From Devriesea agamarum (GTDB lineage: Bacteria > Actinomycetota > Actinomycetes > Actinomycetales > Dermabacteraceae), in the NCBI RefSeq assembly GCF_900070355.1, contig NZ_LN849456.1, positions 1,240,001 to 1,304,000 of the forward strand: DNA of 64,000 nucleotides. The letters run 5' to 3'. Positions 1 through 64,000 of this stretch are shown piece by piece. A program made the position numbers and the translations under genes. Every line of letters begins with the position of its first letter. The first letter of the stretch is position 1. Below the pieces are notes generated by a model, which ran no database searches, was not told where the DNA came from, and worked only from the letters and a program-made list of their open reading frames with translations.

Positions 1-45
1 TTCTCCTGAGGGGCAGGTTGTGACATCTTCTAGGAGGTCTAGGGG

Positions 46-762
46 CTACCACGCGGAAATCCAGGCGAGCAGGCCGGGATCGTCTAATAATCGCAACGAG
101 ATATCGACGTCCGGCATCTCACCCGGTCCGGATGGGACAGCGAGCACCCGCAAGCCCGCCGCCCGAGCCGATTGCACCCCGGTCCGAGAATCTTCCATCG
201 CCAACGCGTGGGCGGGTCTGACGCCCAATCGAGTGGCCGCTTGCGTATACATATCGGGCGCCGGCTTCGGCGCATCCACATCGTCGACCGAAATAATGTG
301 CTGCGGCACGTCGGCGATCCCCGCAGTCTCTAGCTTGTGGCGCAAAAACTCTCCCGGCGTGTTGGACGCAATCGCAACCGGCACCCGTTCAGCTGCCGCA
401 TGCAGAACGGACTGGGCACCCGGTAGCAGGCACAGCTTCTGCTCAACGTCTTGTAGATGACGGGTAAAAAGTTTGGTCGCGACTTCAGCGGCGGGAATAT
501 GCACCAGCTCAGCCACGGTGGCAACCACCCGGTCGGCACTCGCACCCACCAGGGATGCCGCGCAATCTGCCGGGAGTTCAACGCCCGTCTCAGCCATAAA
601 TTCCGTGTAGGTCTCGACCCAGACCTGCTCGGTGTTCAGAAGTAGACCATCACAGTCAAAGACCACCGCTTCGGGGGTCCAGGTGCCGAAGGCGGTGAGC
701 AGCCGTTGATGCAGAGGGGGCGAGTCAGAGGTGGACGAGGATAAGGCGTTCACACCCGACAC
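46..762 (-). CDS. HAD-superfamily phosphatase (beta-phosphoglucomutase-like)
   Basis: Cytoplasmic hydrolase of the haloacid dehalogenase superfamily, 238 aa, which is normal for the subgroup with an alpha-helical cap. Seen: motif I FDCDGLLLN with the nucleophile Asp36 and acid/base Asp38, motif II IASNTPG near residue 131-137, motif III Lys166 in KPAPDMY, and motif IV MEDSRTG near 189-195. The full catalytic set suggests an active phosphatase or phosphomutase; the substrate cannot be read from the sequence. The only start at the ORF end is GTG; the first about 30 residues are Ser-rich and poorly conserved, so a later start is possible. It is divergent from the lactate dehydrogenase gene and stands alone on its strand. 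Confidence 0.85.
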   Translation of the reverse strand: MSGVNALSSSTSDSPPLHQRLLTAFGTWTPEAVVFDCDGLLLNTEQVWVETYTEFMAETGVELPADCAASLVGASADRVVATVAELVHIPAAEVATKLFTRHLQDVEQKLCLLPGAQSVLHAAAERVPVAIASNTPGEFLRHKLETAGIADVPQHIISVDDVDAPKPAPDMYTQAATRLGVRPAHALAMEDSRTGVQSARAAGLRVLAVPSGPGEMPDVDISLRLLDDPGLLAWISAW

Positions 763-1156
763 TCTACGGGCTCATCCAGGCTCGTCCGGGAGAGTGCAAC
801 CCACCGCTTGGCACAGGCGATCACCAAAAGTTCTAAGGACACCCCTCAAACAGCTCAGGGATCAGCAAATGCACGCCTCAGCACACGCCCTCATGTAAGT
901 AAATACACTCCCCGACTCAGCGGCGATGCGAATCGGCAATCTGGTGACGGGTCGGCAGCCTGAACATCGCGCCAGGCTGCCGACCCTTATATCCCTTCCC
1001 CCGAAGGGTCTAATCTAGACTAGCGACATTTATTACCTTTTCTGCTCGATAGCACACATCTGGGCCGAGATTTACATCACAGCCACCCGGTTGGCATGCA
1101 GAGAACCCGCCGGGACTTACTTCCCTTTACTCAGGTCGACAAGGCAGAATCAGCCC
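763..1156. other. 394-bp divergent intergenic region (HAD / ldh)
   Basis: No gene was recognised here. The region holds a strong hairpin (949-986), a small one (CCCTTC/GAAGGG, about 993-1008), and a near-palindrome CTAATCTAGACTAG at 1010-1023. Downstream of these is an AT-richer stretch at about 1025-1075, which is the likeliest place for the ldh promoter. No tRNA-like cloverleaf and no Rex-type TTGTGAA/TTCACAA operator were seen. Confidence 0.5.
949..986. other. 12-bp perfect inverted repeat between divergent genes
   Basis: GGGTCGGCAGCC (949-960) pairs perfectly with GGCTGCCGACCC (975-986) around a 14-nt loop. No T-run follows on either strand, and no convergent gene ends here, so it is not an obvious terminator. 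It could be an operator, the end of an unannotated small RNA, or a 5' leader structure of ldh, whose start lies 170 bp downstream. Confidence 0.6.
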
Positions 1157-2119
1157 ATGCAGATCACACCCGAGAAGTCCACCAAACTTGCCGTCATCGG
1201 AGCCGGGTCCGTGGGCTCATCTCTCGCCTACGCCTCGCTCATCCGCGGCGCCGCCAGAACTGTCGCCCTCTATGACCTCAACACCGCCAAAGTGAACGCT
1301 GAAGTGCTGGACCTCGCCCACGGCACCCAGTTCATGTCAGGATCCCGCGTCATTGGCGGCGATGACATCGAGTGCGTACACGATGCGGATGTCGTCGTCA
1401 TTACCGCCGGAGCGCGCCAAAAGCCCGGCCAATCTCGCCTAGACCTCGCCGGGGCCAACGTCGCCATCCTGCGTTCACTCATGCCGCAACTGCTTGAACA
1501 AGCCCCCGACGCGATCTACGTACTGGTGACCAACCCGTGCGACGTGCTCACAGCCGCAGCGGTCAAGATCTCCGGACTGCCCCCGTCACGGGTGATGTCC
1601 TCTGGCACCGTGCTAGACAGCTCCCGATTGCGCTGGCTGATCGGCACCCGCATTGGCGTCGCCCCGTCCAGCGTGCACGCGATGATCGTCGGCGAACACG
1701 GAGACAGCGAATTCGGGCTCTGGTCCTCGGCATCCATCGGGCAGGTTCCCTTGACCCAGTGGACCGATGAAAACGGCGAGCAGGTCTTCACGCCCGAGGC
1801 CTTGGAAGAACTCGGGCACAAAGTCTCGGGCGCCGCCTACCGCGTTATCGAAGGAAAGGGCGCTACTAACTACGCCATCGGCGTCACCGGAACCCGGATC
1901 GTACAGGCAATTCTCGGTGATCAGCACGCGGTGCTTCCGGTGTCGACCGTGCTCGATGACTACCACGGCGTCAGCGGCGTCGCGATGAGCGTTCCCTCCA
2001 TCGTCAGCCGTGATGGCGTCGTTCGCACGCTTGACTTCCCCATGGATGATGCCGAACACGCCCGCTTCATTCGCTCGGCGGAAACTCTGCGTGAGGTCCA
2101 CCGGCAGCTCGGCATCTAA
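1157..2119 (+). CDS. ldh: L-lactate dehydrogenase
   Basis: NAD-dependent interconversion of pyruvate and L-lactate in the cytoplasm. Seen in the 320-aa product: Rossmann motif VIGAGSVGSS (13-22), the NAD-binding Asp40, the specificity loop ARQKPGQSR with Gln88 at the position that is Arg in malate dehydrogenases, catalytic Arg94, the substrate-binding pair Asp154/Arg157, and the proton-relay His181 in VGEHGDSEF. Gln at the specificity site is the reason for calling LDH and not MDH. The frame is open 22 codons further upstream, but the ATG at 1157 gives the usual family length and has AAGG upstream. Expected to be a tetramer; a role in fermentation or lactate use cannot be separated. A hairpin follows the gene. 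Confidence 0.95.
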   Translation: MQITPEKSTKLAVIGAGSVGSSLAYASLIRGAARTVALYDLNTAKVNAEVLDLAHGTQFMSGSRVIGGDDIECVHDADVVVITAGARQKPGQSRLDLAGANVAILRSLMPQLLEQAPDAIYVLVTNPCDVLTAAAVKISGLPPSRVMSSGTVLDSSRLRWLIGTRIGVAPSSVHAMIVGEHGDSEFGLWSSASIGQVPLTQWTDENGEQVFTPEALEELGHKVSGAAYRVIEGKGATNYAIGVTGTRIVQAILGDQHAVLPVSTVLDDYHGVSGVAMSVPSIVSRDGVVRTLDFPMDDAEHARFIRSAETLREVHRQLGI

Positions 2120-2491
2120 CTCACGGCATCGGATATACACCCAGCCGCGGCAAGGTAACGTCCTAGCCGCGGCTGCTTGGCATACCAGCCGCGTCATCTA
2201 ATGCACCCCAGGGCCAGTTTCCCCCAGCCGGGCAACTCACGGTCTCAGCGACTCTGCTCAGGCCTACTTAACGCAACCGCAAACCAATCCGTACCTCAGC
2301 TTCAGCAGGTCAGCGCATATTCCCACCCAATCAACCTGCCACGGAAATCGACGCGCCAGCTCATCATCGCGCAGGTCCGACCCGTTTTATGACGTGCACC
2401 GTTAGGATGGTTATCGCCCCCTCGGTTTAACACCCCTCGAGCTCCCTGCTCGCCGGAGGCGTCCACTGAACGGTATTTCGGAAGGCACACC
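2120..2491. other. 372-bp intergenic region after ldh
   Basis: Apart from the hairpin at 2142-2175, nothing recognisable is seen. A 71-codon open frame at 2177-2392 lacks a ribosome-binding site and any recognisable domain and was not called. The region should carry the promoter of the flavoprotein gene at 2492. Confidence 0.5.
2142..2175 (+). terminator. Probable hairpin terminator of ldh
   Basis: CAGCCGCGGC (2142-2151) and GCCGCGGCTG (2166-2175) form a perfect 10-bp GC-rich stem with a 14-nt loop, 22 bp after the ldh stop. No U-tract follows, which is common for high-GC actinobacterial terminators. Confidence 0.55.
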
Positions 2492-3997
2492 ATGGCTTGC
2501 GCTCACGACGACGAGGTTCCCACGTGTGACAAGGTGCTCGTAATTGGCGCTGGTCCGGCAGGACTAGCGGCCGCGGCAGCCTTACAAGAGCTGGACGTGC
2601 CCTTTGATCTCGTGGATCGCTCCCGAGACGTGGGAGGAGTATGGAACCCCGACGACCCTCACTCTCCCAGCTGGCCGGGATTGCGAGCAGTCTCATCGGT
2701 GTCCACCACGCAATTTGACGACCTATTAATGCCCGCCTCGTTCCCGGCGTTTCCTACCGCTGAGGATATGGCTAAGTACCTGCGCGCTTACACCGCTCAC
2801 CACGGGCTCAGCGTGCATTTCCGCGGCGGCGTCACGGTTCGCAGCGCCACACCGTTTGGGCAGGGGCGGTGGCAGGTTGAGCTGTCCACCGGAGAAGTGG
2901 TGATCTACCGGGCATTAGTTTCGGCCCACGGCATCAGCCAGCGTGCCGCGCTGCCCGATTGGGCTCCCCCGCGTACTCGCACCTCCCGCAGCCCGGGGCA
3001 TTTTGAGCCGACGGTGCGCCACAGTGTGTTAGAGGGCGAACCGCTTCCGCCCGTCGAGGTGCTGCACTCCAGCGCTTGGGCTGGGGCGGAATCAGTCGCC
3101 CACCGCAGCGTGCTGGTCGTCGGTTCCGGACAGTCTGCCGCCGACATTGCGGTGGAGGCCGCAGGCACCGCTCGTGAGGTCCGGCTTGCCATGCGCGAGG
3201 GTCACTGGGTGGTGCCCCGTCGTATCGGCCCGCTGCCCGGCGATATGCTCGCGGAACAGGAACCAGCGCTGCTGGGCCAGCTGAATGCACGCGTGGCGGA
3301 AAGCGTCGTAACCCGCATGGTCGGCACCCCCCAGGCATTCGGGCTGCCCGCTCCGCAACGCAGCCTTCTCAGTGACACCGTAATCGTCTCGGATGACCTC
3401 CTCGACCTGATCCGCTCCGGAGCGATTACGCCCACCGGCGAGGCCCTAGCCATGGCTCAGGACGGGACCGTGACGTTCACACCGCCTCCGAGTTCCCGTC
3501 CTGGAGTGACCTCCGTCGAGACGACATGGAGACCAGACATCGTGGTCTTTGCGACCGGCTACCGGCCAGGGTGCGATCACCTCGACGATGATCTACTTCC
3601 CCACGGAGCCGATGGATCGTGGGATCTATTCCTCGGCGCCTTCCCCCGGGTGCGGGATGACCTCGTGGTTTTGGGTCAGATCCAGGTCAGTGGCGGCACC
3701 TTCCCCATCGTGCGCGAACAGGCCCGCATCGCCGCGCGGATTTTACGCTCCTACCTCGACACCGGGCATCTGCCTGAAGCATTCCGGCAGGCCCGGGCAT
3801 CCGGGGTACCGTCAACCTTGATCGGTCCCGCCACCCAACGCCTTCCCGAGGGGCCGCGCCAGGTCGTCGGTCGCTTCTTCGGTGCGCTGCGCGCTAAATC
3901 CCTCGGCGCGCAGGCACAGAGCACGACGCAACCCTCAGACCGGACGCATCTGCTGGGTCAGCTACGTACATTGCGCGCAGCACTGGCTGGCAACTGA
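2492..3997 (+). CDS. FAD-dependent flavoprotein monooxygenase (FMO/BVMO-like)
   Basis: 501-aa two-dinucleotide flavoprotein. Seen: FAD-binding GxGxxG in VLVIGAGPAGLAAAAAL near the N-terminus, a second NADPH-type motif VLVVGSGQSAADIAVEA near residues 207-223, and FATGYRPG near residue 350, a late motif typical of flavin monooxygenases and related putative oxidoreductases. Known for the family: NADPH-dependent oxygenation of soft nucleophiles or ketones; some members are reductases. The substrate is not inferable. The start ATG has GGAAGG (2480-2485) 6 nt upstream. The gene is monocistronic and convergent with the CopD-CtaG gene. The exact BVMO fingerprint FxGxxxHxxxWP was not seen, although HFEPTVRH lies in the corresponding inter-domain segment. 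Confidence 0.85.
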   Translation: MACAHDDEVPTCDKVLVIGAGPAGLAAAAALQELDVPFDLVDRSRDVGGVWNPDDPHSPSWPGLRAVSSVSTTQFDDLLMPASFPAFPTAEDMAKYLRAYTAHHGLSVHFRGGVTVRSATPFGQGRWQVELSTGEVVIYRALVSAHGISQRAALPDWAPPRTRTSRSPGHFEPTVRHSVLEGEPLPPVEVLHSSAWAGAESVAHRSVLVVGSGQSAADIAVEAAGTAREVRLAMREGHWVVPRRIGPLPGDMLAEQEPALLGQLNARVAESVVTRMVGTPQAFGLPAPQRSLLSDTVIVSDDLLDLIRSGAITPTGEALAMAQDGTVTFTPPPSSRPGVTSVETTWRPDIVVFATGYRPGCDHLDDDLLPHGADGSWDLFLGAFPRVRDDLVVLGQIQVSGGTFPIVREQARIAARILRSYLDTGHLPEAFRQARASGVPSTLIGPATQRLPEGPRQVVGRFFGALRAKSLGAQAQSTTQPSDRTHLLGQLRTLRAALAGN

Positions 3998-4084
3998 CCC
4001 ATTCACCCGTTCACTGAGCGAAACTATGCCGTGACCTGACTGGCTGACATGCCGGTGATTGTTCCGCCCATTAGCTAGAGCGGC

Positions 4085-6016
4085 TTACGCACCCACCGGC
4101 TGAGGTCGCAGCCACCGGATAATGGCCCAGAAAACCAGGCCGAGAACCGGTGCGGCTACGATCAGGCCGATACCGGCCTGCTGCTGATCAATTAAGGCGT
4201 CCGCACGCCAGACCCGCCCCGTCGCTCCAAAAAATGATGCCTGAATTAGCACATCCCGCATCACCAAAGAGCCGCCCCACACAGCAAGAATAAGCGTAAG
4301 AAGGACCGACGCGAGGGCAGGAGCAGCCCGCGGATGAGAACGCGAGGCACAGCGCACCGCCCAGGCTCCGCCAATCCCCAAAGACAGCGTTAACAATGCC
4401 ATCGCCATATGGCCGGTATGGTCGATCAGCGCCCACCGCAGAAGCGGTGAGAAAAACAGTGCAGCAAGGATCACAGCCCCAGCTCCCGAACCAGCCGTAA
4501 GCCACCAACCATTCCGGCGAGAGCCCCATGAGCACGAAGCCACCACACCGCTCACAAGCGGACCGACCACCACCAGCAACAGCACATGTTCGGTCACAAA
4601 CGCCGAAAAAAGCACCCGCCCGTACACGCCGATTGGCCCCAGGAGCACCACCGACAGCACAATCAATCCGGTGAGAAATGCCAGGGACGAGTGACGATGA
4701 GGATGCCTCGTGCCGGGTGCAGACAGGCTGAGAGGATGCTGACGCCACCACCACAGCAATCCGAGAGACGCAATCAGGACCAGGGCAAACAGATCCAAAC
4801 GCCACGTGAGAAGAACCTGCGGCCAGGTGGGCGCCGGAGGCAGACTAAGCCCTGTGACCAGCTCAAAAGGTGGCATTGCTGCGGCGCGAGCCGGAGGCGG
4901 ACCGGCGGGTGGCGGAGCAATCCTCCCCATCAACGCGCCGAGCCCGGTCGCAATCACCATCACAGCAATTTCCGCAACAGCCAGGCGGGGCAGAATTGCC
5001 GTGCCGTCGCTGAGCACTAAGCGATGCCGCTGGAGCATTCCAGCCCCAGCCAGAATCAGCACCACCGCGATTTTCACCGCAGCAAAGCGCCCCCAGGCAC
5101 CGTCCAGCATTGAGGACAGCCCCGAGACCCCCTGGGTTTGCACCAAAATCATCAGCACACCCGAAACAGCAATGGCAACCCAGGCGACACCGGCGAGGCG
5201 CGAATAGGCACGTACAAGAGTGCGTGTCTGCTGAACCCTCAGTCTGATCGTGGGACGGGTGTGAAGGTCAAGGATCTGGATGAGCCCTCCCATCCAGACA
5301 ACCATGGCCAGAACGTGCACGAGAATCGCTGTGCCTGCCGTCTCGTGATCCTCAGCCGTGCTGGGATGACCAGTGCGCGCTAACCAGACGATTCCCAAAA
5401 GTGACAGAGCGACTCCGGCATAACCGCTCCACCGCAGCCGCGCCACCAGCACCATTGTGGTAAGTGCGGCAATCACCGTCACAGCCAGCAGATCCCGGCC
5501 AAGCTCACTGGTCACAAAGAGACCGAGATCAGAACCGAAACGCGAAGACCACAGCGGCTGCTCGGACGCCACCGAATACGACAGGATCAAGCCAATCAAT
5601 GAGGCCACGGTCCAGATCCCCGCTGCCACCGAAGTGTTGGTCATGAGGTGGCCACGCACCTGGTCGCTATCTGGCCCGGATTCGCCTCGCGCGTCAAAAA
5701 AGGTGAGTAGACCGCATCCGGACGCTGTCAACGCCATAGCAGTCAGGTAGATCATCGCCACCAGAGTGGATGGAAGCACCTGGGTAAAAGATGTACCCGC
5801 GCCTTGTCCGCTGAAAACTCCGGTGGTGATCATAGCCGCGCCGGCGGTGACCGCGAGACCCAAACTTGCTGCCGCCACCAGCATCCAGCGCATCCCTCGC
5901 ACGGAGCCGGCACCAATCGGGTTAGTGCCCGGGTCGAGACTAGGGCTCGGCCTAAGGCTAGAGCTAGGGCTAGAGCTAGAGCTAGAGCTAGACGGTTCCA
6001 TGCCCTGCCCGGACAT
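4085..6016 (-). CDS. CopD/CtaG-type fusion membrane protein (copper resistance D + cytochrome c oxidase assembly)
   Basis: Polytopic membrane protein of about 643 aa. After a Ser/Pro-rich cytosolic N-terminus come membrane segments, then a CopD-like block around residues 270-365 (RLAGVAWVAIAVSGVLMI; WGRFAAVKIAVVLILAGAG), and a caa3_CtaG block from about residue 400 to the end (TEHVLLLVVVGPLVSG). Known: CopD domains are linked to copper uptake across the membrane and CtaG to copper delivery during cytochrome oxidase assembly; the CopD-CtaG fusion occurs in many actinobacteria. The frame is open to a GTG at 6067, inside the crcB gene; the ATG at 6016, 12 nt beyond the crcB stop at 6028, is preferred. 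ATG 6001 is also possible. The N-terminal tail is encoded by a hexanucleotide repeat (see 5952-5993). Confidence 0.85.
   Translation of the reverse strand: MSGQGMEPSSSSSSSSPSSSLRPSPSLDPGTNPIGAGSVRGMRWMLVAAASLGLAVTAGAAMITTGVFSGQGAGTSFTQVLPSTLVAMIYLTAMALTASGCGLLTFFDARGESGPDSDQVRGHLMTNTSVAAGIWTVASLIGLILSYSVASEQPLWSSRFGSDLGLFVTSELGRDLLAVTVIAALTTMVLVARLRWSGYAGVALSLLGIVWLARTGHPSTAEDHETAGTAILVHVLAMVVWMGGLIQILDLHTRPTIRLRVQQTRTLVRAYSRLAGVAWVAIAVSGVLMILVQTQGVSGLSSMLDGAWGRFAAVKIAVVLILAGAGMLQRHRLVLSDGTAILPRLAVAEIAVMVIATGLGALMGRIAPPPAGPPPARAAAMPPFELVTGLSLPPAPTWPQVLLTWRLDLFALVLIASLGLLWWWRQHPLSLSAPGTRHPHRHSSLAFLTGLIVLSVVLLGPIGVYGRVLFSAFVTEHVLLLVVVGPLVSGVVASCSWGSRRNGWWLTAGSGAGAVILAALFFSPLLRWALIDHTGHMAMALLTLSLGIGGAWAVRCASRSHPRAAPALASVLLTLILAVWGGSLVMRDVLIQASFFGATGRVWRADALIDQQQAGIGLIVAAPVLGLVFWAIIRWLRPQPVGA
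5952..5993. repeat. Hexanucleotide tandem repeat (CTAGAG-type) coding for poly-Ser
   Basis: Seven 6-bp units: CTAAGG, CTAGAG, CTAGGG, CTAGAG, CTAGAG, CTAGAG, CTAGAC. On the minus strand they read TCT AGC repeatedly and encode the Ser-rich N-terminus of the CopD-CtaG protein. The 6-bp period keeps the frame whatever the copy number. Confidence 0.85.
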
Positions 6017-6027
6017 GCCTGTACCGT

Positions 6028-6423
6028 TCACCGGGTCCAAAGCACCGGTAGGAAAAGTCCGAGCCACATTGCGGCCATGATCGAACCCAAAGTGATCATC
6101 AAATATCCGACGGCTTCCACCGCAGCACCGCGACGCAGAAGCATCACAATTTCAAAGGCAAACGTGCTCATCGTGGTTAAAGCTCCGCAAAAACCGGTGC
6201 CCACGATCAGCAACAGCCAGGACGGTGAGGTGTCGGCGCCGTTGACCAAGATCCGGGTGAAAAATCCGAGCAGGAACGCACCGGCCACATTTACAACAAA
6301 TGTCGCCCATGGGATCTGAGGTTTGTCCGGGTGGCGCTGCCACCGCACCCCCAGTTCAGAGACGGAGTACCGCACGAGAGCTCCGAGAGCACCACCAAAT
6401 GCCACACACAGCACCGCGATCAT
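6028..6423 (-). CDS. crcB: Fluoride-specific ion channel subunit CrcB/Fluc (1)
   Basis: 131-aa, four-helix membrane protein that exports fluoride. Seen: GGALGALVRYSVS at the N-terminus, an Asn in the second helix (FVVNVAGAFLLGF), and the signature GTGFCGALTTMSTFAFE, which in Fluc proteins holds the central Na+ site and the Phe box. Its ATG overlaps the stop of the second crcB by 4 bp, so the two are co-translated. Known: paired adjacent crcB genes in Gram-positives usually encode a heterodimeric antiparallel channel. No fluoride riboswitch was recognised upstream of the pair. Confidence 0.93.
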   Translation of the reverse strand: MIAVLCVAFGGALGALVRYSVSELGVRWQRHPDKPQIPWATFVVNVAGAFLLGFFTRILVNGADTSPSWLLLIVGTGFCGALTTMSTFAFEIVMLLRRGAAVEAVGYLMITLGSIMAAMWLGLFLPVLWTR

Positions 6424-7034
6424 GCGTGGTCCTCCGAATCACCGTGGGAATCATCAGCGGCATCACCGGCAGAGACAGATTCCTTAGCCCCGCCAAAAAG
6501 GCGCAGTCCAGCAGCCAAACCGCCAGCAGCAGCGATAATGCTGCTCAGGATGGTCAGCAAACCGTACTGAAGCGCCGTGACCGAGGCATCGCCTCCGATC
6601 ATCAACGCGAATTCAATGCTGAACGTTGAGACGGTGGTAAAACCCCCACAAAAACCGGTAACCACCAGTGGTTTAATCCATTGGGGAGCCGATGCCCGGG
6701 CGATGAGTGCGCCGGAGACAACGCCGATCAGCAAACAGCCGACGATATTAGCCAGCAGCGTTGCCCACGGAAACCCCATCGTGGCGTGGTTGTGCACCCA
6801 GGGGAAAACGAGGCCGAGACCGTATCTGGACACAGCCCCAAGGCTGCCTCCCAACGCAACAAACGCATAAGGCACCCACGGCCGCGGTTTCGCGGGGCTG
6901 GGGGCAACCTCCAGCATGGCTTCGACATCGTCGAGATCCGCTGAGGTCAGCGCCGCGAATTCAGTGGTGTGCATCCGCGGATCATCGCGGCGCGCAGGAC
7001 GCCGCTCAGAAGGCGTCGGAGGCATGGACATCAC
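6420..7034 (-). CDS. crcB: Fluoride-specific ion channel subunit CrcB/Fluc (2)
   Basis: Second Fluc subunit, 204 aa. The core (about 55-185) has GGSLGAVSRYGLG, LLANIVGCLLIGV and GFCGGFTTVSTFSIE, all matching the channel fold. It carries about 50 extra residues at the N-terminus (charged, SADLDDVEAMLE) and a Ser/Asp/His-rich C-terminal tail, both expected in the cytoplasm and not needed for the channel. The first codon is GTG, with ATG directly after it at 7031; either may be used. It overlaps the downstream crcB by 4 bp. The long tails distinguish it from its 131-aa partner and fit a heterodimer with unequal subunits. Confidence 0.92.
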   Translation of the reverse strand: MMSMPPTPSERRPARRDDPRMHTTEFAALTSADLDDVEAMLEVAPSPAKPRPWVPYAFVALGGSLGAVSRYGLGLVFPWVHNHATMGFPWATLLANIVGCLLIGVVSGALIARASAPQWIKPLVVTGFCGGFTTVSTFSIEFALMIGGDASVTALQYGLLTILSSIIAAAGGLAAGLRLFGGAKESVSAGDAADDSHGDSEDHA

Positions 7035-7183
7035 CGGGGAAGCCTAACAAGCAACCCGGGGAACGGGGCCGCTTCCCAGATGATGAACCCGAGGCCGACA
7101 CCGCAGGCAAAACCTGCCGACAACTCACGCAATACCTGCATAGCTGCTGGCTGCCCCCCGAATCAGGTCCGCATGAAAACGGA

Positions 7184-8656
7184 TTAGCCCCAGACCAGAC
7201 CCATTTCCGGATGTTCCAGCACCGCAGAGACATCTCGCAGCAGTTCTGCCCCGAGCGCCCCGTCGATCAGCCGGTGATCAAAGGACAGCGCAAGATCCGT
7301 GACCTGGCGCGGAACAATCTGGCCGTCCTTAATCCATGGTTTTTCCTTCACCGCCCCGAAACCGAGGATGACCGATTCACCGGGGTTCAGAATCGGGGTC
7401 CCGGAATCAATGCCGAACACCCCAAAATTCGTGATGGTGATGGTGCCATCCCGGGTATCAGCAACCCGAGTTCCTCCAGCGCGAGCGGTGCGAGCCAGCG
7501 CCTGGATATCCTCGGCCAATTCGCGCAGCGTCTTTAAGTGGGCATCTTTAATGTTCGGCACGATCAACCCGCGAGGAGTGGCCGCGGCAATACCGAGATT
7601 CACATAATGCTTGTAGACAATCTCCTGGCTATCCTCATCCCAAGAAGCGTTGACCTCGGGGTTTCGACGGATAGCCACCAGGAGAGCCTTCGCCACGATC
7701 AGCAGCGGTGACACCTTGATATCGCGCCAATCACGGTCGTGACGCAGACGCTCCACCAACCGCATTGTTTCGGTCATGTCCACCGTGTTGAACACGGTGA
7801 CGTGAGGAGCAGTGAACGCAGAAGACACCATGGCCTCAGCGGTCCTCTTGCGTACGGACCGGATCGGAACCCGAGTCGTCCGTTCATCGCTGACCACGCC
7901 GGGAAATGGCTGGTTCCGGGTGGTTTTCATATTGGCACCAAGGTCGTCGGGAGCCTGCGGATGCTCGTCGGGGAAGTAGTTCTCCTCCCCCGCCGGCTGC
8001 TCCGCTGAACGCCCTTGGCGCTCAGCCACGTCTGAGGCTGCGGGCTTAGCCGCGGCCATCACGTCATCGCGGGTGACGGTGCCATCCGGACCGGTCGCGA
8101 ACACGTCGGCGAGCGCAATCCCGAGGTCACGCGCGAGTTTACGTACCGGAGGTTTCGCGAGAATGCGGTCGACGGGGACCTGCGGCGGATGCTCCTGATC
8201 TGAGAGCGCGGCACGCCGACGACGGCGCTGCGTCGCCCCCTCTTTGAGACCGTATCCCACCAAAATCTTGGGAGCAGCTGCCTCATCGCCCCCCGTGGCG
8301 CCGGTTTCATCCGGCTGCGGGGCATCGGACGATATCTCACCGTCGGCAGCACCGTCGGGCTGGGCGTCACCGTCGGGATGGGTATCAACGACGTCAGCGC
8401 CCTCGGGCTGAGTATCGACGTCGAGGAGCACAGCGCCGACCGCAACTTCATCACCGGGCGCGGCGCAGATTCGGGTGACACGACCGGCAACAGGGCTGGG
8501 AAGTTCAACCGCTGACTTCGCGGTCTCCACCTCCACCACGATGTCGTTAATCGCGATCAGGTCACCAACGGACACTTTGAATTCGATGATCTCGGCCTCG
8601 GTGAGTCCCTCGCCAGGATCGGTCAGGGTAATCGGCACGATACGCGGTGTGCTCAT
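7184..8656 (-). CDS. bkdC: Dihydrolipoamide acyltransferase, E2 of a branched-chain 2-oxoacid dehydrogenase
   Basis: 490-aa core enzyme that takes the acyl group from E1 onto lipoate and transfers it to CoA. Seen in order: one lipoyl domain with the modified Lys47 in VEVETAKSAVE; a long acidic, Asp/Pro/Gly-rich linker (about 85-140); a peripheral subunit-binding domain (KPPVRKLARDLGIALADV, about 165-182); a second linker; the catalytic acyltransferase domain ending with SFDHRLIDGALG, whose His and Asp are the HxxxDG catalytic pair. Start ATG with AAGGAG (plus-strand CTCCTT at 8670-8675) about 13 nt upstream. Last gene of the E1alpha-E1beta-E2 set; no E3 gene (lpd) is in the window, so E3 must be shared. 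Branched-chain specificity is inferred from the separate E1alpha/E1beta subunits. Confidence 0.92.
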   Translation of the reverse strand: MSTPRIVPITLTDPGEGLTEAEIIEFKVSVGDLIAINDIVVEVETAKSAVELPSPVAGRVTRICAAPGDEVAVGAVLLDVDTQPEGADVVDTHPDGDAQPDGAADGEISSDAPQPDETGATGGDEAAAPKILVGYGLKEGATQRRRRRAALSDQEHPPQVPVDRILAKPPVRKLARDLGIALADVFATGPDGTVTRDDVMAAAKPAASDVAERQGRSAEQPAGEENYFPDEHPQAPDDLGANMKTTRNQPFPGVVSDERTTRVPIRSVRKRTAEAMVSSAFTAPHVTVFNTVDMTETMRLVERLRHDRDWRDIKVSPLLIVAKALLVAIRRNPEVNASWDEDSQEIVYKHYVNLGIAAATPRGLIVPNIKDAHLKTLRELAEDIQALARTARAGGTRVADTRDGTITITNFGVFGIDSGTPILNPGESVILGFGAVKEKPWIKDGQIVPRQVTDLALSFDHRLIDGALGAELLRDVSAVLEHPEMGLVWG

Positions 8657-8716
8657 GGGTATGCGTGTTCTCCTTGGTCGGCGCGCCCATACTGGCGCAA
8701 CCGGGTCCGGTCTAAG

Positions 8717-9700
8717 TCAGGCAGCGAGTGCGCGGTCCACGGCATCGAGGATGCGGTCGAGATCGGGCAGGTAGGACTCTTCCATTCTCGCCGGAGGATA
8801 GGGAAGGTGGAAAGCACCTACCCGAAGAACCGGCGATTCGAGGTAGTAGAAGCAGCGCTCGCTAACCCTGGCAGCGATTTCTCCGCCGAGGCCACCGAAG
8901 ACCGGTGCCTCATGAGCGATCACCAACCTGCCGGTGCGGCGAACACTCGCGCACACTGTGTCGATATCTAGGGGGCTCAAACTGCGGGCATCGATCACTT
9001 CAATGTCAATGCCGTCGCCGGCGGCAGCATCAGCTGCTTGCAGAGCGGTGTGCACCATGGGCCCCCAGGCCAGCAGTGTCACATCTGTTCCGGGACGGAC
9101 AACCCGCGCAGAGTACGGGGATTCCGCCGGACGGGTTTCAGTATCGACATCGCCCTTGAGCCAGTAGCGGCGTTTGGGTTCAAACAGGATCACCGGGTCG
9201 TCGGACTCAATAGCCTGCCGGATCATCCAATATCCGTCTTGGGCCGAGGCGGGTGCCAGAATCCGCAGACCCGCCGTGTGCGCAAAGAGCGCTTCGGGAC
9301 TCTCGGAATGGTGCTCCACCGCACCGATGCCACCACCGGAGGGAATGCGGATAACCAGAGGCATCCGCACTTTGCCCTGCATCCGGTTATGCATTTTGGC
9401 GACCTGGGTGGTGATCTGGTTGAAAGCAGGGAAAACGAACCCGTCGAACTGAATCTCCAGCACGGGCCGGTACCCGCGGAAGGCCAGCCCCACGGCCGTG
9501 CCGACAATGGAAGCTTCGGCGAGTGGCGTATCAACCACTCGTTCAGAACCGAACTCGGCATGCAGTCCGTCGGTAATGCGGAAGACACCGCCGAGAGGGC
9601 CGATATCTTCGCCCATCAACAGGACTTTGTCGTCGGCGCGCATGGCGTCTCGCAGGCCAAGGTTAATGGCTTTGGCCATGGGCAGGGTCATGGTGCTCAT
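8717..9700 (-). CDS. bkdB: 2-oxoacid dehydrogenase E1 component, beta subunit
   Basis: 327-aa transketolase-like beta subunit, normal length. Seen: MGEDIGPLGGVFRIT near residue 29, GLAFRGYRPVLEIQF, and HHSESPEALFAHTAGL, conserved segments of BCKDH/PDH E1beta; the C-terminal transketolase domain holds VIDARSLSPLDIDTV and RLVIAHEAPVFGG. Together with the alpha subunit it performs thiamine-diphosphate-dependent decarboxylation of the 2-oxoacid. Its ATG overlaps the E1alpha stop by 4 bp (9697-9700), so translation is coupled; E2 follows after 60 bp. Confidence 0.93.
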   Translation of the reverse strand: MSTMTLPMAKAINLGLRDAMRADDKVLLMGEDIGPLGGVFRITDGLHAEFGSERVVDTPLAEASIVGTAVGLAFRGYRPVLEIQFDGFVFPAFNQITTQVAKMHNRMQGKVRMPLVIRIPSGGGIGAVEHHSESPEALFAHTAGLRILAPASAQDGYWMIRQAIESDDPVILFEPKRRYWLKGDVDTETRPAESPYSARVVRPGTDVTLLAWGPMVHTALQAADAAAGDGIDIEVIDARSLSPLDIDTVCASVRRTGRLVIAHEAPVFGGLGGEIAARVSERCFYYLESPVLRVGAFHLPYPPARMEESYLPDLDRILDAVDRALAA

Positions 9701-10860
9701 CGGTTCCCCTCCGCGGTCGCCGGGTCAGATTCGTCCTCGAAGAAGGCGAGGTAGGCGCGGTATGCCTCGCGTTCCTCAGCAACCAGCGGGTGCGGTTCGG
9801 CGTAGGCGTAATCGAACATGCTCATCGGGTCGGGATCGGGCATCGCATGGATATGCGCGTGCAGGCGCATGGCGAGGTCATGGGCATCGGAATCGGTCTG
9901 CTGGATAAACGCATCGTCAATTTCGCCCAGGCCTTTGAGGTGTTTACGCAGCCTGAGAATCGGGTCAAGGCCCTCCCACTGCTGTTCCTCTTCGCGGGAA
10001 CGATACCGGGTCGGATCATCGCTGGTGGTGTGCGCTGCCATCCGGTAGGTCAGCGCCTCGATGAATGCAGGGCCGCCACCGGATCGCGCTCGATCCAGTG
10101 CGTAGCGCGTGGTGGCCAGGGCCACGAGCACGTCGTTGCCGTCAATTCTGACGCTGGGAATTCCCCAGCCTCGTGACCGCTGCGCGAGCGGAACCCGGGT
10201 TTGGGTGCTAGTGGGCACGGAGATGGCCCAGTGGTTGTTCTGGCAGCCGAACACGATAGGAGCCTGGAAGGAGGCAGCCCAGGTGAAGGCTTCGGAGACT
10301 TCGCCCTCGCTGGATGCCCCGTCGCCGAAGAACGCGAGCACTGCCGTGTCCCGGTCAGGATCGCCCGTACCGACCAGGCCATCGCGTTGGAGTCCCATCG
10401 CGTAGCCGACGGCCTGGGGCGCTTGGGAGCCGAGCACGATCATGTACGGGTGGGTGTTGATCTCTGCGGGGTCCCATCCGCAGTGGGATACACCGCGGTA
10501 CAGCTCCAGCAGGGTCATGGGTTCGATGCCGCGCGCCCATGCCACCCCGTGTTCACGGTAGGTGGGGACAAGGTAGTCGTGCGGGCGGGCACCGTGCCCC
10601 ATGCCGATCTGGGCGCCTTCTTGTCCGAGCGCACTGGCCCACAGACCGAGTTGGCCCTGTCGCTGCAAGGAGGTCGCCTGGAGATCTGCGGCGCGGATCA
10701 TCACCATGTCGCGGTAAAAACCGCGCAACGTGTCTGGGGTGACATCTGCGATCAACGGATCGAGATCAGGATGGGGGGTTCTGGTGCCGTCCGGTGCGAG
10801 GAGTTGGATCATGGGCTCGTTGCCCGGATCGGCAGGGATCGACGTTTGGAACACACTCAC
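9697..10860 (-). CDS. bkdA: 2-oxoacid dehydrogenase E1 component, alpha subunit
   Basis: 387-aa thiamine-diphosphate-binding subunit. Seen: the ThDP/Mg motif from GDGASSEGEVSEAF to QNNHWAIS (about 182-218), and RMAAHTTSDDPTRYRS, which matches the BCKDH-type HSTSDDxxxYR loop and favours branched-chain over pyruvate substrates. The first possible start is GTG at 10860; an internal ATG at 10812 would remove 16 residues and is an alternative. An 18-bp perfect palindrome ends 13 bp upstream of the GTG. The operon order E1alpha-E1beta-E2 is the standard bkd order, feeding branched-chain acyl-CoA into catabolism or branched fatty-acid synthesis. Confidence 0.92.
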   Translation of the reverse strand: MSVFQTSIPADPGNEPMIQLLAPDGTRTPHPDLDPLIADVTPDTLRGFYRDMVMIRAADLQATSLQRQGQLGLWASALGQEGAQIGMGHGARPHDYLVPTYREHGVAWARGIEPMTLLELYRGVSHCGWDPAEINTHPYMIVLGSQAPQAVGYAMGLQRDGLVGTGDPDRDTAVLAFFGDGASSEGEVSEAFTWAASFQAPIVFGCQNNHWAISVPTSTQTRVPLAQRSRGWGIPSVRIDGNDVLVALATTRYALDRARSGGGPAFIEALTYRMAAHTTSDDPTRYRSREEEQQWEGLDPILRLRKHLKGLGEIDDAFIQQTDSDAHDLAMRLHAHIHAMPDPDPMSMFDYAYAEPHPLVAEEREAYRAYLAFFEDESDPATAEGNR

Positions 10861-10872
10861 GACGGTAGCGTA

Positions 10873-10890
10873 ACCTACGCAAGCGTAGGT
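10873..10890. promoter_or_regulatory. Perfect palindromic operator candidate upstream of the bkd operon
   Basis: ACCTACGCAAGCGTAGGT is an 8-2-8 perfect inverted repeat located 13 bp before the E1alpha GTG start. Its size, symmetry and place fit a dimeric repressor site (TetR-like, for example) that would block transcription of bkd. No regulator gene is adjacent, so the binding protein is unknown. Confidence 0.65.
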
Positions 10891-11078
10891 CTAGGTGAAG
10901 ATGGTCCCGACATGGACGTGACCAGCAGCAAGACTGCGCCAATAGCGCGCCGACGCCACGCCGGGACCACTGCAACACCCCGCAGACAACCTCCTGAAGC
11001 CGCACCAAGACCAGCTGGTGAGCTCACCGAAATAACCCGCAAGGGCCGATGCTCACCACCTCGCCTGAAAACAGTTCA

Positions 11079-12239
11079 TCACCGTGAGGTTTTCAGCCAG
11101 AGCCCGCACGCCTCGATGATCCGATCATTCGCCTCGGGCTCAGCCACGGTGATACGCACACCGTCGGTCCCATAGGCGCGCACCACAAGGCCCTGTTCGT
11201 CGGCAAACGCCGCAAACTCGGCGCTGCTGTGGGCTAACGGCAGGTAGATGAAGTTCCCCTGTGACCGCGGAATGTTCCAGCCCTGGGCCCGCAGTTCGTC
11301 TTCGATTCGCTGGCGTTCCTCCCGCAGGGTGGCCGCCCGTTCTTCCAGCAGGTATTCGCTGTCCTCGTCCAGGCACGCCAACGCTCCCGCCTGGGCGAGC
11401 GCGTTCGCACCAAACGGCAGGGTCACCTTCGCCAGCGCGGTCGCCAACTGGGGATGCGCAATTGCGTACCCAATGCGCAGTCCCGCAATGCCGTGCGCCT
11501 TGGAGAAGGTGCGCAGCAGCACGACATTGCTGTGGCGATGAAAAATATCGAGTGCGTCTAGGCGCTGCTCAGGATTCACAAATTCCCGGTAGGCCTCATC
11601 GATGGCCACCACGACGTGATCCGGAACCGCAGCCAGGAAATCTTCGATCTGGTGGGCGGTTAGAGCCAGACCGGTCGGGTTGTTCGGGGTGCACAGGATG
11701 ATCAGTTTTGTGCGCGAGGTGACGGCCGCGGCCATTGCCTCTAGATCATGGGAGAGGTCCTCGGTCAGCGGTACCTGCACGCTGTGGCCCCCATGGGTTC
11801 CGACAATGATCGGGTAAGCCTCAAAGGACCGCCACGCGTAGATGACCTCGTCACCTGGATCTACCAGTGCCCGCACCAAGTCTGCGCATGCGGCCACCGA
11901 CCCGGTGGAGACGACTACCTGAGATGGGTCAACCCCGACCCGCTGCGCCAAGACGGTGCGCAGTGGCAGCGCCGTCATATCCGGGTATCGATTCAACCCA
12001 TCGATACTGGCCAGCAGTGCTTCACGCACGGCGGGCAGCGGTGGGAAAGGCGATTCGTTAGAGGACAGTTTGAAGCGGACCTTCCCGTCATCCGCTGCTG
12101 GCTTACCGGGAACATAGCTCGGAAGAATATCCAGACACGAGCGGGTACGAATATGTTCCTCGACGGTGGGTTCTCTGCGAGATGGTTCCTGCTCAGCGAG
12201 GGCAGAAGAGACGGGGGACGATAATGATTGGGGCTCCAT
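11079..12239 (-). CDS. Histidinol-phosphate / aromatic aminotransferase (class I/II, PLP)
   Basis: 386-aa fold-type I aminotransferase. Seen: substrate-binding FKLSSNESPFPP (about 55-66), SNESP being typical of HisC-like enzymes; LCTPNNPTG with the cofactor-contacting Asn; AIDEAYREFV with PLP-ring Asp and Tyr; and LRTFSKAHGIAGLRIGYA with the Schiff-base Lys. Known: actinobacteria often carry both HisC and a closely related aromatic aminotransferase (Pat). No other his genes are nearby, so the Pat assignment is as likely as HisC. The N-terminal about 25 residues are variable. It is divergent from a small membrane protein gene and follows the bkd operon on the same strand after 218 bp without an obvious gene. 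Confidence 0.85.
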   Translation of the reverse strand: MEPQSLSSPVSSALAEQEPSRREPTVEEHIRTRSCLDILPSYVPGKPAADDGKVRFKLSSNESPFPPLPAVREALLASIDGLNRYPDMTALPLRTVLAQRVGVDPSQVVVSTGSVAACADLVRALVDPGDEVIYAWRSFEAYPIIVGTHGGHSVQVPLTEDLSHDLEAMAAAVTSRTKLIILCTPNNPTGLALTAHQIEDFLAAVPDHVVVAIDEAYREFVNPEQRLDALDIFHRHSNVVLLRTFSKAHGIAGLRIGYAIAHPQLATALAKVTLPFGANALAQAGALACLDEDSEYLLEERAATLREERQRIEDELRAQGWNIPRSQGNFIYLPLAHSSAEFAAFADEQGLVVRAYGTDGVRITVAEPEANDRIIEACGLWLKTSR

Positions 12240-12289
12240 ACATCCAGGGTAGTTGGCGCCGAGAGTGACCCGCTTGGAACAATGACGCC

Positions 12290-12682
12290 ATGAAATTCGT
12301 CGGCCGCATCATCATCAGCGCCATTGCATTGTTCCTCAGCTCGCTCATCCTGCCAGGCATGCACCTTGCCGCGGAGGGGTCGACCACCTCCCGCATCGTC
12401 ACCGTGGTGCTGGTGGCATTGGTGTTCGCCATTGTGAACACTGTCATCAAACCCGTTCTGAGCTTTTTGTCGTTGCCGCTGACCTGTCTCACGCTCGGCC
12501 TTTTCACCCTGGTGATTAACGCCATCATGCTGCTGCTGACCGCCTGGCTGAGCCAGCTGTTCGGTCTCGCCTTCCACATTGATTCCTTCTGGTGGGCGGT
12601 ACTCGCCGGCGTTTTGGTGGGTCTGCTGGTGTCGATTTTCGAGGGCTTGGTGGGTCTGCATGAATCCAGGGAAGGCCGCTAG
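12290..12682 (+). CDS. Small four-helix membrane protein (Phage_holin_4_2 / YvlD family)
   Basis: 130-aa integral membrane protein with four hydrophobic segments (about 5-25, 35-55, 60-85, 95-120). The sequence pattern, including IVNTVIKPVLSFLSLPLTCLT, matches the Phage_holin_4_2 (DUF360, YvlD-like) family of bacterial chromosomal proteins. Despite the name it is not part of a prophage here: flanking genes are metabolic. The function is not established. Its promoter must lie within the 50-bp gap to the divergent aminotransferase gene. Confidence 0.85.
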   Translation: MKFVGRIIISAIALFLSSLILPGMHLAAEGSTTSRIVTVVLVALVFAIVNTVIKPVLSFLSLPLTCLTLGLFTLVINAIMLLLTAWLSQLFGLAFHIDSFWWAVLAGVLVGLLVSIFEGLVGLHESREGR

Positions 12683-12723
12683 ATCTCAGCTCTCGACGCG
12701 CCAGGTCGGGGAGCGATGCAAGA

Positions 12724-14160
12724 ATGTTGAGCATGTCGACCTCTTTCGCCGATGTGTTCGCGCGCAGTGCCCCGCCTCTCGCTTTTACCCCTCTCGACGG
12801 TCGTTACCGCTCAGAGGTGGCCCCGCTGGTGGACCATCTCTCCGAGGCGGCGCTCAACCGGTGCCGCCTCATCGTCGAAGTGGAATGGATGATCCACCTG
12901 ACCGACCAGGGTGCTCTGCCAGGTATCCGCAAGCTCACCGATGACGAACGGGCGCTGCTGCGGACTATTCCCGAGGAGTTTGATGAGGAGGGAATCGCCG
13001 AACACGCCGCCATCGAAAAGGAGACCGTCCACGATGTCAAAGCCGTCGAGTACTACATCAAACGACGGCTAGCCGGAACCTCGCTGGATTCCCTTTCGGA
13101 AATGGTGCATATTTTCTGCACCTCAGAGGACGTTAATAACCTCAGTTATGCGCTGATGGTGCGTGCAGCGGTCACCCAGGTATGGCTGCCGATCCTCGAT
13201 GAGGTGACAGGTCGGCTCCGCGATCTTGCCCATCGCACCGCCCATGTTCCGATGCTCTCGCGCACTCATGGCCAGCCCGCCACCCCCACCACGCTGGGCA
13301 AAGAAATGGCTGTGTTCGCATACCGTCTGCAGCGCCAGCGCGACCGGGTGGCTTCCGATCAGTATCTGGGCAAGATCAACGGCGCCACCGGCACCTACGC
13401 AGCGCATTCCGTCGCCGTTCCGGACACCGACTGGCAGCACATTTCCCGTACCTTCGTCGAGCACCTGGGGTTGACCTGGAACCCGCTCACCACCCAGATC
13501 GAGTCCCACGACTGGCAGGCAGAAATCTATTCCGACATTGCCCGTGCAGGACGTATCTTGCACAACCTGGCAACCGATATCTGGACTTACATCTCGCTCG
13601 GCTATTTCCGTCAGCGCCTGTCGGCACAGGGTGGAACCGGATCCTCAACCATGCCGCACAAGGTCAATCCGATCCGGTTTGAGAACGCTGAAGCCAATTT
13701 GGAAATCTCTGCCGCGCTTTTCGATGTGTTATCCCAGACGTTGGTGACCTCTCGGTTGCAGCGGGATCTGACCGACTCCACCACCCAACGCAATATTGCG
13801 CCTGCGTTCGGGCACTCGGTGCTCGCAATGAAGAACCTGATCCGCGGTTTAGACGGGTTGGACGTGGATGCCGACGCCATGGCGCGTGATCTGGATGAGA
13901 ACTGGGAAGTGCTCGGCGAGGCTGTGCAGTCCACGATGCGTGCGCTCGATCTGCGCGGGGTTGAGGGAATGGATCAGCCGTACGAGCGACTGAAAGATTT
14001 GACCCGTGGGCAGCGCGTGAGCGGCGAGCGCATGCGCGAGTTCATCGAATCACTCGGTGTGCCTGAGCCCGAACGCAGTCGGCTGTTGGCGCTGACCCCG
14101 GCGACGTATACGGGCCTCGCACCGGATCTGGTGGCACATCTTCGTGCGGATGCCCAATGA
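12724..14160 (+). CDS. purB: Adenylosuccinate lyase
   Basis: Cleaves adenylosuccinate to AMP and fumarate and SAICAR to AICAR plus fumarate in purine synthesis. 478 aa, matching the longer, E. coli-like PurB subtype. Seen: N-terminal TPLDGRYRS, the catalytic-His segment SRTHGQPATPTTLGKE, and the fumarase/aspartase superfamily signature GSSTMPHKVNPIRFEN (about 303-318) with its flexible catalytic Ser loop. Two in-frame ATG codons (12724, 12733) lie after GGGGAG; the second has a slightly longer spacing and either may be used. The csoR-like gene overlaps the stop by 4 bp. Confidence 0.95.
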   Translation: MLSMSTSFADVFARSAPPLAFTPLDGRYRSEVAPLVDHLSEAALNRCRLIVEVEWMIHLTDQGALPGIRKLTDDERALLRTIPEEFDEEGIAEHAAIEKETVHDVKAVEYYIKRRLAGTSLDSLSEMVHIFCTSEDVNNLSYALMVRAAVTQVWLPILDEVTGRLRDLAHRTAHVPMLSRTHGQPATPTTLGKEMAVFAYRLQRQRDRVASDQYLGKINGATGTYAAHSVAVPDTDWQHISRTFVEHLGLTWNPLTTQIESHDWQAEIYSDIARAGRILHNLATDIWTYISLGYFRQRLSAQGGTGSSTMPHKVNPIRFENAEANLEISAALFDVLSQTLVTSRLQRDLTDSTTQRNIAPAFGHSVLAMKNLIRGLDGLDVDADAMARDLDENWEVLGEAVQSTMRALDLRGVEGMDQPYERLKDLTRGQRVSGERMREFIESLGVPEPERSRLLALTPATYTGLAPDLVAHLRADAQ

Positions 14161-14597
14161 CCGGGCGAACCTCCCCCTGCTGCGGGAACTCAGATGGCCT
14201 ACCGGATCCCGGCGCCGATGGGGCTAGCGGCTCGAAAGGCTCCGGGGCATGCTCTGCCGAGGCCGGTACCTCCGAAGCCGGCTCCAGCACAGATCAAGCC
14301 GCCTGCCACACCATCTCGCCCGGTTACCGCCCGGCGAAAGTCGCCTATCTGCGGCGTCTGCGGCTGATCGAAGGCCAGGTGCGCGGATTGCAGCGGATGA
14401 TCGACGAAGATGTGTACTGCATTGATGTTCTCACGCAGGTCAGCGCGGTGGTCAAAGCGCTGCAGTCCATCTCGGTTGCCCTTGTCGATGACCATATTCA
14501 CCACTGTGTGCACGCAGCGGCTGCCTCTGGCGACGAAGCCGCGATTGAAGAAAAACTGGACGAGGTCTTAGTTGCCGTCAAACGTCTTTTGAAGTAA
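14157..14597 (+). CDS. csoR: CsoR-type copper-sensing repressor with a long N-terminal extension
   Basis: All-alpha DNA-binding repressor of the CsoR/RcnR/FrmR family. The core is residues 58-146 and shows the Cu(I) ligand set Cys88 (VYCID), His113 and Cys117 (DHIHHC), with second-shell Tyr87, as in copper-responsive CsoR; RcnR and FrmR differ in these positions. An extra N-terminal 55-60 residues, Gly/Ser-rich with CCG at 8-10, are absent in usual 85-120-aa CsoR proteins. ATG overlaps purB by 4 bp. No copper ATPase or chaperone gene is adjacent; the nearest copper-related gene is the CopD-CtaG protein about 8 kb away. A shorter product from an internal start is possible but none is well supported. 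Confidence 0.85.
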   Translation: MTGRTSPCCGNSDGLPDPGADGASGSKGSGACSAEAGTSEAGSSTDQAACHTISPGYRPAKVAYLRRLRLIEGQVRGLQRMIDEDVYCIDVLTQVSAVVKALQSISVALVDDHIHHCVHAAAASGDEAAIEEKLDEVLVAVKRLLK

Positions 14598-14611
14598 AAA
14601 CCCGCATTTTA

Positions 14612-14654
14612 AACTAAAGACTTTTGAACTAAAGCCTTTGAGTCAAAGCCTTTG
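14612..14654. repeat. 14-bp tandem repeat, three units
   Basis: AACTAAAGACTTTTG (14612-14626), AACTAAAGCCTTTG (14627-14640) and AGTCAAAGCCTTTG (14641-14654) lie in tandem between csoR and the FMN reductase gene. AAAGxCTTT inside each unit is a short palindrome, so the array also folds. It is AT-rich compared with its surroundings. It could be an operator array or a slipped-strand expansion. Confidence 0.7.
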
Positions 14655-14680
14655 AACCAGAACTGCACGGAAGGTTATGT

Positions 14681-15268
14681 ATGAAAATCGGTATTGTGCT
14701 CGGGTCAATTCGGGAGAACCGTGCCGGTGAAGCTGTCGCACACTGGGTATATGACGATGTCTCAGCCACCTGCGCATCGATGTCGCGGGCCACGGGTGAA
14801 CACCTCGCGGTTGAACTCATTGATATTGCCGCTTTTCGCATTCCACTACTGACCACCCCCATCCATCCGGCCAAGTCCCAGCGCACCTACGATTCGGAAG
14901 GTGTGACGGCATTTTCTCGGGCCGTTGACTCCTGCGACGCCTACATATTCGTTACCGCTGAGCACAACCATTCAGTGCCCGGAGCGATGAAAAATGCCGT
15001 CGATTCACTGATGCCGGAGTGGTGGGGCAAGGCAGTTGCGTTTGTGTCCTACGGCGGTAACGGCGGCATCCGGGCTGTTGAGCATTGGCGGCAGATCCTC
15101 GGAAACTTCAACATGTATGACGTTCGCCAGAGCGTGAGCCTATCGCTGACGCGAGATCTTCCGGCACCCGGTGAGGAATTTAAGCCTTCTGATCGTCGCA
15201 AAGATGAGTTGGCGATGATGCTGTCACAGCTACTCACGGCTGCCAAGGTGGCCACGGACCGACTGTGA
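14681..15268 (+). CDS. NADPH-dependent FMN reductase family protein
   Basis: 195-aa flavodoxin-like oxidoreductase. Seen: N-terminal IGIVLGSIRENRAGE (phosphate-binding loop for FMN), VTAEHNHSVPGAMKNAVD near 85-102 (family form ITPEYNxSxPGxLKNAID), and FVSYGGNGGIRAVEH near 118-132. Known for the family: reduction of quinones, chromate, azo dyes or FMN using NAD(P)H. The substrate is unknown. GGAAGG lies a few bases before the ATG. It overlaps the glycosylase gene by 4 bp (GTGA), suggesting a two-gene operon. Confidence 0.88.
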   Translation: MKIGIVLGSIRENRAGEAVAHWVYDDVSATCASMSRATGEHLAVELIDIAAFRIPLLTTPIHPAKSQRTYDSEGVTAFSRAVDSCDAYIFVTAEHNHSVPGAMKNAVDSLMPEWWGKAVAFVSYGGNGGIRAVEHWRQILGNFNMYDVRQSVSLSLTRDLPAPGEEFKPSDRRKDELAMMLSQLLTAAKVATDRL

Positions 15269-15942
15269 ATCTCTGCGGACGCGATTTTTTCGTCGGTCGC
15301 GCCCGGGATCTCGCCCCACGACTGCTCGGATGCGTGCTGGTGGGGCGAGGAGTATCCCTTCGGATCACTGAGGTGGAAGCGTACGAGGGCGATATCGATC
15401 CCGGGTCCCACGCCTATCGCGGACGCACTGCCCGCAATGCCACCATGTTTCGAGAGGGCGGGCACCTCTACGTCTACCGCCATCTTGGAATCCACCACTG
15501 CATGAATATCGTCTCCGGAACCGCGGGCACGGCCACCGGCTGCTTAGTGCGCGCCGGAGAAGTGGTCGCCGGTATTGATGTGGCCCGAGGGCGTCGATCT
15601 GCCGCCGGCCGCACCACCAAAGATACGGATCTTGCCCAAGGGCCGGGGCGCGCCACCGTCGCCATGGGGATCACCCTCCACGACGACGGGACGGATCTGT
15701 GCGCACCCGATTCACCGTTCCACCTATATGCACCACCCCACCCACATAGGCCATCCCACTTATCTGCACCCGATCATCAACCGCATGCCACGCGATCCGG
15801 CCTGATCGGAACCTCGGTGCGAATTGGCCTGCGCCCAGAGGCCAGCGACCCCGCGCACTATGCGTGGCGATACTTTCTGCTGGGCGATCCAACGATATCG
15901 GGCCCCGCTTCGCTGAATCGCTCCCCTTCATCGGTCATCTGA
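15265..15942 (+). CDS. DNA-3-methyladenine glycosylase (AAG/MPG family)
   Basis: 225-aa base-excision repair enzyme that removes alkylated purines. Seen: LVGRGVSLRITEVEAYEG with the catalytic Glu (TEVEAY), DPGSHAYRGRTARNATMF, and GHLYVYRHLGIHHCMNIV with the intercalating-Tyr region, all diagnostic for the AAG fold. GTG start overlaps the preceding TGA, which fixes the start. A His/Pro-rich loop (about residues 152-172) is an insertion. It is followed by 147 bp before ppdK. Confidence 0.92.
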   Translation: MNLCGRDFFVGRARDLAPRLLGCVLVGRGVSLRITEVEAYEGDIDPGSHAYRGRTARNATMFREGGHLYVYRHLGIHHCMNIVSGTAGTATGCLVRAGEVVAGIDVARGRRSAAGRTTKDTDLAQGPGRATVAMGITLHDDGTDLCAPDSPFHLYAPPHPHRPSHLSAPDHQPHATRSGLIGTSVRIGLRPEASDPAHYAWRYFLLGDPTISGPASLNRSPSSVI

Positions 15943-16040
15943 CATCTAAGCTCCTCCCCGAAATAGACCCAGTTCCCAGGCTGATCTGCATACACTCGCA
16001 GTGGGACCAACGGAGTATCCCTCCCGGTCCCGGGTCAGCC

Positions 16041-16056
16041 GCCTCGCATGCGAGGC
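16041..16056. promoter_or_regulatory. 16-bp perfect palindrome upstream of ppdK
   Basis: GCCTCGCATGCGAGGC is a perfect 16-bp palindrome ending 33 bp before the ppdK ATG. It overlaps the upstream in-frame ATG at 16048, which argues against that codon as the start. A dimeric regulator site is a reasonable guess; a GC-rich leader hairpin is the alternative. Confidence 0.5.
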
Positions 16057-16089
16057 ACTCCTCAACGGACAGGGACAGGACACTGCGCG

Positions 16090-18783
16090 ATGACGACGTA
16101 CGTGTACGCATTCGACCAGGGACATAAAGACCAGAAAGACCTTCTGGGTGGTAAGGGCGCGAACCTCGCGGAAATGACGAGAATTGGCCTGCCAGTGCCC
16201 CCTGGTTTTACCGTTTCCACCGACGCTTGTCGCTACGTCATGGAACATGGAACTAATCCACCTGAGTTAAAAGACCAGGTCGACGCGGCATTAAGCAAAG
16301 TCGAAGAACTCATGGGACGCCGATTCGGCGATTCGCAACAGCCATTACTGGTCTCTGTGCGTTCCGGGGCGAAGTTTTCGATGCCCGGAATGATGGAAAC
16401 GGTGCTCAACGTCGGACTCACCGATGAGACGATTCAAGGTCTTGCCCGCATGGCCGGGGCAGAGCGTTTTGCTTACGACTCCTATCGCAGGCTCATCCAG
16501 ATGTACGGCAAAACCGTGTTGGATATCGATGGGGAACTTTTTGAGCATGTGCTCGACGATTACAAAGCCCGCCGCCAGGTCAGCTCCGATGTGGGCCTGA
16601 GCACCGATGATCTGCGCGGCATTATTGACGAGTTCAAAGCGATCGTGAAACGCGAATCGGGAACACCGTTTCCGCAGGATCCGCGCGAACAGCTCACCCG
16701 CTCCATTGAGGCTGTGTTCCGGTCCTGGAATGCGCCGCGCGCCGTCATTTACCGCAACACCGAACGAATCCCGCATGACCTCGGCACCGCGGTCAACATT
16801 TGCTCCATGGTGTTTGGCAATCTCGACGAACAATCCGCAACCGGTGTGGCGTTCACCCGTGACCCGGCCAGCGGCGCCCGCGGCGTCTACGGCGATTTCC
16901 TCGTGAATGCTCAGGGTGAGGACGTGGTGGCGGGAATCCGCAACACCCTGCCCCTGGCCGAGCTGGAGAATGTGCTCCCCGACTGCTACCGCGAACTCAC
17001 CGGCATTATGGCCAGGTTGGAAGAGCACTACCGAGACCTGTGCGATATCGAGTTCACCATTGAATCCGGGAAACTGTGGATGCTCCAGACCCGCGTCGGC
17101 AAGCGCACCGCTGCCGCTGCCTTCCGAATCGCATCCCACCTGGTCGATGAAGGTTTGATCGACGAAACTGAGGCGCTCACCCGCGTCACTGGTGACCAGC
17201 TCACCCAACTCATGTTCCCCCGCTTCGACCGTTCAGGAACCCTCGACCTCATCGCCACCGGCATGAACGCCTCCCCCGGCGCAGCGGTCGGCCACGTGGT
17301 CTTTAACTCCGATATTGCCGTGGAGCGCCAGCGCGAGGGCATCCCGACCATCCTGGTGCGCCGCGAAACCAACCCCGATGATCTCGCCGGGATGATCGCA
17401 GCCGAAGGCATCCTCACCTCGCGCGGAGGGAAAACCTCCCACGCGGCTGTGGTCGCGCGCGGCATGGGTAAAACCTGCGTGTGCGGGGTTGAAGAGTTCG
17501 ATGTTGACGGGGTGCACGGAGAAGTCCGGGTGCACGGTAACGTCCTGCTGCGCGAAGGCGACGTGATCTCCATCGACGGCACCACCGGCGAAGTATTCCG
17601 CGGTGAAGTCCCGGTGACCCCCAGCGAAGTCGTGCAGTACTTCGAGGGCTCCTTGGATCCGACCTCTCCGGACGCGTCCGAACTCGTTCAGGCGGTTCAT
17701 CGTCTGATCGGGGTCGCTGATCGCGCCCGGACCATGAAGGTTCGCGCAAATGCCGACACCCCCGAGGACGCGGCACGATCCCGGCGCATGGGCGGCGAAG
17801 GTATCGGCCTGTGCCGTACCGAACACATGTTCCTCGGTGATCGGCGAGTCGTCGTAGAAAACCTGATCCTGGCGCATAATCAGGCCGAACGCGATGCGGC
17901 CCTGGCCGAGTTGCTTCCGCTTCAGCGTCAGGACTTCCTCGAAATTTTCGAGGCCATGGGCGAATTGCCGGTGACGGTTCGACTGCTCGATCCGCCGCTG
18001 CACGAGTTCCTACCGGACCTGACCGAACTGTCGGTGCGGCTCGCTAAGGATGACAAACCGGCCAGTGAGTACGACCAGCGGGTGTTAGAAGCTGTTCAGC
18101 GGATGCACGAACAAAATCCGATGCTGGGTCTTCGCGGGGTACGCCTGGGGCTGACCATTCCGGGCCTGTTTGGAATGCAGACCCGCGCCATCTTGGAGGC
18201 AGAAGCCGAAGCTCGTCGGCGTGGGCTCAACCCGCACGTGGAGATCATGGTGCCGCTAGTGGCATCGATCCGCGAGCTCAAAGCCATCAACGAGGAAATC
18301 CGTCAGGTCGCCCGCGACGTCTCAGAAGAACAAGGAGTGGACCTGACCGCCCGGGTCGGCACCATGATTGAACTCCCCCGCGCTGCACTGCGGGCCGACG
18401 AAATCGCGGAGGAAGCGGAGTTCTTCTCCTTCGGCACTAACGACCTCACCCAGACCACCTGGGGATTCTCCCGCGACGACGTGGAGGCCGGTTTCTTCTT
18501 CACCTACAAGGAACGCGGCATTTTGTTGCTGTCACCGTTTGAAACTCTCGACCAGTTTGGGGTCGGTGAGCTGGTGCGGATCGCTGCTGAACGGGGGCGT
18601 CAGACCAACCCCGATATTAAGCTCGGCGTGTGCGGTGAGCATGGCGGAGACCCGCAGTCGATCCACTTCTTCAACTGGGTGGGCCTCGACTATGTGTCGT
18701 GCTCACCGTTTAGGGTTCCGATTGCCCGGCTCGAAGCTGGCCGGGCTGCCTTGACAGTGGATTCGTTCGAGATGAGTCACTAA
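16090..18783 (+). CDS. ppdK: Pyruvate, phosphate dikinase
   Basis: Interconverts pyruvate + ATP + Pi with PEP + AMP + PPi. 897 aa, normal length. Seen in order: ATP-grasp nucleotide-binding domain beginning GGKGANLAEMTRIGLPVPPG (about 20-39), and IPHDLGTAVNICSMVFGNLD; central phosphohistidine domain with GGKTSHAAVVARGMGKTC around the swivelling His at about 452; C-terminal PEP/pyruvate domain with GIGLCRTEHMF, GTMIELPRAAL, SFGTNDLTQTTWGFSRDD and a late CGEHGGDP with the catalytic Cys. The PEP-synthase alternative is excluded by length and domain pattern. The frame opens 14 codons earlier at 16048, but ATG 16090 follows GGGACAGG and gives the family N-terminus. A strong terminator follows. Confidence 0.96.
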   Translation: MTTYVYAFDQGHKDQKDLLGGKGANLAEMTRIGLPVPPGFTVSTDACRYVMEHGTNPPELKDQVDAALSKVEELMGRRFGDSQQPLLVSVRSGAKFSMPGMMETVLNVGLTDETIQGLARMAGAERFAYDSYRRLIQMYGKTVLDIDGELFEHVLDDYKARRQVSSDVGLSTDDLRGIIDEFKAIVKRESGTPFPQDPREQLTRSIEAVFRSWNAPRAVIYRNTERIPHDLGTAVNICSMVFGNLDEQSATGVAFTRDPASGARGVYGDFLVNAQGEDVVAGIRNTLPLAELENVLPDCYRELTGIMARLEEHYRDLCDIEFTIESGKLWMLQTRVGKRTAAAAFRIASHLVDEGLIDETEALTRVTGDQLTQLMFPRFDRSGTLDLIATGMNASPGAAVGHVVFNSDIAVERQREGIPTILVRRETNPDDLAGMIAAEGILTSRGGKTSHAAVVARGMGKTCVCGVEEFDVDGVHGEVRVHGNVLLREGDVISIDGTTGEVFRGEVPVTPSEVVQYFEGSLDPTSPDASELVQAVHRLIGVADRARTMKVRANADTPEDAARSRRMGGEGIGLCRTEHMFLGDRRVVVENLILAHNQAERDAALAELLPLQRQDFLEIFEAMGELPVTVRLLDPPLHEFLPDLTELSVRLAKDDKPASEYDQRVLEAVQRMHEQNPMLGLRGVRLGLTIPGLFGMQTRAILEAEAEARRRGLNPHVEIMVPLVASIRELKAINEEIRQVARDVSEEQGVDLTARVGTMIELPRAALRADEIAEEAEFFSFGTNDLTQTTWGFSRDDVEAGFFFTYKERGILLLSPFETLDQFGVGELVRIAAERGRQTNPDIKLGVCGEHGGDPQSIHFFNWVGLDYVSCSPFRVPIARLEAGRAALTVDSFEMSH

Positions 18784-18834
18784 TCGCGCCGATTGATTCC
18801 GCGTAGACCGCGTACCGCGTGAGTCTCGTGACCT

Positions 18835-18870
18835 GGTGGGCCATTCCGACAATGATCGGGATGGCCCACC
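18835..18870. terminator. Terminator between convergent ppdK and SDR genes
   Basis: GGTGGGCCATTCC (18835-18847) and GGGATGGCCCACC (18858-18870) form a 13-bp stem with one G-T pair and a 10-nt loop; the plus strand continues TCTAAGTTTT. It lies 51 bp after the ppdK stop and 22 bp from the end of the opposing SDR gene, so it may serve both. Confidence 0.85.
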
Positions 18871-18892
18871 TCTAAGTTTTGGGGCGGCTTAG

Positions 18893-19579
18893 TCAGTAGC
18901 GCGGACGGATGGACATGGAGTCGATGCTCGCTTCGGGGCTCATACGTGCCGCTAAGCCCACGGCCTGCGCCACAGACTCCGGACGCAGGTAGCGCTCCGC
19001 CTCGTACTCTGCCTGTTCACACGCCACGAGTTCCCGTTGCATATCTGTATCGACCCGACCCGGATGAATTGAGGTCACTCGTACCCCATGCGCACGCTCC
19101 TCAGCGCGCAGCGCATCCATCATGGCTCTCAGGGCGAATTTGGAGGCCGCATACGAGCTAGTACCCGCACTCGCGGTAAAACCTGCCCCGGAATTAATGG
19201 CAATCACTGTTCCCTGTGCGCGGCGCAGGTGCGGTAACAACAGTTTCGTCAGATCGGCACATGCCACAACATTCGTGTCTAGAACCTCTCGCCATTGGGT
19301 TGCATTCAGCTCCTGAACCTCACCAAATCCGAGCCGACCTGCCGACAACACCAGCACGTCTAAACCGTCGGGAAGCTCAAGCGTCTCCATGGCCTGCGCT
19401 AACGCTTTGTCGTCCGTGAGATCAGCACACAGGAGCTGGCTTCCGGGATATTCCTTGGCGAGCTCTTGCAATGCATTCTGTTGGCGTCCGCCCAGAATCA
19501 GGTTGTGGTCTTTGGAGAGGTCGTCGGCGATTGCACGGCCAATTCCGCGCGTCGCTCCGGTAATTAACGCTGTTTTCAT
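18893..19579 (-). CDS. Short-chain dehydrogenase/reductase (1)
   Basis: 228-aa classical SDR. Seen: cofactor motif ITGATRGIGRAIA at the N-terminus, LSAG (NNAG equivalent) near 79, the structural and catalytic Ser in INSGAGFTASAG, and catalytic YAASK near 149. The frame continues 25 codons upstream, but ATG 19579 places the nucleotide-binding strand at the usual distance and has GGTGGG just upstream. Oxidoreductase acting on an unknown alcohol or ketone with NAD(P)(H). Convergent with ppdK. Confidence 0.87.
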   Translation of the reverse strand: MKTALITGATRGIGRAIADDLSKDHNLILGGRQQNALQELAKEYPGSQLLCADLTDDKALAQAMETLELPDGLDVLVLSAGRLGFGEVQELNATQWREVLDTNVVACADLTKLLLPHLRRAQGTVIAINSGAGFTASAGTSSYAASKFALRAMMDALRAEERAHGVRVTSIHPGRVDTDMQRELVACEQAEYEAERYLRPESVAQAVGLAARMSPEASIDSMSIRPRY

Positions 19580-19699
19580 ACCCACCAGTCTCACACCCCA
19601 ACGCGCCGCAGGCCCCATCCCGGGAAGTACAAGCCAGCCACAGGGCGCAGCCATTTTCGCCGAGGGGCCGCGAAAACGGGCTGGACCTGGGGCTGGGGC

Positions 19700-19746
19700 G
19701 CGGACTCGGGCTAGGGCTAGAGCTGGGGCCGCGGACTCGGGCTAGG
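19700..19746. repeat. G-rich direct repeats GCGGACTCGGGCTAGG
   Basis: GCGGACTCGGGCTAGG occurs at 19700-19715 and 19731-19746, separated by GCTAGAGCTGGGGCC, with more GGGCT units before it. It sits in the 214-bp gap between the divergent SDR and CPBP genes. Its GGGCTAG core matches the repeats at 5952-5993 and, on the other strand, 20613-20683. Confidence 0.75.
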
Positions 19747-19793
19747 ACTGCGCCGCGGACCGCCCTGCCGCATCCATATACGGCTGCCAAAAT

Positions 19794-20570
19794 ATGGTTA
19801 TGGATTGCACCCGGTCCTCGGCGCAGACAGCGTTCACCGCTGCGAAGGTCCGCACCGAGATTATTCTCGTGATGCTTCTGACGCTTGGCCAGTCAGCCGT
19901 CTATGCGGTGGTCTCACTCATCGCGAAACTGAGCCAGGGACCGCTGTCTGGCCAAACCACCGCGATGAACACATCGGCCTCACCACGCCCTTACCTGGAT
20001 CTCACCTACCAGCTGCTCGATATCTTCTTCAACCTGGTGCCGGTGGCCCTGGTGCTGTTTCTACTCAACCTCGCGGGATACCGCGCCTGGCAGACCCTGG
20101 GGCTTACCCTGTCCCGTCCGTGGAAAGACGTCGGCTGGGGAGTTGCGCTGAGTGCCGCTATCGGGGTGCCGGGACTGGGACTGTACGCGCTCGGTCGGGC
20201 ACTAGGCATAACTAGTGAAGTCGTACCTGTCGCATTACACGCCTTGTGGTGGACGATTCCGGTGCTCATCCTCCAAGCCGTGAAAAACGCCGTCTTGGAA
20301 GAGGTCATCGTCGCTGGGTATCTCGTGACTCGTCTGGAGGCGCTGGGCTGGAAGCCACGATGGATCATCACGACCTCTGCCCTCTTACGAGGCTCCTATC
20401 ACCTGTATCAGGGGTTCGGGCCCGGTATCGCAAACGCGTTGATGGGGATCGTTTTTGCCGAGTATTTCCGCCGCACCCGCCGTACCCTTCCTTTGATCCT
20501 CGCGCATACCCTGCTCGACACCGTGGCGTTCGTCGGGTACTTCCTGCTGCGCAGCATCATCACGACCTGA
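19794..20570 (+). CDS. CPBP family intramembrane metalloprotease-like protein
   Basis: 258-aa membrane protein with about seven hydrophobic segments. The C-terminal half has the CPBP (ABI/CAAX protease-like) motifs: motif 1 as EEVIVAGYL, where the usual Arg is replaced by Gly-Tyr; motif 2 LLRGSYHLYQG with His; and motif 3 HTLLDTVAFV. The Glu pair and both His are kept, so protease activity is possible. Known roles of bacterial CPBP proteins include bacteriocin immunity and membrane-protein processing, but no bacteriocin genes are here. ATG starts at 19794 and 19800 are both possible. Confidence 0.82.
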   Translation: MVMDCTRSSAQTAFTAAKVRTEIILVMLLTLGQSAVYAVVSLIAKLSQGPLSGQTTAMNTSASPRPYLDLTYQLLDIFFNLVPVALVLFLLNLAGYRAWQTLGLTLSRPWKDVGWGVALSAAIGVPGLGLYALGRALGITSEVVPVALHALWWTIPVLILQAVKNAVLEEVIVAGYLVTRLEALGWKPRWIITTSALLRGSYHLYQGFGPGIANALMGIVFAEYFRRTRRTLPLILAHTLLDTVAFVGYFLLRSIITT

Positions 20571-20612
20571 GCAGACCCGCGGGGCTGTGTTGTCCCATCC
20601 CCGTGGCCGGCG

Positions 20613-20683
20613 CCTTCCAGTCCTAGCCCCATGCTCTCCAGTCCTGACCCCATGCCCTCCAGTCCTAGCCCCGTGCCTTCCAG
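20613..20683. repeat. 21-bp minisatellite, three full units plus a partial one
   Basis: Units start at 20613, 20634 and 20655 with form C-T/C-TCCAGTCCTAGCCCCATG and one to four changes; a partial fourth begins at 20676. The minus strand reads repeats of GGGGCTAGGACTGGA. The array lies between the CPBP gene and the convergent rhodanese gene. It would encode a 7-residue repeat (GLGLEGM-like) on the minus strand, but no credible gene contains it. Confidence 0.85.
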
Positions 20684-20784
20684 ACCCGAGACCCGCACCG
20701 GTCATAGCGGAGAACCGGCTCCCGGCCGCGAGATCGCAAACGGTGCCGGGCCCAGATAGAGCGATGCGACAGGCTAGAGAAGAG

Positions 20785-21114
20785 CTAGAGGATAAACGGT
20801 TCCTCGGCGCCCTGGGAGGTCAGCGGCAGGCCAGCCTCTGCCCACGCACCCATACCACCGCGCACATTAATCGCCTCATAGCCGTTCTGGTTCAGCCAGA
20901 TCGCTGCCTTAGAGCTGCGCCCACCTGAGCGGCATACCAGGTACACCGGGCCATCCTCGGGCAGCTCACCGTACCGGGCAAGGAGTTCGCTGGCTGGAAG
21001 GTGCTGGGCATTTGGAGCATGCCCAGCATCCCATTCATCGCTTTCACGCACATCCACCAGGAGAGCGCCAGCTGGAATATCGGTGACATCAACGGAAGTA
21101 ATCGCGTCGTTCAT
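20785..21114 (-). CDS. Rhodanese-like sulfurtransferase domain protein
   Basis: 109-aa single-domain rhodanese. Seen: VDVRESDEWDAGHAPNAQHLP near the N-terminus (given in parts: VDVRESDEW, GHAPNA) and the active-site loop VCRSGGRSSKAA with catalytic Cys. The six-residue loop fits sulfur transfer, not Cdc25-type phosphatase activity. The frame runs 31 codons further upstream, but the adjacent ATG codons at 21117/21114 give the domain its normal start. Cytoplasmic; likely thiosulfate- or persulfide-related, partner unknown. It lies between convergent CPBP and a separate ABC permease unit. Confidence 0.88.
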   Translation of the reverse strand: MNDAITSVDVTDIPAGALLVDVRESDEWDAGHAPNAQHLPASELLARYGELPEDGPVYLVCRSGGRSSKAAIWLNQNGYEAINVRGGMGAWAEAGLPLTSQGAEEPFIL

Positions 21115-21236
21115 CATGCATGGAGCATACGGCGTCGCCGTAGCCTGCGCGAAGAGACGACCCCGCCTGGCGCGTCGGCGCTCAGCCACTCCGCACAGTG
21201 CGAGCACGACCGCACACTACGGCCCAGTCGACACGC

Positions 21237-22553
21237 TCAGTCGTGCAGCGCCACCGCTCGGATAAGAGGACGCGCCGCCGCAACCGCGCATAGCACCAAG
21301 GCGAACGACGCTACGACCGCAATGAGGTAGCCACCTGCGGTCATGAGTGCCTGCCCTGCGTTTCCACCCGCCACCGGCGCCAGCAACAACACAGATGAGA
21401 CAGCAGCGACGACAGCGCTGAGCACGAGAGGTATTGCCGTCTCCAGGGTTCGGGCGCGGTGTAGATGGTTGAGATCAGCGCCAGAAATATGCATGGCGCG
21501 GTACTGGGTCCGCGAGTCGAGGACTTTAGCCGCTTGGGTCACCCCAGTCGATACCGCAGCCAAAACAGTCGCCATACCCAGCGTGAGATACCCGCCTGTC
21601 CTGACGTCGTGAGCCATCACCTCATCCGGGCCAGAGGGAGCGACAGCTCCGATATAGGCGGTGATTGCGGCCACAATCAGGGCGAATGAAATGCCGCCGA
21701 CGGTTCGCCAGCCTGATCGCGGGTCATCTGCAAGACGTCGCGCAGCCACCAACAGCACGGGGCCGCGCGCCACCGCGCCCACAATGCGCGCCACGATCCA
21801 CACTAGATAGGGTCCCAATAGGTTCACTGACGATATAGCCAGAACAAAGAGCGTAACCATCACTGCTATGGCAAGACCCATGTCCTGATAGCTGAGTCGC
21901 GACGCCACAATAAATACCACGAAGATGACCACCCACATCACCACGCGGGCCAACGACATCCGCATATCCCGTGACCGCCGGGCGACTCCAAGTGGGGATG
22001 TCGCCACACCGATCAAGCTAATGCTCGCGGAAACCACAGCGAGCACCACAAATCCGATCACTAAGAGGGGGTATCCCCACCAAGGAAGCAGAAGCCCACC
22101 GACGCTCAGTTGCTCACCATTAAAGCTGAGCAGCGCCACCAACGGCAGGGTCACCAGGTGCAAAATAATCCCGATCACCGCGCCCACCAGCGCCTGCACG
22201 CCGGTATCCAATACGGTTAGGACGCTAACTTGACCTCGGGTTGCCCCAACGAGTCTCATGACCGCAAGCTCATGGTCTCGCCGAGCTAGGGAAAGCCGCG
22301 CAGCCGATGCCCCCAAACCAACAGCAGCTGGCACCAACATTGCTCCGGCGATCACCGAGCAGAAAAAGAGAAAACTGTCTGGGGTGTCCTGGATATCTCC
22401 TGCCGAAATAGTTCTCCCAAACCATCCGATCCCACCGAGCACGGTCGCCAACATGCCACTGGAGACCGCGAACGCGATGATCGCCAGGGCCTCGCTTAAA
22501 TGTCCTCGCCGTCTGACCAGCATTAACGACCAGGTTTTCAGCATTGCGTTCAT
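21237..22553 (-). CDS. ABC transporter permease, FtsX/MacB-like
   Basis: 438-aa membrane protein with an N-terminal segment HLSEALAIIAFAVSSGMLA, an extracytoplasmic part, then repeated FtsX-type helices (ASAARLSLARRDHELAVMRLVGATRGQV, given as LARRDHELA and RLVGATRGQ, the conserved coupling region) and a second similar region near the C-terminus. ATG 22553 overlaps the upstream ATPase stop by 4 bp, which fixes the start over the 26-codon upstream extension. Known: such transporters move lipoproteins, antimicrobial peptides or lipids by mechanotransmission. Substrate unknown. Confidence 0.87.
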   Translation of the reverse strand: MNAMLKTWSLMLVRRRGHLSEALAIIAFAVSSGMLATVLGGIGWFGRTISAGDIQDTPDSFLFFCSVIAGAMLVPAAVGLGASAARLSLARRDHELAVMRLVGATRGQVSVLTVLDTGVQALVGAVIGIILHLVTLPLVALLSFNGEQLSVGGLLLPWWGYPLLVIGFVVLAVVSASISLIGVATSPLGVARRSRDMRMSLARVVMWVVIFVVFIVASRLSYQDMGLAIAVMVTLFVLAISSVNLLGPYLVWIVARIVGAVARGPVLLVAARRLADDPRSGWRTVGGISFALIVAAITAYIGAVAPSGPDEVMAHDVRTGGYLTLGMATVLAAVSTGVTQAAKVLDSRTQYRAMHISGADLNHLHRARTLETAIPLVLSAVVAAVSSVLLLAPVAGGNAGQALMTAGGYLIAVVASFALVLCAVAAARPLIRAVALHD

Positions 22554-23263
22554 GCCTGCACCCCCGCACCTGCGGGCCGCTGGTATTCGCGCGCGATGAT
22601 GCCGTCTTGCATTGCGATAGTGCGTTCGCAAAACGAAGCCACATGAGGATCGTGGGTGACTACGATCAGCGAAGCGCCCGCATCGTGGCAGGCGGCCACC
22701 AGAGTCGACATCACCTCACGTCCCGTGGCTTGATCGAGCGCCCCGGTTGGTTCATCTGCGAACACCACACTCGGGGTCGATGTCAATGCCCGGGCTATGG
22801 CCACACGCTGCGCTTGCCCGCCGGATAGCTGACCGGGACGACGGTTATGCATACCGCTTAAGCCAAGCCGATCTAACCATTGGGCAGCGTTGTTCTGGGC
22901 AGCTTTTCGGGAGATGCCTGCAAACATGGACGGTAGTGCTGCGTTATCCAGGGCCGTAAGTTCAGGTAGGAGCTGTCCATCTTGAAAAACGAATCCGAAA
23001 TCGGTGCGGCGGAGCTTGGTGCGGGCTCGATCGCCCAGTTGGGCGAGGTCTTGATCTCGGTACATAACAGATCCCGAGGACGGCTTATCAATACCCGCCA
23101 GTAAATGCAGCAGGGTAGTTTTCCCTGAACCAGACGGGCCCATAATCGCTAGGGACGAAGCCACGGTGACATCCAGATTGACGCCGGCCAACGCTCGGGT
23201 CTGCGCCTGCGATGTGCCATAAGTTTTAAAAAGCGCACGCGCGCTCAGCAGTGGAGTATTCAT
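22550..23263 (-). CDS. ABC transporter ATP-binding protein (LolD/MacB-like)
   Basis: 237-aa ATPase. Seen: Walker A GPSGSGKTTLL, Q-loop FVFQDGQLLPELTALDN, signature LSGGQAQRVAIARAL, Walker B VVFADEPTGALD, and switch His in VVTHDPHVA. PTGALD after Walker B is typical of MacB/LolD-type ATPases. Start ATG 23263 begins MNTPLLSARALFKTYG; the GTG 20 codons upstream gives a non-homologous tail. Operon with the FtsX-like permease, with a 4-bp overlap. Confidence 0.92.
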   Translation of the reverse strand: MNTPLLSARALFKTYGTSQAQTRALAGVNLDVTVASSLAIMGPSGSGKTTLLHLLAGIDKPSSGSVMYRDQDLAQLGDRARTKLRRTDFGFVFQDGQLLPELTALDNAALPSMFAGISRKAAQNNAAQWLDRLGLSGMHNRRPGQLSGGQAQRVAIARALTSTPSVVFADEPTGALDQATGREVMSTLVAACHDAGASLIVVTHDPHVASFCERTIAMQDGIIAREYQRPAGAGVQA

Positions 23264-23402
23264 ACATCCAAGGTGCCAGCACAGCCATCTCAAGCGGATC
23301 GGTCTGCAAACGGATATTCGCACCGAACATACGACCTCAGGCGTAGTCCGAGACGACCTCGGGGCGAAATAGCATCGTCCGAAGGCAAAAAGCCCGGCCA
23401 GG

Positions 23403-24182
23403 TCAGCCGAAGCGCCCGGAGATATAGTCCTCCGTTGCCTTCTGCTTCGGGTTGCGGAACATCACTTCGGTGTCATCCATTTCGATCAGCTTGCCGGGTT
23501 TTCCAGTGCCCGCAATATTAAAGAAAGCGGTGCGGTCCGACACGCGCGAGGCCTGCTGCATATTGTGGGTGACAATCACGATCGTATAGTCATTTTTCAG
23601 CTCATGAATGAGGTCTTCAATGGCGAGCGTGGAGATCGGATCCAAGGCCGAGCACGGCTCGTCCATCAACACGATTTCCGGTTTGACGGCAATTGCTCGT
23701 GCAATGCACAAACGCTGCTGCTGACCTCCGGACAAACCAGAGCCGGGTTTACCCAGGCGATCTTTCACCTCTTCCCACAGGTTCGCGCCGCGCAGAGACT
23801 TCTCCACCAACTCATCCGCAGCTGCCCGTGAAATCCGTTTGTTGTTGAGTTTGATGCCCGCGAGCACATTTTCGGCAATCGACATGGTCGGGAACGGATT
23901 CGGACGCTGAAAGACCATGCCGACCCGGCGGCGAACATTGACCGGATCCACCCCGGGACCGTAAATATTTTTGCCGTCGATCATCACGTTGCCCTTGGCG
24001 TAGGCACCGGGAATCACCTCGTGCATACGGTTGAGGGTGCGCAAAAATGTTGACTTCCCACACCCCGACGGCCCGATCAGCGCCGTGACGCTGCGCGGCT
24101 GAATGACCATATTGACGTCCTCGACAGCTAAGAAGCTGCCGTAGTACACATTGAGGTTCTCGACGTCGATTCGCTGCGACAC
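23403..24182 (-). CDS. pstB: Phosphate ABC transporter ATP-binding protein PstB
   Basis: 259-aa ATPase of the high-affinity phosphate importer. Seen: [13 protein letters not shown], Walker [20 protein letters not shown] (the RTLNRMHE run is specific to PstB), [12 protein letters not shown], signature [14 protein letters not shown], Walker [17 protein letters not shown], and [13 protein letters not shown]. Start GTG with AAAGGA upstream. Final gene of pstS-pstC-pstA-pstB. Downstream GGCCGGGCTTTTT on the minus strand hints at a weak terminator. Confidence 0.97.
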
Positions 24183-24231
24183 CGCGGGTCCTTTCGCCAG
24201 GGGATGCTTGAGACCGGTCCGGGAGGCCGGA

Positions 24232-25494
24232 TTAACGACCAGTCTTCGGGGAGAAGTAATAGGAAACGAAACGGGCGATCACATTCAGCAGCATCACAAT
24301 CAAGATCAGCGTAAGCGCAGCTGCCCAGGCCCGGTCATAGTTGATCGTAGTTGAGCACGGGTAGGCCATGTTCGTAATCGGATTAGTAATGAGATCAGAG
24401 TTGCACACCGCATTACCCAGTTTGTACTGGCTATTAATAAAGGTGGGCAAAGTCGACATGCGCCCATCGAACATGTTGGCATTCATCATGGGCAAAGCGC
24501 CGATTGTCAGCAGCAGCGGCGCCGTCTCACCGATCACACGGGCAACAGCCAAGGTCACCGAGGTGGTCAGTCCCGCAATGGCGGTGCGCAACACGATCCG
24601 CACAATGGTCAACCATTTGGGGACCCCGAGCGCATAGGCTGCTTCCCTTAGCTCATTGGGCACTAAACGGAGCATTTCCTCGCTGGAACGCACCACGGTG
24701 GGGATCATCAAAACACTGAGCGCCACCGCGCCCATCATGCCGATGCGCAGCCCCGGGTCTCCGCTGACGGTGACAAATAGGGAGAGCGCGAACAGACCCG
24801 CGACGATCGAAGGAATCCCGGTCATCACGTCCACCAGAAAGGTAACGCCCCTACCCAGAATCTTCATTGGGCCGGTGGTCGCATATTCGACCAGGAAAAT
24901 CGCGGTGAAGATACCAATCGGCACCGAGATGATAGATGCCCACAGCGTGATTAATAGGGTTCCCACAATGGCGTGAGAGATACCCCCGGAGTTCATACCG
25001 CCGATCACACCGGCCATATCGTGGGTCCAGAAATAGCCCGGATACGGTTGGAGAAGTTTCTTCAGACCGCGGCTGACCACTTCCCACAGTAGAGAAATCA
25101 GAGGGATCATGGCCAGGGCAAACGCGCCAAAAACAAACAGCGACATGAGCCGGTCCGCAGCCCAGCGAGGCCCCTCGCGCAGCCGTGAATAGGTGTAGCC
25201 AACAACCAGATGGACGAAGAAACCAAGGACGACCGCACCGGGAACAGAGAAGGCTCCGCACAGTGCCAGCACCACCCCGGCCAAGATCAGGGAGATGATC
25301 CCTGTGGCGAGCAGGTGGTACCACGGCAAGCTACGTTCGGCACTGGCAGCAAACCCAGATCCGCGGCCAGAACTGCCTCGTCCGGACCCACCTCGGTCAG
25401 ACCCACTCCATCCAGGGCCACCAGCTTCGGGACGGTCGCAAGCCACATCGGCGACACTTTCGACCATAGAACCACTAGACGAAGGATGTGCCAT
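24232..25494 (-). CDS. pstA: Phosphate ABC transporter permease PstA
   Basis: 420 aa, about 100 longer than common PstA. The permease core has six or more helices and the coupling segment [21 protein letters not shown] with the EAA-Gly. The first about 50 residues are Ser/Gly/Arg-rich ([18 protein letters not shown]) and cytoplasmic; this low-complexity tail is not needed for transport. ATG overlaps the pstC stop by 1 bp, fixing the start. It forms the membrane channel with PstC. Confidence 0.95.
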
Positions 25495-26471
25495 CAGTTC
25501 GCTCCCGAGAAGTCCTTGCGGCGGGCGACAATCCCTCGCGCAATGGAATTAATAATGAACGTGATGATGAACAGGACCAACCCTGTAAAGACCAGCCTCG
25601 ACATATCGATACCGGTCGATTCGGCGCTCTGAGCGGCAATGTTGGCAGCGATCGAATTATGCTGACCGACTTCGAGAATGTGCAGCGAATAGGTGTGTCC
25701 AGCCGAAAGCACCATCAACACAGCCATCGTCTCGCCCAGGGCACGGCCCAGCCCCAACATGGACGCGGAGACGATGCCCGAGCGGCCAAACGGCAGCACC
25801 GCCGTCCGGATCATTTCCCAACGGGTTGCGCCGAGCGCAAGTGCTGCCTCCTCGTGAAGTTTCGGAGTCTGCAAAAAAACCTCGCGCGTCACTGCCGTAA
25901 TGATGGGCAAAATCATGACGGCCAGCACAATGGATGCCGACGCGAGGTTGCGCATCGGTTTAGTGGGGTCGCCAGCGAACAGCGGAATCCACGAAAAATA
26001 GGTATTCAAAAAGGTGTAGAGAGGTTCCAGCTTTGGCACCAGCCACACCCCGCCCCACAAACCGAAAACAACCGACGGCACCGCGGCGAGCAAATCCACC
26101 ACGTACCCCAGAAGCTGTGCAAGTTTGCGAGGGGCAAAATGCGAAATGAATAGGGCAATCCCGACCGCGACCGGCACCGCCATCACGAGGGCGAGACCTG
26201 CAGCCAGCACGGTGCCGTAAATCAGCGGACCCGTGTAGGCAATTAAGGAGACGGCGTCCGCTTTCCCCGTGAGTTCCTTGCTGCCTTCGATAGCTTCGCG
26301 TGACTGCAACGCCAAGAAGACGAACACCGCGAGCAGAGTCAGGAAGATCACCAATCCTGACGCAACTGACATCGATGCGAAGATCCGGTCGGCAACACGC
26401 ACTTTAGGTTTAGCCATCGGTGCTGGCGGTGCCGCCGATTCCGGCGTAGATGGGGGTGAGGCGGTGCTCAC
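25494..26471 (-). CDS. pstC: Phosphate ABC transporter permease PstC
   Basis: 325-aa inner-membrane permease, normal length. Seen: hydrophobic helix LVIFLTLLAVFVFLAL near 37-52, PLIYGTVLAAGLALVMAVPVA, and the coupling loop HEEAALALGATRWEMIRTAV. Start GTG 26471 has GAGGAG 7 nt upstream; the later ATG 26417 is less well placed. Pairs with PstA. It lies 140 bp after pstS, separated by a strong intercistronic hairpin. Confidence 0.96.
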   Translation of the reverse strand: MSTASPPSTPESAAPPAPMAKPKVRVADRIFASMSVASGLVIFLTLLAVFVFLALQSREAIEGSKELTGKADAVSLIAYTGPLIYGTVLAAGLALVMAVPVAVGIALFISHFAPRKLAQLLGYVVDLLAAVPSVVFGLWGGVWLVPKLEPLYTFLNTYFSWIPLFAGDPTKPMRNLASASIVLAVMILPIITAVTREVFLQTPKLHEEAALALGATRWEMIRTAVLPFGRSGIVSASMLGLGRALGETMAVLMVLSAGHTYSLHILEVGQHNSIAANIAAQSAESTGIDMSRLVFTGLVLFIITFIINSIARGIVARRKDFSGAN

Positions 26472-26544
26472 GCGCTAACTCCTCGATTGTGTAACTGCAT
26501 TCGGCCTTCGATGAGACTCGAACCCGGTATGAGCGAACATGACG

Positions 26545-26584
26545 GTGCGCCGCCGGACCGTAACGGAGTGATCTGGCGGCGCAC
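26545..26584 (-). other. Intercistronic hairpin between pstS and pstC
   Basis: GTGCGCCGCC (26545-26554) pairs with GGCGGCGCAC (26575-26584), a 10-bp perfect stem with a 20-nt loop containing CCGTAACGG. It lies 27 bp after the pstS stop with no U-run. It may protect the pstS mRNA 3' end or partly stop transcription, so that more binding protein than permease is made. Confidence 0.6.
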
Positions 26585-26611
26585 TGCCGGTCGCTGGTTG
26601 CTGTGAACGGC

Positions 26612-27736
26612 TCAGGCCTTTGCCTTGATGGACGAAATAGCCTTCTTCGCCTCGTCGCTCAGCTTTGTGGTCAGCGGGGCTGAACCTGCGGCCTGGTGAG
26701 CGGCCTGCTGGCCGTCGGTGGAGACGATGTAGTCCGCGTACGCCTTAACCAGATCCGCTTCCTGCTGGTTCTGGTAGGTGTCACACACAGCGAGGTAGGA
26801 CACCAAAACCAGCGGGTAGGTGCCTGCTTCCTTCGTGGTGCGATCCAGCTCAACCACGATGTCGTGGTCGGAACGTCCCTGTGCACGCGGCGAAATCTCA
26901 ACGGCCTTGGCCGCTTCCTCCGGGGTATATCCGACGTACTTATCGCCAACCTTGATCTTGGCGGTGGACAGATTGCCAGCCTTGGAAGCGTCGGCGTATC
27001 CGATGGTGCCGTCGCCGCCTTCGACCACCTTAATCAGGCCAGTCGTGCCGTCACCGGACTGTCCGCCCGCGTTCGGCCACGTTTCGACGGCTCCTGCAGT
27101 CCAGGTTTGCGGGGAGTTCTTCGAGAGGTATTCGGTGAAGTTTTCGGTGGTGCCCGACTTATCGGCGCGATGCACCGGCACGATCTGTTTGTCGGGAAGG
27201 TTGGCGTTGGGGTTGTCGGCCTTAATCGCCGGATCGTTCCACTTGGTGATCTTGCCGGAGAAGATACCCGCCAGCGCATCCGGCGACAGCTGCAAGTCCT
27301 TCACGCCGTCAAGCTTGTACACCACCGCAATCGGGGAAATGTAGATCGGAATATCGAAGGCTTGCCCCCCAAAACAGCGTTCCTTCGAGGACGTGATCTC
27401 CTGAGCGCTCAGCGGTTTGTCCGACCCAGCGAACACCACGCCTTTGCTGAGGAACTGCTCTCGCCCTTTACCGGACCCCACCGCATCGTAGGTGACCGAA
27501 GCGCCGGGGTTCAGAGCCATGAAATTCTGGGTCCAGGCACTTTGAGCAGCCTCCGCGGACGACGCACCCGAGCCGGCGAGCGAACCGCTCAGCTTCGAGG
27601 ACGAACCTGCGCTGCTACTTGCACCGTTGGAGGGGACTTTAACCCCGCCGTCATTGCCACTACAGGCGGCAAGACCGAAGACGCTCACGATACCGAGGGT
27701 GGCTGCGGCGGCAAACTTGCTCGTCCGAACGTTCAC
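26612..27736 (-). CDS. pstS: Phosphate-binding lipoprotein PstS
   Basis: 374-aa periplasmic-type binding protein anchored as a lipoprotein. Seen: signal peptide with basic VRTSKF, hydrophobic AAAATLGIVSVF and lipobox GLAAC; a Ser/Ala-rich spacer; then phosphate-binding features SGKGREQF, FAGSDKPLS, and RADKSGTTENFTEYL (typical RxDxSGTxxxF). Start GTG 27736 has GGAGAGG 7 nt upstream, and the ORF-end start 23 codons earlier has no such site. A PHO box lies 108 bp upstream. First gene of the pst operon. Confidence 0.96.
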   Translation of the reverse strand: MNVRTSKFAAAATLGIVSVFGLAACSGNDGGVKVPSNGASSSAGSSSKLSGSLAGSGASSAEAAQSAWTQNFMALNPGASVTYDAVGSGKGREQFLSKGVVFAGSDKPLSAQEITSSKERCFGGQAFDIPIYISPIAVVYKLDGVKDLQLSPDALAGIFSGKITKWNDPAIKADNPNANLPDKQIVPVHRADKSGTTENFTEYLSKNSPQTWTAGAVETWPNAGGQSGDGTTGLIKVVEGGDGTIGYADASKAGNLSTAKIKVGDKYVGYTPEEAAKAVEISPRAQGRSDHDIVVELDRTTKEAGTYPLVLVSYLAVCDTYQNQQEADLVKAYADYIVSTDGQQAAHQAAGSAPLTTKLSDEAKKAISSIKAKA

Positions 27737-27801
27737 TAGGTTTCCTCTCCAGAGCCTGTGGCTCTGCACACTCAACGGGGATGCGCACGGGACTACCGAT
27801 G

Positions 27802-27815
27802 ACATTCGTGAATGT
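27802..27815. promoter_or_regulatory. Palindrome ACATTC-GT-GAATGT in the pstS leader
   Basis: A perfect 6-2-6 inverted repeat between the PHO box and pstS. It could be a second operator or a leader hairpin; the base composition would also allow a promoter -10 nearby. No assignment is made. Confidence 0.4.
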
Positions 27816-27843
27816 AGGGAGGGCAGGTGTCTAATTGCCGCTA

Positions 27844-27865
27844 GGCGGGTGAACTTCCGGTTAAC
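27844..27865 (-). promoter_or_regulatory. PHO box (PhoP-type 11-nt direct repeats) of pstS
   Basis: On the minus strand GTTAACCGGAA and GTTCACCCGCC stand in tandem, two 11-nt units each starting GTTxACC. This is the arrangement of actinobacterial PhoP operators described for Streptomyces. Position 108 bp before the pstS start fits activation under phosphate starvation. The phoPR genes are not in the window. Confidence 0.75.
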
Positions 27866-27955
27866 AATCTCGTCTATTCGCGTTCCTGCAGCTCAAGCGG
27901 CCTCACCGACGCGATGACTGATGTCACAGCGCCATCATGTCAAGCTGATGCGGCT

Positions 27956-28906
27956 TCACCAGATGTTCGGCAAATGGCGTTCAACAGCCACAACCTTGCC
28001 GCGGGCAGTGGTGTGCAGCACCAGCGCCTCCCCTGCGGCGAGGTAAGGGTCCTGCCGAGGAAGCTCCAACGCCGCAGCCTTCGTGGCATGGCGCCTAGCA
28101 ACTTGAATCACCGTCGGTAAAACCGGTCGATGGGTGCATACAACCGTCGGACGTGCAGCGTCCAAAACCCGTTCCATCACCGCCGCTGTTTTCGACGGGC
28201 GTTTCGCATTGCCCGCCTCAGTGAGCTCGTCCCGGGTGACGATATCGATTCCGGCGGTGTGCGCGAACGGTTCCACGGTGGCAAGGCACCGCTTCCACGG
28301 ACTGGTCACCACTTCTGCCGGGTCGAAGGCAGCCAGCAGCGGGGGCAGAGCCAAAGCCTGCTTGCGACCTTTTCTCGTCAACGGTCGAGTGCCTTCCCCT
28401 TTGCGCCATTTAGAGCGGCTGAGCGCTGAACCGTGCCGCTGCACCACAATCGGTACGGTTTGCAGTTCGTCAGCCTCCAGGTAGCGGCGCAGGGCATCAA
28501 TTTGGACGTGATCTGCCGACCCGCTGACCATCGTGTCCACTGCATCGAGCTTAACCCATTCCACCCGGTCAATCTCTCGTGGGTCTTCTGGCCCCGGCGC
28601 CACCCGCGAACGCACGGTTCCCACCCAGTACTGCACGATTTTCGGTCGGCCATCAGGAAGGGAATACACGGCCGCGGGCAATGGTCGGTGCAGACGGATC
28701 CCGTACCCGGTCTCTTCGGTGATTTCGCGAATAGCAGCAGCCGGAAAAGTCTCTCCCGCATCCAGTTTCCCTTTGGGCACCGACCAGTCGTCATATCGTG
28801 GCCGGTGCACCAACAACACCTCTCGGCGGCCTTTTTTCTCCCGCCACACCAAAGCGCCAGCGGCCAACACCGGGGCCTCTGTTTTCACCCGATCAATCAC
28901 AGACAT
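27956..28906 (-). CDS. mutT1: Nudix hydrolase fused to a histidine phosphatase domain (MutT1-like)
   Basis: 316-aa two-domain enzyme. N-terminal Nudix domain (about 10-150) with GKLDAGETFPAAAIREITEE, matching GX5EX7REUXEE. C-terminal histidine-phosphatase domain (about 165-316) with the catalytic RHG (VVQRHGSALS) and late His in CTHRPVLP. Known: mycobacterial MutT1 has this architecture, sanitises 8-oxo-dGTP/GTP and diadenosine polyphosphates, and also sits beside ppk. ATG 28906 has GAGGAG 5 nt upstream, preferred to GTG 28912. It begins 9 bp after the Ppk stop, so it is co-transcribed with the MshD-Ppk ORF. Confidence 0.9.
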   Translation of the reverse strand: MSVIDRVKTEAPVLAAGALVWREKKGRREVLLVHRPRYDDWSVPKGKLDAGETFPAAAIREITEETGYGIRLHRPLPAAVYSLPDGRPKIVQYWVGTVRSRVAPGPEDPREIDRVEWVKLDAVDTMVSGSADHVQIDALRRYLEADELQTVPIVVQRHGSALSRSKWRKGEGTRPLTRKGRKQALALPPLLAAFDPAEVVTSPWKRCLATVEPFAHTAGIDIVTRDELTEAGNAKRPSKTAAVMERVLDAARPTVVCTHRPVLPTVIQVARRHATKAAALELPRQDPYLAAGEALVLHTTARGKVVAVERHLPNIW

Positions 28907-28915
28907 AACCACTCC

Positions 28916-31900
28916 TCACGACCGCCGACGACGACGCCGATGCACGTCAATGAGCTCAGCTTGAAGATCGGGAAGACGCTCCCCGTCGGCATCGAGATAG
29001 TGGCGTCCCCAGACACCGTCACCATCCAGATGCCAGCTCGTCATAGAGTCGTCCATGGCCATATCCAGCAAACGGGTCAGCTGTTCGATGTGGTCCGGGC
29101 TTGTGATCCTTACGAGCGCCTCCACGCGCCGGTCAAGATTTCGATGCATCATATCGGCGCTGCCGATATACACGATTTTTTGTCCGCCACCGTCGAAGCT
29201 GAAAACGCGCGAGTGCTCAAGGAAACGACCGAGGAATGATCGCACCCGGATGGTGTCGCTCAGTCCAGGAACTCCTGGCCGCAGCGCACAAATACCCCTC
29301 ACCACGATATCGACCGGAACTCCCGCCTGGGACGCCCGGTAGAGCGCGTCAATAATGGTTTCATCCACCATCGAGTTGCACTTAATACGAATTCTGGCGG
29401 GCCTGCCCGCAGCATGGTGGGCGATTTCGTCCTCAATGCGCTGCACTAAGCCGTCGCGCAACGCCCGAGGAGCGGTCAAAATCCGGCGTAGCGACGTGGC
29501 CGGGGCGTAACCCGACAACTGGTTAAACAGTCGGGTAATGTCCTGCCCCACCTGTTCGTCACAGGTTAAAAGTCCGAGATCCTCGTACATGCGGGCCGTC
29601 TTCGGGTGATAGTTCCCGGTGCCCACATGGCAGTACCGGCGCAGCCCGGCTTGCTCACGGCGAACCACCATCGACAATTTGCAGTGGGTTTTCAACCCGA
29701 CGATTCCGTACACCACGTGCACGCCTGCGTGTTCAAGTTTCCGCGCCCACGAAATGTTAGCCTGCTCATCGAACCTGGCTTTGATTTCCACCAGCGCGAG
29801 CACCTGTTTTCCAGCTTCAGCCGCATCGATGAGCGCATCCACAATCGGCGAATCACCGGAGGTACGGTACAGGGTCTGCTTAATCGCTAGCACCTTCGGG
29901 TCGGCGGCAGCCTGTTCCAAAAATGCCTGCACGGACGTTGAGAAAGAATCGTACGGATGGTGTAGCAAAATATCGCGTTTGCGAATCGCCGCGAAAATAT
30001 CCGCGGCTTTAGCCGTCTCCACCTCGTTCAAATGCGGATGAGTGGTCGGCAAAAAAGCCGGGAAATGCAAGCTAGGTGCGTCGATATCCGCGATTTCATG
30101 TAATCCGCGCAGGTCGACCAGACTGGGCAGCTCAAATACCTCGGCTTCCATCACACCGAGCTCGCGCACCAACCACTCCCGCACTTCCGGTTCGATGCCT
30201 TCTTCCAGTTCCAAACGAACCGGGGCACCAAACCGCCTGCGCAGAAGTTCCTTTTCGAGCACCTGCAAGAGGTTTTCTGCGTCGTCCTCTTCGACTTCCA
30301 TGTCTTCGTTGCGCGTCACGCGGAAAATATGATGGCCGATGATGTCCATCCCGGGAAACAGCTGATCCAAGTTGGCAGCGATGACATCTTCCAACGGAAT
30401 GAAGCGCAGTTCTTGCCGATCATCACCGCTCGGGCCGACCGCGTCCTCCGCGCTACGGATACGCACAAACCGCGGCAAGGTATCGGGCACTTTCACCCGC
30501 GCGAAATGCAGTTTGTCGCCGCTTTGGCTGCGCATCTGCACCACCAGGTTCAATGCCAGCCCAGCGATATAAGGGAATGGGTGCGCGGGATCCACGGCCA
30601 AGGGTGTGAGCACCGGAAAGAGTTCACTGGCAAAGAAATCCACCAGATGTTCCTGCTCGTCGGCATTCAGCCCATTCCAGTGAGTGATGGCGACACCGGC
30701 CTGTTCCAAGAGCGCCGGGCGCAGGTCATCCTCGACGATCCGGGACTGCATGACCTGCAATTCATGGGCCCGCCGACGCACCATATCCAGCACCTGCCGC
30801 GGCGGGATTCCCGATGGTCCCGTCACCGCAAGACCAGTCTCCAGACGACGCTTCAACCCAGCGACCCGCACCATGAAGAACTCATCCAGGTTCGAGGCGA
30901 AGATCGCGGCAAACCGAACCCGCTCCAGCAGCGGCACCTCACAGTCGCGCGAAAGTTCCTGCACCCGCTCGTTAAACGCCAGCCACGACAGTTCCCGTTC
31001 TAAGAAACGATCATCGGGTAGCGGCTCCCCGTCCTCGGTCGCGCCGCGTTTGGTGCGAGTGAGCCCGGTGTCTGCGGCGCGAGATGACGGCCTGGCACCG
31101 GTTCCGCGGGAGCTGGACCCTCTGCTGCCCGAATTCGATGACGTGCGCACGTTCACGGAGGCAGACTCCTGCGGCGCCAGTACCTTCGGGGTGGAACGCG
31201 CCGCAGGGTTCACGGTGACGGGATGGTGGGGTCCGGCCACTTGCGCCGCGGGCCGGAACTGGACGTCTTCGGAGATCACCTCGAAACCGAGATTGCGGTA
31301 CAGCGTCAGCGCAGGGTCGTTATCCCCCTCCACGTAGAGGTGCACTCGGCGCACGCCGAGATCATGCACGTGATTCAAACTGTGGGTCAGCATGGCACGG
31401 GCCAAGCCCTGCCCTTGAGCTTGCGGCGAAACAGCCACCACATAGATTTCTGCGTCACTGGCACCGCGCACATGCTTGACCCAGCACATCCCGAGGATCG
31501 TGTGGCCGCGCCGCGCCAAGAGAAGATCGGCGGCATTGAACCAGGACTCACGCATCCGCTCTTCGAGGTCGCGGCGCGTCATATTTCCTTGCTCCGGGTG
31601 GCCTGCAAACGCCGCCGCATTCAGTTCCAGCAGACCGGGAGTATCCGTCGCAGGGTCGAAGGTTACAAGCTCGATATCTTCGGGCACATCACCGCGAACC
31701 GGGGGAACAGTCAGTTCAAGCCCCAGCTGCAGCAGACGCCGCACCGGAACATCGCCGCGCGAGCCGAGCAGAAGCAACGCCCCTTCCAAGGCGCCGTGAG
31801 CCCACACTGCGCCGTCGGGCCGCAGGGCAAGTGCCGCATCCAATAAGGCAGTGCCATACCCCTGGCGCCGGTGTTCCGGATGGACCATGCCCTGCACCGT

Positions 31901-32110
31901 GCCATCGGGCAAGATTCCTGCATATCCCACGAGTTCTCGATCCGCCGAGTAGACCATGAGATGCCACACTCCCCGGCACCTCGCGGTCGCTTTTAGTCGC
32001 AACCGAGCCGCCTCGTCCAGAGGCACCACCCCGTCATATTCCGCAACGGTTTGGCACAGGTCGATGACCGCCCTGCTCTGCCCTGGTGTCAGCAGATCAG
32101 TTTTTATCAT
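28916..32110 (-). CDS. MshD-Ppk fusion ORF: mycothiol synthase + polyphosphate kinase 1
   Basis: One uninterrupted frame of 1064 aa. Residues 1-285 match mycothiol synthase: two GNAT folds with acetyl-CoA loops [12 protein letters not shown] (about 78-89) and [12 protein letters not shown] (about 228-239), and [12 protein letters not shown] (about 164-175), highly typical of MshD. Residues about 286-355 are a Ser/Arg/Gly-rich linker. Residues about 356-1064 are a complete PPK1: [32 protein letters not shown], and catalytic-His segment [20 protein letters not shown]. MshD makes mycothiol from acetyl-CoA and Cys-GlcN-Ins; Ppk makes polyphosphate from ATP. ATG 32110 has AGGAG upstream; the ORF opens at GTG 32131. 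A GTG at 31156 preceded by AGGAG could start Ppk separately. Confidence 0.9.
31156..31170 (-). promoter_or_regulatory. Possible internal SD and GTG start for a free Ppk
   Basis: Inside the MshD-Ppk linker the minus strand reads AGGAG (plus-strand CTCCT 31166-31170), then 9 nt, then GTG (31156-31154) in frame at residue 319. A product from here would be a 746-aa Ppk with a short disordered N-terminus, close to normal Ppk length. Not proof of use, as AGGAG occurs by chance inside genes. Confidence 0.4.
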
Positions 32111-32295
32111 GGGCGTTCGCGCTCTCCTCACGTCGTGTGACGCTGCTTGGTCCTACTCACGGTGTCTCCCCGGCGCACCTCAGTGCCCGTAGACTGCGGT
32201 TTGGGTCTTTACTGTGGGCCCTTAACCAATAAGAACTCTAACCGCCGACGCGACCGCTCGTCGCCTAACGCCTGCGAGACCAGGGAGGCTATCCC

Positions 32296-33090
32296 ATGCC
32301 GAGGACAAACCGTGTTCCGCTCGGTGCCGCCCTCGGCCTGTTGATCACGATCATTCCTCTAATCCAGGGTCGGCTCTTTCCCTCCTCGCAGATGCTCAGC
32401 GGCATACAGCTTCTTCTAATCGCCGGTGTGTGCGTCATCGTGGTGGGGTTTTTATGCGCGGGCTGGCCTGAACTACTCGAACTTCCGTCCCCGCACGGAA
32501 CCCGGCTCGTGATGGCTTGCACTGGGATCGCCGCGATTGCGGTAAGCCTGTTGACCAGTGTTGTCCACGCTAATCCCGACCCGCCAGCCTCCTTCACCGG
32601 CCTTGCCTTGGTGGTGGCAGCGTCAGTGTTGGCAGCTTTTATCCACGAAATGATGCGCAAGCAGCGGGATCGACTCACAGAGTCACTGACCGGAACGATC
32701 TGCGGCGCCCTGATCGTGACGCTTGCAATTGGCTGGATTGAGGCTGCCCGGTTCCCGAGCGGAGCCTGCCTCACTCTCGCTGCGGGTGCGAGTTTCACCG
32801 CGGCGTCGTTGATTCTCACACTCCCGATGCGGGGGCAGGTTTTAATTCCGATGGCGCTCGTCGGAGGCACCGCTGTCGGCACCCTGATGACCGCGGTGAC
32901 TCGGCCTGGCGCATTGACGGTAGCGCTGGTCACCGGGCTCGTTGTGGCGGTTTTGACGGTTTCCATCCACTATCTGCTCACCCGGGTGTACCGGGCAGAT
33001 GAACCTCGTGCCGTGCTCACCACCGCGGCGGCCCCGGTCGCCGTCATTGGCTTCGTGGTGATCGCGGTGGTCGGCATTTTCGGTCTATAG
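32296..33090 (+). CDS. Polytopic membrane protein, unknown function
   Basis: 264 aa with about eight hydrophobic segments spread over the whole length (for example LGAALGLLITIIPL, IQLLLIAGVCVIVVGFL, LTVALVTGLVVAVLTVSIHYLL). No recognised catalytic motif, no signal peptide cleavage site and no charged binding loop. Similar permease-like proteins are known in actinobacteria without function. It is divergent from the MshD-Ppk gene across a 185-bp gap and leads a plus-strand run of genes ending at DUF2516. The ATG is preceded by GGGAGG. Confidence 0.7.
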   Translation: MPRTNRVPLGAALGLLITIIPLIQGRLFPSSQMLSGIQLLLIAGVCVIVVGFLCAGWPELLELPSPHGTRLVMACTGIAAIAVSLLTSVVHANPDPPASFTGLALVVAASVLAAFIHEMMRKQRDRLTESLTGTICGALIVTLAIGWIEAARFPSGACLTLAAGASFTAASLILTLPMRGQVLIPMALVGGTAVGTLMTAVTRPGALTVALVTGLVVAVLTVSIHYLLTRVYRADEPRAVLTTAAAPVAVIGFVVIAVVGIFGL

Positions 33091-33192
33091 ACCACTGGAT
33101 CTTACGTGTGCCCGGCTCAAACTCGACCGGGCCGGGTCAGTCGTTCCCGTAACTTCGGGTCGATGTCCGTCCATGCTCGCTACACTGAGCCC

Positions 33193-33300
33193 ATGAGTGC
33201 TCTCTCCATATTCTTTACAACTCTCGTGGTCTTGGTTGGCCTTGGCACCGTCGCATTCGCAGGCCTGGTCGTGACCCGCCTGTTTGGCCGGGGTCGCTGA
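33193..33300 (+). CDS. 35-aa single-pass membrane peptide
   Basis: Encodes a peptide with one strongly hydrophobic helix (SIFFTTLVVLVGLGTVAFAG) followed by a basic end VVTRLFGRGR, so the N-terminus is likely outside or in the membrane and the C-terminus inside. Its stop is 1 bp before the GTG of the nitrobindin-like gene, which suggests translational coupling and supports it as a real gene. An in-frame ATG 29 codons earlier gives a non-hydrophobic Arg-rich tail and is rejected. Function unknown. Confidence 0.6.
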   Translation: MSALSIFFTTLVVLVGLGTVAFAGLVVTRLFGRGR

Positions 33301-33301
33301 C

Positions 33302-34012
33302 GTGCCGATTGTTCTTGACGAGTCGCTGGATCCGTCTCTGTACCCGCTCGCCTGGCTGGTGGGTGAATGGCAAGGCGAAGGCGCCGTGCAGCTCCCGGGC
33401 GAAGACGGCCAGGATGTAGGCCGGCGCATTGAACAGACCGTCTCGGTGGCACCGACGCAGACAGCAGCCCTCGCATGGACCATGCGCACCTGGGTGTTTG
33501 ACGCCCCATCACCGACCCCACCAACCGCCGTTTTTGCTGGTGACAGTGACGCTCAGTCCCAGGATCAGGCGAAGGCCCCAGATCAAGCCCCAAGCCGCGA
33601 TTCAGCCCAGACAAGCTCTGATTTGTCGTCGGATGACTCCTCTGAGCCCGACCGCACGCTCTTGCACGAAGAAACCGGGTTTTGGCGCGTAACTGGACCG
33701 GTTGAGGGCGCAGATGTTGACAAAGCCCGCGGCGCTAAACCCGGCTCCCCCGAATCCCTGATCCCGTACGACGTGGAGTTCCTGCTCGCCCACCCTGAGG
33801 GAATGGTGGAGATCTATGTCGGACAGGTGCATGGACCTCGTATCACCCTCAACACTGATCTAGTGGCTCGCACCCGGACCGGTAGCGGCCATTCAGCAGC
33901 GGTTCGTATGTTTGGTTTGGTCCGCGGCAACCTCATGTGGGTTGAAGATCAGGCGAGCGAAGGCCGTGAGATGAGCAGTTACCTGTCGGTGGAACTGCAC
34001 CGCGCCTCATGA
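33302..34012 (+). CDS. FABP/nitrobindin-like heme-binding domain protein
   Basis: 236-aa lipocalin-like beta-barrel protein (DUF1794/THAP4 heme-binding family). Seen: PLAWLVGEWQGEG at the N-terminus (family form GxWxGxG), IEQTVSVAPT, EETGFWRV, HPEGMVEIYVGQ and the final strands RMFGLVRGNLMWVED. Known: mycobacterial and other nitrobindins bind ferric heme and act on NO or peroxynitrite; heme binding here is not proven. Two inserts, a 45-residue Asp/Ser/Gln-rich one (about 78-122) and a shorter one (about 132-150), lengthen loops of the barrel. Start GTG 33302 follows the peptide stop by 1 bp. The ygfZ gene overlaps its end by 4 bp. Confidence 0.82.
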   Translation: MPIVLDESLDPSLYPLAWLVGEWQGEGAVQLPGEDGQDVGRRIEQTVSVAPTQTAALAWTMRTWVFDAPSPTPPTAVFAGDSDAQSQDQAKAPDQAPSRDSAQTSSDLSSDDSSEPDRTLLHEETGFWRVTGPVEGADVDKARGAKPGSPESLIPYDVEFLLAHPEGMVEIYVGQVHGPRITLNTDLVARTRTGSGHSAAVRMFGLVRGNLMWVEDQASEGREMSSYLSVELHRAS

Positions 34013-35166
34013 CTGTACCGCCCCCACCTCGGGAACCATCCCGGCTAGCTCAGCTTCCCGGAGCGGTGCTGTCCACGGGTCTGGACCAAGGTGTCGCCGC
34101 CCATTACGGTGCGTCGCTGCGTGAACAGCGACGCATGGAAACTGGCCGGGCCGTGGTCGATCTGTCCCACCTAGACATCCTGGAGATTGCGGGCGCAGAT
34201 CGCCTGACCTGGCTGCATGCCATTACCTCACAGCACCTGGTCGGGTGTGTGCCCGGCAACTCCACGGAGTTGCTGGTGCTCTCACCTCAGGGGCGTATTG
34301 AACACGCAGCAGCAGTGATCGTGGGCGAGACCAGTCTGATGCTGGTGGTCGATCCCGGGCGCAGTGGTCCGCTGCTGGAGTTTTTCGACCGTATGCGCTT
34401 TGCGGCCCGCGTTCAGATCACGGTGCGGGATGACCTCGCTGCTGTCGGTTCCCAGGTTCCCTGGCCAAAGCTGAGCTTGCACAGCCAGCCAGAATGCAGC
34501 CAGTTAGCTGACAATTCCAGTGCCCAGACGGTGCACGCACCGGTGGCGGTGTGGACGGACCCCTGGCCGGGGATCTCCGATGGCGGCATCGCCTACGGGC
34601 CGGAACCGGAGGACGCCTCTGCCTGGCATTTGTCCCTGCTTCCGCGATCTGCCTGGGTGGACGCGATCGGTCCCGCATGGCATCGTGCCGATGGTTTAGC
34701 CGGGCTACTTGCCGCTGAGGCGCGCCGTATTGCAGCCCACCGCCCGCGGTTTCTCTACGAGGTTGATGACCGCAGCATCCCCCATGAATTGGATTGGCTA
34801 CGCACCGCGGTGCACACGGCTAAAGGGTGCTATCGAGGGCAGGAAACCGTGGCGAAGGTGCTGAACTTGGGGCAGCCACCGCGCCGGTTGGTGATGCTTC
34901 ATCTCGATGGTGGTCAGGAGACGCTGCCCGTCCATGGCGATGCGGTTGCGTTCTCAGGTCGAGCCATCGGACATGTCACCAGTGCCGCTGTGCACGCCGA
35001 TCTGGGGCCGATTGCTTTAGCGCTCGTGCGCCGCGCTGTGCCGGTTGATGCGCCATTAACGGTGCAAGCCTTGGCCGGAGACAATGCCACCGTCTTAGAT
35101 GCCACCCAGGAGCCGATTGTGCTGCCTCGGGACCACGGGCAGCGCCCACCCACCGCGAAACTCTAA
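34009..35166 (+). CDS. ygfZ: Folate-binding YgfZ/GcvT-like protein (Fe-S cluster assembly factor)
   Basis: 385 aa with the GcvT fold. Seen: VVDLSHLDILEIAGADRLTW (given here as 20 residues) in the N-terminal domain, and the YgfZ signature KGCYRGQETVAKV with the conserved Cys near residue 273. Known: YgfZ uses tetrahydrofolate and helps build or repair Fe-S clusters in certain enzymes; the Cys in the signature separates it from true GcvT. An extra 30-residue loop around 155-185 is present. ATG overlaps the nitrobindin-like gene by 4 bp; a hairpin follows the stop. Confidence 0.9.
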   Translation: MTVPPPPREPSRLAQLPGAVLSTGLDQGVAAHYGASLREQRRMETGRAVVDLSHLDILEIAGADRLTWLHAITSQHLVGCVPGNSTELLVLSPQGRIEHAAAVIVGETSLMLVVDPGRSGPLLEFFDRMRFAARVQITVRDDLAAVGSQVPWPKLSLHSQPECSQLADNSSAQTVHAPVAVWTDPWPGISDGGIAYGPEPEDASAWHLSLLPRSAWVDAIGPAWHRADGLAGLLAAEARRIAAHRPRFLYEVDDRSIPHELDWLRTAVHTAKGCYRGQETVAKVLNLGQPPRRLVMLHLDGGQETLPVHGDAVAFSGRAIGHVTSAAVHADLGPIALALVRRAVPVDAPLTVQALAGDNATVLDATQEPIVLPRDHGQRPPTAKL

Positions 35167-35173
35167 AAGGCAG

Positions 35174-35211
35174 CCCCGCGAAAACTGTGCGAGGCTAGTG
35201 CCTCCGCGGGG
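35174..35211 (+). terminator. Two-tier hairpin after ygfZ
   Basis: Outer arms CCCCGCG (35174-35180) and CGCGGGG (35205-35211) enclose an inner hairpin GAGGC-TAGT-GCCTC (35191-35204). It starts 8 bp after the ygfZ stop and has no T-run. Probable terminator or attenuator before the next gene. Confidence 0.45.
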
Positions 35212-35262
35212 TAGCCAGCTTCACGCTCCCCTCACCTTAACCTTCACTGGCAGAATGAGAGT

Positions 35263-35733
35263 ATGCGCGCGACATCGGATGGATCCTCCCCCACATCTCC
35301 TGACCGCGCTCCCCGCGGCGACCACTCTCATCACGACCATCGCGACGACATTCTTGCCGTGCAGGAACGAGCGCGGCTCGCGCGTGAAGCTGCAGAGCAC
35401 AAAAACACCCAACGTCTGCTGCGTGAGGCCGTGCACGCATTTACGCAGGCGCAGATACCTCCGATCCCTCTGCGAGCTCGGCCCTATAACGGGGGCCGCA
35501 GCATTCGCACGTCGTTGCGCGGATGGTATTTGACCCTGGACCGTCGTGCAGCGGTAGATACTGACGGGAATTTTTACCTTCTGCGGTGTGATGGGTCCTG
35601 GCGCGAACGTCTCCACGGCGCACATCCTGCTCCTAGCCCAGCGCCGCTGGTGATCGGTAGGGGTGGACGCGACGGCGAATCCATTGACCTCGCCGAGCTG
35701 ATTGCACGACGCATTTCGGCGCCGATCCGATGA
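35263..35733 (+). CDS. Conserved hypothetical protein (156 aa)
   Basis: Soluble, no recognised domain family. It has a His/Asp-rich start (RGDHSHHDHRDD), a charged helical part (QERARLAREAAEHKNTQRLL), and a globular C-terminal half with RGWYLTLDRRAAVDTDGNFY and a final amphipathic helix. Its end overlaps the FUSC gene by 4 bp, so it is likely co-translated with the exporter. No signal peptide. Function not known. Confidence 0.65.
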   Translation: MRATSDGSSPTSPDRAPRGDHSHHDHRDDILAVQERARLAREAAEHKNTQRLLREAVHAFTQAQIPPIPLRARPYNGGRSIRTSLRGWYLTLDRRAAVDTDGNFYLLRCDGSWRERLHGAHPAPSPAPLVIGRGGRDGESIDLAELIARRISAPIR

Positions 35734-37067
35734 ACCAGCGCCCCACACCGAAAAATCCGTCACCGGACTCATCGGCTCGTCTGCGCCCGTTTGATCGAGT
35801 CGTCCATGCAGCGGTGCCGCGCATCTCAGGGTTTCTTCGCGAGGGAGTTCAGCGGCTGCGAGAAGGACTGTGGCCCATCGCTTTAGCATCGCTGGCAGCC
35901 GCCCTGGCCTACGCAACCTCGAAGTTCCTCTGGGACCACCCCTACCCGTTCTTTTCGGCGATCGCCGCGTGGATCATTATTGGTTTCAGCACTGAGAAGA
36001 AGGTACGCAAGGTTGCCGAGTTATCCATGGGGGTTTTACTCGGGGTTGTTTACGGTGAAGCCCTGCGCTATCTGATTGGGTCGGGTACCTGGCAGATCGC
36101 CTTCGTTATTTTCACCGCTGCCCTCACCGCCCGGTTTCTTGATCGCGGAGTTATTTTTGCGATCCAAGCCGGCGTGCAGTCTTTGCTCGCCATGCTGATG
36201 CCGTTCCAGGCAGGCATGACCCCGATCGGTCGATTCTTTGATGCGGTCACTGGCGTCCTGATCGCCATTGTGATGCTGATGCTGCTCACCACCGATCCCC
36301 GGCGAATTCAACGCCGCGCTGCGATTCAGTTCTTTCGTAGCCTTGACGAGACAATGACTGCGCTGGCCTTATCGGCTCGCAATGGTTCGGCTGAGGTCTC
36401 CAGGGCAGCGCTTAAAAAAGTTCGGGCCACCTCGCAGTCCTCAACTGACCAGTGGGCGGTGGCCAATGATGCTGCCGACGAACTTGCCCGGTTTTCTCCG
36501 GCTGGTCACCGTCATGCCGCTGAAGTGCAACGTTTTCAGCATCTGTTGGTCGGCGCTGACCGGGCAATGCGTAATATTCGCGTGATAGCCCGACGCCAAA
36601 CCCAATTTTTGGACGCGGTCGGTGGCCGGCCTCATTCTCATCTGGCTGATGCGTATCTCGCTGGGATCGATGCGATCGCAGCGATCCGAGAGGCTATCGA
36701 TACCGGGGCTGATTTCACCGCGTCGCGACGAGCCCTACGGCTTTTTAGCTCCTACCTCACTCCGGAGCATCTTCTACGCGGTGATGACGACAAGGATCTG
36801 GGGCGGATCGGCCATTTTGAAGGCATCACACTGGTGATTCAGATCCGGTCGCTGGCTATCGACTTGTTGGAAGCCACCGGTTTAGATCATGCTGACGCCC
36901 AACGGTTTCTTCCCAGTCTTTTGGTGGTCTCAGATGGACAAATCGTCGGCCCCCGGCCGCTCACCCAGGAAATATCCGCTGTCGAACCCCCAACTACAAC
37001 CGCAGCCATCGAATCGTTAATTCTCGGAACGATGGATGATGACCCTCCCGAGCAGCCGCACCCTTAG
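35730..37067 (+). CDS. FUSC-family / aromatic acid exporter-like membrane protein
   Basis: 445 aa. The N-terminal half (about 45-195) holds six hydrophobic segments including LWPIALASLAAALAYATSKFL and VLIAIVMLMLLTT with the RRIQRR stop-transfer; the C-terminal half is helical and cytoplasmic. This matches half-size FUSC/ArAE proteins, proposed to export aromatic carboxylic acids and related compounds. Known members act as dimers. Substrate unknown. Starts inside the end of the preceding gene. Confidence 0.78.
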   Translation: MNQRPTPKNPSPDSSARLRPFDRVVHAAVPRISGFLREGVQRLREGLWPIALASLAAALAYATSKFLWDHPYPFFSAIAAWIIIGFSTEKKVRKVAELSMGVLLGVVYGEALRYLIGSGTWQIAFVIFTAALTARFLDRGVIFAIQAGVQSLLAMLMPFQAGMTPIGRFFDAVTGVLIAIVMLMLLTTDPRRIQRRAAIQFFRSLDETMTALALSARNGSAEVSRAALKKVRATSQSSTDQWAVANDAADELARFSPAGHRHAAEVQRFQHLLVGADRAMRNIRVIARRQTQFLDAVGGRPHSHLADAYLAGIDAIAAIREAIDTGADFTASRRALRLFSSYLTPEHLLRGDDDKDLGRIGHFEGITLVIQIRSLAIDLLEATGLDHADAQRFLPSLLVVSDGQIVGPRPLTQEISAVEPPTTTAAIESLILGTMDDDPPEQPHP

Positions 37068-37076
37068 GATTGGCGC

Positions 37077-37397
37077 ATGGTCTTCCAGATTCAGCAATGG
37101 ATCTTCGTGATCCTCGGCGTCGGTATGTTCGCTCTTCAGATCTGGGCGTTCATCAACGCCCTTAGGTTTCGCCCTGACGCCTATGTCGCGGCGGGTAAGC
37201 GCACCAAAGTGTTTTGGTCCGTGCTGACGGGTGTTGCCATGCTGATCGGTTTCATATCGTTGCCCTACCCCATTGGTGGCGGGAACTCGCTCATGTTCCT
37301 CAATGTGATCGCCGCAGCGGCAGCCGGTGTTTTTCTAGCCGATGTGCTGCCTGCGCTCAAACGGGTGATGGGCCGGGCTCAGGGCCGCAGCTGGTAA
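37077..37397 (+). CDS. DUF2516 family membrane protein
   Basis: 106 aa with three hydrophobic helices (about 8-28, 45-65, 70-90). The order Q-W-I-F near the start, FRPDAYVAAGKRTK between helices 1 and 2, and FLNVIAAAAAGVFLADVLPAL at the end fit the actinobacterial DUF2516 family, whose function is unknown. It follows the FUSC gene by 9 bp and ends before a strong terminator. Confidence 0.8.
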   Translation: MVFQIQQWIFVILGVGMFALQIWAFINALRFRPDAYVAAGKRTKVFWSVLTGVAMLIGFISLPYPIGGGNSLMFLNVIAAAAAGVFLADVLPALKRVMGRAQGRSW

Positions 37398-37531
37398 GCA
37401 TCCACGTGCGTTGAGGGGTGGGTGCGCTCTAGGCACGGCCACCTCTCCCTGATGGCATGCGGCACATGACGTGATGTTGTGCGTGTCCGATCCGACATCA
37501 TTCGTCTTTGATCCGATGTTTTTGTGCATGC

Positions 37532-37573
37532 AGACGGGGCTGGCATTCCCGAACAGGAATGCCAGCCCCGTCT
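37532..37573. terminator. Strong bidirectional terminator between DUF2516 and fba
   Basis: AGACGGGGCTGGCATTCC (37532-37549) and GGAATGCCAGCCCCGTCT (37556-37573) form an 18-bp perfect stem with a 6-nt loop (CGAACA). It lies between convergent genes; the fba stop is 52 bp away. It is the most stable stem found in the window. Confidence 0.9.
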
Positions 37574-37624
37574 TAAGCATTCATGCCTGGGCAGTGATGC
37601 CCTGGCACTGTGCACGCCGCATCG

Positions 37625-38653
<1,029 letters not shown>

Positions 38654-38934
38654 GCTGTGTGATCTCCTCACGCGGGTGCTTCGGGGTCATGCCGGCAAAC
38701 CGTGTCTCGGCCTCAGGCCACGGGCGTGCGACATACGGGACGCAGTCGCCGGCCATGTCCTATTGTCCCACAGTGGCGACGCGGCATCACGGGACCCACA
38801 GCGCCCAATCATCACCCCATCGGTGAACGACTTATCACAGTGACGCGAGGGGCGCTGCGACGTTGCCTATTCTGTGCCCGGTTTGCGGTTGCCACCTCGT
38901 ATGAATTGCGGCGCTGTGCTTATGCGGTGGGCTC

Positions 38935-39696
38935 TTATGGCACGCACGGAATATCCGCGTGTCGACGAATCCACTCGTGCATGGCGATGGCGGCGGCAGC
39001 TCCCGCGTTCATTGACCGGGTGGATCCGTACTGCGGGATTGCAACCACGAGGTCCGCCCCGGCCAGCGCGTCCGCGCTCAAACCGGGTCCTTCCTGTCCG
39101 AAGATCATGACGGCATGCTCGGGGATCTCGGCGTGCTCAATCGCAACGCACCCCGGCACATTGTCAACCGCGATCACATATCGATCCTCAGCTCGAGCCC
39201 ACTGTAGGAACTCCGGGACCGTCGGATGGTGGCGCACATCCTGGTAGCGATCGGTGACCATCGCACCACGGCGGTTCCAGCGCCGCGCGCCGACGATATG
39301 CACGGCCCCGACGTTAAACGCATTGGCGGTGCGCACCACCGAACCGATATTGAAGTCGTGTTCAAAATTCTCGATGGCGACATGCAGGTCGTGCCTGCGT
39401 ATGGCCAGTTCCTCAATAATTGCGTCCCGCTTCCAGTAGCGGAAGCAGTCGATCACATTGCGTCGATCACCGTGAGCGAGCAGCTCCGGGTCATACCGAG
39501 GGTCAGTCGGCCAGGGATGCGGGTGCGGCCCCACCCCAATTTGCCGTTCGTTGCCGGTCTCCTGCTCTGTTCCCGCATGCCGTTCGGCGCCGATTTTCAG
39601 CTCCGCGCTAACGTGTTGCCCCGCGCTGACCTGTTGCCCCGTTTCGGGTTCTCGTTCGGTCCCGGCTTCGGCGCTGCTTTCTGCCGAGGAGGTCAT
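38935..39696 (-). CDS. SpoU/TrmH-family RNA 2'-O-methyltransferase
   Basis: 253 aa. The C-terminal about 150 residues are a SPOUT knot: NFEHDFNIGSVVRTANAF (motif 1), IVGARRWNRRGAMVTDRYQD, FGQEGPGLS (motif 2), and QYGSTRSMNAGAAAAIAMHE (motif 3) with the SAM-binding loops. The first about 70 residues are a Glu/Gln/Gly-rich degenerate repeat (TEREPETGQQ, TEQETGNERQ) not found in the enzyme core. Target RNA is unknown; tRNA or 23S rRNA are both possible. It overlaps pyrE by 4 bp. Confidence 0.88.
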   Translation of the reverse strand: MTSSAESSAEAGTEREPETGQQVSAGQHVSAELKIGAERHAGTEQETGNERQIGVGPHPHPWPTDPRYDPELLAHGDRRNVIDCFRYWKRDAIIEELAIRRHDLHVAIENFEHDFNIGSVVRTANAFNVGAVHIVGARRWNRRGAMVTDRYQDVRHHPTVPEFLQWARAEDRYVIAVDNVPGCVAIEHAEIPEHAVMIFGQEGPGLSADALAGADLVVAIPQYGSTRSMNAGAAAAIAMHEWIRRHADIPCVP

Positions 39697-40247
39697 AGCG
39701 CCAGTTCATCGACCGTGAACGCGGACAAATAGCGGTATCCAGCGGCTTCGACCTTCTCCCGGGCACCGGTTCCGCGGTCCATAATCACCGCCACCGCCTG
39801 AATCTGTGCCCCGGCCTGCGTCATCGCCTCGCAAGCCGTCAGCACCGAGGATCCGGTGGTGGAGGTGTCTTCAACCGCGATCACTGACCGTCCGGCAATA
39901 TCGGGGCCTTCGATCCGACGTTGAAGGCCGTGCGCTTTTTCGCTCTTACGCACCACGAAAGCATCCAGCGCCGATGAGGTCCCCGCCGAGGCGTGCACGA
40001 TGGCTGTGGCGACCGGGTCTGCCCCTAAGGTGAGACCACCGACTGCCTGCGCCCCGGGCACAAGGCCCTCACGCTGGAAAAGCTCGAGCATGACCTGCCC
40101 GACGAGCGGAGCAGCCTCATGATGCAGGGTGATCCGGCGCAGGTCGATGTAGTAGTCGGCCTGGGCACCGGAAGATAACGTCACTGTGCCGCGGACCACC
40201 GCGAGATCATTGATCAGCTGAAGAAGACGAGTACGCGCATCGGTCAT
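39693..40247 (-). CDS. pyrE: Orotate phosphoribosyltransferase
   Basis: 184 aa. Makes OMP from orotate and PRPP in pyrimidine synthesis. Seen: SSGAQADYYIDLRRITL at the N-terminus, VVRKSEKAHG with active-site Lys residues, and the PRPP-binding motif VIAVEDTSTTGSSVL. ATG start. It is placed between an SDR gene and the SpoU methyltransferase, with a 4-bp overlap to the latter, and not in a pyr operon; this pyrE-spoU pair is common in actinobacteria. Confidence 0.93.
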   Translation of the reverse strand: MTDARTRLLQLINDLAVVRGTVTLSSGAQADYYIDLRRITLHHEAAPLVGQVMLELFQREGLVPGAQAVGGLTLGADPVATAIVHASAGTSSALDAFVVRKSEKAHGLQRRIEGPDIAGRSVIAVEDTSTTGSSVLTACEAMTQAGAQIQAVAVIMDRGTGAREKVEAAGYRYLSAFTVDELAL

Positions 40248-40256
40248 GAAGCCAGC

Positions 40257-41270
40257 TTAACTGGGCTCCGGGCCCTTACCAGGGGCGGAGCGTTCACCGG
40301 CCACAGGGCTATCCCCGGATGTGGGCTGTTCCCCATGCGAGCGGTGAATCCCGTTAGAGCGGTGGCCCTCACCGTCACGGCGATCCTGGTTCGGCGCGCT
40401 GGCATCATTCGCGGAATGGGCAGAACCCGAAACCTCACCAGTCCACGGCAGTCGAGTCCGCCGCAAAGCTGTTAGCCGCTGGGCTTTTTGGGCCCGTCGG
40501 CGACTCGCCCACCGTTCCCACCGCCCGTACGTGACGTCGCGGATCACTGACCGAGGAGCGAACGGCGCCCCTTCCCGACCGGCCCGGTACCGCAGCGACG
40601 GGATCGAAAGCACAACCCCCTTCGCGGTGTCCCGCAGGGCTTGCTCCACCACGTACGGTGCTTTCAACCAGGTGATTCGGGGAAGACCATCGACGTTTAT
40701 CGCGGCCCGGTCATGAAACTCGGTGTGCACATACCCCGGCAGCAACGCGGTCGCCGTCACCCCGGTTCCGCGCAGTTCCATCGCGAGCGACTCCGTGAAC
40801 ACCGTGACCCAGCTCTTTGCCGCCGCGTAGGTTCCCGCGGTCGTGTATGCAGCCAGAGATGACACGTTCAAGATTGCGCCTTTGCGTCGATGCACCATCG
40901 CCCGCGCTGCGGCATGGGAGAGCACCATCACCGCTGTCATGAGCGTGTCCATGTGGCGCACATGCTGCTCAATATCGGTCTCTAAAAAGCCGTGGCGCAG
41001 CCCGTATCCGGCGTTATTGACCAGCAGGTCGATGGGCGACACCGGATCGAGAAGGCGCCGGGCCACCTTGTGTAGCTGTTCCCGATCCGAGATGTCGGCG
41101 CGAAGCGTCTCAACCGAAACCTCCGCAACATGCTCAATCTGGCAGGCGATGGCGCGCAGCCTGTCCTCGTCACGAGCCACCAGGACCAAATCATGCCCGG
41201 TTGCCGCCAGCTGCCAGGCAAATTCCAGGCCGAGTCCTGCGGTTGACCCTGTGACCAGTGCGCGTGCCAT
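40257..41270 (-). CDS. Short-chain dehydrogenase/reductase (2) with a hydrophilic C-terminal tail
   Basis: 337 aa. Residues 1-250 form the SDR fold: VTGSTAGLGLEFAWQLA, LRADISDREQL, VNNAGYG, catalytic Ser in LNVSSLAAYTT, and YAAAKSW. The last about 75 residues are Ser/Gly/Asp/His-rich (from GEVSGSAHSAND on) and low-complexity, absent from most homologues. NAD(P)-dependent reductase, substrate unknown. Ends 9 bp before pyrE; divergent from exonuclease III across 29 bp. Confidence 0.87.
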   Translation of the reverse strand: MARALVTGSTAGLGLEFAWQLAATGHDLVLVARDEDRLRAIACQIEHVAEVSVETLRADISDREQLHKVARRLLDPVSPIDLLVNNAGYGLRHGFLETDIEQHVRHMDTLMTAVMVLSHAAARAMVHRRKGAILNVSSLAAYTTAGTYAAAKSWVTVFTESLAMELRGTGVTATALLPGYVHTEFHDRAAINVDGLPRITWLKAPYVVEQALRDTAKGVVLSIPSLRYRAGREGAPFAPRSVIRDVTYGRWERWASRRRAQKAQRLTALRRTRLPWTGEVSGSAHSANDASAPNQDRRDGEGHRSNGIHRSHGEQPTSGDSPVAGERSAPGKGPEPS

Positions 41271-41299
41271 GTCTCAAGAGTATTCATAGGATCGTCCTC

Positions 41300-42097
41300 A
41301 TGCGCATAGCGACTTGGAATATCAATTCAGTACGAGCCCGCTCGGAGCGTCTGCTGGGTTTTCTGACCCGGCACGATGTTGATGTGTTGGCTTTGCAAGA
41401 GATCAAATGCCGATCTGAGCAATTCCCGCGCGATGAGCTGGAAGCTGCTGGCTACCAGGTCGCGGCGCACGGGTTGAACCAGTGGAACGGCGTAGCTCTG
41501 ATCTCCCGGGTCGGGTTGGAGGATGTGCGCACCAGCATCGATGGTCTACCTGCGTGGGGCGATGATGACCTCGTGCACGAGGCTCGGGCGATCGGCGGTC
41601 TGGTGGCAGGCTCATTGCGCCTGTGGTCGCTGTATGTGCCCAACGGACGGGAAATTGATCACCCGCATTACGCCTATAAGCTGCGCTGGCTGGACGCGAT
41701 CCGGGCTGAAGGCGAACGACTGTTGTCCGCCGATCCTGATAGCCGCACCATTTTTAGCGGCGACTTCAACGTGGCACCCCTCGATGAGGATGTCTGGGAT
41801 CCTGAGTTCTTTGTCGGGAAAACGCATCTCACGCCCGCGGAGAGGGACGCTTTCCACGCCATTGTGGAAGCGGAATACGCAGATCTGGTGCGTCCGTACT
41901 GTCCCGGTCCCGGCGTCTACACCTTCTGGGACTACCAGCAACTGCGCTTCCCGAAGCGCCAGGGCATGCGGATCGATTTCTTGCTGGGCTCGCCTGCGGT
42001 TCAAAAGTGCGTGACCGGCGCCTTCATTGACCGAGAAGAACGCAAAGGCAAGGGCGCTTCCGATCACGCCCCCGTGGTGGTGGACCTGGACCTGTAG
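41300..42097 (+). CDS. xth: Exodeoxyribonuclease III / AP endonuclease
   Basis: 265 aa. DNA repair phosphodiesterase of the EEP family. Seen: IATWNINSVRAR with Asn for Mg, LALQEIKC with catalytic Glu, SLYVPNG with Tyr, FSGDFNVAP with Asp/Asn, and RIDFLLGS and SDHAPVVVDL with the final Asp-His pair. Length matches XthA. ATG 41300 gives the family start MRIATWN; the frame continues 14 codons upstream into the divergent SDR gene and was not used. Confidence 0.95.
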   Translation: MRIATWNINSVRARSERLLGFLTRHDVDVLALQEIKCRSEQFPRDELEAAGYQVAAHGLNQWNGVALISRVGLEDVRTSIDGLPAWGDDDLVHEARAIGGLVAGSLRLWSLYVPNGREIDHPHYAYKLRWLDAIRAEGERLLSADPDSRTIFSGDFNVAPLDEDVWDPEFFVGKTHLTPAERDAFHAIVEAEYADLVRPYCPGPGVYTFWDYQQLRFPKRQGMRIDFLLGSPAVQKCVTGAFIDREERKGKGASDHAPVVVDLDL

Positions 42098-42306
42098 TTA
42101 GCCTGGATACCCGATTCATAGAGCCAGACTGGATGTGCTGTCACTGGAGCGGGGCTGGAGCTTGCGTCGATGGAATCGGACTGTGAACTGGAGCCTCGTT
42201 CCATGGCGCAGCCGTTGAGTCTTTGGAGTAGTCCGATGTGCAGCCTTCAGCCGATACTTTGAGGCACATCGCCGCTACTTTAAGGCACATCCTCCGGCGC
42301 GGACAC
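42098..42306. other. Intergenic stretch after xth with a 19-bp direct repeat
   Basis: No gene was recognised. It contains an imperfect direct repeat of about 19 bp, CGATACTTTGAGGCACATC (42252-42270) and CGCTACTTTAAGGCACATC (42273-42291), and CTGGAGC-type repeats further upstream. The terminator of the minus-strand HAD unit begins right after it. Confidence 0.5.
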
Positions 42307-42341
42307 AAAAAAGCGACGGCACCCTTAACGGATGCCGTCGC
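42307..42341 (-). terminator. Rho-independent terminator of the HAD-IB / small ORF unit
   Basis: On the minus strand GCGACGGCA/TGCCGTCGC (42313-42321 with 42333-42341) form a 9-bp stem with an 11-nt loop, followed directly by TTTTTT. It is the only classical T-tract terminator found here, and it sits 22 bp past the stop of the small ORF. Confidence 0.9.
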
Positions 42342-42363
42342 CCCATCGGGTCACGAGTCGGGA

Positions 42364-42480
42364 TCAGGCGTGCACACCATCGTCAGCCGTTCCGAAGTTT
42401 TCTGCTTCGTTCGGCCGGTCCTTTGCGTGGACCAGTCGCACGTGGGTTTCGATTCGCTTCCCTATGGCTTTGTGATGCAT
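42364..42480 (-). CDS. Candidate small hydrophilic protein (38 aa)
   Basis: An ORF of 38 codons beginning 8 nt after the HAD-IB stop and ending 22 bp before the terminator, in the same transcript. It reads MHHKAIGKRIETHVRLVHAK then an acidic end. It is His/Lys/Arg-rich in the first half, acidic in the second, with no membrane helix. No clear Shine-Dalgarno is visible, though reinitiation after the HAD-IB stop is possible. Support: position between stop and terminator and GC-ending codons. Against: short length and no known family. Confidence 0.35.
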   Translation of the reverse strand: MHHKAIGKRIETHVRLVHAKDRPNEAENFGTADDGVHA

Positions 42481-42488
42481 TCAACATA

Positions 42489-43352
42489 CTACTGACGCTT
42501 CAGGGATGCAAGGCCCGCTCGGGAGGACCTCACCGCATCGCGCAGCGTCACCAACCCGAGCATCGCCACCGCGGCTGCCACCAGGCCGAGCCCCACCATC
42601 AACGCGACTTTTTTCGGCGGATCCAACCGGTCGATCTTCTCGGTCGCACTGACTGGCGAGTAAAAGAACAGAACCGGCCACCCCTGGTCGGCAGCCTCTT
42701 TGCTCATCGCGCCGTCGGGGTTGACAACATACGGGTGCCCCACCATGTCCAGGAGCGGAACGTCTGTTTCACTGTCGGAGTAGGCGTAACTCGCGTCAAG
42801 ATCGTAGCCGCGCAGGCGGGCAACACTGCGCACCCTGTCAGCCTTATCCTGCCCGTAGGCATGAAAGTCCAGTTCGCCGGTGCACACCCCGTCTTTCACC
42901 GCGACCTCTGACGCGATGACATCATCAGCTCCAAGCATCCGCGCAATCGGGACCACAAATGGCCGCGCCGCTGATGAGGCGATGACAATTGCACGCCCCT
43001 GTGCACGATGCTCAGCCATCAAAGCCACCGCTTCTTCATACACCTTGGGGGCGATGACTTCGGCGAGCGCTTCCTCCACAATGCGTTCGATCTGTTCGGG
43101 TCGCCATCCGGCGATCAGCGAGCACAGGTAGGAACGCATGCGCATCATCTGCTCATGATCGGCATCGGCCACGACGTAGAGATAGTGAGTGAAGGCTGCT
43201 CGCACCGCATCGGCGCGCTGCATCATGCCTTCCCGGCGCAAAGGCCCACGGAATGCGGTCACGGCATGGGTTGACATGACTGTCTTGTCGAGGTCGAAGA
43301 TCGCTGCTGCTCTCGAAGTTCCAGATGGGGTCGTGCGCACCGTACCTGTCAT
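42489..43352 (-). CDS. HAD-IB subfamily phosphatase with a C-terminal membrane helix
   Basis: 287 aa. Seen: motif I FDLDKTVMS with nucleophile Asp20 and Asp22, the IB-type cap (about 35-105), motif II VIASSAARPF, Lys in GQDKADRV, and motif IV YSDSETDVPLL. The IB class includes SerB-like phosphatases and lysophospholipid enzymes; GELDFHAYGQDKADRV is typical of the actinobacterial HAD-IB group. After about residue 240 there is one transmembrane helix (KVALMVGLGLVAAAVAMLGL), so the enzyme is tail-anchored. Substrate unknown. ATG start. Confidence 0.87.
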   Translation of the reverse strand: MTGTVRTTPSGTSRAAAIFDLDKTVMSTHAVTAFRGPLRREGMMQRADAVRAAFTHYLYVVADADHEQMMRMRSYLCSLIAGWRPEQIERIVEEALAEVIAPKVYEEAVALMAEHRAQGRAIVIASSAARPFVVPIARMLGADDVIASEVAVKDGVCTGELDFHAYGQDKADRVRSVARLRGYDLDASYAYSDSETDVPLLDMVGHPYVVNPDGAMSKEAADQGWPVLFFYSPVSATEKIDRLDPPKKVALMVGLGLVAAAVAMLGLVTLRDAVRSSRAGLASLKRQ

Positions 43353-43664
43353 GTACTCAGCCTACTGACGTGGGATCAGGCTGTCACCGACGCGCAGGTC
43401 TGATGGTCCTCGCGGGCGCTCCGTATGGATGCGTAGCGTTCGCACGGAGAGTACTCGGGGGCGACTCTCGCTAGCTCCGGTTACATACCGGTAACTCCGG
43501 TTACATACTCGCTAGCTTCGTTCAGGTACCGGTAACCGCACTGCATAGCCCATCCCAGAAAGCAAGATCAATATGAGGAACGACGCTATATTAGCGCCTT
43601 TAGTCGGAACTGGAGAATTCATATTCTCCCCTTCCCCTCATGACGAGTTCCATTGGTTTTAGCG
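43353..43664. other. 312-bp repeat-rich intergenic region
   Basis: No gene was recognised. Left part: the repeat block at 43467-43536. Right part: AT-rich, with two short hairpins, CGCTA-TAT-TAGCG (43584-43596) and GGAGAAT-TCAT-ATTCTCC (43612-43629). The second lies 36 bp after the Nudix stop on the minus strand and may end that transcript, without a T-run. Confidence 0.5.
43467..43536. repeat. Interleaved direct and inverted repeats around CCGGTTACATAC
   Basis: CCGGTTACATAC occurs at 43477-43488 and 43497-43508; the pair is flanked by TCGCTAGCT at 43468-43476 and 43509-43517. ACCGGTAAC occurs at 43487-43495 and 43528-43536 and is nearly the inverse of GGTTAC. The block is symmetric and could bind a regulator or be a decayed mobile element end. 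Confidence 0.7.
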
Positions 43665-44141
43665 TCATAGCATTTTGGCTAGCTCCTGAAAGTGATAACC
43701 GAATTTCTGAACTAGGACACTGATAGCAGGCGGCTGTATCCTGTCGATACGCGGGTCATCGACGCTGATTCTCTCCAGAGAGTAGTCCCCTCGATCATCT
43801 CGAGCGAACTCCGATCCCGTTCGGTTATCCCAGTCCATTTTTGTGACGCGTGCGAGAAAGAACGTTTGCGCTGATGGGGATTGGTCGGCCTCGTGTACGT
43901 CATATTCAACGTGCACAACAGGCCCTATCACGATGTCGGCGGCTCCGACTTCCTCAAGTGCTTCGCGTCTCGCAGCCATCTCTTCATCCTCGAAAGGATC
44001 CAAGCCACCTCCTACGGTGACGAGATACGGCTCGCGCCCAGGCCGACTTCGACCTATGAGAATCAGCGCCCCCTCCTGATCAAACAACAGCAGCCGCGCT
44101 GAGTCTCGGGAGCGTAGATGTGGAAATCTATTCGTAAACAT
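43665..44141 (-). CDS. Nudix hydrolase
   Basis: 158 aa. Seen: the Nudix box GGLDPFEDEEMAARREALEE followed by VGA, with all metal-binding Glu residues, and strands typical of the fold. The substrate is a nucleoside diphosphate linked to another group but cannot be specified. Its base composition is visibly lower in G+C than neighbouring genes (codons such as AAA, ATA, TTT are frequent), suggesting a later arrival. It stands alone, flanked by about 300-bp spacers on both sides. ATG start. Confidence 0.85.
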   Translation of the reverse strand: MFTNRFPHLRSRDSARLLLFDQEGALILIGRSRPGREPYLVTVGGGLDPFEDEEMAARREALEEVGAADIVIGPVVHVEYDVHEADQSPSAQTFFLARVTKMDWDNRTGSEFARDDRGDYSLERISVDDPRIDRIQPPAISVLVQKFGYHFQELAKML

Positions 44142-44414
44142 TTGCCTTCATAGTCCTACCACGCGGCAGCTAAATAATTAGTATGTGCGATTACCGCATC
44201 GATGGCGCTTTATTACCCGCTATCAGAGGTGTCACCACCCCAAAAAAACCGTCTTGCGGACTGATGTGGACTCAAGGGACACCTGTTTATCACCGCGTCC
44301 ATAGACGTTTTGGCAAACCCCGCCAGCCGTTCATCCACCAGGTGAAGCCGGGCGAGTTCTCCACACAACGCCGCACCCCTGGGGCTTGCCCCAGCCTCCG
44401 CCCAGCATGGACGC
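44142..44414. other. 273-bp spacer before the Tad cluster
   Basis: Contains an AT-rich start (likely promoter of the Nudix gene on the minus strand) and a GC-richer second half that should carry the Tad operon promoter. Nothing else was recognised. Short open frames here lack support. Confidence 0.4.
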
Positions 44415-45581
44415 ATGAATCCGCGTCACCTGATACACCCAAACGCCTCTCCCCCATCTGTGCCGTTAATCAACGCTCACGATCCCTCATCCCCACGTTT
44501 CACCTGCTCGCTGCTCGGATTTGGCCCTGACGTTGCGATGGCGCTGCACGATCACATCCTGGCTGCCGGAGGGACACTTGGCCCGAGTGAAGAGCAGCTT
44601 CAGCTGAAAGGCGGCACGGGCCACCAGGTACCCGCATCATCCGATCTTCTGCTGTGTGCACCCGCTGCGCTCGCCAGTTTAGATCCCGCCCTCACCCCAC
44701 CGACGATCGTGGTCAGCGATCAGATGCCTGATTCATCGCTGTGGAATCTCGCGCTCGCCCGGGGTGTGCGCCGCGTCATCACGTTTCCTGATCAGTCGCG
44801 AGAACTGCTCGCCGAACTACAAGGGATCACGCTATCCTCAGCGCGCCACCGGGCATGCGTGATCGCGGTCAGCGGCGGATGCGGAGGCGCGGGGGCCTCA
44901 TCCCTGGCAGCCCGCCTGGCTAGTGCTGCCACCAAACAGGACCTCACCACCGTGTTAATTGATGCCGACCCAGAAGGGGGCGGTCTCGATGTGCTGCTAG
45001 ACCTCGATCCCGACGGGGCTCGGTGGGATGACGTCAACCCTCTCGCCCCAGGCGATGGGGAGGCATTGCGCGCCTCGCTCCCCCTCATTGATGGCTGCGC
45101 CGTGCTTGCGGGGCGCCCCTCGACCAGTCTGATTCCCGCGGCTATAACAGCGCTCTCCTCCAGTACCGACGTCCTTGTTCTCGATCTGCCGTGGGCGCTC
45201 GTCCCATCTATGACGAGCAATATCGACCGCATCCTCATGGTGGTTCCCGCTCACTTGCACGCTGTCTCAGCAGCAGCCCGTCGACTTTCGCATTTTCCGC
45301 TTGCGCACTCGGGGATGGCGTGCGATCTGGCCGTACGCCTAGTTTCCGGAGGCTGGATGGTCGAAGATGTCGAGGATGCTCTGGGGATGAGCGCGGCCCT
45401 CACGTTTCGTGATCACCGACCCGGTGTCATACCCATGAGAGATATTCGTCCCGGGCGTCGTGGGGCGGATGCCGCGTGCTCTCGCTATATCCGTCAGCTG
45501 ATCACCCAAGATCTCGCTGTCACTAACCGCGCAGAACTCTCTCACGACCTCGACAGCCGCCCCGCCGGGGTTTCACGATGA
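44415..45581 (+). CDS. ssd: CpaE/Ssd-like MinD-family ATPase of the Tad cluster
   Basis: 388 aa. The first about 140 residues resemble a receiver-like pseudo-domain with no clear phospho-Asp; the rest is a MinD/ParA-type fold with deviant Walker A AVSGGCGGAGASSLA (about 150-164), VLIDADPEGGGLDVLL and a switch region LVLDLPWAL. Known: CpaE/TadZ localises pilus machinery; the actinobacterial homologue (Ssd, Rv3660c) has been linked to septum placement. First gene of the operon and overlapping tadA by 4 bp. The Walker A Lys of the usual KGGxGK start is replaced, so ATPase activity may be weak. Confidence 0.85.
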   Translation: MNPRHLIHPNASPPSVPLINAHDPSSPRFTCSLLGFGPDVAMALHDHILAAGGTLGPSEEQLQLKGGTGHQVPASSDLLLCAPAALASLDPALTPPTIVVSDQMPDSSLWNLALARGVRRVITFPDQSRELLAELQGITLSSARHRACVIAVSGGCGGAGASSLAARLASAATKQDLTTVLIDADPEGGGLDVLLDLDPDGARWDDVNPLAPGDGEALRASLPLIDGCAVLAGRPSTSLIPAAITALSSSTDVLVLDLPWALVPSMTSNIDRILMVVPAHLHAVSAAARRLSHFPLAHSGMACDLAVRLVSGGWMVEDVEDALGMSAALTFRDHRPGVIPMRDIRPGRRGADAACSRYIRQLITQDLAVTNRAELSHDLDSRPAGVSR

Positions 45582-47017
45582 CCAGCCACCGCCGGCGGCA
45601 GAGCCATGTTCCTTCTCGCTCAGCGTCCCCGCTGTCGCATCACCCGATACCAGGGATCAAAGCCGCCGCATCGCGCACTGACGCCACCACCTACGACGAA
45701 CACGAACACGAACGATTAGAGCAGATCAGTCGGCAACTCATCTCGGCCGTGCGCGATGACCTCATCGCTGAACCCGGGTCATTGGATGCCGCACGTGTCG
45801 CACGCTGCACCCAAGCCAGCGGACTGGTATTAGGAGCACACGACCTGGTCCGAGTCACCGCATCGGTGCGTGACCATGTCCACGGGCTCGGCCCCTTGCG
45901 CCCCTTCGCCCAGCCCGGGGTCACCGATATCTTGGTGACCGCAGATGGACGAGTCTGGGTAGACAGCGCAAAGACCAACGGCTTAGAACAAACATCGACG
46001 GTTCTCAGCAGCGAAGAATGCAGGGACACAGCCGTGCGCTTAGCGACCGCTGCTGGTCGCCGACTCGATGACGCGATGCCCTGGGTCGACGCGCATTTAC
46101 ACGATGGCACCCGTCTGCATGCAGTCCTTCCACCGGTAGCCATCGGCGGGACCGTCATTTCACTGCGTCGCCCTTCATCACATCGCCCCACCCTGGCCGA
46201 CCTCGAACACAGTGGATCCCTTAGCGCCACAGCCCGCCATATCCTCACCGCATTGATCGAGCGCAAGCTGAGCTTCCTCATCAGCGGGGGCACGGGCAGC
46301 GGCAAAACCACCTTATTAGGCGCCATGCTCTCCTCCGTTCCCGAACACGAACGGGTTCTCATCGTCGAAGACGCCACAGAACTGCGCCCTGTTCACCCCC
46401 ACGTCGTCCACCTGCAATCACGACACGCTAACAGTGAAGGAACAGGGCAGATAGGTCTGGACACCCTAGTCCGACAATGTCTGAGAATGCGGCCCGACCG
46501 CATCGTCGTCGGCGAATGCCGAGGTGCGGAGATTCGCGAGCTTCTTCTCGCACTGAACACCGGGCACGACGGCGGGTGCAGCACTCTCCATGCCAACAAT
46601 GCCTACGACGTCCCGGCGCGGCTCGAAGCCCTCGGAGCGCTGGGCGGGCTCGATAGATCAGCCCTCGCGGCGCAGGCCATGAGCGCGCTCGATGTCATTC
46701 TGCATATCGAACGGCGAGGAAACCAACGAAAACTCACCCAGATCGCCACGCTGGCCCGAGGAACCGACGGATTTCTCACCACCGATGACGTCGCACGATT
46801 TTCACCCGCCGGAGACCTCATACCCGGACCCGCCTGGTCACAGCTCGCCACACGCCTGGAAGGCACCCCATTTGCCAGCTCACCTGCGACATCCCGTGCA
46901 GCTGAGCCCAGCGCTGCACCCCGTATCTCGGCGCCAACTCTCATCGACCAGGCCACCTATTTGCCATCGCAGCAGCCAATAGGACGCACCGCCCGACACA
47001 AAATGGACATATCATGA
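45578..47017 (+). CDS. tadA: Tad secretion/pilus ATPase TadA (CpaF)
   Basis: 479-aa GspE/VirB11-type hexameric motor. Seen: the N-terminal domain with GPLRPFAQPGVTDILV, Walker A ISGGTGSGKTTLLGAML (about 235-251), Asp box EDATELRP, Walker B RIVVGECRGAEIRELL (about 307-322), and the His box GGCSTLHAN. The C-terminal about 70 residues are a Ser/Ala/Pro-rich tail. ATG overlaps ssd and tadB by 4 bp each. Confidence 0.95.
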   Translation: MTSHRRRQSHVPSRSASPLSHHPIPGIKAAASRTDATTYDEHEHERLEQISRQLISAVRDDLIAEPGSLDAARVARCTQASGLVLGAHDLVRVTASVRDHVHGLGPLRPFAQPGVTDILVTADGRVWVDSAKTNGLEQTSTVLSSEECRDTAVRLATAAGRRLDDAMPWVDAHLHDGTRLHAVLPPVAIGGTVISLRRPSSHRPTLADLEHSGSLSATARHILTALIERKLSFLISGGTGSGKTTLLGAMLSSVPEHERVLIVEDATELRPVHPHVVHLQSRHANSEGTGQIGLDTLVRQCLRMRPDRIVVGECRGAEIRELLLALNTGHDGGCSTLHANNAYDVPARLEALGALGGLDRSALAAQAMSALDVILHIERRGNQRKLTQIATLARGTDGFLTTDDVARFSPAGDLIPGPAWSQLATRLEGTPFASSPATSRAAEPSAAPRISAPTLIDQATYLPSQQPIGRTARHKMDIS

Positions 47018-47703
47018 CTCTATTCGACGCCTTGTTGATAGGGGTCCCCGCACTGCTGGCCATCCTCATGCTGCGTTCAACTCGGCCAAGGCCCGCGGAC
47101 CGAAAACCCAACCCCACACAGCGCTCCGCTCCCATCCCTAAACGCCCCGTAGAAACGGGAGCTCTTGCTCAACTCGCCGAAGCACTAGCGGCCATGTTGA
47201 ACGCCGGTCTCGGCCCTGCTCAGGCATGGCAGGTGTTAGCTGAGGAACTCACTGACCCCCGACTGACCTACCTCGCTCGCGCAGCGGCATCGTCCCTCGA
47301 CCCCCAAAACGTCGTGGCACACGCACAGCTCGGTTCCCCCGGGCGAGCTTTGGCCGCAAGCCTCACACTCTCCCATCACTGCGGGGTCGGGCTTGCTCCT
47401 CTGCTGCGTGAGCTTGCCTCAACACTGCGCGACCTCGACGACGCCGACCGGGCCCGGCGCACCGCACTCGCAGGTCCACGCGCCACGGCCCGGCTCCTGC
47501 TCGCACTCCCCTGGGCCGCGCTCGGGATCGGAGCCGTGCTCGGCGGGAACCCCATCACCGTCTTGTTGAGCACGCCGCTCGGTCTGATCTGCCTGACTAT
47601 TGGCACCGTGCTCAGCATTGCCGGGTGGTGGTGGATGCGACGTTTAGTCGATGCCGCTCGCATAGAAGAGCCGCATCGCCGCGGGGAGCGCAAGAGCTCA
47701 TGA
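47014..47703 (+). CDS. tadB: Tad inner-membrane platform protein TadB
   Basis: 229 aa, a GspF-type platform protein of the small actinobacterial form. Seen: N-terminal hydrophobic segment, helical T2SSF domain (about 45-150; LAEALAAMLNAGLGPAQAWQVLAEE given as LAEALAAMLNAGLG), and two C-terminal membrane helices (LLALPWAALGIGAVLGG; LICLTIGTVLSIAGWWW). Overlaps tadA and tadC by 4 bp. Confidence 0.88.
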   Translation: MTLFDALLIGVPALLAILMLRSTRPRPADRKPNPTQRSAPIPKRPVETGALAQLAEALAAMLNAGLGPAQAWQVLAEELTDPRLTYLARAAASSLDPQNVVAHAQLGSPGRALAASLTLSHHCGVGLAPLLRELASTLRDLDDADRARRTALAGPRATARLLLALPWAALGIGAVLGGNPITVLLSTPLGLICLTIGTVLSIAGWWWMRRLVDAARIEEPHRRGERKSS

Positions 47704-48362
47704 ACCTTCACCTCACCCTGTTCCTGATCGGCATGTGCGCATGTGCCGCCACACTGGCGCTAATACCCAATCGGTACCAGAAGCCACCCCGCAGACTCGG
47801 CGAGTATGTATCCCACCTAGACGACACCGTCACTGCCGGCGACCCCAACCATAAACGTCACCCCGTACCACTCTCGCGAAATCGCATCGTCAGCCGTTGG
47901 ATAGGAAGATCTCGGCAACAAACTGGGGTCGCACCCTGTCTCATCCTGACTCTCATAGTGGCCTGTCTACGGGCCGGAGCCCCTTTGGCTAAAGCCCTGC
48001 GCGACGTATCCATGGCTCTCGGCAGCGATCCATCCGCGTCTGTGCTCCACCAAGCCGCCGAGGCGCTGTCTTTAGGAACCTCGGGGCACACCTCCCTTAG
48101 CGCGCTTCCGCTGGGGCTTCATCCACTTCGCGATGCGGCGGTGCTCTCCGAACGCACCGGCGCAGACCTCGCAGATCTCCTCACAGCAGCCGCTCACGAT
48201 GACCGACGCAGCCGAGCCCGACGCGCCGAGGCCCGCGCAGCAACCCTCGCGGTCCGCCTGGTTTTACCGACCGGGCTGTGCATTCTGCCAGCGTTCGTCG
48301 TCCTTGGCATCGTGCCCACGGTCTACTCGCTTCTCACCGCTCCCGGGCTACTCAGCCCCTAA
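47700..48362 (+). CDS. tadC: Tad inner-membrane platform protein TadC
   Basis: 220 aa. N-terminal helix LFLIGMCACAATLALIP, a T2SSF helical domain (LILTLIVACLRAGAPLAKALRDVS given as CLRAGAPLAKALRD), and C-terminal helix VRLVLPTGLCILPAFVVLGI. The frame runs 25 codons further upstream into tadB, but ATG 47700 gives the 4-bp overlap seen throughout the operon. Pairs with TadB to form the platform. Confidence 0.87.
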   Translation: MNLHLTLFLIGMCACAATLALIPNRYQKPPRRLGEYVSHLDDTVTAGDPNHKRHPVPLSRNRIVSRWIGRSRQQTGVAPCLILTLIVACLRAGAPLAKALRDVSMALGSDPSASVLHQAAEALSLGTSGHTSLSALPLGLHPLRDAAVLSERTGADLADLLTAAAHDDRRSRARRAEARAATLAVRLVLPTGLCILPAFVVLGIVPTVYSLLTAPGLLSP

Positions 48363-48436
48363 AACCTCCGGGAATGCCCCGGACGATGACCCACACGGTC
48401 ATCCCACACCGAAAACACCATAAAGAAAGGTCAGAT

Positions 48437-48697
48437 ATGTCAACTACCAGCACCATTGTCAAAACCGCACCAGCTAGTACCGCATCAAACGGCGTCACTA
48501 CCCCGGAGCTTGATCGGCTCACGCCCACCACCCGGCCCCGGATTGATCTCGAACGAGGCGCAGCGACCGCCGAATACGCCATAGCCACCTTGGCAGCCTG
48601 CGGATTCGCAGCTGTCCTAGTCGGACTGCTGGCCTCTGGTGAAGTGCGCGAACTTCTCTTTGGAATTATCCGCTCTGCCCTCGGCATGGGATCGTGA
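48437..48697 (+). CDS. DUF4244 small pilin-like protein
   Basis: 86 aa. One hydrophobic helix preceded by ERGAATAEYAIATLAACGFAA: Glu five residues after an Ala/Gly, then hydrophobic, as in Flp-type pilins; DUF4244 proteins occupy the pilin position in actinobacterial Tad clusters. Start ATG 48437 has GAAAGG 8 nt upstream, unlike the long upstream extension. Probably the main pilin or pseudopilin; cleavage would need a prepilin peptidase that is not in the window. Confidence 0.85.
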   Translation: MSTTSTIVKTAPASTASNGVTTPELDRLTPTTRPRIDLERGAATAEYAIATLAACGFAAVLVGLLASGEVRELLFGIIRSALGMGS

Positions 48698-49203
48698 TCG
48701 AGAGCATCGTGGACACAGGTAACGCCTCTGGGCGCGGTGATGACATAGTGCCACCACCGCACTACCAGCCCAGGGGCGTTTGCCTCCGCGCCACAATTCA
48801 AGAAAACATCTCTCGGACCGAACGCGGATCGGCAACAGCTGAAACCGCCATCGTGCTTCCCGTCGTCATCCTGTTTGTGTTCGTCCTCGCGATCCTCGGC
48901 GTTGGCATCGCTTCGCAGCTCACGACCCTCGAAGCAGCGCGCGCAACGACCCGTGAATTAGTGCGCGGATCACCCCAGGAGAAAGCGATAGCTGTTGCCC
49001 ACAGGATCGCCGGCCAGAAAGCAGATATCGCTATCACCCGCGACGGCGACTTCGTCCAGGTGAGAGTAAGGCGACCACTAGAAATCCCTCTGGACGGCCC
49101 TATTGCCTGGCCAGAGATGACGCTCACCGGCACCGCAACCGGTCATCTTGAACCACACCTCCTACCTGACAGCAGCAACCCCACACCAGAAGACAGCTCA
49201 TGA
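48694..49203 (+). CDS. tadE: TadE-like pseudopilin
   Basis: 169 aa. Seen: ERGSATAETAIVLPVVILFVFVLA, the TadE form of a Glu-containing segment followed by one helix (quoted here as RGSATAETAIVLP), and a C-terminal extracellular domain. A Pro/His-containing N-terminus of about 45 residues precedes the helix, longer than usual, so a later start is possible although the 4-bp overlap with the DUF4244 gene supports this one. Minor pilus component. Confidence 0.85.
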   Translation: MIESIVDTGNASGRGDDIVPPPHYQPRGVCLRATIQENISRTERGSATAETAIVLPVVILFVFVLAILGVGIASQLTTLEAARATTRELVRGSPQEKAIAVAHRIAGQKADIAITRDGDFVQVRVRRPLEIPLDGPIAWPEMTLTGTATGHLEPHLLPDSSNPTPEDSS

Positions 49204-49694
49204 CTTATCCAAAGCACCGTCGCGACCGAGGATCCGCACCCGCCGGAGTCCTCGCTTTCACCTCAATGTTCCTCCTGATCGTCTGGGGCATTGGCCTGTT
49301 GGGCGTCGGGTTAAGCCTGCGCGTCCGCGTCGACGGCGCCGCTGACCTCGCCGCATTAGCAGCAGCAGATCACCTCGCAGGGCACAGCCTGGCTGGGACG
49401 CCCGACCAGTCAGACTCGCAACCGTGCGCCCTGGCCGAGGCTGTGGCAGCAAAGCACCACGTGCAGCTCACTTCATGCATCCTGAACGGCCCCGAGGCGA
49501 TCGTCTCTGTCAGCGCATCAGCTCCGTTACTGGGAACCATGACTGGGCAGGCACGCGCAGGTCCCGAGGATTCACATATCTCGGGTGCACCGTTATCAGT
49601 AACCACACCATCGCTCGCACTGGCCTTACACCCGGCACCCATCGCGGTATGGGAAAGCTTGGAACCAGCAATCATCGCCGCGACCTCGCTGTAG
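49200..49694 (+). CDS. Secretion-associated TadE/TadG-like protein (Rv3654c type)
   Basis: 164 aa. Seen: RGSAPAGVLAFTSMFLLIVW with a single N-terminal helix and then VDGAADLAALAAADHLAG, typical of the Rv3654c-like proteins in actinobacterial Tad clusters. Two Cys in the outer domain (PCALAEA, SCILNG) may form a disulfide. Overlaps tadE by 4 bp. Last gene of the operon. Confidence 0.83.
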   Translation: MTYPKHRRDRGSAPAGVLAFTSMFLLIVWGIGLLGVGLSLRVRVDGAADLAALAAADHLAGHSLAGTPDQSDSQPCALAEAVAAKHHVQLTSCILNGPEAIVSVSASAPLLGTMTGQARAGPEDSHISGAPLSVTTPSLALALHPAPIAVWESLEPAIIAATSL

Positions 49695-49874
49695 GTCTGC
49701 ACGGTGCCCGCACAGTCAACGCCAACAAAGTGATCATATTCAATGATCGTTTAGATATTTACCATGATCATCCGCCACGGATTGATAGCCCAAAGCACTC
49801 ACTCGGCACCGCCACACATCCGCGGCGCACGCGCTTAACCGCCGCTAAATCACACTGACAGGACAGGAATACAC

Positions 49875-50477
49875 ATGAACCAGCTGCTGCTTATTGATTA
49901 CGCCGAGGTTCTCTCCAAGCCTTTTAGCGATGACTCCATGACGAGCCTTGCCCGCCAGCTACACATGGACGTCAGCGAGTTCAAAGAACGCTATTGGGAG
50001 TACCGCGCCCCCTATGACCGGGGACAATCAGACCGTGATTATTGGGAGACCGTGGCCGGGCGAGAACTCGATGACGATACCCTCGCCACACTGATCAAAA
50101 TCGATGTCGACGGATGGACAGACCTCGATCCCAGAGCCGAAGGCTGGTTATCGGATCTCAACGCGGCGGGAAGCAGGCCGTGGCTCCTATCAAATGCACC
50201 GCATCCTCTAGCCGACGCCGTTGAGCTTCTACCCCTTACCTCATCATTTGCTGGATTGCTCTTTAGCTGCCGAATCGGCGAGGCAAAACCCTCCGCTCAA
50301 TGTTTCTCTGTGGCGCTCAAGGCCATGGGGGCAACACCGGAGTGCGTCACGTTCATTGATGACCGTCAGACAAATATCGAAGCCGCTGCGAGGCTTGGGC
50401 TAAACACCTATCTATTTACCGGGAACTACCCCCAACCGGATCACGTGCTCCACCCCAATCGCGCACAGAACATCTGA
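49875..50477 (+). CDS. HAD-superfamily protein with atypical motif I
   Basis: 200 aa. Seen: motif I as LLIDYAEVLSKP: nucleophile Asp is kept but the acid/base Asp at +2 is Ala; motif II WLLSNAPH with Ser; motif III Lys in GEAKPSAQ; motif IV FIDDRQTNIEAA. Otherwise normal for the YihX/FMN-phosphatase-like subgroup, where related forms read DYxxV/I. Loss of the second Asp would slow or change catalysis. It follows the Tad operon after 180 bp and has its own ribosome site (AGGACAGGAA). No known role. Confidence 0.8.
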   Translation: MNQLLLIDYAEVLSKPFSDDSMTSLARQLHMDVSEFKERYWEYRAPYDRGQSDRDYWETVAGRELDDDTLATLIKIDVDGWTDLDPRAEGWLSDLNAAGSRPWLLSNAPHPLADAVELLPLTSSFAGLLFSCRIGEAKPSAQCFSVALKAMGATPECVTFIDDRQTNIEAAARLGLNTYLFTGNYPQPDHVLHPNRAQNI

Positions 50478-50480
50478 TAC

Positions 50481-53015
50481 TCAGCGCTCAACCAACGCCT
50501 CTAACAGCACAACCGCCCCCTGTTTAGAGAGCGGTTCGTTACCATTGCCGCACTTCGGAGACACGATGCAGGCGGGACACCCGGCACGGCACGGGCACGT
50601 ACGCACCAGGTCGAGCGTGGCATCCAGCCATGCCCTCGCCCGGGCAAAACCCTGATCGGCAAACCCAGCCCCACCTGGCGCGCCGTCATGCACAAAAACC
50701 GTGGCATGACCTGTGTCTTCATGCAGCGCCGTTGATACCCCTCCGATATCCCAGCGATCACAGGTTGCAAGCAGGGGTAACAGTGAGATGGCCGCATGTT
50801 CGGCGGCATGCAACGCACCCGGTAAGTCCGCCGGAGCAATACCCGTGCGTTGGATCAGGTCCGGTGGGATCACCCACCACACGGCCCGGGTTGTCAACGA
50901 TCGAGGCGGCAAATCCAGAGGATATTCGGCTAAAACAGCCCGCGTAAAAATATCCCGCACCTGATAGCTCGTGACCTGATCGGTGACATCAACCATCCCG
51001 CGACATAAGCGCACACCACTGTCCCACCGCGTATCCTCGTCCGTTGACCGGATGCGCAGTGAGGAAATCGATTGGGCATGCGTTGAGATCAGCGGGTCTT
51101 CTCGACGCACAAAGGCCACCGCGTCCTCAACATCAAGCCGATCAACAACAAACGTCTGCCCCTGATGCAAATAAACAGCCCCGTCATGAACCTGCTGGTG
51201 AGCGGCCGCCGCATCCACGGTTCCCAGTAGCGCTCCAGAAGATGTCTCGACGATGCGAACCGGCTCACCCCCGCTTCCCCGCAAGTCGGCGAGATCGTGA
51301 GCTGAGGATGGATGCGTCCAGTACCACCCGGTCGTCCGCCGTCGAAGAGCTCCCCGGCGCACGAGAACAGCCAGCAGATCAGCAGCGCTTGGCCCGAAAA
51401 TCTCCAGATCCTCATCGCGCAGCGGATGCTCCGCGGCAGCCGCACACAAATGCGGTGACAGTACAAACGGGTTGTGCGGATCGAACACAGTCGCCTCAAC
51501 CTCAGCCCCGAACACGGTGTCCGGATGATTGACCACATAGATGTCCAAAGGGTCCTCGCGGGCGATGAAAATCGCCAAGGCGGGCTGCTGGTGCGAGCGT
51601 CCTGTCCGTCCGATCTGCTGCCACAGTGATGCTCTAGTTCCGGGCCATCCGGTGACCAGCACCGCGTCCAAACCGGAGACATCAATACCAAGTTCCAACG
51701 CGTTCGTCGACGCCAGACCGAGCAGCTGTCCACTCCGAAGAGCTTTTTCCAGGTCACGGCGTTCCTGTGCGAGGAAACCTCCGCGATAGGCCGCGATTCG
51801 CCGGGCCCGATCAGCGATCTCTGGCCGATAGGTGTCCTCAGCTTGCTGGTCGAGCAGTCGGCGTGCGGAACGCGCCACCAGTTCGACGCCGCGCCGTGAT
51901 CGCACGAAAGCCAACGTCCTGACTCCATGGCCCGCTAAGTCAGCGAGGAGTGCGGAGGCCTCAATAGTCGCTGATCGCCTCAGGGGTTCCACATCGGGGC
52001 CGGCGTGAGAGCCCTCATCAGAATCGACGCCACAACCAGCGTCGGGGTCCACACCACAACCAGAATCGACACCACAACCAGTGTCAGGATCGGTATCACA
52101 GCCGTCGTCAAGACCGGTATCAGAACCGTCATCAGGATTAATGTCAGGGCAGATACCCTGGCCAACTCGGCCTCGTGCTGCCCGAGACATCTCGGGACCG
52201 CTATCACTTCCCGGTTCCCACAGGGCGATGGTCACAGGAGCTCTGGGGGAACCATCGTCCTGCACTGCATGAACGGGTTGCCCCACAAGTCTCGACGCCG
52301 ACAGATCGGGATGCGCTGTGGTTGCTGAGGCCAGAATCATCGTGGGCTGAGCACCATATAACCCTGCCAAACGACGCAGCCGCCGCATCACCATCGCGAC
52401 GTGCGCACCAAACACGCCCCTATATGCGTGGCACTCGTCGATCACAACGTATTTCAGTGCTCTAAGGAAGGCCGTCCACTGCTCGTGACCGGGGAGCATG
52501 CCGTAGTGCAGCATGTCGGGGTTACTCAACACCAGATTTGCATGGCGTCGTATCCAGCGGCGTTCCTCGGATGGGGTGTCACCATCAAAGACAGCGGCCC
52601 TCACCTCACGCAAATCTGCCTCACGGCACAACGCCTCTAGGCCATGCAGCTGGTCGGAAGCGAGTGCCTTCGTAGGGGCAAGGTAGAGAGCCGTTGCTCG
52701 GTTAGCGGATGCGTCGTGCGTGCGCGCGGTGATAGCGCTGAGAACTGGCAGTTGGTAGGCGAGCGATTTACCCGATGCTGTAGAGGTCGCGATCACCACA
52801 TGGCGACCCTCCTGCGCGCACCGTATCGCTTCGACCTGATGCGACCATAGGCGGTCAATTCCCCGTTGAGCCAGCGCCTCAACCAGCCGAGGGTCGATGC
52901 CAGGTGGGATATCGGCGTAACGGGCAGGTCGGGAGGCAAGGCGTTCCACGTGTCGCAGACACCCCAATCGACTGGCGGGTGCACTCAGCATTGCAAGCAG
53001 CCGGTCAGCATCCAT
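50481..53015 (-). CDS. DEAD/DEAH helicase with C-terminal DUF1998 zinc-binding domain (MrfA-like)
   Basis: 844 aa. Seen: motif I ATSTASGKSLAYQLP, LAPTKALASDQ (Ia), Walker B VIDECHAYRGVFG, SAT motif LASATTA, motif VI QQIGRTGRSHQQ, and a C-terminal Cys cluster CPCRAGCPACIVSPKC (about 814-829) of DUF1998. Known: MrfA of Bacillus, with this architecture, repairs mitomycin damage; actinobacterial homologues sit near topA, as here. A low-complexity insert of about 55 residues, Asp/Gly/Cys-rich (CGVDSGCGVDPDAGCGVD), lies about residues 283-340 between the RecA domains. It is divergent from the methyltransferase across a G-rich repeat. Confidence 0.9.
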   Translation of the reverse strand: MDADRLLAMLSAPASRLGCLRHVERLASRPARYADIPPGIDPRLVEALAQRGIDRLWSHQVEAIRCAQEGRHVVIATSTASGKSLAYQLPVLSAITARTHDASANRATALYLAPTKALASDQLHGLEALCREADLREVRAAVFDGDTPSEERRWIRRHANLVLSNPDMLHYGMLPGHEQWTAFLRALKYVVIDECHAYRGVFGAHVAMVMRRLRRLAGLYGAQPTMILASATTAHPDLSASRLVGQPVHAVQDDGSPRAPVTIALWEPGSDSGPEMSRAARGRVGQGICPDINPDDGSDTGLDDGCDTDPDTGCGVDSGCGVDPDAGCGVDSDEGSHAGPDVEPLRRSATIEASALLADLAGHGVRTLAFVRSRRGVELVARSARRLLDQQAEDTYRPEIADRARRIAAYRGGFLAQERRDLEKALRSGQLLGLASTNALELGIDVSGLDAVLVTGWPGTRASLWQQIGRTGRSHQQPALAIFIAREDPLDIYVVNHPDTVFGAEVEATVFDPHNPFVLSPHLCAAAAEHPLRDEDLEIFGPSAADLLAVLVRRGALRRRTTGWYWTHPSSAHDLADLRGSGGEPVRIVETSSGALLGTVDAAAAHQQVHDGAVYLHQGQTFVVDRLDVEDAVAFVRREDPLISTHAQSISSLRIRSTDEDTRWDSGVRLCRGMVDVTDQVTSYQVRDIFTRAVLAEYPLDLPPRSLTTRAVWWVIPPDLIQRTGIAPADLPGALHAAEHAAISLLPLLATCDRWDIGGVSTALHEDTGHATVFVHDGAPGGAGFADQGFARARAWLDATLDLVRTCPCRAGCPACIVSPKCGNGNEPLSKQGAVVLLEALVER
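52012..52150. repeat. Imperfect repeat encoding the Asp/Gly/Cys insert of the helicase
   Basis: CGACGCCACAACCAG, CCACACCACAACCAG and CGACACCACAACCAG follow one another, then GTATCA/GTCATCA units. On the minus strand they encode repeating GCGVD and DDGxDT runs. The unit length is a multiple of 3, so the frame is kept. Confidence 0.75.
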
Positions 53016-53313
53016 CGAAGCACCCTCCCTCCTTGTCCCTACATTCTCTCTGTCCCTACATTTCGGCGACTTTCTGCGCTGTGAGAACGCGGCAGAGCCC
53101 TAAGAGCCCAGAGCCCAGAGCCCAGAGCCCAGAGCCCAGAGCCCAGAGCCCAGAGCCCAGAAGAACCGTCCCACAGGTCGCGCCGCACCTACGCATCGCA
53201 AAGCACCCCGCGCCTAGCCATCGCCGAGATCCCCGACGCCTATCCGCCCGAATCATCCGATCTTGGCCGGTCGGTTTTCGCGCTAGGTCAGCGACCCAGG
53301 CACAATCGTAGGC
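53016..53313. other. 298-bp divergent intergenic region (helicase / methyltransferase)
   Basis: Holds a duplicated GTCCCTACATT near 53034-53064, then the 7-bp repeat array, then about 150 bp without recognised features before the methyltransferase ATG. Both divergent promoters must lie here. Confidence 0.5.
53103..53158. repeat. 7-bp microsatellite AGAGCCC x 8 (GGGCTCT on the minus strand)
   Basis: Eight perfect copies of AGAGCCC from 53103 to 53158, with two more bases of a ninth. On the minus strand this is GGGCTCT x 8, a series of GGG runs with 4-nt loops, a canonical G-quadruplex pattern. It lies 88 bp from the helicase start and 156 bp from the methyltransferase start. Confidence 0.95.
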
Positions 53314-55317
53314 ATGATCTCGCCTCCCCCACCCCAGATACCCGCCGGGCCACAGGGCCAACGGCTGTTGCGCGCCCTGCGCGAGGATCTGGAGTCCGCG
53401 GGCTACGGCGTCAGCGCCGTGAGAGAGACACTTGGACCGGTGGCCCACGATGCGCTGTCGCGGGAAAACCCCGTCCCGGCGCGTCGGCTCTTGGCGGCCC
53501 ACTCTCGAGCTGGGCAGAGCTTTCCCGCGCTCGAGCTACTGAATCTTTTTACCCTGGGCGGTGTAATGGGCGGCGAGCGCATCTCTCATCTCCTGCCCCG
53601 CCTGGGACTGTGCGGCGCCATGGATCTCGGCTTGATCACACCGGTTTCCGATGATGACCTCCGCGAGGACGCGACACACCCCGTATGTCCAGACGCCGAT
53701 CTTCAAGGCTCAGATTCCTGCACCTGCGATGATGCGCGCCGTGTTCCCGACACCAACTCTGTGGGCGAGACTTCTTTACACGCCGCACCTTCCCGCACGA
53801 CCTCCTCACACGTCATCCCTTCCCGCGTCGCCTTTTTCCGCGCGACAGTTGATCTACGCCCGTATGAAGCGGAAGACGAACTGGGGCAGATCCTCTGGTG
53901 GATCACCTCGGATCTGTCTGAGCTTGCGACCGGCCGTGAACTCGCACCTGATCATGTCTTGGGAGTCGGCGGCGCCTCCACCACACTGGCAAGGATCACG
54001 CCCCGACCCCAGGTCAAGGCCACCTGGGATCTTGGCTGCGGATGCGGCATCCAGGCTTTGCATGCGGCACGCCATAGCGAACGGGTCGTGGCGACAGATC
54101 TATCACCCCGGGCCATAGCCTTTGCACGGTTTAATGCCGAACTGAACGGCGTGGCCTTGGATCTGCGGGTTGGCTCACTGTTTGAGCCGGTGGACGGCGA
54201 ACGTTTCGATCTGATCGTCTCCAATCCTCCGTTCGTGATTACGCCTCGCGTTGCGAGCACCAACCCCGACCAGTCAGCCAGCACCAGCGAGACGCCTGCC
54301 CTAGATTATGCGGACCACGAACGCACCTTGACCTACCGGGACGGTGGCCGCAGCGGTGACCGACTGCTCGCTGAGGTCACATCAGGGCTCGGTGATCATC
54401 TGAACCCCGGTGGAATAGCGGTCATGCTCGGGAACTGGGAAATACCTTCCGACACCTCATGGGACACCCATCCGAGGGCCTGGGCTGCGGCTTCTGGTCT
54501 GAATACCTGGGTGATTCAGCGAGATGTCGAGGATCCAGCTCGGTACGCCGAAACGTGGACCCGAGACGGCGGGATCCGGCCTGGCGATCCTCGCTACGCA
54601 CCCATGATTTCGCGGTGGCTAGATGATTTCGACACTCGACACGTGCACGGCGTGGGTTTTGGCTATTTGCTGTTTTCTCGGCCGGAGGATAGCTCGCCGC
54701 CTACCGTGCGCACCGAGGATATTCGGCGCCCTCTGCCCTCCCCGTTGGGACCGCGCTTGCTGGCGATCTTGCGTCGTGAAGCCAAGCTTTTGCGGCTGAC
54801 TAACCAGGAGCTGTGCACTGTTCACCTTGTGCATGCCACGGATGTGATTGAGCGACGCCATCTCACTCCGGGCAGCGCGGATCCGCTGCTGATTGAGTTG
54901 GTTCAAGGTGATGGGCTGGCCGCTACCTACGCGGTGCCGTGGACTCTTGCCGCTGTGTTTGGTGCGTTGGACGGCGCGCTCACCCTGGGTCAGGTGGTTG
55001 CCGCGGTGGCTGCTTTGACGGAAACGGATCATGGCGAGCTATTAGAGGATCTTCTGCCGCGGGTGCGCGAGCTCATCCGCGATGGTCTTCTGCTCATGCC
55101 CGACTCCTTACCGCTGGCACCAGGAGACATCTCGCAGTCGTCCGCGGAGGCCTCGCCATCTCCGACACAGGTCTCGCCATCGTTAGCAGACGCGTCATAC
55201 CCCGTTACAGACACCCCGCAGTCACCCACAGCAGACACTTCGCCAACACCCACAGCAGACGCCTCGCTATCACCCGCAGATGAGCAGTCAGCTTCGAGCC
55301 ATAGGACGCATTTGTGA
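53314..55317 (+). CDS. Large class I SAM-dependent methyltransferase (DUF7059-type)
   Basis: 667 aa. After a helical N-terminal domain (about 1-90) and an Asp/Ser/Thr-rich linker (about 110-190) comes the Rossmann methyltransferase core: DLGCGCGIQALHAARH (about 238-253), VVATDLSPRAIAFARFNAE, and the N-methyltransferase tetrapeptide NPPF (VSNPPFVITPR, about 303). The rest (about 420-590) is a C-terminal domain typical of this actinobacterial family; residues 600-667 are Ser/Pro/Thr-rich repeats (SPTQVSPSLADAS). NPPF enzymes modify N atoms in proteins, rRNA or DNA bases; the target is unknown. GTG of the PAP2 gene overlaps its stop. Confidence 0.85.
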   Translation: MISPPPPQIPAGPQGQRLLRALREDLESAGYGVSAVRETLGPVAHDALSRENPVPARRLLAAHSRAGQSFPALELLNLFTLGGVMGGERISHLLPRLGLCGAMDLGLITPVSDDDLREDATHPVCPDADLQGSDSCTCDDARRVPDTNSVGETSLHAAPSRTTSSHVIPSRVAFFRATVDLRPYEAEDELGQILWWITSDLSELATGRELAPDHVLGVGGASTTLARITPRPQVKATWDLGCGCGIQALHAARHSERVVATDLSPRAIAFARFNAELNGVALDLRVGSLFEPVDGERFDLIVSNPPFVITPRVASTNPDQSASTSETPALDYADHERTLTYRDGGRSGDRLLAEVTSGLGDHLNPGGIAVMLGNWEIPSDTSWDTHPRAWAAASGLNTWVIQRDVEDPARYAETWTRDGGIRPGDPRYAPMISRWLDDFDTRHVHGVGFGYLLFSRPEDSSPPTVRTEDIRRPLPSPLGPRLLAILRREAKLLRLTNQELCTVHLVHATDVIERRHLTPGSADPLLIELVQGDGLAATYAVPWTLAAVFGALDGALTLGQVVAAVAALTETDHGELLEDLLPRVRELIRDGLLLMPDSLPLAPGDISQSSAEASPSPTQVSPSLADASYPVTDTPQSPTADTSPTPTADASLSPADEQSASSHRTHL

Positions 55318-56366
55318 AAGGCCGCATAGCGACAGGCTGGGGCAGTTTCGCGTTGTGTTTAGCCTGTCTTGTCGGGGTCAGTCTGCTCGCCGGCACCTCT
55401 ATAGATACTGCGGGTGGGCAGCGCTTGGACCAGCTGGTTTTGAGCGGCGCTCGGGGAGATGACGGGCTGATTAGCCGGATCGTCTTCCCGGTCCTGAACA
55501 CGGTGTCCATCCCCTTTATTCTGGTTGCGCTTGTGGTCACCGTGCTCGTGGCTTTGCTGCGGCGTCGATACGGCTTGGCCTGGTCGATGTTGGTGCTGGT
55601 GCTCGGGTCCAATGCGACCACGCAGGTGCTGAAGAAAATCGTGATTGAACGCCCCCATTTGGTGGCTGGAATAGATGTCACGCCGAACTCTTTTCCGTCG
55701 GGGCACACGACGGTTGCGGCGAGTGTCGCCATTGCCTTTGCGGTGGTTGCGCCGACCACATTGCGGCCCTTGGTGAGCATTCTCGGGGCGTTCTTTACGA
55801 TTTTGACAGGAATTGGCACCATGACCGGGGGCTGGCATCGGCCCAGTGATGTGGTGGGGGCATTTTTGGTGGTCGCGGCGTGGACGTTCGGTTTCTTGGC
55901 GTCGGAGGCTTTGATGGCGTGGCAGCAACCCCCTCAGCAACCCCCTCATGAACGTGTTCAGGCACGCCAAGGCTGCTACCCGCGCACGCGAAACCGCAAG
56001 ATCCACCAGTGTCGCCGGACCCACCAGCGCCACCCAGAGTCACCTCAGTCCTCCCCAGCAGACAGCTGCCGGAGCATAAGTCGGGGGCACCTGCACGTGG
56101 AGCGGTGGATGCGCACTAATGCATGGCTGCTGAGGGGACTCGCCGCCGTCGGGGCAGTATCTCTAGCCAGTGGCGTAGCGCTGATTGGGGCACTTCCGCA
56201 GTCGCTTCCGTTGAATGATGTGGCCGTGCAATCACGTGCCTACCTCGGGGCTTGTGCAGGGATCTGCGGACTGTGGTGCCTCACCATGTGGGCCACGACA
56301 CGCCTGCGAAAGATCCTCGATCCCCCGCCGTCCCAGACAATTGTGTTGCGCCACCGTGTACCGTGA
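55314..56366 (+). CDS. PAP2-family membrane phosphatase with extra C-terminal helices
   Basis: 350 aa. PAP2 motifs: KKIVIERPHL (motif 1, about 105-114), FPSGHTT (motif 2 with His, about 126-132), and GGWHRPSDVVGA (motif 3 with His, about 171-182), set among five or six membrane helices. After a hydrophilic Pro/Gln/His-rich segment (about 204-262), two further helices follow (LLRGLAAVGAVSLASGVALIG; AYLGACAGICGLWCLTMWA). It probably dephosphorylates a lipid phosphate such as undecaprenyl pyrophosphate or phosphatidate. GTG start overlaps the methyltransferase stop by 4 bp. Confidence 0.87.
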   Translation: MKGRIATGWGSFALCLACLVGVSLLAGTSIDTAGGQRLDQLVLSGARGDDGLISRIVFPVLNTVSIPFILVALVVTVLVALLRRRYGLAWSMLVLVLGSNATTQVLKKIVIERPHLVAGIDVTPNSFPSGHTTVAASVAIAFAVVAPTTLRPLVSILGAFFTILTGIGTMTGGWHRPSDVVGAFLVVAAWTFGFLASEALMAWQQPPQQPPHERVQARQGCYPRTRNRKIHQCRRTHQRHPESPQSSPADSCRSISRGHLHVERWMRTNAWLLRGLAAVGAVSLASGVALIGALPQSLPLNDVAVQSRAYLGACAGICGLWCLTMWATTRLRKILDPPPSQTIVLRHRVP

Positions 56367-56377
56367 TCGTGTCATGC

Positions 56378-56395
56378 GCGGGAGATATCTCTCGC
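56378..56395. promoter_or_regulatory. Near-perfect palindrome before topA
   Basis: GCGGGAGATATCTCTCGC contains the perfect GAGATATCTC core (56382-56391) and one mismatch pair outside it. It lies 21 bp before the TTG start of topA and 11 bp after the PAP2 stop. A regulator site or a leader hairpin near the topA ribosome-binding site. Confidence 0.45.
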
Positions 56396-56416
56396 ACCCC
56401 GGAGAAAGGCCTGAAC

Positions 56417-59197
56417 TTGTCCACCGGTCGCCATCTCGTCATCGTCGAATCGCCCGCTAAGGCGCAAACCATCGGGAAGTACCTCGGTGACGAGTACATC
56501 GTCGAGGCTTCCGTCGGCCATATCCGCGATCTTCCTCAGCCCTCCGAATTACCTGCCGACATGAAGAAGGGGCCTTACGGTAAGTTCGCTGTCGATGTGG
56601 ACAACGACTTCACGCCGTATTACGTCGTTGACTCGGATAAGAAGAAAAAAGTCGCCGAGCTGAAGAAGGCCCTCAAGGACGCTGACGCCCTGTATCTGGC
56701 CACAGACGAGGACCGCGAGGGTGAGGCCATCGCCTGGCACCTGCTGGAGACGCTGAAGCCGAAGAAGGGTCTCCCGGTGCACCGCATGGTGTTCCACGAA
56801 ATCACCAAAGAAGCTATTCAACGGGCGGTGCATAACACCCGGCAGCTGGACGAACGCCTGGTTGATGCGCAGGAAACTCGCCGTATCCTTGACCGCTTGT
56901 ATGGCTATGAGGTCTCCCCTGTGCTGTGGCGCAAGGTGAAACAGGGACTGTCGGCGGGTCGTGTCCAATCGGTGGCGACGCGTCTGGTGGTTGAGCGTGA
57001 ACGCGAGCGCATGGCGTTTGTTCCCGCAGATTACTGGGATCTGATTGGCACCTTCGTGCCGGCCTCCGAGGCTGCAAACCCGGGGGCGGCTTTTAAGGCT
57101 CGTCTGCAATCGGTTGACGGTCAACGGGTAGCGACTGGACGCGATTTCCGTGATGACGGCACGGTCAAAACCAAGGGAGTGACCGTGCTGACCGAGGAGG
57201 CCGCACGCAATCTCGTCAGCGCGGTACAGGGAGCCCCGGCCACCGTCACGTCGGTGGAGTCCAAACCGTACACCCGCAGGCCTGCCGCTCCGTTTACCAC
57301 CTCCTCCCTTCAGCAGGAGGCCTCGCGCAAGCTGCGTCTGAGCGCACGGCAGACGATGCGTATCGCGCAGACGCTGTATGAAAACGGTTACATCACCTAT
57401 ATGAGGACCGACTCGGTCACGTTGTCGGGCCAGGCCATTGCGGCGGCCCGGCGCCAGGCGACCGAGATGTACGGTGCTGAGTTCGTGCCGGATTCTCCGC
57501 GGGTCTACAAGGGCAAGGCACAAAACGCGCAGGAGGCGCACGAGGCGATCCGTCCGGCTGGTGATTCATTCCGCAGCCCGGCCGATGTGGCTCGTCAGTT
57601 AAGTGGGGACGCGTTCCGTCTGTATGACCTGATCTGGAAGCGCACGGTCGCTTCGCAGATGTCCGACGCGAAAGGATCGACCTCCACGGTCCGTCTCGAT
57701 GTGACTGGGCAGGGTAAGACGGCGACGTTCAGCGCGTCCGGAACCGTCATTACTTTCCGCGGGTTCCTCGCCGCATACGAAGAGGGACGTGACCTTACTC
57801 GGTACGGCGATGAGGATGAGCAGGGAGATAAACGTCTGCCGCGGCTCAGTGAAGGTCAGCAGGCTGACGTTACTGCGCTGGAGGCCGACGGCCATGTGAC
57901 CTCACCACCCCCTCGCTACACCGAAGCGTCTCTAGTCAGGGCTTTAGAAGAGCGCGGCATTGGCCGTCCGTCCACGTATGCGGCCACGATTTCGGTCATC
58001 CAGGATCGCGGCTATGTGCTGCATCGCGGCAATGCACTGGTTCCGAGCTGGCTCGCATTTTCGGTGGTTCGTCTGTTGGAGGAGCACTTCGACAATCTGG
58101 TGGACTACGACTTCACCGCGCAGATGGAAGCTGATCTGGATGAGATTGCGGCCGGGCGTATGCAGCGCCCCGCGTGGCTGCGGAGTTTCTATTTTGGTGA
58201 TGGCGATGCGCTCGAGGGTCTGAAGAATGTGGTCGAAAACCTCGGTGACATTGATGCCCGCGAAATTAATTCGATTCCGATTGGTGAGGGCATTACTTTG
58301 CGGGTGGGCCGCTATGGCGCTTATGTGGAGCGGGCAACCTCTGAGGGCGCCGATCCTGTGCGTGCATCGGTTCCGGACGATATTGCCCCCGATGAGCTCA
58401 CGGTGACCCTTGCTGAGGAGCTGCTGTCCCGCCAGAAGGACGATGGGCGTGTGCTCGGGGTTGATCCTGTGAGCGGCCACGACATCATTGCTAAGGATGG
58501 CCGTTACGGTCCGTACGTCACCGAGGTTCTGCCCGACACCGAGTCGGAGGCCGAGTCGGCTCCGAAGTCCAAGACGAAGAAAGCCGCAAAGCCAAAGCCA
58601 CGCACAGCCTCACTGTTTAAGAGCATGAGCCTTGCCACCGTGTCGCTGGAGGAGGCTCTGGCTTTGCTGTCGCTTCCCAGGGTCGTTGGTGTGGATACCG
58701 ACGGCACGGAGATTACCGCCCAAAATGGCCGCTTCGGCCCTTACCTCAAAAAGGGCACGGATTCGCGCACCATTGATTCGGAGGAGAAGCTTCTCACGAT
58801 CACGTTGGATGAGGCTCAGGCTATTTTTGCTCAGCCGAAGACTCGCGCCCGGAGCGCCGCGAAACCTCCGTTGAAAGAGCTTGGCGTGGATCCCACGAGC
58901 GAGAAACCCATTGTGGTTAAAGATGGACGATTCGGTCCGTACATCACGGATGGGACCACCAATGTGACCCTGCGCAAGGATGACGTGCTGGAGGAGCTCA
59001 CGCACGAGGTGGCGGTGGAGCGGTTAGCGGAGAAACGGGCGAAGGGTCCGGCGAAAAAGCGCACGACGAAGACTACTAAGTCCGCTAAAACCGCTAAGGC
59101 CACGAAAACCACTAAGGCGAGTGCGAGCACTGCTAAAGGCTCGTCATCGAAGGCGACGAAGTCTGCTGCGTCGAAAGCTAAAACAGCGACATCGTAA
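56417..59197 (+). CDS. topA: DNA topoisomerase I (type IA)
   Basis: 926 aa. Seen: Toprim domain HLVIVESPAKAQTIGKYLG at the N-terminus and YLATDEDREGEAIAWHLL (about 95-112); domain with catalytic Tyr in GYITYMRTDSVTLS (about 326); then C-terminal Topo_C repeats each ending GPYV/GPYL/GPYI (about 680-860); and a Lys/Thr/Ala/Ser-rich basic tail from about 865. No zinc-finger Cys, as in other actinobacterial TopA. The start is TTG 56417 (LSTGRHLVIVES), preceded by GGAGAAAGG; the ATG-started frame from 56252 would overlap the PAP2 gene for over 100 bp. Relaxes negative supercoils. Confidence 0.95.
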   Translation: MSTGRHLVIVESPAKAQTIGKYLGDEYIVEASVGHIRDLPQPSELPADMKKGPYGKFAVDVDNDFTPYYVVDSDKKKKVAELKKALKDADALYLATDEDREGEAIAWHLLETLKPKKGLPVHRMVFHEITKEAIQRAVHNTRQLDERLVDAQETRRILDRLYGYEVSPVLWRKVKQGLSAGRVQSVATRLVVERERERMAFVPADYWDLIGTFVPASEAANPGAAFKARLQSVDGQRVATGRDFRDDGTVKTKGVTVLTEEAARNLVSAVQGAPATVTSVESKPYTRRPAAPFTTSSLQQEASRKLRLSARQTMRIAQTLYENGYITYMRTDSVTLSGQAIAAARRQATEMYGAEFVPDSPRVYKGKAQNAQEAHEAIRPAGDSFRSPADVARQLSGDAFRLYDLIWKRTVASQMSDAKGSTSTVRLDVTGQGKTATFSASGTVITFRGFLAAYEEGRDLTRYGDEDEQGDKRLPRLSEGQQADVTALEADGHVTSPPPRYTEASLVRALEERGIGRPSTYAATISVIQDRGYVLHRGNALVPSWLAFSVVRLLEEHFDNLVDYDFTAQMEADLDEIAAGRMQRPAWLRSFYFGDGDALEGLKNVVENLGDIDAREINSIPIGEGITLRVGRYGAYVERATSEGADPVRASVPDDIAPDELTVTLAEELLSRQKDDGRVLGVDPVSGHDIIAKDGRYGPYVTEVLPDTESEAESAPKSKTKKAAKPKPRTASLFKSMSLATVSLEEALALLSLPRVVGVDTDGTEITAQNGRFGPYLKKGTDSRTIDSEEKLLTITLDEAQAIFAQPKTRARSAAKPPLKELGVDPTSEKPIVVKDGRFGPYITDGTTNVTLRKDDVLEELTHEVAVERLAEKRAKGPAKKRTTKTTKSAKTAKATKTTKASASTAKGSSSKATKSAASKAKTATS

Positions 59198-59223
59198 ACA
59201 GTTCTACATCGTCGCCCCTGTCA

Positions 59224-60396
59224 TTAGGCTTGCCCGGAATCGAAATAGTCTTGGACGTTCTGGGGTACGGGAGGAACCGGCAGCAGAGCTCCGTCACTGC
59301 GGATTGAAGCGGTCGCAACGCAACCGGCGGCGACCGCTTCACGTGCGGCGATAACAGAGGTCTCGGTGCGTCCGCCAGCACGCGCGAATCGCAAAAATTC
59401 CGAGACTAACCGCGGGTCAGCACCTCCGTGTTCACCGTCGGCGGGTTCGATGACTTCGACCGCATCGGGTCGGCCTGCGCCGCCGCGACGGGAAGTCCAG
59501 ATGTATAGAAAATCGCCCGCGCCATCGCCCATGTTTTCAATGCGACCGGCATCGCCGATGACCGTGTAGTTTCGCCAGTAATCGGGGGTGAAATGACATT
59601 GCTCGTACGAGGCGAGCACCCCGTTACCCAGACGCATCTGAATCATCGAAATGTCTTCGACATCCACCACCGGATTCAGGTCGGTCTGGGCCAAGGGTGG
59701 CCACACCTGCTCGCTATACCAGTCCCCCATGCGCCGATCAGAATTGTCTCGACGCGAGGCGATGTCGCCGTAAACCATAAGGTCACCGATACCTGCAACC
59801 TGCCGGGTATATCCGCCCGCGAGCCAGTGAATCACGTCGATGTCGTGTGCGCCTTTTTGCAGCAGCAGTCCGGTGGAGAGCTCGCGGTCCGCATGCCAAT
59901 CTTTAAAGTAGAAGTCGCCGCCTGCACCCACAAAATGACGACACCAAATAGCGCGAACTCGACCGATCCGGCCAGAATCAATGATCGCTTTCATTTGCCG
60001 GATGACCGGCATGTGCCGCATGTTGTGTCCGATATACAGGCGGGTGCGATGTTTCATGGCGACCGCCAGCATTCGATCAGTGTCCTGAACGGTAATCGCC
60101 ATCGGTTTTTCGCAAAAGGTCGGCAGGCCAGCCGCCAGAGTTTGGCAGGCGATGTCGGCGTGTGTGTAGTCCGGCGCCAGCACCATCACTGCGTCGAGAT
60201 CGTGTGCCAGAAGGTCATCGACCGTGCGCACATAGCGTGTGTGCTGGTCACCGAAGCGTGCTTTGGCTTCAGCCAGTCCACGATCCGAAGGATCGGCAAC
60301 AACGCTGACCACTGACCCCTGTCCGGGAGCATGAGCATATCGGGCCAGACTTCCGCGCATGCCGTACCCGATCACACCGACTTTCATATCGACCAT
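59224..60396 (-). CDS. Gfo/Idh/MocA-family oxidoreductase
   Basis: 390 aa. N-terminal Rossmann fold with KVGVIGYGMRGSLARYA and a second strand SVVADPSD, then AVMVLAPDYTHADIA and the family motif CEKPMAITVQDTD with active-site Lys (EKP). C-terminal domain includes GAHDIDVIHWLAGGY with conserved Asp-His. Family members oxidise or reduce sugars and inositols with NAD(P). Probably acts on a carbohydrate imported by the divergent ABC system. ATG 60396 and 60387 are both possible starts; the frame is open 16 codons further upstream. Confidence 0.87.
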   Translation of the reverse strand: MVDMKVGVIGYGMRGSLARYAHAPGQGSVVSVVADPSDRGLAEAKARFGDQHTRYVRTVDDLLAHDLDAVMVLAPDYTHADIACQTLAAGLPTFCEKPMAITVQDTDRMLAVAMKHRTRLYIGHNMRHMPVIRQMKAIIDSGRIGRVRAIWCRHFVGAGGDFYFKDWHADRELSTGLLLQKGAHDIDVIHWLAGGYTRQVAGIGDLMVYGDIASRRDNSDRRMGDWYSEQVWPPLAQTDLNPVVDVEDISMIQMRLGNGVLASYEQCHFTPDYWRNYTVIGDAGRIENMGDGAGDFLYIWTSRRGGAGRPDAVEVIEPADGEHGGADPRLVSEFLRFARAGGRTETSVIAAREAVAAGCVATASIRSDGALLPVPPVPQNVQDYFDSGQA

Positions 60397-60523
60397 GTGC
60401 CCATCATGCCGCGCACGTGTCCCGCAGCGGTCAAACTCGTCCAACGCGCCGCCAGATCATCCTCACCACACAGTTATGCGCATGCGTAGCATCCCGCGAA
60501 ACCGGTTCGTTAGAGTGAAGGTA

Positions 60524-60541
60524 TTCGACAACCGCGTCGAA
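60524..60541. promoter_or_regulatory. Inverted repeat TTCGAC-AACCGC-GTCGAA upstream of the sugar-binding protein gene
   Basis: Perfect 6-6-6 inverted repeat ending 59 bp before the binding-protein ATG and in the divergent region with the oxidoreductase. A LacI- or DeoR-type control site is plausible from position only; no regulator gene is nearby. Confidence 0.4.
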
Positions 60542-60600
60542 CGAGAGGCGACAACGAGTCTCCCTGGCCCGCTTAGGGAACAAATAGCTCAGGAGCTGCG

Positions 60601-61971
60601 ATGACGCACAGATTCAACCAACATTCCCCCCTCAAGCGCCGGACGCTGATCACAGGTGCCGCAGCTGCCGCCACCGTGGGTCTTTCCGGGTGTCTTCAAA
60701 ATCCTCACCCCACCGGCGGAGCTGGCGGCGGATTAAACGGCTACGTGGATGGCGGTAGCACCGACAATGACAAAAAAGTCACCATTCTTGGCGCTTTTGC
60801 AGGCCAAGAACAGGATGCTTTCCGGGCGAGTTTGACCGCGTTTGAGAAGGAAAGCGGAATCAGCATCCAATACACCGGTGATAGCGACTTCACCACCACC
60901 ATTAAACAGAAGGTGCAAGCCGGGGATGCGCCGGACATCGCTCTGTTTCCGCAGCCTGGCGGGCTTTTTGAGATGGCAGCGGCGGGGAAGGTCCAGCCGA
61001 TCGATACCTTTTTGGATTACGACGCACTCGATGCGTCTTTGATTCCGGGATTCTTGGAGTCAGCGCGTTATAAGGGTCGCGTGTATGGGGCTCCGATGCG
61101 CATGGCCTGCAAGTCCATCGTCTGGTACCCGAAGAAGGCGTATGAGGCTGGCGGATACGGTGCTGAGCCCGCCACGATCCAGGACCTGTATCGCATCGCC
61201 GACACAATGAAAGCCGCGGGCATCACCCCGTGGACGGAGGCTTGGAATGCGGACCAGTCAACCGGTTGGGTGGGCACCGACTGGATTGAGGAGTACATGC
61301 TGCGCCTGCATGGCCCGCAGGTGTATGACGACTGGGTGTATCACCGGATCCCCTTTGATGATGCCAGGGTGATCGAAGCTTTCGACGCGGTCGGGGAACT
61401 CTTAAAGACCCCCGGAAATGTCAACGGTGGAGTTCCCGGGATTTTGAACACTAATTTTTCGGATGCCCCTCTTGCCGAGTTCGCTCATCCCCCGAAGGCA
61501 CTCTTGCTGAGGCAGGGAAATTTCATCACCGGGTTTTTCCCCAAGGAGATCCAAGATCATTTGGATCAGGAGGTCGGAATCTTTCCTCTGCCGCGATGGG
61601 AAGGGGGTTTTGATGGACTTCCCATACTCGGCGGCGGTGACCTTGCCGCCCTGTTCAACGGCAATGACCCCGACTCCCAGAAGGTGATGCAGTTCCTCAC
61701 CTCGCCGTCCTTTGGAGGGCCCTGGGCCGCAGCGGGCGGTTGGCTATCCCCTCATAAGACATTCAATGCCGCGCAGTACCCCAATGAAACCACCCGGCGG
61801 ATCGCACAGATCGCTTCGAGCGCCGCCGTCTTCCGCTATGACGGAAGCGATTCCATGCCCAAGTCCGTGGGCTCCGGTTCGTTTTGGACCGGCATGGTGG
61901 AGTGGTTGAACGGTTCAAAAACCTCGCGCCAGGTGTGCCAGGAGATCGAAAAAGGGTGGCCGCGATCATGA
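60601..61971 (+). CDS. Sugar ABC transporter substrate-binding lipoprotein (Tat-type signal)
   Basis: 456 aa, family 1 extracellular solute-binding protein. Signal: KRRTLITGAAAAATVG, a twin-arginine type start, followed by lipobox GLSGC; so it is likely exported folded and lipidated. Body: SLTAFEKESGISIQYTG, KVQAGDAPDIALFPQPG and GGGDLAALFNGN match carbohydrate-binding lobes (alpha-glucoside/maltose type). AGGAGCTGCG precedes the ATG. Overlaps the first permease gene by 4 bp. The specific sugar is unknown. Confidence 0.92.
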   Translation: MTHRFNQHSPLKRRTLITGAAAAATVGLSGCLQNPHPTGGAGGGLNGYVDGGSTDNDKKVTILGAFAGQEQDAFRASLTAFEKESGISIQYTGDSDFTTTIKQKVQAGDAPDIALFPQPGGLFEMAAAGKVQPIDTFLDYDALDASLIPGFLESARYKGRVYGAPMRMACKSIVWYPKKAYEAGGYGAEPATIQDLYRIADTMKAAGITPWTEAWNADQSTGWVGTDWIEEYMLRLHGPQVYDDWVYHRIPFDDARVIEAFDAVGELLKTPGNVNGGVPGILNTNFSDAPLAEFAHPPKALLLRQGNFITGFFPKEIQDHLDQEVGIFPLPRWEGGFDGLPILGGGDLAALFNGNDPDSQKVMQFLTSPSFGGPWAAAGGWLSPHKTFNAAQYPNETTRRIAQIASSAAVFRYDGSDSMPKSVGSGSFWTGMVEWLNGSKTSRQVCQEIEKGWPRS

Positions 61972-63191
61972 GCGCTCACCCTGCATCTTCAGGTCATGCC
62001 GCAGATCCAGTGGATACAGCTCACCCTCAAGGCCCAACCTCATCGCACGGCTCAGGCTCATCGCAAGCCTCGGGTTTGTCTCAGCCTTACGATCACCGGG
62101 GACGGGCGCGGCCGCTGCGTATCCTGGGCGGCGTCATCGGCCTCAGCCTCACGGTGTGGCTCATCGGTAACCTTTTCCTGGCGATTGCCTACTACCCCGA
62201 GTTTTTTGCCCATTCCAGGATCTTGATGGGGGCTATTGCCCTGGTGGCCGGGGTGGGTGGTGCGATGGTTTTCTTTCGCTTCCTCAACCTTGCAATTGAG
62301 GGCCTCCCGTCCCGCTTATCTGAGGGTTTGATCCCGTACGCATTTTTGCTTCCCGGGTTCTCGCTGATGGCGCTGATGCTGATCTACCCGACGATTCAGA
62401 CCATCGTGTACTCGTTTGCCAACGATGACTCAACCGCGTGGGTGGGCTTTGAGAATTACCGAACCATTTTCCAATCGGGTGAGTTCTGGCAATCAATCTT
62501 CAACAATGTGCTGTGGATTTTAATCGTCCCCTTTGTAACGGTTGCCTTCGGCTTAGCCGTAGCGGTGATGGCCGATAAGCTCTCTCCCCGGGGCGAAAAA
62601 ATTGCCAAGTCTACGATTTTCCTCCCTATGGCGATCAGCTTCGTGGGAGCATCCACGATCTGGAGCCTGGTGTATGCGTACAACAATCCGGGAGATTCAC
62701 AAACTGGTTTATTGAACGCCGTGTGGGTTGGCCTCGGCGGAGATCCGCACACCTGGCTGTCGATCTCGTCCGGTCGTCTGAATTCGCTGTTCTTGATGAT
62801 CATTTTGATCTGGCTGCAAACGGGATTCGCCATGATCTTGCTGTCATCGGCCATTAAAGGGGTTCCTGAGGACACGATCGAGGCGGGCAGGGTGGACGGA
62901 GCTAGCGATTTTCGGATCTTCTGGCAGATCGTGCTACCTCAGATCAAGGGCACCATGCTCGCCGTGTTTATTACGGTTCTGATTTTGGTGCTGAAGGTTT
63001 TCGACATCATCTACGTCATGACCAACGGTCGCGATAACACCAACGTGATCGCGAATCTCTTCTTCAACAAGCTATTTGCCAGTGGTCAAGCCGGCATTGC
63101 CTCGGCAATTGTGGTGGTGCTACTGGTGGCCATCATCCCCATCTTGATTTATCAAGTGAAGGCATTTAGGGACCAGGAGGCACAGCGATGA
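61968..63191 (+). CDS. Sugar ABC transporter permease (MalF-like)
   Basis: 407 aa. A disordered Ser/His/Pro/Gly-rich N-terminus (about 1-50) then about eight hydrophobic segments and the coupling loop EAGRVDGASDFRIFWQIVLP (about 304-323). Such MalF/UgpA-type permeases pair with a MalG-like partner, which is the next gene. ATG 61968 is set by the 4-bp overlap with the binding-protein gene; the frame is open 28 codons earlier inside that gene. Confidence 0.92.
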   Translation: MSAHPASSGHAADPVDTAHPQGPTSSHGSGSSQASGLSQPYDHRGRARPLRILGGVIGLSLTVWLIGNLFLAIAYYPEFFAHSRILMGAIALVAGVGGAMVFFRFLNLAIEGLPSRLSEGLIPYAFLLPGFSLMALMLIYPTIQTIVYSFANDDSTAWVGFENYRTIFQSGEFWQSIFNNVLWILIVPFVTVAFGLAVAVMADKLSPRGEKIAKSTIFLPMAISFVGASTIWSLVYAYNNPGDSQTGLLNAVWVGLGGDPHTWLSISSGRLNSLFLMIILIWLQTGFAMILLSSAIKGVPEDTIEAGRVDGASDFRIFWQIVLPQIKGTMLAVFITVLILVLKVFDIIYVMTNGRDNTNVIANLFFNKLFASGQAGIASAIVVVLLVAIIPILIYQVKAFRDQEAQR

Positions 63192-64000
63192 ACACGGCTG
63201 CCAATCCCCTCAAGCCAGCGTCGCGGCCCTCCTCAGGATCGGGGAGAGTGTCCGCGGCGCGACGTTCAGCTGGAACGCGGCATTCATCGGGCCGTAGCCG
63301 GCGAAGCATTCCCGCCATCATGACCGTGGTGATTCTCGGCGTGCTGTGGAGTATCCCGACGTTCGGCCTCTTGGTGACGAGCTTTCGCAGCCGCACTGAC
63401 GCCGCCACGTCCGGGTGGTGGGATGCTCTGCTGAATCCGTTTGGCACCGGTTGGACACTCGATAACTACGCCCGTCTTTTCGACGGAACCACCATGGGTT
63501 CGTCCCTGGTGAACTCGGTGGTGGTGGCGATTCCGGCCACGATTTTGCCGATTATGTTCGCAGCTTTTGCCGCGTATGCATTCACCTTCATTGAGTTTCG
63601 GGGAAAGGACATACTCTTTATCGCGATTGTGGCCGTGATGGTGGTTCCCATTCAGGTTGCGTTTCAACCGATGTTGGACCTGCTGGGGCCTCGTCATCTC
63701 GATATTGCGGGGCAGTACATCGCCGTATGGCTTTTGCACACCGGCTTTGGCATGCCGCTCGCGATCTATGTGTTGCGCAACTACATGTCCACGCTTCCCC
63801 GTTCTGTTGTGGAATCCGCGAAGATTGATGGCTGTTCGCACTTTCAGACCTTCTGGCGGCTGGTGGCTCCGATGTCCATACCTGCTATCGCCGCCTTTGC
63901 GACCCTTCAGTTTTTGTGGGTGTGGAACGACCTGCTGATCGCGAAGCTCTTCCTCAATAGCGATCATAAGACGGTAATAGTCGATCTCCAGCAGTTGCTC
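63188..64000 (+). CDS. Sugar ABC transporter permease (MalG-like), cut by the window end
   Basis: Partial: 271 codons, open at the 3' edge. It starts with ATG at 63188, overlapping the first permease stop by 4 bp. Ser/Arg-rich N-terminus (about 1-42), then helices IPAIMTVVILGVLWSIPTFG, VVVAIPATILPIMFAAFAAY and IAIVAVMVVPIQVAF, and the coupling loop ESAKIDGCSHFQTFWRLVAP (about 217-236). This is the MalG-like partner of the preceding permease. No ATPase gene is in view; such systems often share MsmX-type ATPases encoded elsewhere, or one may follow. Confidence 0.9.
   Translation, partial: MNTAANPLKPASRPSSGSGRVSAARRSAGTRHSSGRSRRSIPAIMTVVILGVLWSIPTFGLLVTSFRSRTDAATSGWWDALLNPFGTGWTLDNYARLFDGTTMGSSLVNSVVVAIPATILPIMFAAFAAYAFTFIEFRGKDILFIAIVAVMVVPIQVAFQPMLDLLGPRHLDIAGQYIAVWLLHTGFGMPLAIYVLRNYMSTLPRSVVESAKIDGCSHFQTFWRLVAPMSIPAIAAFATLQFLWVWNDLLIAKLFLNSDHKTVIVDLQQLL

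What the first reader, a model, noticed from the sequence alone, without database searches (positions are those of the whole stretch)
53103..53158. Eight perfect GGGCTCT repeats in a divergent promoter: possible G-quadruplex or phase-variable spacer
Seen: AGAGCCC x 8. On the minus strand the GGG runs with 4-nt loops meet the G-quadruplex pattern twice. A 7-bp unit changes promoter spacing when copy number changes, a known way for phase variation. The flanking genes are a DUF1998 repair helicase and a methyltransferase.
Basis: partly seen in the sequence, partly recalled or inferred. Interest (0 to 1): 0.5.

Follow-up and report, generated by a model that had tools for sequence, protein, structure and literature searches.

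The report
Seven-base microsatellite between two divergent genes
Eight perfect copies of a seven-letter DNA repeat lie in a stretched gap between a DNA-repair-type helicase gene and a methyltransferase gene; it is most likely an ordinary slippage-made repeat, and it is not inside the promoter element that relatives conserve.

Summary
In detail: AGAGCCC x8, perfect, at 53103-53158 (period unbroken to 53161), far beyond chance, and the only array of this unit in the 2.96-Mb genome. It lies between a divergent MrfA/Hrq1-like helicase gene and a DUF7059 methyltransferase gene. In 37 relatives the spacer is 48-183 bp (median 103); here it is 298 bp, so the array sits in extra, lineage-specific DNA. 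A 16-bp element, CACAATSGTAGSCATG, occurs once per genome in 38 of 47 family genomes. It ends on the methyltransferase ATG, 139 bp from the array, with a -10-like hexamer on each strand. The array is therefore no -35/-10 spacer for the methyltransferase. If the helicase starts there too (inferred), the array lies in its 5' leader. The G-quadruplex pattern is present, but the unit is quasi-palindromic and RNA folding prefers a hairpin. The same heptamer was found in 93 stretches from many phyla, and in near-identical transposon copies it numbers 3 to 23, so the sequence does vary in length in nature. Copy number could not be compared between strains of this species. Best reading: a heptanucleotide microsatellite, probably near neutral; a new member of a known kind.

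The parts
53103..53161 (-). Heptamer array; reads (GGGCTCT)n on the minus strand, AGAGCCC x8 on the plus strand at 53103-53158
53094..53102 (.). Offset further unit AGAGCCC followed by TA
   Evidence: (sequence)
53016..53313 (.). Divergent spacer, 298 bp; 48-183 bp (median 103) between implied starts in 37 relatives
53301..53316 (.). Conserved element CACAATCGTAGGCATG: plus-strand -10-like CACAAT (53301-53306) and minus-strand TANNNT, TACGAT (53305-53310); its ATG is the methyltransferase start. Reading as bidirectional core promoter is inferred
   Evidence: 38 of 47 family genomes, once each
50481..53015 (-). MrfA/Hrq1-like DEAH helicase gene (TIGR03817)
53023..53034 (-). Shine-Dalgarno-like AAGGAGGGAGGG, 7 nt before the helicase ATG
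   Evidence: sequence, position
53314..55317 (+). DUF7059/MTS methyltransferase gene

Best explanation
A heptanucleotide microsatellite, made and kept uniform by slipped-strand mispairing, in extra lineage-specific DNA between a conserved core element and the helicase start. Shown: the perfect array, its uniqueness in the genome, the longer spacer, the conserved element 139 bp away, the presence of the same heptamer at other loci in other bacteria, and its different copy numbers in near-identical transposon copies. Inferred: that it slips in this species too, that self-pairing of the G-rich strand helps slippage, and that it is near neutral or at most fine-tunes the helicase.
For: Perfect units and one offset edge unit. 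No array of this unit at this locus in the relatives: family pattern search gives only own, G016 and G035, the latter two at other loci. Spacer longer than in any of 37 relatives. Same heptamer in 93 stretches of the genome collection. In 24 transposon copies, 3-23 heptamers and 1-10 nine-mers, 19 compositions. G-rich strand folds on itself as DNA, -9.1 kcal/mol, 0 of 200 shuffles as good; C-rich strand does not stand out (-1.2; 40 of 200 shuffles as good).
Against: Copy number was not compared between strains of this species, so variability here is not shown. The array is alone in its genome, so this genome is not generally prone to heptamers. Self-pairing strength is not exceptional: 22nd percentile among 192 heptamer classes of equal GC, 9th among 1170; 12 other heptamers found in passing show no trend. 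The published G-rich heptamers are rare between divergent genes (7-9%, PMC4692102), so the place is unusual. The 14 plasmid copies were picked from the 60 listed hits partly for their differing lengths, so 19 of 24 overstates diversity.
Confidence: 0.7

Rival explanations
1. Leader rheostat, working like hmwA of Haemophilus influenzae: the conserved element drives both genes, the helicase mRNA starts near 53298, and (GGGCUCU)8 forms a self-contained hairpin in a leader of about 283 nt; copy number changes leader length and structure and so helicase output.
For: The only minus-strand TANNNT in 53016-53340 is in the conserved element, and 0 of 37 relatives have another in their spacer. Modelled leader: 91% of the array's pairing is within the array. 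[quoted passage not shown]
Against: No start site is mapped. The 37 relatives were chosen for having the element, and GC-rich spacers hold few TANNNT anyway. The Shine-Dalgarno and ATG stay partly open in the model, so a small effect is expected. hmwA is a surface adhesin; a helicase is not a usual contingency gene.
Confidence: 0.15
2. G-quadruplex switch: the G-rich strand forms a quadruplex in DNA or RNA that affects transcription or replication nearby.
For: Pattern met twice. Other GGG heptamers form G4 in vitro (PMC4692102, abstract and Discussion).
Against: With quadruplexes allowed the RNA optimum stays the hairpin at -35.0 kcal/mol, whereas GGGAAUC and GGGGAUU change. G4 patterns are not rare in this genome, about 65 per Mb.
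Confidence: 0.07
3. Phase-variable promoter spacer as first proposed: copy number sets the distance between promoter parts.
For: A 7-bp unit upstream of two divergent starts.
Against: Conserved element 139 bp from the array on the methyltransferase side; no promoter-like site by the sigma-70 scan and no minus-strand TANNNT between array and helicase ATG.
Confidence: 0.04
4. Clustered binding sites for a protein that recognises the heptamer.
For: Regular direct repeats upstream of a gene.
Against: No such array at this locus in relatives; the unit lies beside differing genes where neighbours were identified.
Confidence: 0.03

Closest known systems
G-rich heptamer repeats GGGAATC / GGGGA(C/T)T of Xanthomonas and Nostoc (Rehm et al. 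2015, PMC4692102; abstract, passages and Discussion read)
   Same: Heptamer with a GGG run, at least four units, non-coding, pattern fits G4, copy number not conserved
   Different: Unit is GGGCTCT, quasi-palindromic, hairpin preferred in the RNA model; one array in the genome instead of many (183-186 in Xanthomonas); lies between divergent genes, their rare position (7-9%)
ATCTTTC / TGAAAGA heptamers upstream of hmw1A and hmw2A, Haemophilus influenzae (PMC8262952, PMC2651432; passages read)
   Same: Heptamer array about 100 bp upstream of a start codon; if the leader reading holds, also within the 5' UTR
   Different: No variation or expression effect shown here; gene is a helicase and not an adhesin; unit is GC-rich and folds on itself
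(GGGCTCT)n(GGGCTCTCT)m in the HD-GYP/DUF3391 passenger gene of Tn4662a-type Tn3-family transposons
   Same: Exactly the same heptamer
   Different: Inside a coding sequence, joined to a 9-bp array, on mobile DNA of Gammaproteobacteria
Bidirectional bacterial promoters with overlapping -10 elements (PMC10268837, PMC12825309; passages read)
   Same: Conserved element with a -10-like hexamer on each strand between divergent genes; implied start sites about 16 bp apart, inside the 7-25 bp used there as definition
   Different: Inferred from sequence only; overlap of the two hexamers is not the standard 18-bp arrangement

Membership tests
Bacterial heptanucleotide simple sequence repeats | Perfect tandem 7-bp units, beyond chance | tested here: met
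Bacterial heptanucleotide simple sequence repeats | Copy number differs between strains | not testable with these tools
   No second genome of the species at hand; the same unit varies in other bacteria
G4-type GGG heptamers (Rehm et al.) | At least four GGG runs with short loops | tested here: met
G4-type GGG heptamers (Rehm et al.) | Many arrays dispersed in the host genome | tested here: not met
   One array of the unit in the genome; no other period-7 array in 464 kb; GGGAATC x3 in 0 of 47 family genomes
G4-type GGG heptamers (Rehm et al.) | Quadruplex is the preferred fold | tested here: inconclusive
   RNA model prefers hairpin; DNA quadruplex energy not available, hairpin only
hmwA-type upstream heptamer contingency locus | Repeat lies between a promoter and the start codon of the gene | tested here: inconclusive
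   Only by consensus: sole minus-strand TANNNT is beyond the array; no start site mapped
hmwA-type upstream heptamer contingency locus | Copy number changes expression | not testable with these tools
   Needs reporter or RNA data
Promoter-spacer phase variation | Repeat lies between the promoter hexamers | tested here: not met
   Methyltransferase side: conserved element 139 bp away. Helicase side: no promoter-like site beside the array by consensus

The most novel reading that the evidence does not exclude
The array is a hypermutable RNA-hairpin rheostat in the 5' leader of a DNA-repair helicase, driven from a conserved bidirectional promoter, so that slippage tunes repair capacity from cell to cell: a contingency locus acting on DNA repair instead of a surface structure.
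Probability: 0.07. Interest if true: 0.55.

Novelty: new member of a known kind. Interest (0 to 1): 0.22.

Why it matters
It shows that a striking repeat between divergent genes need not be a promoter spacer: comparison with relatives puts the conserved element elsewhere. One heptamer, GGGCTCT, recurs in unrelated bacteria and takes many lengths in near-identical DNA, which makes it a handy natural sequence for studying slippage. The conserved divergent element is a clear prediction for start-site mapping in this family.

Tried and rejected
G4 as the preferred RNA fold: not borne out by the G4-aware run. Array as coding sequence: the frames across it are open because the repeat has no stop in any frame, and neither flanking gene needs them (inference). 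Known RNA family: no Rfam match at gathering score in the window. Spread by viruses: 1 stretch in viral contigs. Self-pairing as a general cause of heptamer expansion: no trend in 12 other heptamers. The unit as a mark of this family: 3 of 47 family genomes against 1 of 47 for the reversed control, 4 of 297 against 2 of 297 in the order sample, 1 of 396 against 0 of 396 in the phylum sample; too few to claim. Orientation rule: among 93 arrays, picked gene ends within 100 bp were 15 (3', G-rich sense), 11 (3', antisense), 3 (5', sense), 4 (5', antisense). That picker is unreliable: many sides stay open because the repeat has no stops, and in L136 it took a wrong frame. I draw no rule from it.

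Papers: 1 paper; 2,701; 15 listed; GGGCTCT with tandem repeat: 164; 20 listed, none of these titles on bacterial repeats; 17; 10 listed; 0; 4; 4; 254; 12 listed; 64; 8 listed. I found no paper on GGGCTCT arrays or on the repeat in the Tn4662a gene in these searches; the lists were capped and the library holds open-licence papers only.

Rows dropped or picked: one search used 17 helicase loci; L012 gave no methyltransferase hit. One search was given 26 loci; L112 (contig end) and L148 (right flank not found) were dropped, 24 kept. The printout garbles the heptamer count in three rows (L063, L181, L190); I read 9, which fits the printed lengths. In L153 and L182 the ungapped right-flank identity to L063 is 24.5% and 32.8%; gapped alignments are 99.0% and 99.6%, so I take it for an indel. 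The 10 genome copies were found by a pattern of four perfect units; the 14 plasmid copies are 14 of 60 listed hits of 955 records, picked by me partly for differing length. One search used 37 relatives chosen by the element, so its conservation there is by construction; the open count is 38 of 47. In one search the frames given for L118 and L136 were not the genes next to the arrays.

Full report
What is there. AGAGCCC is repeated eight times without a mismatch at 53103-53158, and the period runs on to 53161. One more unit at 53094-53100 is set off by TA. The array is far beyond chance, the only array of its unit in the 2.96-Mb genome, and the only perfect period-7 array of at least 18 bp in 464 kb sampled. 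Five perfect period-6 arrays are in the same sample, so slippage repeats as such are not foreign to this genome.

Setting. The minus-strand gene (50481-53015) is a DEAH helicase with MrfA zinc-binding and HRQ1 winged-helix domains, TIGR03817; the plus-strand gene (53314-55317) is a DUF7059/MTS methyltransferase. That the species is a Devriesea is my guess from genome size and lone genus, not tested.

Relatives. The divergent pair was seen in 16 of 17 loci read. In 37 relatives the distance between implied starts is 48-183 bp, median 103; here 298 bp. The array makes up about a third of the excess over the median. CACAATSGTAGSCATG occurs once per genome in 38 of 47 family genomes, with 0 control matches; in the window it is 53301-53316 and its ATG is the methyltransferase start. 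CACAAT ends 7 bp before that ATG, so the mRNA is probably leaderless (inferred; leaderless mRNAs and TANNNT -10 motifs are common in M. tuberculosis, PMC3898074, passages). On the other strand the element reads TACGAT, a TANNNT. It is the only one on that strand in 53016-53340, and 0 of 37 relatives have another in the spacer; those 37 were chosen for the element, and GC-rich spacers hold few TANNNT. I infer a bidirectional core promoter: implied starts are about 16 bp apart, within the 7-25 bp used as definition and near the common 18 bp in PMC10268837 and PMC12825309 (passages). The automatic sigma-70 scan found no site, and no RNA data exist here.

The array is 139 bp from the element, so its length does not set a hexamer distance for the methyltransferase. 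If the helicase starts at the element, the array is in its leader, 87 bp before the ATG, G-rich in the RNA. In the modelled leader 91% of the array's pairing is within the array, and the Shine-Dalgarno and ATG stay partly open (start site assumed at 53298), so I expect a small effect.

Structure. GGGCTC can pair with itself through four G-C and two G-T (G-U) pairs. As RNA the array gives -35.0 kcal/mol and the optimum does not change when quadruplexes are allowed, whereas (GGGAAUC)8 and (GGGGAUU)8 do change. As DNA the G-rich strand gives -9.1 kcal/mol (z -6.05, 0 of 200 shuffles as good), but the optimum is only 4% of the ensemble and the centroid is open; the C-rich strand gives -1.2. DNA quadruplex energy was not computed, so hairpin against G4 in DNA is open. 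Among heptamers the self-pairing is good but not exceptional.

The same unit elsewhere. Three units: 3 of 47 family genomes, 4 of 297 of the order sample, 1 of 396 of the phylum sample, against 1, 2 and 0 for the reversed unit. Four units: 93 stretches in genome contigs, from many phyla; the neighbouring genes were identified for only a few. In B. equifaecis the array starts 2 bp after the stop of a Thioredoxin_4 gene. In B. tyrofermentans four contig ends carry 55 bp of it; in two of them it follows a stop codon by 26 bp and 2 bp, G-rich strand sense, after ORFs of 331 and 547 aa. In three Acetobacter species it appears to lie in one and the same spacer with 6.4, 6.9 and 4.9 units (Pfam checked for one of the three).

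Variation of the same unit. Twelve of the 93 stretches, all those from Pseudomonas and Stutzerimonas, share DNA at 98.7-100% over 1.2 kb or more. In plasmids 955 records match some of a 1.8-kb query, 75 of them over at least 80% of it in one place. On pDK1 the stretch lies beside a Tn3-family transposase; PMC7157771 (passages) names Tn4662a under the same accession. In 24 copies the array is (GGGCTCT)3-23 (GGGCTCTCT)1-10 in 19 compositions; 22 of the 24, the reference L063 included, have flanks at least 99.5% identical to L063 over 400 bp on both sides. The sample was picked partly for length, so 19 of 24 is not a rate. It shows that this heptamer takes many lengths in nearly identical DNA; it does not show that it does so in the window's species.

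Verdict. A heptanucleotide microsatellite in a stretched divergent spacer, probably variable and probably without a strong role. The leader-rheostat reading stays possible and can be tested. It may work like hmwA; it is not shown to be of that kind.

Noticed in passing
L177 (NC_014124.1, pDK1) 4952-6256; copies L178-L190; L063, L092, L095, L102, L106, L109, L112, L123, L135, L137, L148, L153: The HD-GYP/DUF3391 passenger gene beside a Tn3-family transposase holds (GGGCTCT)n(GGGCTCTCT)m. Of 14 plasmid copies annotated, 4 show one HD-GYP CDS across the array, 9 show separate DUF3391 and HD-GYP CDSs, and 1 shows only the HD-GYP side. It looks like a possible phase-variable c-di-GMP phosphodiesterase carried on mobile DNA; length changes may also be plain decay.
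   Followed up: partly
L077:1-55, L103:1-55, L118:6290-6344, L136:1-55 (B. tyrofermentans FME25 contig ends): Four contigs end in 55 bp of the heptamer, so longer arrays of this unit break short-read assemblies and are probably undercounted.
   Followed up: no
L174:16143-16196, L175:3617-3655, L176:9241-9285, window 5969-5992: Perfect hexamer arrays of 9, 6.5, 7.5 and 4 units in the same genome.
   Followed up: no
window 53301-53316: CACAATSGTAGSCATG, once per genome in 38 of 47 family genomes: a candidate bidirectional core promoter for helicase and methyltransferase.
   Followed up: partly
G000:C1:2005233-2005433: DnaA C-terminal domain lies here; if the origin is beside it, the fork crosses the window towards lower coordinates and the G-rich strand is the lagging-strand template (inference).
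   Followed up: no
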